Shown here in pieces: positions 1 to 21,095 of a stretch of DNA of 21,095 nucleotides. The stretch comes from a virus, in the IMG/VR virus record IMGVR_UViG_3300025137_000368, positions 1 to 21,095 of that record, one strand, 5' to 3'. Positions within the stretch are counted from its first letter, which is position 1. Each line of letters opens with the position of its first letter. The position numbers and the translations under genes were made by a program. Below the pieces are notes generated by a model. It was not told the DNA's origin and made no database searches. It saw only the letters and a list, made by a program, of their open reading frames with translations.

Positions 1-351
1 TATTACCATTCCTTTTAACAGAAAAGACACACCAGTAGAACCACCAGAAGCGGTTGCTACTTGCCATTCTTCAACAGCTCCAACAACAGTTGCAGCAGCA
101 TCAGTTTGCATGAAAAAACTTCTATCAGTAATAGCAACTTTAGTTCTATCTTCAAGAAATCTAAATTGTGAGTCAGATGTCGGAACTTTTCCTACTTTAG
201 ACAGGTAGACGAAAAAAGGTGACTCATCCGGAGAAAGGTCTGCGACCCTATCACTAAAGTCATATAATCGTCTAGTAGATGTATCAGGAGCATCAACAAA
301 AGCTCTTCCCGGTACACCTGCGGTTACTTGTCCTTGATTATAATTTGCCAT
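1..351 (-). CDS. Major capsid protein, N-terminal part (3' end outside window)
   Basis: The reverse strand reads open from an ATG at 351 down to base 1 (117 codons, no stop), so only the N-terminus is present. It begins MANYNQGQVTAGVPGRAFVD and continues with a segment containing SPDESPFFVYLSKVG and FRFLEDRT. This is the sort of N-arm and early HK97-fold sequence seen in phage major capsid proteins; I infer the family from that look and from position. It lies directly after the scaffold gene in the order terminase, portal, scaffold, capsid. An AAGGAAA ribosome site precedes the start. It would form the icosahedral shell. A head decoration protein is a less likely alternative. Confidence 0.75.
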   Translation of the reverse strand, partial: MANYNQGQVTAGVPGRAFVDAPDTSTRRLYDFSDRVADLSPDESPFFVYLSKVGKVPTSDSQFRFLEDRTKVAITDRSFFMQTDAAATVVGAVEEWQVATASGGSTGVSFLLKGMVI

Positions 352-375
352 AATCAATTTCCTTTATTTTATTGT

Positions 376-1146
376 TTATAATACGTTACTTCTACTCCCA
401 GAGTTAAGAACTGAATCCCACACTTTGTCCATATCGCTTTTCGGTTGAGAAGCGGGTTGTCCTTGTAAGACACCAGCACTCTTAGGAGTCTCTTGAGCAG
501 CTCTCACTGCATTTAATGTATCAGTATTATTTTGACTAACCCCACTGACATCACGCCATAACTTAACAAGGTTACCTAAACCAACTTGCTCTTTTGGCTG
601 AGTTGAAAATTGAAGAAACTCTTTAATGTCACCATCGGACATCTTATAGTTATTCCTCAAAGTATTAACAGTATTGTTCAAGTGCATTTCTGTTTGAACC
701 TTTGCCTGTTGCTCTGCCATAGCTTTGCTGATTTTCTGTTCTGCTATTTTTTCCATATCGGATTTTACTAGCTTTCTAGAAGGGGTATCCTTCTTTGGGT
801 CAAAAGCGTCCCAAGGGTTGAACTCGTCTACTACTACTTCCGGTGATGATTGTTCTTGACTCGAAGGTTCTGAAATATTATCCTGTAATACCTTAACTAA
901 ATCAGGTCTCGTCTCTAAAAGATTAACTAAAGGTTCGAATTTTTTCAATCCATCAAGTTCCGCTTGAGAGCGGTCATACATTGATTGAAATTTACGAGCT
1001 TCACTTTCTTCGTTTAAAGCCGGTTCTGAAATAGCCTCAGCGTCAACCCCCTGTGGTGATTGACCTAAGATACTTTCATTTTCTCCAAACCTACTTTCAT
1101 CAGCAAGCATTGGTTCGACGTTAGCCTCATTATTTAAAGTTTCCAT
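376..1146 (-). CDS. Capsid scaffolding protein
   Basis: A 256-residue, acidic, low-complexity, helix-rich protein without cysteines. Residues about 1-48 are a Glu/Asn/Ala-rich disordered tail. Residues about 49-95 (RKFQSMYDRSQAELDGLKKF, then a RPDL-containing helix) form a predicted coiled coil typical of tailed-phage scaffolds. Residues about 120-160 are charged helix. The C-terminus is short and basic/polar, as expected for the capsid-binding end. It sits 24 bases upstream of the capsid gene and 23 bases after portal, the usual scaffold position. It would chaperone capsid assembly inside the prohead and be released. A virion core protein is possible, but scaffold is much the better fit. Confidence 0.8.
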   Translation of the reverse strand: METLNNEANVEPMLADESRFGENESILGQSPQGVDAEAISEPALNEESEARKFQSMYDRSQAELDGLKKFEPLVNLLETRPDLVKVLQDNISEPSSQEQSSPEVVVDEFNPWDAFDPKKDTPSRKLVKSDMEKIAEQKISKAMAEQQAKVQTEMHLNNTVNTLRNNYKMSDGDIKEFLQFSTQPKEQVGLGNLVKLWRDVSGVSQNNTDTLNAVRAAQETPKSAGVLQGQPASQPKSDMDKVWDSVLNSGSRSNVL

Positions 1147-1169
1147 GTGTATATCCTTTCGAAATGTCT

Positions 1170-3203
1170 CTAGGTTTTACGAGCTGAACTAACTTTATTC
1201 GCTTCACTATTAAGACGATTAGCTAATTTCTCAACTTCGAGCTTCACTTCATTTTCCAATTTACTACGTTGTACTCTTCTATCTGCTTTAGAATCTGAAT
1301 TGACTTCACCAAGTCTAGTTTTGAATTTCTCAACTTCAACTCGCTTTCTGTCTTGTACAGATTCTCTTTGGGCTGTTTGCAAGTCACCTTGCAAATTCTT
1401 TAATTGTCCTTGTAGGGACTGTATTTCTTGCATCATTTTTTCTTTTTCATCTGTTCTTTTCATGATGCCTTCTTTATCAAATATTTCTGGGTTTTTCTTT
1501 AGAACTTCAGTCCTATCAATGATACCCATTTTAAACGCCTCTAAATATACACTAAGTTCTGCATATTTATTTGTAGGCATAGTAGAACCGGGTTCAATTC
1601 TTATATCATGCTGTTCAATATTGTATTTTTCTTTTTTAATATCCGTAATAGTATTAGTAACATCGTCATAAACATTTACCATTACCTCTGTTAAGTCGTT
1701 ATTAGGTTGAGATAACCTGAACATCTTTTTAAAACCGTAATGACCTTTTGAAAGATTGTATAATACTTTTCCAAGTCTATTAATAGAAAACTCTATATCT
1801 CTCAACTTAGACTTTGGTCTTTCGCTTCCTAGTGCTATCATTCTTTCAGTACCACGAACAGTATCGGGAGCTTTATCACTAAAACCGTGCATCATTTCTG
1901 GTAACCCAAATATAAAATCTATGTAAAACTCTGATTGTTGAATCAATCTATAAAACTCACCTGCTAACGGAGAGGGTTGAGGATAATGAGGTTCTCCCTG
2001 AGAAGAATCTATTTCAATAACAGCATTAGGGTTTGCCCAATCTTGCTCTAATTGAGATATATCATCAACGCTACCAAGTGGGACTAAAAGTTTTAATCCA
2101 GCAGATGCTTGAGCGTGAGACAACGCTAAAGACCATAATTTATTTAAAAGTCTTTGCATTGGTTTAGCTCTAGATATATCAGACTTAGGAAATGGGGTAC
2201 CAGTCCATATATTTGGTAAAGGTACGATAGGATATATATTTGTATTTAGTATCTGTTCATATAAAACAATTTCACCAACCGTTGCACAAACTTTTATTCT
2301 AGTTTGCTGTACAGGAGCAACTGTAAACATACCTGTTTCTATTAAATCAAGGTTTTCCTGTGAAAATACAGCAAACTCTTCTTCTGACATAATTAGTTCA
2401 GATGAGTCTTGTGTATTTATTACATAATAAAAGTTTACCTTTACTTTATAAAATCTTTCTAGTATCTGATATTTTCTAACATCCATATAGTCTTTGTCTT
2501 TTACATCAGCTGGTGTAAAAGCGACTACTGTGTTTTTATTTTGAGAAGACGGATAATCACTACCTTCAATATCGTGATATTCAGATATGTCATTAATTAA
2601 TCCGGGAATTTCTTCACCAGTTTCCGGGTCTGTTTTGTCTCCTAATTCAGGGTAGAGGTTAACGAGTTGTTCTTGGGTTAATACCGTAGACAATATGATA
2701 CCGTCAGCATCATCTAGCCAACGGTTTCGAGAAGAAGGAGAGACATATACTCTAAATGGGTCTAGGTATGTAAACTTCACGTCACCTCTACCAAAATCTG
2801 ATTCTGTATCTACATAAGAATATAAATAACCTAATCCAGTTGTAGCGTAATCATGTATCGCTTGCTTCATTTGCGAATCACCATCAGATATTTGCCACAC
2901 ATATCCTAAAATTGTTCTCCAAACAGAAGCAACCTTAACATCGGAGTCTTCTCTTGGGGTTATTGTAAACGCAGGGGGTCTTGCTGTTAATACAGCTTTA
3001 AATTTTTCTACAGCGGCAGAAGTCCTGTCCATTGGCACATCTGCTTGATTCTTTGCAGCTAAATCAGAAGATTCGCTTTCAGTGAAATGATTGCCTAAGT
3101 AAAAATCAATGTCTTCCCTAGCCTCAGTATCCCAATCTGAACGAGCGTCTCTCCATTGTCTAAAAAGCTGTTCATTGTTTTCTGCTCTAGGGTCTTTATC
3201 CAT
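1170..3203 (-). CDS. Portal protein (P22-like)
   Basis: A 677-residue protein, close to the roughly 700 residues of P22-type portals. The N-terminal third has the charged helical start (LFRQWRDARSDWDTEAREDI) and the segment around residues 55-80 (MDRTSAAVEKFKAVLTARPP) characteristic of the family. The middle carries the YLDPFRVYVSP beta segment found in P22-like portals. Residues about 430-470 (FGLPEMMHGFSDKAPDTVRG) look like the crown/stem region. The last 90 residues are a long charged coiled coil (EKMMQEIQSLQGQLKNLQGD and beyond), probably the barrel. It forms the dodecameric DNA channel at the capsid vertex and docks terminase. It lies 2 bases after the upstream gene, implying translational coupling. 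Confidence 0.88.
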   Translation of the reverse strand: MDKDPRAENNEQLFRQWRDARSDWDTEAREDIDFYLGNHFTESESSDLAAKNQADVPMDRTSAAVEKFKAVLTARPPAFTITPREDSDVKVASVWRTILGYVWQISDGDSQMKQAIHDYATTGLGYLYSYVDTESDFGRGDVKFTYLDPFRVYVSPSSRNRWLDDADGIILSTVLTQEQLVNLYPELGDKTDPETGEEIPGLINDISEYHDIEGSDYPSSQNKNTVVAFTPADVKDKDYMDVRKYQILERFYKVKVNFYYVINTQDSSELIMSEEEFAVFSQENLDLIETGMFTVAPVQQTRIKVCATVGEIVLYEQILNTNIYPIVPLPNIWTGTPFPKSDISRAKPMQRLLNKLWSLALSHAQASAGLKLLVPLGSVDDISQLEQDWANPNAVIEIDSSQGEPHYPQPSPLAGEFYRLIQQSEFYIDFIFGLPEMMHGFSDKAPDTVRGTERMIALGSERPKSKLRDIEFSINRLGKVLYNLSKGHYGFKKMFRLSQPNNDLTEVMVNVYDDVTNTITDIKKEKYNIEQHDIRIEPGSTMPTNKYAELSVYLEAFKMGIIDRTEVLKKNPEIFDKEGIMKRTDEKEKMMQEIQSLQGQLKNLQGDLQTAQRESVQDRKRVEVEKFKTRLGEVNSDSKADRRVQRSKLENEVKLEVEKLANRLNSEANKVSSARKT

Positions 3204-3205
3204 AA

Positions 3206-4411
3206 TTACGGTTGCATAGGCGAAGTTGAGCCAAATTTATAAGTTTCATAAGCCCTTAATAAAAGGTCATCAAGAATAGTCATTCCAAATGGTTTTTCAG
3301 GGTTAGGATTTTGTCTAAACCTGTCTTCTTCAGGCGACATTTCAATTCTTTGAGGCATAGATGATTTATCTCCAGAGAAATAAGCTCTTACCATTTCTTC
3401 TTGTAATAAATTTTGTAAAGCTTCGCTGTTTACTGAATCAATTTCACCACCTTCTTGCTTACCTTTTACATTTCTTAAGTCTACACCAAAGTATTTTAAT
3501 AATTCTTTAGATTGTTCTTTTTGAAGTTTCTTTGGTATTTTTGTAAAACCTTCAGCGATGTCATTTAAGTTCATAAAGCCCGATGGAAAATCTGCATCAA
3601 CTACATCACCCATTCTCACATCTCCAACATTTTTACTCGCTCTTACAAGCCTATTTGTAAATTTCTGTAAATAACCGGGGTTTACTAAATCCATAACAGA
3701 AACAGACTCAGGTCTTTTTTCTAAAACTTTATAGTCTTTATAGTCATATAAATTTCTTGAGGGGTTTTGCATAACCTTTCTGCTCGGAGCAACATTCATT
3801 TCACTTGCTATTTTATTTAATATTTCTTGTTTACCTTCATCTGGGCTCATAGATGCAAATTTTTTACCAAGTTTAGGTAACTTTCCAGTTACCCCTTTTG
3901 CCATGCCAGCAACTCCACTTGCAGGAATAGACATACTCATTATCATATCTAGTAATGCTTGGTTTTCGGCATCTACCCTATCGGCATCTACCATTGAATA
4001 GTTACTTATAGGATTTTTTTTTTGGAGTTCAGCTATTTTAGCTTGAGCTATAAGTGCATCCATAGCTGAAGTAGCAGTATTATCACCGACTGCACCACCC
4101 TCTTGGTAACCAGCCATTTTCTTTTTCTTTTTAATACCACCACCATACATATAACCTTCAATGTCACCACCACCCATGTAGTTAGTAACACCTCCTCCAC
4201 CCATTACAACTCCACCACCCATCATAGGTTTCATTTGTGATAATGTAGCTTGTGATATTAATGCATCAATATTTGAATGTGCTGAATTATCTGATACAGC
4301 GTTTAATTTTTCTAGAAATGGTTTACCTAACATCTTAGCTGATTCCCTTTTAATTACAAACTCACCCGGAGTTAACATTGTTGGTACAGTATCAGTAGTA
4401 GTCCCCGGCAT
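3206..4411 (-). CDS. Gly-rich repeat-containing structural protein, function unknown
   Basis: A 401-residue protein between the M15 peptidase and portal. It starts with a motif (residues 2-20, TDTVPTMLTPGEFVI) that I know from tape-measure-like and other virion proteins. Residues 64-92 are Gly/Met-rich (MGGGG, YMGGGDIEG), followed by a poly-Lys run (KKKKK at 94-98) and two QEGG turns (about 103-106 and 319-322). A short module recurs: residues 41-60 (DNSAHSNIDALISQATLSQM), 110-130 (DNTATSAMDALIAQAKIAEL) and, more loosely, 325-340. The C-terminus ends in a helix around LLLRAYETYKFG. It is probably a minor virion or internal head protein. No catalytic motif is visible. Confidence 0.6.
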   Translation of the reverse strand: MPGTTTDTVPTMLTPGEFVIKRESAKMLGKPFLEKLNAVSDNSAHSNIDALISQATLSQMKPMMGGGVVMGGGGVTNYMGGGDIEGYMYGGGIKKKKKMAGYQEGGAVGDNTATSAMDALIAQAKIAELQKKNPISNYSMVDADRVDAENQALLDMIMSMSIPASGVAGMAKGVTGKLPKLGKKFASMSPDEGKQEILNKIASEMNVAPSRKVMQNPSRNLYDYKDYKVLEKRPESVSVMDLVNPGYLQKFTNRLVRASKNVGDVRMGDVVDADFPSGFMNLNDIAEGFTKIPKKLQKEQSKELLKYFGVDLRNVKGKQEGGEIDSVNSEALQNLLQEEMVRAYFSGDKSSMPQRIEMSPEEDRFRQNPNPEKPFGMTILDDLLLRAYETYKFGSTSPMQP

Positions 4412-4803
4412 TAGTCTCTTACCTCAAAATGAGGAAAATCGTCAAAGCGGTTGTCCATTACTTGAAAATCCATATCCCAGTCTCCTCCCCACCTTAAACG
4501 AATGCCCATGCCCCTAGCAATACCAATAACAAAACCAGCAAAGAGAGTTTGCCGCTCTCTATCTTCCCAGTCAACAGGATAAGGGGTAACGTCAACGGCT
4601 TTAGAAGGACTAATATTGTGCCTACCGTTAGGATACTTAACTTTTGTGCGACCTTCATCATATAATTTATTCTGCCTTTCTTTATTACGATAACCCTCTA
4701 ATATAGAACAGTCAACGTATTTAATTACTTCTTTGAAAACTCTCTGAAGTCGCTTATCACAACTTGCAAGTCGTTCCTTTGATTTCTTAGAGTATCTAGG
4801 CAT
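4411..4803 (-). CDS. M15-family metallopeptidase (endolysin-type D,D-carboxypeptidase or L-Ala-D-Glu endopeptidase)
   Basis: A 130-residue single-domain protein with the M15/VanY pattern. There is an early EGYRNKERQNKLYDEG helix (36-51). Then comes a GRHNISPSKAVDV segment giving zinc ligands H62 and D71, WGGDWD at 105-110, and DFPHFEV (122-128) giving the catalytic acid and third ligand H125. All key residues are present. No signal peptide or cell-wall-binding domain is seen, and the length matches small phage M15 endolysins. It would cut peptidoglycan stem peptides during lysis or entry. It sits between TerL and virion genes rather than beside a holin, so a virion-associated lysin is also possible. 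Its stop overlaps the next start by one base (TAATG). Confidence 0.83.
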   Translation of the reverse strand: MPRYSKKSKERLASCDKRLQRVFKEVIKYVDCSILEGYRNKERQNKLYDEGRTKVKYPNGRHNISPSKAVDVTPYPVDWEDRERQTLFAGFVIGIARGMGIRLRWGGDWDMDFQVMDNRFDDFPHFEVRD

Positions 4804-4849
4804 TCATTAGATTATACGAATAAACAAGCAATAAAACTAACAGATATAA

Positions 4850-6445
4850 TTATATTTTTGAACCCGTTATCCAATTATATGCTTTCTTTATTTTGTACAT
4901 ATCAAAATCATCTTTTTTAGTTGTGATTTCGTTTTTATCCATCTTTTCGGTTCTTGGGGGTCGAGCAAAGTAATCGGCATAATATAACCCATCCATTAAA
5001 TCATCGTTCCTTGGTTTTGGATGTTCAAAGAACTCATCCATTAATTCTGTCATATGTCTATAAACGTGCAGTTTTTTAGAATTAACAATTTGTCCTAATG
5101 CTGTTTCCAGTCTGTCTTCTTTCTTTACTCTTGCGGGAGGTTTAACACCTTTAAACAATCCGGGCATTAATCTTTTTTCTGTGGCGGACATTCGTGTTAC
5201 CATATCTCTAACCATTTCTTGTGCCGCTACTGTTTCAATAGTTACTCGACGTACAGGAGAGTATTTTTTTGCATATTCAATAATTTTTGCAGGAACATCA
5301 AAGGTTGGTATACGTTCCCTAAAGTAATCTAAGACATATCTGTTTTTATGGGCATCTATACCCATAACCATAATCACTTGAAAGTCTGATGTTGCAGATG
5401 CAGTAGCCGCTAGGTCAACACCAATATAAACGTTGATTGGTATAGCGTCTGTACCTTCAATAATGTAAGGCATATTGTTTTCTTTTCTAAACACACCATT
5501 GTAGTATTGTATTCGGTCTATCTTAAAAGCAGCGTTAGTAATGTCACGAGCATCATTCATATACTCTTGTGCAAACTTATTAACTAATCCAGCTTCTATA
5601 AATTCTCTTTTCTTTGACTCTAGTTTCTTTTCAGAAAATTGTGCTTCCCATAAAGGCTTATCGTTTTCAACGGCTTTATAAAAGTTTACTATCCAAGGAT
5701 ATTCACGCTTATCTTCTTGTGCTTTTCTATATCCATCGTATGTCATTTGTAAATAAGAATCAAAGTGTACAATCGTACCTGATAACCATATCCACCCTTC
5801 ATTGCCGGGTGTTTCTTCCAACGCTGGATAAACTGTGGATACAATCCATTTTTTAATCTCTGACCTGCGTTCTGGTGTCTTAGTGTTTAGTTCTGATTCA
5901 AAATCATCAAGAACAATACCAGTATAACGTACATCAACTTCTGCACGCCCCCTAAGTCTTTGCGATGTACCTTTTGCTATCACCCTGTCACCTTTTGCAG
6001 TAACAATATCTTTTTCTGTCCATCTTTTACCTACAGAACCGCCATCCATCGTTCCAAAGTAATATTTAATCATCTTGTTGTTTTCAAAATGACTACGTAT
6101 ATATTTTAAATGGTCTATTGCCTGTCCTTGTTCTTCTGATACCCACGCTACAAAGTGTTGTTGGTCTGTTTTAGAAAAACAAAGCTTGTGCATAATAGCA
6201 GCTTTAGAAATAACAGATTTACCGTGACCCCTAGGTATAATATTACATATCCTAGCACCGGGTTCAGTTGTAATCATTTGTTTAGCTATTTCATAGTGAA
6301 ACGGTGCTGATTCTGATTTCTTTAAAAAGTCGTTAGGTAAGAACGCTCTACCAAAATAAATAAGGTTGTTGTAAGCGTTTTTTAAGATTTCATCCCTGTC
6401 TTTCATTTCAGAAGGACTTGGGGTTATATTAAAGTTATCTATCAT
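4850..6445 (-). CDS. terL: Terminase large subunit
   Basis: A 531-residue DNA-packaging motor with both domains intact. The ATPase part has Walker A at 71-77 (PRGHGKS), Walker B at 176-183 (GIVLDDFE; acidic D180/D181 and catalytic E183) and a coupling LSGT at 221-224. The RNase H-like nuclease part has D344 in YIGVDLAATAS, E404 in VTIETVAAQ and the final acidic cluster DDLMDGLYYA (481-490). It translocates and cuts concatemeric phage DNA at the portal. It follows the zinc-ribbon gene with a one-base overlap, and TerS is just beyond. The 45 bases after it hold no gene. Confidence 0.95.
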   Translation of the reverse strand: MIDNFNITPSPSEMKDRDEILKNAYNNLIYFGRAFLPNDFLKKSESAPFHYEIAKQMITTEPGARICNIIPRGHGKSVISKAAIMHKLCFSKTDQQHFVAWVSEEQGQAIDHLKYIRSHFENNKMIKYYFGTMDGGSVGKRWTEKDIVTAKGDRVIAKGTSQRLRGRAEVDVRYTGIVLDDFESELNTKTPERRSEIKKWIVSTVYPALEETPGNEGWIWLSGTIVHFDSYLQMTYDGYRKAQEDKREYPWIVNFYKAVENDKPLWEAQFSEKKLESKKREFIEAGLVNKFAQEYMNDARDITNAAFKIDRIQYYNGVFRKENNMPYIIEGTDAIPINVYIGVDLAATASATSDFQVIMVMGIDAHKNRYVLDYFRERIPTFDVPAKIIEYAKKYSPVRRVTIETVAAQEMVRDMVTRMSATEKRLMPGLFKGVKPPARVKKEDRLETALGQIVNSKKLHVYRHMTELMDEFFEHPKPRNDDLMDGLYYADYFARPPRTEKMDKNEITTKKDDFDMYKIKKAYNWITGSKI

Positions 6446-6705
6446 TAAGCTTCGTAAATATCATTAGCATCAAAACTGCCTATTTGTATTAAGTTATCTT
6501 GTAAATCAAAGATGCTTTCACAAATATCGCATATCCATCCATCTAATTCATTACTAGAGTCTACATAAGGTAGTTTATTCATAACCATATTACCAATAAC
6601 CTCGCAATCACAGGCGGGGCAATACGATGCTCCATATATTAATTCTTTTACTTCATTTCGAGTTGCAAGTCTAACTGGCAAATATATGCTATGCTTCTTT
6701 TCCAT
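6445..6705 (-). CDS. Small zinc-ribbon protein between terminase genes
   Basis: 86 residues with two CxxC knuckles: C29-P-A-C32 (plus C34) and C59-D-I-C62. They are separated by 26 residues, which fits one treble-clef or zinc-ribbon fold. The rest is acidic, including a C-terminal FDANDIYEA tail. It overlaps the TerS 3' end by 17 bases and TerL by one base, so it is coupled to packaging genes. It may be a DNA-binding packaging accessory, but no specific family is recognised. The start at 6705 (MEKKHSIYLP) lies inside the TerS reading frame, which is normal for this compact operon. Confidence 0.65.
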   Translation of the reverse strand: MEKKHSIYLPVRLATRNEVKELIYGASYCPACDCEVIGNMVMNKLPYVDSSNELDGWICDICESIFDLQDNLIQIGSFDANDIYEA

Positions 6706-7453
6706 TTATTCTTGCTGGCTTTGGTTCTGGGAAAACGCCATTTTTAAAAGCATTTAACTTTTCCTGACTAAACCCTGTAAATTCTTGTATCAATGCTACT
6801 GAGTCTACTTTCTTTTCCGTACTTAACATTCCTGAGATTTTCATTAAAGTTTCAATGGCTCTCATTTTATCAGAGTCTTTTGCTTCCTCCGATTCAACAA
6901 TATCTTTTGTCTTGCCTAATAAATATGATTTAGTGATTCCAGTCTCGTTTAACAGTAATTCAATTTCTTTGTCTATCAATTGTCTAACCTTTTTGCTTTT
7001 TAATAAAACTTTTGTTTTCTGTTTAGCATAATCTAAACTTTTGGTATTTTCATGAGCTTTCATAAAAGCATCAATAGGCTTCATACCACTCGCTATATAC
7101 TTTGCAAATATACGTTTAGATGAAGATAAGTTGCCCTCTTTTATTTTCTGATACCAATTCTTCTTACCAAATCTCCATATATCTGATACTGGCTCACCAC
7201 CAAGGTCTTTTGTCCTTTCGCAGTTTGCCATCCCCAACAGCGTTCTAATAAAATCATCACTTGCGTTCTTTGTTTTTAAAACGCCCCTTTTAATAACTAC
7301 CGTTACTTGTCCATCATCAGTTTGTATCCATTCGCCCGTATTTGCCTCTCTCCAGTCGTTTTTTATGTTTTGCTTAGGATGATATAGCCTGAACTCTTTT
7401 TCGTCCTTATAGAGCTTATATTCAACGCCTTTTATCTTTCTAGAGTAGGGCAT
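6689..7453 (-). CDS. terS: Terminase small subunit-like DNA-recognition protein
   Basis: A 254-residue protein and the first gene of the leftward operon. The N-terminal 100 residues are a beta-rich unique region. Residues about 110-170 are a helix-turn-helix-type segment (SKRIFAKYIASGMKPIDAFM, then KTKVLLKSKKVRQLIDKE). This is the layout of small terminases, where the HTH is followed by a run of similar helices (LLGKTKDIVE, MRAIETLMKISGML) used for oligomerisation. The N-terminal extension is longer than usual. Position next to TerL supports the role: it would bind pac/cos DNA and load TerL. No clear Shine-Dalgarno precedes the ATG at 7453, so an internal start cannot be excluded. Confidence 0.7.
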   Translation of the reverse strand: MPYSRKIKGVEYKLYKDEKEFRLYHPKQNIKNDWREANTGEWIQTDDGQVTVVIKRGVLKTKNASDDFIRTLLGMANCERTKDLGGEPVSDIWRFGKKNWYQKIKEGNLSSSKRIFAKYIASGMKPIDAFMKAHENTKSLDYAKQKTKVLLKSKKVRQLIDKEIELLLNETGITKSYLLGKTKDIVESEEAKDSDKMRAIETLMKISGMLSTEKKVDSVALIQEFTGFSQEKLNAFKNGVFPEPKPARINGKEA

Positions 7454-7540
7454 CGTTAATTGCGGTGGTTATCTTTTTATTCATAGAGTAATTTAAAGTA
7501 ATGGTTGGTTAAAATAAAGATATTAAAGTTTTACACATAG

Positions 7541-7549
7541 TTATCCACA
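7541..7549 (+). promoter_or_regulatory. DnaA box (perfect consensus)
   Basis: TTATCCACA matches the bacterial DnaA-box consensus exactly, and it lies immediately before the TAG-rich repeat tract. One exact 9-mer could occur by chance in a window this size with low probability. Its position in the divergent intergenic region makes a replication role plausible. The binding itself is inferred. Confidence 0.55.
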
Positions 7550-7551
7550 AT

Positions 7552-7690
7552 ACTTAGTATAGTCTTTATAGTATAGTATAGTAGTATAGTATCTGTCAAT
7601 AGTGAGTATAGTAGTATAGTATAATATTAGTATAGTAGTATAGTATAGTAGTAGTATAGTATAATATAGTAATATAGTATAGTATAGTAC
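7552..7690. repeat. TAGTA/TATAG tandem tract
   Basis: About 135 bases are made almost wholly of interleaved GTATA, TAGTA and TAG units (for example TATAGTATAGTATAGTAG), with short interruptions such as CTGTCAATAGTG at about 7593-7604. It is non-coding, strongly AT-rich and easily melted, and it follows a DnaA box. It resembles an origin unwinding element with DnaA-trio-like TAG repeats. A simple microsatellite is the alternative. Confidence 0.85.
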
Positions 7691-8095
7691 CCCGACCAAG
7701 GAAAACCTAGGAAAATTTAAAAAAATTATATTTGTATGTCTGTTTCTCTTTTATTTGTATGGGGTACTCCCCCTAAGTCCGTTTTGGTTGTAATAGTTGA
7801 ATTGAAAAAATCAAATCGACTTCAGGCAGGTTGAATAACTCACCGCAGGCTGTCAAATAATGCAGGACAGAGCAACACCTAGGTAAAAAAGTGTAGCTGT
7901 AGGTCTTAATATTGCTGTACTTATATTCTAAATGGAACCATATTAACAATCTTACATATATAGAGTAGTACATGGAACGAAAGTTAGGAACGTATTATCA
8001 TTATATTTGTTAGTCACTCACATGATGCAAGGTATCCAATCCTGACTAGATTTATAATGATTGTTTATTTCTAATTAATTAAAGGAACAAAAAAC

Positions 8096-9382
8096 ATGGA
8101 TATATTAAAAACTCTAAATAATATCAGTTCAGATAGTATTGAGAAGTTAAAAGAGGTTGCACATCTTGATAAATGCACAGCCTGTAATGAGACAATTAAA
8201 ACTAATACTGATACTGATGATATAACCTATTCAAACAATTTAAATGCTTGGATACATCGACAATGTTTGTCGGAATTACCAACTTGTGCTGTTTGCAATA
8301 GGGCTTCCTTACACCTAGAACATAACATCTGCTCAAAGTGTATGAATAGAACAACTATCAGAAGTTATTCGCATAAGCCTGATGGTAGGTTCCACAGAGT
8401 TAATACTAAGAAGAACAAACCGCTTGTATCATATAACAGTACTAGTAGACATGGTTATCCTATTTTACACTTTGGTGTTGAAATAGAGGTTGATGTTAAA
8501 TATGACCAAGATAACTATGACAATGATATTATTTTGGAGGGCAATAATTTTGCTTCCCTAACTAGTATTATAGGTTCTGCATTTCCAAGTACTGAATTGT
8601 TTTACTGCAAGACAGATAGTTCGCTTAGTGATGATGGTATAGAGGTTGTTTCTCATCCTTTTTCTTGGAATTTTTGGAAGACATATGGTCAAACTATTTA
8701 TGACACATTGTTTTCTACAATTCGTAGTTCAGGTTATTATTCAGCCGAGGGAGCGGAAACAGGAATGCATATTCATATTAGCAAGTCTGCAATTAGAACA
8801 AGTCAATTATTAAAGTTGCTTTGGTTCGTTTATGAATCACCTAACTTTATTGAATTGATTGCTCAAAGGACTTCTGACTATGGACTAGCAACCTACTCTT
8901 CTCTAATGGGTTATACACCTGAAAGCTTCAAGGACAAGCTAAGTAAAATGACAGCAATCGCTAAACGAAAGTTTTCGTCTAATGCTGACCGTTACACCGC
9001 TTTAAATATGGAGCCGTCTCAAACTGTCGAGTTTAGGATATTTAAAGGAACATTAAACATTATGACATTGTCAAAAGCAATTGAATTTATTCATAGCTTA
9101 CTGTCATATTGTTCTGATGCTTCAATATCAGATATTGTAAACAAGGACAATGAAAAAACAAGGGTTGATAAATACTTGCAATTCTTATCTAAGAATCAAT
9201 CAAAGTATATGAACTTATGTTTATTTCTAAATAATGAGATGGGATTATCAACTCAAAAGAAAAATAAATACTTTACAGAGTCTAGAACAAGACTCGGAAG
9301 ACGTTTATTGGTTGACCATCCGTTAAGAGAGGGCAGAGTATCAAATCAGTTTAACTTAGATTCAAAGGGAGTATTAGTATAA
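8096..9382 (+). CDS. Amidoligase with N-terminal zinc-finger region
   Basis: 428 residues. Residues 27-82 hold a cysteine cluster (C27xxC30, H54xxC57, C64xxC67, C79xxC82), probably a two-zinc binding module. The rest matches the glutamine-synthetase-fold amidoligase family (as in Pfam amidoligase_2): FGVEIEV at 126-132, KTDSSLSDDGIEVVSHP at 172-188, GMHIHIS at 223-229, RYTALN at 299-304 and VEFRIFKGTLN at 311-321. These give the expected acidic, His and Arg metal/ATP-site residues. Such enzymes use ATP to join an amine to a carboxylate, making amide or isopeptide bonds; the substrate here is unknown. The start has a strong AAAGGAA site. The stop overlaps the ATG of the glutamine amidotransferase gene, so the two are coupled. 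Host peptidoglycan or a peptide conjugate are guesses for the target. Confidence 0.85.
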   Translation: MDILKTLNNISSDSIEKLKEVAHLDKCTACNETIKTNTDTDDITYSNNLNAWIHRQCLSELPTCAVCNRASLHLEHNICSKCMNRTTIRSYSHKPDGRFHRVNTKKNKPLVSYNSTSRHGYPILHFGVEIEVDVKYDQDNYDNDIILEGNNFASLTSIIGSAFPSTELFYCKTDSSLSDDGIEVVSHPFSWNFWKTYGQTIYDTLFSTIRSSGYYSAEGAETGMHIHISKSAIRTSQLLKLLWFVYESPNFIELIAQRTSDYGLATYSSLMGYTPESFKDKLSKMTAIAKRKFSSNADRYTALNMEPSQTVEFRIFKGTLNIMTLSKAIEFIHSLLSYCSDASISDIVNKDNEKTRVDKYLQFLSKNQSKYMNLCLFLNNEMGLSTQKKNKYFTESRTRLGRRLLVDHPLREGRVSNQFNLDSKGVLV

Positions 9383-10146
9383 TGTGTATAGCTATATTAA
9401 AGAAACAAGAGGCGACAGTGCCTAAGGAACAACTAAAGGAATCATTTATATCTAATCCTGATGGTAGTGGTTATATGTTCGCAAACAATGGAAACCTAAC
9501 AATTAAAAAAGGTTTCTTCAAGTTTGATGAATTTTATGATAACTATTCAAGAGATATGAAAAAGTTCAATAATCCAATAGCAATAATTCATTTTAGAATT
9601 ACGACACATGGATTAACGAACAGAACTAATTGTCATCCGTTTTTAATAGATGATTCAATTGGTTTCGCTCATAATGGTATAATTGACTTCGTTAGTGACC
9701 ATAAAAAGAAAAGTGATACAATCATGTTCAAACGTGAAATTCTTCAACAATTACCTGACAATTTTATCAACAATGATATTATTATTAGATTAATTGAAGA
9801 ATCAATTGGTAACTCTAAACTAGTGTTCTTAAACAGAAAAGGCGAGTTTAGAATTGCAAACGAACATAAAGGTCATTGGTCTGATGATAGTGATATATGG
9901 TATTCTAATAATTCGTACTGTGAAATACAGGTTAATCATTGGAATACTAAATACTATGATATGTACAAGGACTATGATGTATTAAATATCACTCATAAAA
10001 AGAAAAAGAAGGTTAACAAGGGAAATAAAGTCGAAAGGACTTCCTGCCGAACTTGTTCAGCCAACCTGTTTACAATTGCAGAGCGTCAAGTTGGACATTG
10101 TTACACGTGCCAACAAGAGTATCAAGACACTAGCAGTCGGATATAA
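9382..10146 (+). CDS. Class II glutamine amidotransferase with C-terminal zinc ribbon
   Basis: 254 residues. The Ntn-type nucleophile Cys2 follows the initiator Met (MCIAILKK), exposed after Met removal. Other family landmarks are DGSGY (27-31), HFRITTHG (70-77), CHPF (84-87), the oxyanion AHNG (96-99) and SDT (111-113). Residues 205-217 are a Lys-rich linker, and the tail has a zinc ribbon (C222xxC225, C240xxC243). It would hydrolyse glutamine and deliver ammonia, probably to the coupled amidoligase. No synthase domain is fused, so it needs a partner. The TAATG overlap with the upstream gene implies fixed stoichiometry. The strong terminator at 10155 closes the unit. Stand-alone glutaminase activity is the alternative. 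Confidence 0.85.
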   Translation: MCIAILKKQEATVPKEQLKESFISNPDGSGYMFANNGNLTIKKGFFKFDEFYDNYSRDMKKFNNPIAIIHFRITTHGLTNRTNCHPFLIDDSIGFAHNGIIDFVSDHKKKSDTIMFKREILQQLPDNFINNDIIIRLIEESIGNSKLVFLNRKGEFRIANEHKGHWSDDSDIWYSNNSYCEIQVNHWNTKYYDMYKDYDVLNITHKKKKKVNKGNKVERTSCRTCSANLFTIAERQVGHCYTCQQEYQDTSSRI

Positions 10147-10154
10147 ACAACAGA

Positions 10155-10187
10155 GGGAGAGTCTAGCAATAGATTCTCCCTTTTTTT
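10155..10187 (+). terminator. Rho-independent terminator
   Basis: An 11-bp stem (GGGAGAGTCTA with TAGATTCTCCC, one G-U) is capped by a GCAA tetraloop and followed at once by seven T residues. It lies 9 bases after the amidotransferase stop. This is the clearest terminator in the window and isolates the two-gene unit from the next region. Confidence 0.93.
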
Positions 10188-10294
10188 GTATCTAAAATTA
10201 TAGTGCAGCAGTGTTGTACGCAGCTACCAGCAGCCGCTCCAGAAATCACTGGGAATCCCGCATTTTAAACCTATTTTAACACAACTTTTATGCG

Positions 10295-10328
10295 TTATGT
10301 ATAATACAGAAATTTCTATTATACATAA
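10295..10328. repeat. 34-bp near-palindrome, operator or divergent -10
   Basis: The arms TTATGTATAATA (10295-10306) and TATTATACATAA (10317-10328) are exact inverted repeats of 12 bp. The centre CAGAAATTTC continues the symmetry, apart from a two-base offset. Each arm contains TATAAT, so it can act as a dimeric repressor operator, a hairpin, or back-to-back -10 boxes. Half-site TTATACATAA recurs near 12733 and 17253. Confidence 0.6.
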
Positions 10329-10410
10329 TACTTTAAACTTGTAAAAAAAACTCATATGCTGGTTATAATTATAACGGATATATCACCTATAGATATAATA
10401 TATATGTTGT

Positions 10411-10551
10411 ATGCACGCTGGTAAACGCTGGTAAGTGAAGTATATATTATGCACGCAAGTATGCACGTAAGTAAATTATTATTATTATTCATGCACGCAA
10501 GTAATAACGCAGGCAGGCAGTCAATATCTATATAATCTATGCAAGCGGGTA
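10411..10551 (+). repeat. Iteron-like direct repeats (consensus ATGCACGCAAGTA)
   Basis: Five 13-bp copies start at 10411 (ATGCACGCTGGTA), 10449 and 10491 (both ATGCACGCAAGTA), 10461 (ATGCACGTAAGTA) and 10539 (ATGCAAGCGGGTA). A half copy, AACGCTGGTA, is at 10424. All are in the same direction and non-coding. Spacing is irregular (38, 12, 30 and 48 bases). The pattern fits binding sites for a replication initiator or regulator. Confidence 0.7.
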
Positions 10552-10687
10552 ATATAGGACGCTTTTAAACGCAATTAAGCTTATAAGTAAACGTAAGCAA
10601 TCGCATCTAAGTATACTTAATTATATATATGTTTTTTACTTTTCCCACAGCTTTTCCCCCGACAGCTAAATTAATTTACTTTTTTAT

Positions 10688-10716
10688 GGAACTTTTTTAT
10701 GCTTTCTGCGTATATA
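10688..10716 (+). promoter_or_regulatory. Promoter P1 (GGAACT, 17 bp, TATATA)
   Basis: GGAACT at 10688-10693, a 17-base spacer ending CTGCG, and TATATA at 10711-10716. The same arrangement occurs at 11434 and 13153. Predicted transcription start is about 10723, giving a short leader to the ATG at 10745 with an AAAGGA ribosome site. Confidence 0.7.
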
Positions 10717-10744
10717 AAGTAACAACAAAACAAAGGAACAAATA

Positions 10745-10939
10745 ATGAATATAGATGATAAAATACAAAAAATAGCCGAATGGATTACCCACGAATCAGA
10801 TGATACTGAGGGCGAAGTCTCCTGCTTACTGCATAATGTATATAACAGTAAAATGTCTGGCTTATCTCATAATATTGACGAGGCTTTTGAAGACGTTTTT
10901 AATCACATAAATAATAACAAGTTAAAAGGAACAAAATAA
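10745..10939 (+). CDS. Small acidic phage protein, unknown function
   Basis: 64 residues, acidic (several Asp/Glu runs such as HESDDTEGE at 16-24), helical by composition, with no catalytic or metal motif. It is the first gene after promoter P1, so probably among the earliest expressed. It has an excellent ribosome site (AAAGGAACAAATAATG). The next gene begins one base after its stop. A small inhibitor of a host protein is the sort of role such genes often have, but nothing here shows it. Confidence 0.6.
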   Translation: MNIDDKIQKIAEWITHESDDTEGEVSCLLHNVYNSKMSGLSHNIDEAFEDVFNHINNNKLKGTK

Positions 10940-10940
10940 C

Positions 10941-11318
10941 ATGAATACAAATTATAACATGAAAACAACTGATATAAACTCGCCCACATTTAAAGATGAT
11001 GAATTAAAAGAGCATATAGAAGACTCTATAAAAGAATGGAAAGAAAATGGTACGTGGAACAGCCAATGGAAAGAAGACTTACATTATCATCTATTTAATG
11101 AAGATTACTATATCATAGGCACGCACAAAGCGAAAGAATGGCTAGGAAATAAAGTCTTTGAGGTTATTGAGTATATACACGACTATGAGACAGAAAACTT
11201 TGGCGAGGTAAATACAACGCTATCAAACCCCGAATCTGTGGCGAATATGTTCGCTTATATTAGGGGCGAAGAATTACTCGCAGATAGGGAAGAAGAAACA
11301 ACTTGGAGGGGTATATAA
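10941..11318 (+). CDS. Conserved-looking phage protein of unknown function
   Basis: 125 residues, acidic. Residues about 22-40 are a charged helix (ELKEHIEDSIKEWKENGTW). The centre has LHYHLFNEDYYIIGTHKAKEW (48-68), and the end carries NFGEVNTTLSNPESVANMFAYIRGEELL (about 87-114). This combination (FNEDYYIIG, AKEWL, NFGEVNT, GEELL) resembles a small family I have seen in other marine phages with no assigned function. It is preceded by AAAAGGAACAAAATAAC and follows its neighbour by one base, so it is in the P1 operon. Confidence 0.65.
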   Translation: MNTNYNMKTTDINSPTFKDDELKEHIEDSIKEWKENGTWNSQWKEDLHYHLFNEDYYIIGTHKAKEWLGNKVFEVIEYIHDYETENFGEVNTTLSNPESVANMFAYIRGEELLADREEETTWRGI

Positions 11319-11319
11319 T

Positions 11320-11478
11320 ATGTCAAAAATGGATTGGTTTATTATGACAGATAAGCATCATTTATTAAGAGATAAAGAAGGCTATCTAAGATACCAAATA
11401 AAGAGAATATTTTTATATATAAAATATTATTATGGAACTTTTTTAAAGAAACTGCGTATAAAAGATGTAAGCAAGTAA
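11320..11478 (+). CDS. Small basic protein, hypothetical
   Basis: 52 residues (MSKMDWFIMTDKHHLLRDKE start), ending in a Lys/Tyr-rich half (IKRIFLYIKYYYGTFLKKLR). It starts one base after the preceding stop with GGAGGG nine bases upstream. The promoter P2 lies inside its last third, and a structured RNA begins at its stop codon. The overlap suggests the codon choice is constrained by the promoter. It may be a minor gene or a fortuitous frame; the ribosome site favours a gene. Confidence 0.5.
   Translation: MSKMDWFIMTDKHHLLRDKEGYLRYQIKRIFLYIKYYYGTFLKKLRIKDVSK
11434..11462 (+). promoter_or_regulatory. Promoter P2 (GGAACT, 17 bp, TATAAA)
   Basis: GGAACT at 11434-11439, a 17-base spacer ending CTGCG, and TATAAA at 11457-11462. 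It shares TATGGAACTTTTTT and CTGCGTATA with P1. Predicted start is about 11469, just before the structured leader at 11480. Confidence 0.68.
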
Positions 11479-11479
11479 A

Positions 11480-11631
11480 AAAGGTGTTAAAGATTGACTT
11501 GATAAAACGGCAGTTCGCAGGGATGCGTTAATTCCATAAAAGACCTGACACACCTTTAAATAACAAGATATAGTGAGTCTAGCATAAAAAAACTATGTGA
11601 GTGAAGATAGACCGAAAAACCACACACTATA
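11480..11631 (+). ncRNA. Structured 5' leader or small RNA, unknown family
   Basis: Non-coding and directly downstream of P2. Domain 1 closes with AAAGGTGT (11480-11487) and ACACCTTT (11550-11557), and holds a small hairpin CGCA-GGGA-TGCG (11516-11527) with a GNRA-type loop. Domain 2 has three stacked stems: TATAGTG/CACTATA (11569-11575, 11625-11631), GTCTA/TAGAC (11577-11581, 11608-11612) and GCATA/TATGT (11582-11586, 11594-11598). A ribosome site follows at about 11638. I do not recognise a known riboswitch; pairings were found by eye. Confidence 0.5.
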
Positions 11632-11650
11632 AAAACAAGGAGCAAATAAC

Positions 11651-11836
11651 ATGACAAAAACGCAAATAAAAAAAGAATTTAAGAATGCAGGCGTACAAAT
11701 TGGCGGAGGTGCTATGGATAGTATTGATTATGAGTTAGTTTGTTTTGTACGTAGGATGGCAAATAGATGTGCCGAAGGTAATTTAAAAAGACTCACGCCT
11801 GAATTAATGTGGTGTGCTTTAGGGAGGAACAAATAA
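11651..11836 (+). CDS. Small protein with histone-fold-like pattern
   Basis: 61 residues. The layout is a short basic helix (TKTQIKKEFKNAG, 2-14), a turn, a long helix (about 21-42, AMDSIDYELVCFVRRMANRC), a loop NLKRLTPE and a short last helix (ELMWCALG). This matches the three-helix minimal histone fold. KNAG, the hydrophobic spacing of the long helix, and KRLTPE...AL align with archaeal histones such as HMfB, though the central region is three to four residues shorter. Minimal bacterial histones are also near 60 residues. If correct it would bind DNA as a dimer. It has its own promoter and structured leader. A generic HTH-like protein is the alternative. Confidence 0.55.
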   Translation: MTKTQIKKEFKNAGVQIGGGAMDSIDYELVCFVRRMANRCAEGNLKRLTPELMWCALGRNK

Positions 11837-12009
11837 TGCTAAATAAGGTAAGTAAAAAAGAATGTATGGACGCCATAGAGTATTTATTTACTATGGGTTA
11901 TACATTAGAAATGACTAGTGATAAAAAATATTATACCGAAATACTACTTAAAAAAGTAGCTAATAATTATAATATTGAACTTAAGGGAATAGATGATGAA
12001 AGTAAGTGA
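11836..12009 (+). CDS. Small hypothetical protein
   Basis: 57 residues from the ATG at 11836, chosen over an in-frame ATG at 11809 because AGGGAGG lies at 11821-11827 at good spacing and the ATG overlaps the previous stop by one base (TAATG). It is helical and lysine-rich (KKECMDAIEYLFTMG; YYTEILLKKVANNY) with an acidic end. No motif is recognised. Its 3' end overlaps the next short gene by 14 bases. Confidence 0.6.
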   Translation: MLNKVSKKECMDAIEYLFTMGYTLEMTSDKKYYTEILLKKVANNYNIELKGIDDESK

Positions 12010-12088
12010 ATGTTGTGATGCAAAAATAATATACACAGATATATGTAGCGAATGTATGCAACATTGCGGAGTGTGTGAAGATGAATAA
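11996..12088 (+). CDS. Tiny zinc-finger protein (30 residues)
   Basis: MKVSECCDAKIIYTDICSEC, then MQHCGVCEDE. Cysteines at 6, 7, 17, 20, 24 and 27 plus H23 suggest one compact zinc knuckle (CC-x9-CxxC-x3-CxxC). Very short zinc-ribbon proteins of this type are common in phage early regions. The frame overlaps both neighbours (14 bases upstream, 8 downstream), consistent with translational coupling. The dense cysteine pattern in an otherwise Cys-poor region supports a real gene. Confidence 0.55.
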   Translation: MKVSECCDAKIIYTDICSECMQHCGVCEDE

Positions 12089-12266
12089 GAAAATATTATC
12101 TATGATAGAGGAGCGTTTGGAAAAAGGCAAGCGTCAATATGGGGAGCAGTTAAGGGTAGACGATGGCAGAGATTGGCTTGAGGAAGCATTAGAAGAACTT
12201 CTAGATGCTATTGTTTACCTAACTGCTGAACTATTACTAATTAAAAAGAAAAGGAATAAGAAATGA
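12081..12266 (+). CDS. Small MazG-like helical protein
   Basis: 61 residues from the ATG at 12081 (a GTG two codons earlier is possible, but GCGGAG at 12066-12071 is better spaced for the ATG). The sequence carries EKGKRQYGEQL, DDGRDWLEEALEELLDAIVY and a leucine-rich end. The EALEE...D spacing resembles the metal-binding ExxE...D helices of all-alpha NTP pyrophosphatases (MazG type), in a truncated form often seen in phages. It may hydrolyse or sense nucleotides, or be a structural relic. The 3' end overlaps the next gene (ATGA). Confidence 0.55.
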   Translation: MNKKILSMIEERLEKGKRQYGEQLRVDDGRDWLEEALEELLDAIVYLTAELLLIKKKRNKK

Positions 12267-12406
12267 AAGAATTTATTTTTACAATAGAGGTTACAGGCTT
12301 TATACAGGCTAAGAATAAAGACAAGGCTTATAAGGAAGTAGATTACTATAAGGCTCATTATATGAATGATGACCTTAATCCAACAATAACAATAAAGGAA
12401 GCATAA
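12263..12406 (+). CDS. Small hypothetical protein
   Basis: 47 residues (MKEFIFTIEVTGFIQAKNKD start), beta-then-helix by look, ending in TITIKEA. It is coupled to the previous gene by ATGA and followed one base later by another ATG, so it sits in a tightly packed series. It resembles the short 'FTIEVTG...A.N..DA' phage proteins of unknown role. No catalytic residues are evident. Confidence 0.55.
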   Translation: MKEFIFTIEVTGFIQAKNKDKAYKEVDYYKAHYMNDDLNPTITIKEA

Positions 12407-12407
12407 C

Positions 12408-12590
12408 ATGACAACAGAACATGATTTAATATTTGATGAATTGTATGATGATTTTGAGCGTACAATGGATGGAGAAGGTAGTGTTGATTTAGTCTCATAT
12501 AGAGAAGAGAATGATATCGAGTTTGATATGATGATGCAAATATGGGAAGCGTATATAATGAAAGTAGCAAAAAGAAAGGGTGTAAAATGA
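12408..12590 (+). CDS. Small acidic hypothetical protein
   Basis: 60 residues, highly acidic in the first two thirds (FDELYDDFERTMDGEG; YREENDIEFD) and basic at the end (KVAKRKGVK). Begins one base after the preceding stop with GGAAG upstream. It has no recognised domain. The strong charge split suggests a small binding or DNA-mimic-like protein, which is speculation. Confidence 0.55.
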   Translation: MTTEHDLIFDELYDDFERTMDGEGSVDLVSYREENDIEFDMMMQIWEAYIMKVAKRKGVK

Positions 12591-12730
12591 TAGAAATAAT
12601 AACGTGTATAATATTGTGCGGTTTAGTAGTAGCGGTTGCAAACTTAAAAAGCAAGTTAAATATTGCTGAAGATAGGCTAGCAACTTGGAGACAACACGCT
12701 TTAGAATTAAATAACACGCTAAGACGTTAA
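12587..12730 (+). CDS. Small single-pass membrane protein with coiled-coil tail
   Basis: 47 residues from the ATG at 12587, chosen because it overlaps the previous stop (ATGA). Residues 3-19 (EIITCIILCGLVVAVAN) form an N-terminal membrane segment. The remainder (LKSKLNIAEDRLATWRQHAL and on) is an amphipathic helix. The architecture recalls i-spanin-like or other inner-membrane anchors. No o-spanin partner or holin is nearby, so a lysis role is unproven. Its location among early genes argues rather for a host-membrane effector. Confidence 0.55.
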   Translation: MIEIITCIILCGLVVAVANLKSKLNIAEDRLATWRQHALELNNTLRR

Positions 12731-12744
12731 TCCTATTATACATA

Positions 12745-13149
12745 ATGTCAGAAACAATAAAATTAAGCACAACTCGTAAAGGTTATCTGGGAGAATTAAT
12801 GGTAATTGAATCACTGCTGGAAAAAAATCTAATGGTGTACGCACCTATTGTAGATGATTTTCATATTGATTTATTAGTAGAGCATGATAACAAGTTTACG
12901 AAAATACAAGTAAAATATCATACTACAATGATGACTAAATCATCTGTGCAAGTTAGGGTAAGACCAACCCATGCAGACTATATTGCCATACCTGTTAAGG
13001 CTTATGGTAAGATGCACATCATGTGGTACAAGAACATAAGGAAAAATAAGAAGTACACAGTATCTTTTCAAAAATATATTCCAAATAACAATCAAGTAAT
13101 AGGGGTAAACTTTTTTAAATCATTTTTAAAATCACCTTTTGATAATTAA
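12745..13149 (+). CDS. PD-(D/E)XK endonuclease-like protein (I-Ssp6803I type)
   Basis: 134 residues. GYLGELMVIESLLEKN (13-28, E17), DDFHIDLLVE (37-46, D42) and KIQVKYH (53-59, Q55 and K57) form the E...D...QxK pattern of the I-Ssp6803I-like homing endonucleases and related PD-(D/E)XK restriction-type enzymes. After it come beta strands with RVRPTHADYIAIP. It would cut DNA. It stands alone, not inside an intron, so a free-standing homing enzyme or a resolvase-like repair nuclease are both possible. No clear ribosome site precedes the ATG, and TTATACATAA overlaps this region at about 12735, matching the operator half-site at 10317. Confidence 0.7.
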   Translation: MSETIKLSTTRKGYLGELMVIESLLEKNLMVYAPIVDDFHIDLLVEHDNKFTKIQVKYHTTMMTKSSVQVRVRPTHADYIAIPVKAYGKMHIMWYKNIRKNKKYTVSFQKYIPNNNQVIGVNFFKSFLKSPFDN

Positions 13150-13152
13150 TTT

Positions 13153-13181
13153 GGAACTTTTTGGAACTACGCAAGTATAAA
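13153..13181 (+). promoter_or_regulatory. Promoter P3 (GGAACT, 17 bp, TATAAA)
   Basis: GGAACT at 13153-13158, a 17-base spacer containing a second GGAACT and ending GCAAG, and TATAAA at 13176-13181. Same geometry as P1 and P2. It lies a few bases after the nuclease stop and would start transcription near 13188, just before the ATG at 13205. Confidence 0.62.
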
Positions 13182-13204
13182 AATAAACGAAACAAGGAAA
13201 TAAC

Positions 13205-13480
13205 ATGAATAAGCAAACTATACAAGCTTTACCAACATCAGAACTTAGACGCTTTACAGAATTATACTCAGCTACAGAATCAGAGAATGCTTACATGGAT
13301 GGGGAGTGCTCACAAGCTGAAGGCGATAGAAGATATAAAGAAGCAATCAGGGATTTTACACTATACCTACATCGAATAAGGATGAATGGAGATTACGAAA
13401 GAGACACGGATTACGCAATAAAAGTATGGAAGCTATTAAGATTAGCAGAAATAGAATTAGATAAAAGAAAGGTTAACTAA
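13205..13480 (+). CDS. Helical hypothetical protein
   Basis: 91 residues, almost all charged helix: ELRRFTELYSATESENAYMD, then AEGDRRYKEAIRDFTLYLHR, then a helix ending LRLAEIELDKRKVN. Charge and hydrophobic spacing suggest a small three-helix bundle. It is the first gene after P3 with an ACAAGGAAATAAC site. The stop overlaps the next ATG (TAATG). No family is recognised. Confidence 0.6.
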   Translation: MNKQTIQALPTSELRRFTELYSATESENAYMDGECSQAEGDRRYKEAIRDFTLYLHRIRMNGDYERDTDYAIKVWKLLRLAEIELDKRKVN

Positions 13481-13719
13481 TGAAAACAGAAATAAAAGCA
13501 GTCAAATTTGTAGGTAAGTCCAATTTAAGCACACCTAGATTTAGAATAATTGGCGGTATTGAGAATAAAAACCCACAAGATATAGTTATAGCACATTATG
13601 ATACAGTTACTAAAGAAGAAGATGGAGCACCTGAGGTGTATATAACTAATACTTATAACATAGTTGATATATTGAATGAATGTATTGACGATTACCATGA
13701 GAGGCACAAGCATGAGTAA
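13480..13719 (+). CDS. Hypothetical protein, beta-rich
   Basis: 79 residues, starting MKTEIKAVKFVGKSNLSTPR. The first half alternates hydrophobic residues in a beta pattern (RFRIIGGIE; DIVIAHYDTVT), and the second half ends in an acidic/His-rich helix (ILNECIDDYHERHKHE). No motif or family is recognised. It is coupled to both neighbours, by a one-base overlap upstream and an eight-base overlap downstream. Confidence 0.55.
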   Translation: MKTEIKAVKFVGKSNLSTPRFRIIGGIENKNPQDIVIAHYDTVTKEEDGAPEVYITNTYNIVDILNECIDDYHERHKHE

Positions 13720-13846
13720 GATGAAAGAAGTATATAGATTAATAGAAGAAGATAATTTTGAGGAACTTTCTATGATGCTAGGCGTAAAACTAGCAAAAGA
13801 ATATTTTGATAAGTTTGGATATAAAGAAAATGTATACGACAGCTAA
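13712..13846 (+). CDS. Small acidic hypothetical protein
   Basis: 44 residues (MSKMKEVYRLIEEDNFEELS, then MLGVKLAKEYFDKFGY). The ATG lies eight bases before the upstream stop (ATGAGTAA). Composition is that of a helical phage protein. Its last codons abut the hairpin at 13850. A weak copy of the shared promoter motif (GGAACT at 13762, 17 bases, TAAAAC) lies within it, which could drive the following structured RNA. Confidence 0.5.
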   Translation: MSKMKEVYRLIEEDNFEELSMMLGVKLAKEYFDKFGYKENVYDS

Positions 13847-13849
13847 ACG

Positions 13850-13945
13850 AATAATAAAGGCATTCAGTTTAGTTGTTTATTAGGGCACGTCATGTGAGTA
13901 GTCTCTGATTATGTTCCTTTTCAGAGGCTACTGCCCTTTATTATT
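13850..13945 (+). ncRNA. Long hairpin in intergenic RNA, possible attenuator or small RNA
   Basis: The core stem GTAGTCTCTGA (13898-13908) pairs with TCAGAGGCTAC (13921-13931) over 11 bp with one G-U and a 12-base loop. It is extended by AGGGCA/TGCCCT (13882-13887, 13932-13937) across a ten-base bulge. Outside, AATAATAAAGG (13850-13860) pairs with CCTTTATTATT (13935-13945) and competes for the same bases, so two states are possible. A downstream T-run is weak, so it is not a plain terminator. Confidence 0.6.
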
Positions 13946-13983
13946 AGCAATTTTAAATAAAAGTATTTAAATTAGGAGTAGGT

Positions 13984-14106
13984 ATGGTAGCAGAGTTTTT
14001 ATATAATATAAGAATTTACAAATATATAGGGAGTGAGTTTTCTATACATACCTCAGTAGCAAGGACTCTGCTACGACCTCCTTGTTTCTCACTCCCTTTA
14101 ACATAG
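13984..14106 (+). CDS. Candidate 40-residue leader peptide overlapping a pseudoknot
   Basis: An ATG at 13984 follows AGGAG (13974-13978) at five bases and reads open for 40 codons (MVAEFLYNIRIYKYIGSEFS start) to a TAG at 14104. The stop falls ten bases before the next start. The predicted peptide has no family features, and its second half looks like translated RNA structure. Almost the whole frame overlaps the inverted repeats at 13987-14097. If translated, ribosomes would unfold them, which would be attenuation; if not, the site is only an accident of the RNA. Confidence 0.3.
   Translation: MVAEFLYNIRIYKYIGSEFSIHTSVARTLLRPPCFSLPLT
13987..14097 (+). ncRNA. Long-stem H-type pseudoknot candidate in 5' leader
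   Basis: Stem A is GTAGCAGAGT (13987-13996) with ACTCTGCTAC (14065-14074), 10 bp perfect, extendable by UU/GG and UU/AA pairs. Stem B is AGGGAGTGAG (14028-14037) with CTCACTCCCT (14088-14097), 10 bp. The 5' strand of B lies in the loop of A and its 3' strand lies after A, the crossed arrangement of a pseudoknot. Local alternatives exist (GTAGC/GCTAC at 14056-14060 and 14070-14074; CAAGGA/TCCTTG at 14060-14065 and 14079-14084), which suggests a switch. Confidence 0.65.
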
Positions 14107-14115
14107 GAGATAAAT

Positions 14116-14346
14116 ATGTTCGCAACATTAGATAATTTAGAAAAGGAATTAAAGTCAGAGATTACAAAGCTAGAAAATAAGTGGGATAAAGAACCAAAAG
14201 ACGACTACCACTTTCATGAAATATGTGGTGTAAATATAGCTATTAAAGTAGTGGAAAGATTTAAATCAAAGGAATTACTTGAATTAGATAAGTGGGTAGA
14301 GGCTTTTGAAAAAAGAACATCGGAAGGAGAAACTTTAAGTGATTGA
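14116..14346 (+). CDS. Small helical hypothetical protein upstream of the Cas4-like nuclease
   Basis: 76 residues, charged helices (LDNLEKELKSEITKLENKWD; KVVERFKSKELLELDKWVEA), probably a coiled-coil pair. A TAGGAGA site precedes the ATG, directly downstream of the pseudoknot leader. Its stop overlaps the GTG of the nuclease gene by eight bases. A partner or accessory to the nuclease is possible from position only. Confidence 0.6.
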   Translation: MFATLDNLEKELKSEITKLENKWDKEPKDDYHFHEICGVNIAIKVVERFKSKELLELDKWVEAFEKRTSEGETLSD

Positions 14347-15073
14347 TATAAAAGAGGTATACGACAAGTACATACTAGAGAAGAACGAGGCTAATAGAGT
14401 TAAGAGATACGTTGGTAATGAGAAATGGTTTCATGCATCTTCAGCTGGAATGTGTATGAGAAAACATTATTTTAAGAATGTTGCTGGTGTGCAACCTTCC
14501 CCCATTAATGACAATACAATGAGATTATTTAGGATGGGAGATATGGTGCACGAAGATATTCAAGACGCTTTAACAGAATACGCACAATTAAATGGTGCTA
14601 AGATATATATAGAAAGAGAGATACAGCTACCTGATGTGAATGTTAGGGGTTTTCTTGATGTCTTAATTGCCGACGATGGTGCTTTGTATGATATAAAAAC
14701 TTGCAACGCTAGAAAATGGAGTAAGTTGTTTGGATATAAACATAAAGAATTAAACCCTTCTCTTGGATATCACCTACAGCTAGGTACGTATGCATGGTGG
14801 TACGAAAGAGAAACGAAGACAAGACTAAAGAAACTTGCATTATTTTTCTATAACAAAGATACTTCAAGAGTTAGGGAACTTTCTGTTGACTTAGGCTTTA
14901 TAGAAGAAGCGAAGGCTTATTGGAAGGATTTGAATAAGCGATTTAAAAAAGGTAACCCTGCCATAGAACTAGGAGTTGCACCAATGTACTCTTGGGAGTG
15001 CAATAAATTGTATTGCAACTTTTGGAAAGTTTGTGGCGGAGGTTTAAAAGGAGAAGGAGAACTCGAACTATGA
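14339..15073 (+). CDS. RecB/Cas4-like PD-(D/E)XK exonuclease with Fe-S cysteines
   Basis: 244 residues with a GTG start at 14339 (GGAAGGAGA upstream). It has the RecB-family nuclease motifs: SSAGMCMR (34-41), H71 after MGDMV, GFLDVL with D107, YDIKT with D118 and K120, and HLQLGTYAWW (145-154, Q147 and Y151). C39 together with C221, C226 and C232 (ECNKLYCNFWKVC) forms the four-cysteine arrangement of the Fe-S cluster in Cas4/AddB-type enzymes. It is expected to process DNA ends in phage recombination or replication. No cas genes are present, so it is a phage exonuclease rather than CRISPR adaptation machinery. The next gene starts inside its stop (ATGA). Confidence 0.85.
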   Translation: MIDIKEVYDKYILEKNEANRVKRYVGNEKWFHASSAGMCMRKHYFKNVAGVQPSPINDNTMRLFRMGDMVHEDIQDALTEYAQLNGAKIYIEREIQLPDVNVRGFLDVLIADDGALYDIKTCNARKWSKLFGYKHKELNPSLGYHLQLGTYAWWYERETKTRLKKLALFFYNKDTSRVRELSVDLGFIEEAKAYWKDLNKRFKKGNPAIELGVAPMYSWECNKLYCNFWKVCGGGLKGEGELEL

Positions 15074-15492
15074 GTGAAAAACAACCCGATTGGGACAAGA
15101 TAACTGAAGGTAAGATTAGGCATGGTATTGCCGTAGAAGCCTTCAGTAAAGGTATGGAACTGAACAGTGACAATATGAAGAATATTGAAAAGTGGGTACA
15201 GTTTGTAATACATGGATATGATGGTATTAAAGGAATTATGGCTGATAATAAAGTAAGTAAAGATGAGCCATTGTCAGACGAAGAAGCTTTGTTTGGCAAA
15301 GAAATTCCAGAAACTAAAAGCGAAGTAGGAGAAACATTCGACGCTATAATAAAGAAACAGGCAGGTCTACTAGAAGAAGAAGACAAGAATAAAGTATTAA
15401 CAGCTTTATCGGAAGGTAAGATAACAGCAGATAACCTTCAAGTTAGCCTAGATAGGATAAACGAGATGTTAGATGGGTATGGACAATTATAA
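15070..15492 (+). CDS. Hypothetical protein in the recombination cluster
   Basis: 140 residues. The start is the ATG at 15070, overlapping the upstream stop as ATGA; the frame is open further upstream, but the ATG at 15013 would be deep in the nuclease gene. The N-terminus PDWDKITEGKIRHGIAVEAF resembles a family of phage proteins seen beside recombination genes. The middle is acidic (DEPLSDEEALFGKEIPE) and the C-terminus is a helical bundle (KNKVLTALSEGKITADNLQV). It may be a ssDNA-recombination accessory. The next gene overlaps its end by 20 bases. Confidence 0.65.
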   Translation: MSEKQPDWDKITEGKIRHGIAVEAFSKGMELNSDNMKNIEKWVQFVIHGYDGIKGIMADNKVSKDEPLSDEEALFGKEIPETKSEVGETFDAIIKKQAGLLEEEDKNKVLTALSEGKITADNLQVSLDRINEMLDGYGQL

Positions 15493-15922
15493 CGATGTTA
15501 TCCCCACAGGTAGATATAGGGCTAGAATAATTAATGTTGAATGTAATTCAAACGTTAGATTCGGTAATCATATATCTGATGTCTATAAACCTGTTTACGC
15601 TATAGAGGATAATAAACATTTATCTCTAAAGGGTAAGCAGGTTAAGGACAATGGTATATTCGTTTATAAGAGACATGAGGGATTTCAGTTCGAGCCAAAA
15701 AGAAATTGGGGATACTCTAAATACTTAAAGATGATGAAGATAAGTAAGGTTAGAGATAACAATACAGGTATGATTGCTCCATTAACTACGAATGATGTTA
15801 TACATAATGTAGTAAACATTGATGTTTTTGAAAAATCATTCACCAATGACTTTAGTCAATATGTTAAATACAATGTTGCTAGAGCGGTAGAATTGATAAA
15901 GAAAGGAGAAGTGCCATTTTGA
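15473..15922 (+). CDS. OB-fold/single-strand-binding-like protein (candidate)
   Basis: 149 residues (ATG 15473; the second Met at 15479 is also possible, as neither has a strong ribosome site). It begins NYNDVIPTGRYRARIINVEC, then alternates beta strands: PVYAIEDNKHLSLKGKQVKD, GIFVYKRHEGFQF. This 'P.G.Y.A.I...E' beginning and strand spacing resemble OB-fold ssDNA-binding proteins of the DUF669-like kind found beside phage nucleases. The C-terminus is helix-like (ARAVELIKKGEVPF). The proposed role is coating ssDNA for replication or recombination. No decisive catalytic motif is seen, and the fold assignment is inferential. Confidence 0.5.
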   Translation: MGMDNYNDVIPTGRYRARIINVECNSNVRFGNHISDVYKPVYAIEDNKHLSLKGKQVKDNGIFVYKRHEGFQFEPKRNWGYSKYLKMMKISKVRDNNTGMIAPLTTNDVIHNVVNIDVFEKSFTNDFSQYVKYNVARAVELIKKGEVPF

Positions 15923-16185
15923 ATATTGAATATGATAAAATAAATGCTAAGATAAATTTTACTATGTCTGAACTTGATATACTTATTAACTCGTTAGTGA
16001 ATATGTCTAATATTGATATATATAATCCCAAAGGATTGTCGGACAGGTATAAAAAACCATACAATAAATTATTAGACGATTTATGTAGCATAAAAAGAGA
16101 CCTAGGCGATAAATACCGTGATGCCGTTGCAGAAAATAATATTAGTACTGAATCAATAAACCCCGACTATAATCGGGAATGTTAG
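15919..16185 (+). CDS. Small hypothetical protein, TTG start
   Basis: 88 residues. A TTG at 15919 overlaps the previous stop (TTGA), with GAAAGGAGAA upstream, which decides the start. The protein has helical blocks (FTMSELDILINSLVNMSNI; YNKLLDDLCSIKRDLGDKYR) and a polar end. No family is recognised. The next gene starts eight bases downstream. Confidence 0.6.
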   Translation: MNIEYDKINAKINFTMSELDILINSLVNMSNIDIYNPKGLSDRYKKPYNKLLDDLCSIKRDLGDKYRDAVAENNISTESINPDYNREC

Positions 16186-16193
16186 GAGAAACA

Positions 16194-16349
16194 ATGAAAA
16201 AAACAAAACTAGGAGAAGGATATAAGGAATATTCTTTAGATAATGGTGTAAAGTTTTTAGCAAAAAACGATGAAGATGCTGAAAAATATAGAAATAAAAT
16301 AAAAGAAAAACTAGATAGCCTAAGGAAGATAACTAAGAATGTGGGTTAA
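16194..16349 (+). CDS. Small hypothetical protein (51 residues)
   Basis: MKKTKLGEGYKEYSLDNGVK, then a charged helix (NDEDAEKYRNKIKEKLDSLR). It starts after TTAGGAGAAACA, an excellent ribosome site, eight bases after the previous stop. The Lys/Glu helix and tight packing in the operon support a real short gene. The function is unknown. Confidence 0.55.
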   Translation: MKKTKLGEGYKEYSLDNGVKFLAKNDEDAEKYRNKIKEKLDSLRKITKNVG

Positions 16350-16392
16350 TAGTGATAACTTAATAATTAAATATACTTGGGAGGATAACAAT

Positions 16393-16521
16393 ATGCCAAA
16401 ACAATACAAAGCTAAGAAAGATTCTAAGACTAGAATAAAAATGATTGATACTTCAAATGTATTCATGGAAAAAGTAATTAGTGGTACATATAATTTTTTA
16501 GCGTCACCTTGGAGTAAATAA
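16393..16521 (+). CDS. Small basic protein (42 residues)
   Basis: Start chosen at the ATG at 16393 because GGGAGG sits just upstream and the earlier in-frame ATG (16339) overlaps the preceding gene. The N-terminus is lysine-rich (MPKQYKAKKDSKTRIKMIDT); the remainder is VFMEKVISGTYNFLASPWSK. It overlaps the next ATG by one base. Basic charge may allow nucleic-acid binding, but this is inference. Confidence 0.5.
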   Translation: MPKQYKAKKDSKTRIKMIDTSNVFMEKVISGTYNFLASPWSK

Positions 16522-16862
16522 TGACTAAGAAAAAAGACCCGAAAAGAGTTAGGCAGGGTAGAAGAAATAGGCAACGTGGTGCTGAATTACAAAGGTATGC
16601 TGTTAAGCTAGCTAAAGAATTTAATTTAGAAGCTTATAACAGAGACAGAGGCGGTGCTCAACATGAGAAAGGTGATATAGAAATTGAAGGCAGATACTAT
16701 GGTTGTAAGCGTAGAACCAAGATAGCTAAGTGGTGCAAGCCTGAGAAAGAAGAAGATGGTGTTGTTATAAGAGAAGATTATGGCAAGGCATATATGGTAT
16801 TGGACTATGAGAAGTTTATTATGCTATTATCAATGTTAAAGGAATTTAACGATGACGTATAA
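16521..16862 (+). CDS. Holliday-junction-resolvase-like PD-(D/E)XK protein with altered motif
   Basis: 113 residues, basic. RQRGAELQRYAVKLAKEFNL (18-37) supplies E22, GDIEIEGRYY (51-60) supplies D52, and then GCKRRTK (61-67) supplies K63. This is the layout of phage resolvase-like nucleases, but the usual Glu or Gln two residues before the Lys is Gly61. I recall GxK-type variants in phage proteins annotated this way, so they may still function; catalysis here is uncertain. It would cut branched DNA during recombination or packaging. Its stop overlaps the next start by 11 bases. Confidence 0.65.
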   Translation: MTKKKDPKRVRQGRRNRQRGAELQRYAVKLAKEFNLEAYNRDRGGAQHEKGDIEIEGRYYGCKRRTKIAKWCKPEKEEDGVVIREDYGKAYMVLDYEKFIMLLSMLKEFNDDV

Positions 16863-17244
16863 CCCCGATTTTGATATAGATTTAGAATTTGGTCTTATTT
16901 ATGAAGAGAAACTAAAAAACATATTACAATCAGGGGGCGGCAAAATAGAAGTTAAAACAGAAAGAGATACTTGGGTAGATACAGGTAACATAGCAATAGA
17001 GGTTAGTTATAAAGGTAGGAAATCAGGATTGGCTGGAACTAAAGCTGATTGGTGGTTTCATATTTTAACAATAAGAGGCGATATGATTTCTATGCTGTGT
17101 TTCCCTGTCCCAAAATTAAAATATATTATTAGGGAACTTTTTAAGAAAGAAGAAGTTAGAACTGTAAAAGGTGGTGACAATAACGATTCTGAAATATTAT
17201 TAGTACCTATTAATAAATTAGTAACAACAAGTTTTTTTAAATAA
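16852..17244 (+). CDS. Second PD-(D/E)XK-like protein
   Basis: 130 residues. FDIDLEFGLIYEEKL (7-21; E12, E18), GGGKIEVKTERD (28-39; E33 and K35 as ExK) and DTGNIAIEVSYKG (43-55) match a small marine-phage nuclease family with a TGN...E signature. The acidic D8/D10 and E33xK35 could form the metal site. It overlaps the resolvase-like gene, so the two are made together, perhaps as alternative or cooperating nucleases. A ribosome site AAAGGAA precedes the ATG. After it, five bases lead to a strong inverted repeat. Confidence 0.6.
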   Translation: MTYNPDFDIDLEFGLIYEEKLKNILQSGGGKIEVKTERDTWVDTGNIAIEVSYKGRKSGLAGTKADWWFHILTIRGDMISMLCFPVPKLKYIIRELFKKEEVRTVKGGDNNDSEILLVPINKLVTTSFFK

Positions 17245-17248
17245 CAAC

Positions 17249-17321
17249 GGTGTTATACATAATGTAAAGTATTGCTGATTGGCGTTAGTAATAAGAAAAC
17301 AAATAGGTTTTGTATAACACC
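17249..17321 (+). ncRNA. Structured leader hairpin upstream of the 17343 gene
   Basis: GGTGTTATACA (17249-17259) pairs perfectly with TGTATAACACC (17311-17321), 11 bp, enclosing about 50 bases. Those bases hold an inner hairpin ATTGCTGA/TTAGTAAT (17271-17278, 17285-17292, with G-U pairs) and a six-base loop. It lies between the nuclease stop and the next gene, with its ribosome site just downstream. It carries TTATACATAA, the same half-site as the 10295 palindrome. Confidence 0.55.
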
Positions 17322-17342
17322 TATAAATAAAGGAGAGTCATA

Positions 17343-17552
17343 ATGGCTGAGTACGTAATGAAAGATAACAGTATGAGTTTGTTAAAAAACGGATATAAAA
17401 CAGATGGAGACAACAAACCAGACTATACAGGTAATGCTAAAGTTGGTGGTGTTGATATGAAAGCATCTATTTGGATTAACAAAACAAAAGATGGTAAAAC
17501 ACAACTTCGTGGCAACTTTCAAGAAAAAGATGGTGGTAAAACACCTTTCTAG
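17343..17552 (+). CDS. Small conserved-looking protein, DUF736-like or ssDNA-binding-like candidate
   Basis: 69 residues. NKPDYTGNAKVGGVDMKASI (24-43) followed by WINKTKDGKTQLRGNFQEKD gives the pattern 'Pdy.G...v.G...k...W......g...l...f' seen in small phage beta-barrel proteins. These are often placed beside replication genes and may bind ssDNA. The family assignment is weak. An AAGGAGA site precedes it, and a structured leader lies just upstream, suggesting regulated expression. Confidence 0.5.
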   Translation: MAEYVMKDNSMSLLKNGYKTDGDNKPDYTGNAKVGGVDMKASIWINKTKDGKTQLRGNFQEKDGGKTPF

Positions 17553-17575
17553 GTTTAAATAACACGTATTTAAAC
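17553..17575. repeat. Perfect 9-bp inverted repeat
   Basis: GTTTAAATA (17553-17561) and TATTTAAAC (17567-17575) flank ACACG. It lies immediately after the small gene's stop and can be a binding site or a weak transcript end; it lacks a T-run. Confidence 0.55.
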
Positions 17576-17688
17576 TAAACTGTAATGGGGGTTATTAATT
17601 TAGCCCCTATTGCATTATAATAAATAGTCGAACCTTACTATTAAAAATTAATAATGTAACTATATAAAAAGAATTAGGAGGTGTTTTT

Positions 17689-18024
17689 TTGAGCAAAATT
17701 AAAAATACAAAGAAACAAAGTAAAAGAATATACGATAACCATTATAGTGAAGAGTTAGTAGAAATTTTAACAGCTGATAGCATATTATCAGATGTTTACT
17801 TAGGAAAACAACATTTACAGTTTTCATATAAAACTACAAGAAGAAGGAATTTAGATAGAAGTAGTGATAATTATTTGGTTTACTGTACAAGGTGCAAATT
17901 AACTTGGGAAAACCATTATAGATATAGAGGTAGAGTGTACTATGATAATATACCAACGTATGGAAAGAAAAGAGTAACCTGCGAAAGATGTGAAGAGGAT
18001 TTATTAAATGAACAGAATAACTAA
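17689..18024 (+). CDS. Zinc-finger protein with TTG start
   Basis: 111 residues. A TTG at 17689 is preceded by the near-ideal AGGAGGTG at 17677-17684, which decides the start. The N-terminus is basic (KNTKKQSKRIYDNHYSEELV). The zinc module is C66xxC69 and C98xxC101, separated by 28 residues with GKKRVT before the second pair, as in treble-clef/HNH-like knuckles but without the HNH catalytic residues. It may bind DNA. It overlaps the next gene by 17 bases. Confidence 0.6.
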   Translation: MSKIKNTKKQSKRIYDNHYSEELVEILTADSILSDVYLGKQHLQFSYKTTRRRNLDRSSDNYLVYCTRCKLTWENHYRYRGRVYYDNIPTYGKKRVTCERCEEDLLNEQNN

Positions 18025-18517
18025 ATTAGAACAATCAGTTAGGGAACTTCAAAACCTATGTAAAAAAATGGTAGACACTATTGTAATTCAGAATGACCTA
18101 TTAATGAATGTAGATATTGAAGACCTCTCAAAAGAAAACAAACCAACTCCTAAAGTAAATAACTATAAGGCAAAACCTAAAGATTTAATTATGGTTGTTG
18201 AATATTTTAAAGAAAAAGGTGTGCCCGACCATGAGAATAATGCTACTAAATTTTATAATCATTATGAGGCTAGTGGTTGGATGAGGGGCAAGACTAAGAT
18301 TAAGAATTGGAAAATGTGTTTAAGCTCTTGGGACTTTGATACAGATAAAAAAGCCGATAAGAGTTTGTGGAGTAGAAACACAAATGGTTATGTAGTTGGC
18401 TACTGTGAGAAATGTGGAGATTCTGGAATGGGTAATAGTATATACGACCTTAAAAGCTCTGCTTCTTGTTGTGGTGTCCAATACGTACCAAAGAAACCAA
18501 ATAAAAAGGTGATATAA
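18008..18517 (+). CDS. Replication-accessory candidate with zinc tail
   Basis: 169 residues. The N-terminus (MNRITKLEQSVRELQNLCKK and on) is a coiled coil. Residues 58-110 (KDLIMVVEYFKEKG; FYNHYEASGWMRGKTKIKNW) match the 'FY.HYE..GW.....I.NWK' segment often found in phage helicase-loader and initiator proteins. C133xxC136 with C154-C155 forms a terminal zinc knuckle. Replication or repair loading is inferred from that segment. It is coupled to the next gene by a one-base overlap. Confidence 0.55.
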   Translation: MNRITKLEQSVRELQNLCKKMVDTIVIQNDLLMNVDIEDLSKENKPTPKVNNYKAKPKDLIMVVEYFKEKGVPDHENNATKFYNHYEASGWMRGKTKIKNWKMCLSSWDFDTDKKADKSLWSRNTNGYVVGYCEKCGDSGMGNSIYDLKSSASCCGVQYVPKKPNKKVI

Positions 18518-18897
18518 TGCATAAAGTATTTGTATACGGAACTTTAAAGAAAGGTGGTAGTAATCATTATTTCCTAAAAGGCTCTATGTTTTTAAGAGAG
18601 ACCACATTAAAAGACCATTCTATTTACGCTCCAAGTATGTACGGTTTCCCATTGCTTTTAGAAGATAAAGGTGGTAAAGTTCATGGAGAAGTTTATAAAG
18701 TTAATGATATTACTTTAAGAAGCTTAGATATGTTAGAAAGCGAAGGCTATTTATATAACCGTATTGATAATAAGGAATTAGGTTATCAGTATTATTTATA
18801 TAATTATAATAAGCACTCACGTATTGATAAAAAGAAAGATAAAATTAAAGATGGGATTTGGAAGGTAAGAAATGAAACAATTAAAAGAAATTTTTGA
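18517..18897 (+). CDS. Gamma-glutamylcyclotransferase/AIG2-like protein
   Basis: 126 residues. VFVYGTLKKGGSNHY (4-18) is the diagnostic YGTLxxG loop with N16. HGEVYKV (56-62) and ITLRSLDMLESEGYLYNR (65-82) carry the catalytic Glu74 and downstream Y..R of the GGCT fold. Length matches single-domain family members. Such enzymes release 5-oxoproline from gamma-glutamyl amines or peptides. In this phage it could act on conjugates made by the amidoligase about 8 kb upstream; that link is inferred. It overlaps the last small gene. Confidence 0.82.
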   Translation: MHKVFVYGTLKKGGSNHYFLKGSMFLRETTLKDHSIYAPSMYGFPLLLEDKGGKVHGEVYKVNDITLRSLDMLESEGYLYNRIDNKELGYQYYLYNYNKHSRIDKKKDKIKDGIWKVRNETIKRNF

Positions 18898-18997
18898 TAG
18901 ACTTGCAGACGTACAGATTGCTAATAATGTAGCAAGAGAAGAACTAGACAAGAAGATTGACAACAACCCCCCAAAAGAACCTACTAAAGAAGATTAA
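18872..18997 (+). CDS. Small acidic coiled-coil protein
   Basis: 41 residues (MKQLKEIFDRLADVQIANNV, then REELDKKIDNNPP and a KEPTKED tail). It begins 26 bases before the GGCT-like stop with GGAAGG nearby, and its stop overlaps the opposing gene's stop by four bases. It has a good helix pattern but no known family. Confidence 0.45.
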   Translation: MKQLKEIFDRLADVQIANNVAREELDKKIDNNPPKEPTKED

Positions 18998-19023
18998 GGA
19001 TTATACCTTTTTTCTTCTTTTTT
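18986..19023 (+). terminator. Probable terminator at the convergent junction
   Basis: AAAGAAGA (18986-18993) pairs with TCTTCTTT (19013-19020). Inside it AAGG/CCTT (18996-18999, 19006-19009) adds four more pairs around an ATTATA loop, and further T residues follow. It would end rightward transcription at the meeting point with the leftward gene. The outer stem is A/T-rich, so strength is uncertain. Confidence 0.5.
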
Positions 19024-21095
19024 AATTATTCTATCGTATATAGCATTTCCATCTATCTCATCTGATTCTATATACAATTCCGGATAGGCTCGGTTCCATG
19101 CATCCATTATTTTTACAGCCTCTGTTTCATTATCGTCAATAAATGCATCTAGAACACGACCTTTAACAATACCTCTTCTATATTTTGTATATGTTTCTTT
19201 TTGTCCTGCTGTCTCAAGATTTTGAGCAAGCCTTCTAGGCACTGTACCAAAAATTGGTGCTAAGTATTTTAAAGACCTCTGACCTGTTTTTATACCGATG
19301 CCATAGTCTTGTATATCTTTATATGAACGCTGTACAGCACTTATAGCTTTACTAGCGTCTTGAAATATTGCAGGCTTAACTAAAAATTCTAATGCACGAG
19401 CTTTGTCTTCATTGGCTAATATGTCTCCAACAAATCCAGCTGCTCCAACAGCAGCAATATGGTCTAAAAAGTCTGACCAAGTATATTTAGACATATCTGT
19501 ATTAATATCCCCACCTCCTGTATCTAAAGGAGTTCCAGCTGGTAAGCCGGGTATAAATAATTGAGACTCGTCAAAAACACCTGCGTCTCCAGATAAAACA
19601 TTGTTTAAAGCTTTCTTAGACCAAACAACAAATTGTGCACCGAAAAACCCACCGACACCCAGTCTTAATAACGGAAGTACGTTTCCATGTGTAAAAACTT
19701 CTCTACCTACCTGCTCTCGAACCCAATTAAATTGTTTATATCCAAATCTTTTAAATAAAAATAAAGGTCTAAATCTAGGGTCATTAAAGATTAGGGGGTC
19801 ATTTAATACATTCCTTTGTAATTGAGCGTCCCTAGAAAAGCGATACATTGATTCAAGCATTTGCCTTTTAGATAAATTTTTAACGTCTTCCGGTAGACCT
19901 AATTGTTTTAGATTGTCTCTTGCCCAAGACTTTGATTTGAATTTAGATAAACCAGTTCCTTTTCCATTGGATACAGCTACTAGGTTTTTTACATATTCAT
20001 GACCAGCCGCTGCCGCTACATATTGATTTATTTTATTCATTCTTTGGAATTGACTCACCTCTGTTAGTCTATGTGCAGCTCTACCAAAAAAAGAATCGGA
20101 AGGTTCTAGTCCGGAAATCATTTGAAAAACAGATAAGTTACTAAGACCTGATTTCTGTATTCGTGCTTTATATTTTTTATCTGTTACCAGTTTATAAGTT
20201 CCCTTAAATGTATTATAGTAGCCAGCTTTAACTGCTGTAGATATAAAGGTTTGTGTTACATTGGGTACAGTTGCGTAACCAAGACCTATTTTGGTTGATA
20301 CTTGAAAATCAACAGCACTAGACCAAAATTTTCTAGCACGAGGGTCTTTCCAATTTTTAGTCGGGTCTACTTCTATCATATTATTAAAGGAATTAAATGT
20401 TTGGTCTAGCCAAGCAACTTCTTTATCTATCGCAGATTTTGCTTTTACATTGTTTTGAGTCCCAGCTTTCTTAGATAGAGCTCTTAATTGGTTTAACGCT
20501 ACATCTATTTTTTCATTTTTAGCACCAAAAAATTCAGTCATTGCAATGTTTTTAGCAACGTCATTAGCATATTTAGTTAATACCAATCTAGCGTCTCTTT
20601 CATAAAACTCTTCAGGAAAGTTAGCTGTTCTTGATTTAACAAGATTCCCTGATAAAGAATATCTTTGTTTATAAACAGTGTCTCTTATTTTTAAAAAAGC
20701 ATTTGCCTTAGCTTCTTGAGAAGAAATAGAAGAACCACTTTCTTTGGCTTCTTTTATTAGTTGCTTTGTTATATGCTCTAAAGCTTCTACAGTTCTAGAA
20801 TCTAACTTGCTTTTCACAATAACGTCGTCTATATATTTTACAATGTAATCTTTGTTATTAATTTTACTTGCTTCAAATTTCGGGTCGCTTTCTATTATTT
20901 TAAATATATCGCTACCTAAATATTTAATATATTCTTCTTTTAATTGATTTGGGAAATAGTTATCTCTAAAAGCTCGAACAGGTACTCCAGATTTTTTAGC
21001 ATCCTTATACATACCTGTTACTATTTCTCTTAATTTAATAACATCAGCATCTCCTTGATTTTCAGGTAACCCCATACGCCTACCTAAGTCTTCAA
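18994..21095 (-). CDS. Large virion-associated protein, C-terminal part (5' end outside window)
   Basis: Leftward frame with its stop at 18994. It is still open at the window edge: codons upstream of the Met at 21075 read EDLGRR without a stop, so the gene continues beyond 21095. At least 699 residues are seen. The start of the visible part has FRDNYFPNQLKEE, a NYFP pattern I associate with large polyvalent phage proteins (LPD38-like). The middle is helical (charged blocks) with AVDFQVSTKIGLGYATVPNV. Near residues 485-505 and 550-570 are hydrophobic, glycine-rich stretches (LRLGVGGFFGAQFVVW; IAAVGAAGFVGDIL) suited to membrane insertion. It is probably an injected internal virion protein from the late operon. 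A tail protein is the alternative. Confidence 0.65.
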   Translation of the reverse strand, partial: EDLGRRMGLPENQGDADVIKLREIVTGMYKDAKKSGVPVRAFRDNYFPNQLKEEYIKYLGSDIFKIIESDPKFEASKINNKDYIVKYIDDVIVKSKLDSRTVEALEHITKQLIKEAKESGSSISSQEAKANAFLKIRDTVYKQRYSLSGNLVKSRTANFPEEFYERDARLVLTKYANDVAKNIAMTEFFGAKNEKIDVALNQLRALSKKAGTQNNVKAKSAIDKEVAWLDQTFNSFNNMIEVDPTKNWKDPRARKFWSSAVDFQVSTKIGLGYATVPNVTQTFISTAVKAGYYNTFKGTYKLVTDKKYKARIQKSGLSNLSVFQMISGLEPSDSFFGRAAHRLTEVSQFQRMNKINQYVAAAAGHEYVKNLVAVSNGKGTGLSKFKSKSWARDNLKQLGLPEDVKNLSKRQMLESMYRFSRDAQLQRNVLNDPLIFNDPRFRPLFLFKRFGYKQFNWVREQVGREVFTHGNVLPLLRLGVGGFFGAQFVVWSKKALNNVLSGDAGVFDESQLFIPGLPAGTPLDTGGGDINTDMSKYTWSDFLDHIAAVGAAGFVGDILANEDKARALEFLVKPAIFQDASKAISAVQRSYKDIQDYGIGIKTGQRSLKYLAPIFGTVPRRLAQNLETAGQKETYTKYRRGIVKGRVLDAFIDDNETEAVKIMDAWNRAYPELYIESDEIDGNAIYDRIIKKEEKRYNP

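Follow-up and report, generated by a model that had tools for sequence, protein, structure and literature searches.

The question raised by this locus is whether three genes carried by one phage, encoding an amidoligase (AL), a glutamine amidotransferase (GAT) and a GGCT-like enzyme, belong to a single pathway, and what chemistry they would perform together. A first-pass annotation had read them as a fixed route that makes a product, supplies the ammonia and trims the result, with cell-wall modification or superinfection exclusion as a possible outcome, both of which are hypotheses found in the literature. The window, by which we mean the whole stretch of DNA analyzed, is a virus record of 21,095 bases with a G+C content of 33.5%. 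Its leftward genes encode head and packaging functions (portal, endolysin-like, TerL, and TerS), and its rightward block consists mostly of small genes, with AL and GAT first and GGCT near the far end (Table 1). This gene order is common to the window and G037, a near-complete relative of 41 kb, and the longest contigs among the relatives reach ~39–46 kb. The best of the cultured terminases among the matches listed is only ~25% identical to that of the window lineage, which is too distant for a host to be assigned.

Table 1. Features of the window discussed in the text
Feature	Coordinates	Strand	Description or basis
AL	8096..9382	+	PF12224 amidoligase, 428 aa
GAT	9382..10146	+	Class II glutamine amidotransferase, 254 aa, Cys2 nucleophile
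Intrinsic terminator closing the AL-GAT unit	10152..10183	+	Stem and T tail, folding energy
169-aa protein, no assigned function	18008..18517	+	One-base overlap with GGCT
GGCT/AIG2-like gamma-glutamyl cyclotransferase	18517..18897	+	126 aa, YGTL loop, Glu74; optional partner

The assignment of the first gene to the amidoligases, made originally from its key motifs, holds up by profile, alignment, and model. Its product passes the PF12224 (Amidoligase_2) cut-off of 22 bits narrowly, at 24.2 bits, scores 96.6 bits against phrog_16683, which has no name, and 36 bits against phrog_2443 ("amidoligase enzyme"), and is homologous to the annotated phage amidoligase ctgrD200. A cysteine-rich N-terminal region, with CxxC pairs at approximately residues 27–85, is followed by a ligase core resembling those of glutamine synthetase (GS) and GCS, with the motifs GxExE (G127/E129/E131), D174, E183, HxH (H225/H227), R258, and ExRxF (E312/R314/F316). 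Ten of these residues (E129, E131, D174, E183, H225, H227, R258, E312, R314, and F316) are invariant across 38 diverse sequences. When the AF2 model (pLDDT 88.4, pTM 0.86) was compared with the PDB using Foldseek, all 26 matches at E≤1e-3 were GS-superfamily folds, including YbdK, which was the best match, a YbdK-like protein, glutamine synthetases, gamma-glutamylmethylamide synthetase (GMAS), Dop, and the Pup ligase PafA, with TM-scores to the best matches that are low, at about 0.32–0.35. As modeled, AL is a PF12224-family ligase of the GS/GCS fold and is predicted to form amides in an ATP-dependent manner.

GAT falls just under the Pfam cut-offs for both GATase_4 (21.1 bits; cut-off 23) and GATase_6 (19.2 bits; cut-off 27). 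Despite these sub-cut-off scores, we read it as a divergent class II glutamine amidotransferase, because a profile built from its relatives retrieves GlmS and PurF and its predicted structure (pLDDT 87.2) matches the glutaminase domains of both. The earlier description of a stand-alone Cys2-type enzyme agrees with this, as the protein has the Cys2 nucleophile, no synthase domain, and a C-terminal CxxC...CxxC appendage. Alignment of 39 sequences was also examined for loss of catalytic residues, and the key residues of GAT, like those of AL, are kept: Cys2, Arg72, His85, Asn98, Gly99, and Asp112 are invariant, and Thr75 is present in 37 sequences and replaced by Ser in 2. His76 is variable, with Ser in 14.

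It is clear from our results that the two genes form a unit. Both ORFs were confirmed, and they overlap by the one base that the AL stop codon and the GAT start codon share (gap of −1). The strong terminator attributed to the pair is likewise present, with a 14-bp stem, a T tail, and a folding energy of −24.7 kcal/mol (z = −6.9); among the relatives, the near-identical L002 and L003 retain it, and elsewhere other hairpins, or none, were found in its place. The original observation is confirmed as real and far beyond chance. A profile scan of viral contigs yielded 80 AL loci. Of these, 75 extend at least 700 bases downstream (the window, relatives nearly identical to it, and five phage records that bear names are counted among them), and in 73 the gene immediately after AL is GAT. 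When loci are collapsed at 70% AL identity, 40 of 42 have a GAT-family neighbor and no third gene family is recurrent beside the pair; the next commonest neighbors, at no more than 10 of these 42 loci, are structural or packaging genes of single phage lineages. When whole records were searched, GAT was found in 46 of 48 that bear AL. An adjacent GAT was not seen in a few AL-bearing records, such as that of Clostridioides phage AR1086-1, and no AL-GAT fusion proteins were present in the loci checked. Cellular contigs gave a downstream match to the GAT profile in 30 of 75 cases, a figure to be read loosely because most of the matches are weak (~18–29 bits). The strong ones come from two contigs of Ignavibacteriae genomes, L247 and L248, which carry AL-GAT pairs scoring ~173 bits for AL and ~180 bits for GAT.

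Both genes are under purifying selection, with dN/dS values between the window and L003 of 0.053 for AL (dS 0.35) and 0.042 for GAT (dS 0.19). Their pairwise identities correlate (r = 0.85), as is expected of linked genes. Comparison of the window with L005 gave a dS of 0.43 for TerL, 1.8 for AL, and 2.4 for GAT, and across L005 and L137 the ranges are 0.43–0.52 for TerL, 1.8–2.6 for AL, and ~2.4 for GAT, the AL and GAT values both being near saturation. Because these values are far above those of TerL, they suggest that divergent AL-GAT alleles have been swapped between phages as a pair. The position of the pair in the window looks like an accessory slot, since the first rightward slot of the non-carriers G003 (9061–10005) and G004 (20434–21381) is filled by an unrelated DUF932 protein. 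AL-GAT is, in short, a real and widespread phage unit and a conserved core.

We consider it probable, at roughly 0.6, that AL and GAT make up a single two-subunit ligase that depends on glutamine and amidates a carboxylate, with GGCT as an optional enzyme that removes gamma-glutamyl groups. GAT, following removal of Met1, would use its N-terminal cysteine to hydrolyze glutamine and release ammonia, while AL, as a ligase of the glutamine-synthetase/GCS fold, would use ATP to form an acyl phosphate on the carboxylate and join the ammonia released by GAT to this activated group, producing an amide. We infer that AL and GAT assemble into a complex, that ammonia is channeled, and that a host target is modified during infection, the likeliest being a carboxylate of host cell-wall precursors or of another host molecule, with an altered infected cell as the result. 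GGCT in this lineage probably opens gamma-glutamyl amides that the ligase produces or encounters. The basis for two subunits of one ligase is the predicted family and fold of the proteins, their intact active sites, their near-obligate adjacency, and purifying selection. Against it stand the low TM-scores of AL, the few AL records without an adjacent GAT, and a match of the GAT model to EgtC, which is a class II enzyme that cleaves a gamma-glutamyl amide and supplies no ammonia; simple linkage would also give the same adjacency and correlated divergence.

EgtA of the ergothioneine pathway is a GCS-type ligase, and EgtA-EgtC resembles the window in combining such a ligase with a class II Ntn enzyme. 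The EgtC match (TM up to 0.55 of the target), together with the GCS-type nature of YbdK, would fit a pair in which AL links the gamma-carboxyl of glutamate to an amine, with GAT as the gamma-glutamyl hydrolase that removes the glutamate later and GGCT as a second removal route. We regard such a pair as rather improbable, as GlmS outscores EgtC for the GAT model, the window showed no ergothioneine genes, and making and then cleaving a conjugate needs an intervening enzyme, whereas no third gene is recurrent at these loci.

The cysteine-rich parts of the two proteins bear on what the target might be. At least two CxxC motifs are present in the AL N-terminus (the 8096–8480 region) in 32 of 38 sequences and in the GAT C-terminus (the 10000–10146 region) in 33 of 39, and the protein-modifying enzymes PafA and Dop are among the fold neighbors of AL. 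AL-GAT might on these grounds amidate a host or phage protein, or a nucleic-acid-bound target, guided by zinc-ribbon-like parts of both subunits, which we think unlikely given that the other 6 AL sequences are without the motifs and that the weak matches of the AL profile to LIM domains may merely mirror cysteine spacing, leaving the role in binding metal or target putative. A broader and still doubtful proposal is that AL-GAT is a stand-alone amidating machine of two subunits, dependent on glutamine, whose zinc-ribbon parts on both subunits let it reach a macromolecular target, either a protein or something bound to nucleic acid, in the host cytoplasm, in many unrelated phages and in a manner unlike any characterized modification, with GGCT tuning the outcome in some lineages.

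The GGCT-like enzyme was correctly recognized at the outset, scoring 74.8 bits against PF06094 (cut-off 22.8) with Glu74 aligned across the related sequences compared. Its proposed place in a fixed pathway did not stand. The gene lies 8.4 kb from AL-GAT in the window, and a search of 48 AL-bearing records of other lineages, some of them fragments and many 30–65 kb long, detected it in just 1; GGCT is therefore outside the conserved AL-GAT core and optional. When co-occurrence of the three families was examined in phages, the AL-GAT part was upheld and GGCT as a core member was not. Within the window lineage, all three genes are present together in seven carriers (G000, G001, G002, G037, G018, G027, and G035, with the AL of G035 partial at the contig end), and none of the three was found in seven relatives of 32–44 kb (G003–G009). 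This speaks for one dedicated cell-wall pathway of AL, GAT, and GGCT for superinfection exclusion, a hypothesis published for cassettes of the RIO-1/phiEco32 type (PMC5498523, PMC10580990). The pattern tracks ancestry, however, and is nearly the same for the unrelated genes at 16852–17244 and 18008–18517; because it follows phylogeny, no statistical test was built on the division of near-complete relatives into three with and seven without. Taken with the rarity of GGCT in other AL-bearing records and the failure to find the RimK ATP-grasp and PF14395 ligase in the records searched, this makes a dedicated three-gene pathway, in our judgment, quite unlikely.

The position of GGCT differs among the carriers, which can also be counted in favor of a functional tie to AL-GAT. 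It neighbors the gene of the 169-aa protein (p18008) in the window, G035, and G037, and lies between GAT and an exonuclease gene in G001, G002, G018, and G027. The two types separate in a small unrooted tree of ~120 residues, in which the window type is nearer the GGCTs of phages G038/G039 (loci L100/L101). Two separate acquisitions of GGCT in the window lineage are likely on this evidence, with relocation and fast divergence as an alternative that the tree would also accommodate. The 169-aa protein directly precedes GGCT in the subclade of the window only; in G001 and G002, where GGCT is placed differently, sequences that match it weakly and in part lie elsewhere.

Outside the lineage, the GGCT-bearing phages G038, G039, G041, and G042 carry amidoligases of other PF12224 subfamilies, which the AL profile of the window had not picked up. 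Annotated amidoligases are also present in the GGCT phages Bjorn, 1.208.B, ctwe8250, and C75C1. By exception, no amidoligase was found with GGCT in G040, nor in G034 and G036, two shorter records whose contigs may stop short of the AL-GAT end. Nearly every GGCT in the phages examined thus accompanies an amidoligase, and GGCT as an unrelated passenger is disfavored by the amidoligases of other subfamilies. The suspected link therefore survives in one direction: GGCT is not a fixed partner of AL-GAT, but a phage with GGCT nearly always has an amidoligase.

Phage AL-GAT pairs have already been described and are widespread. Adjacent AL and GATase genes are published for the Methylophilales phages MEP401 and MEP402, and gp105-gp106 of mycobacteriophage Marvin is noted by citation in the same work, which proposes cell-wall modification or secondary metabolism for such pairs (PMC10580990). 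The pairs of Marvin and MEP401/MEP402 are homologous to that of the window, with an amidoligase next to a class II GATase. The identities of MEP402 and Marvin to the window are 20–26% for AL and 26–44% for GAT, the phage backbones differ, and neither Marvin nor MEP402 yielded a GGCT, in line with the majority of AL-GAT phages, whereas the window lineage adds one. A cassette of amidoligase, ATP-grasp, GATase, and GGCT is reported for RIO-1-like phages (PMC5498523), amidoligase, GATase, and ATP-grasp for the LUZ24-like phage UFV-P2 (PMC3890496), and GGCT beside amidoligases for prophages (PMC11253131, PMC11318856); Pseudomonas phage Bjorn and Vibrio phage 1.208.B have gene sets similar to the RIO-1/phiEco32 type. 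The window is like these RIO-1/PSA-HP1, LUZ24-like, and phiEco32-type "peptidoglycan modification cassettes" in having an amidoligase, a GATase, and GGCT in one phage, but its AL and GAT are contiguous and GGCT is distant, so the genes are unclustered. A complete RIO-1-type cassette was rejected, as no RimK-type ATP-grasp was found in 7 records (the window itself being a fragment) and no PF14395 ligase in G000, G001, G002, and G037.

The MurT-GatD operon of Staphylococcus aureus, which amidates peptidoglycan (PMC3267633), likewise consists of two genes for a ligase and a glutaminase acting in carboxylate amidation, an activity that is predicted for the window. MurT-GatD pairs a Mur-ligase relative with a CobB/CobQ-like (triad) GATase, whereas AL is GS-like and GAT is of class II, which places the window outside that family. 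An anti-phage defense system was also considered, and the sole PADLOC match was weak and implausible (Csn2, 16.5 bits). The portions of the literature surveyed report no product for a phage AL-GAT pair. The window adds a new and divergent member to the AL-GAT group, one with a leaner gene set, in which the RimK-type ATP-grasp and PF14395 ligase were not found.

AL-GAT is accordingly a recurrent auxiliary system of phages. A core of two genes, optionally joined by a GGCT that occurs almost only with amidoligases, narrows both the proteins to be purified and the chemistry to be sought. If the product of the pair were identified, the old guess that such phages remodel the host cell wall to exclude competitors would become testable.
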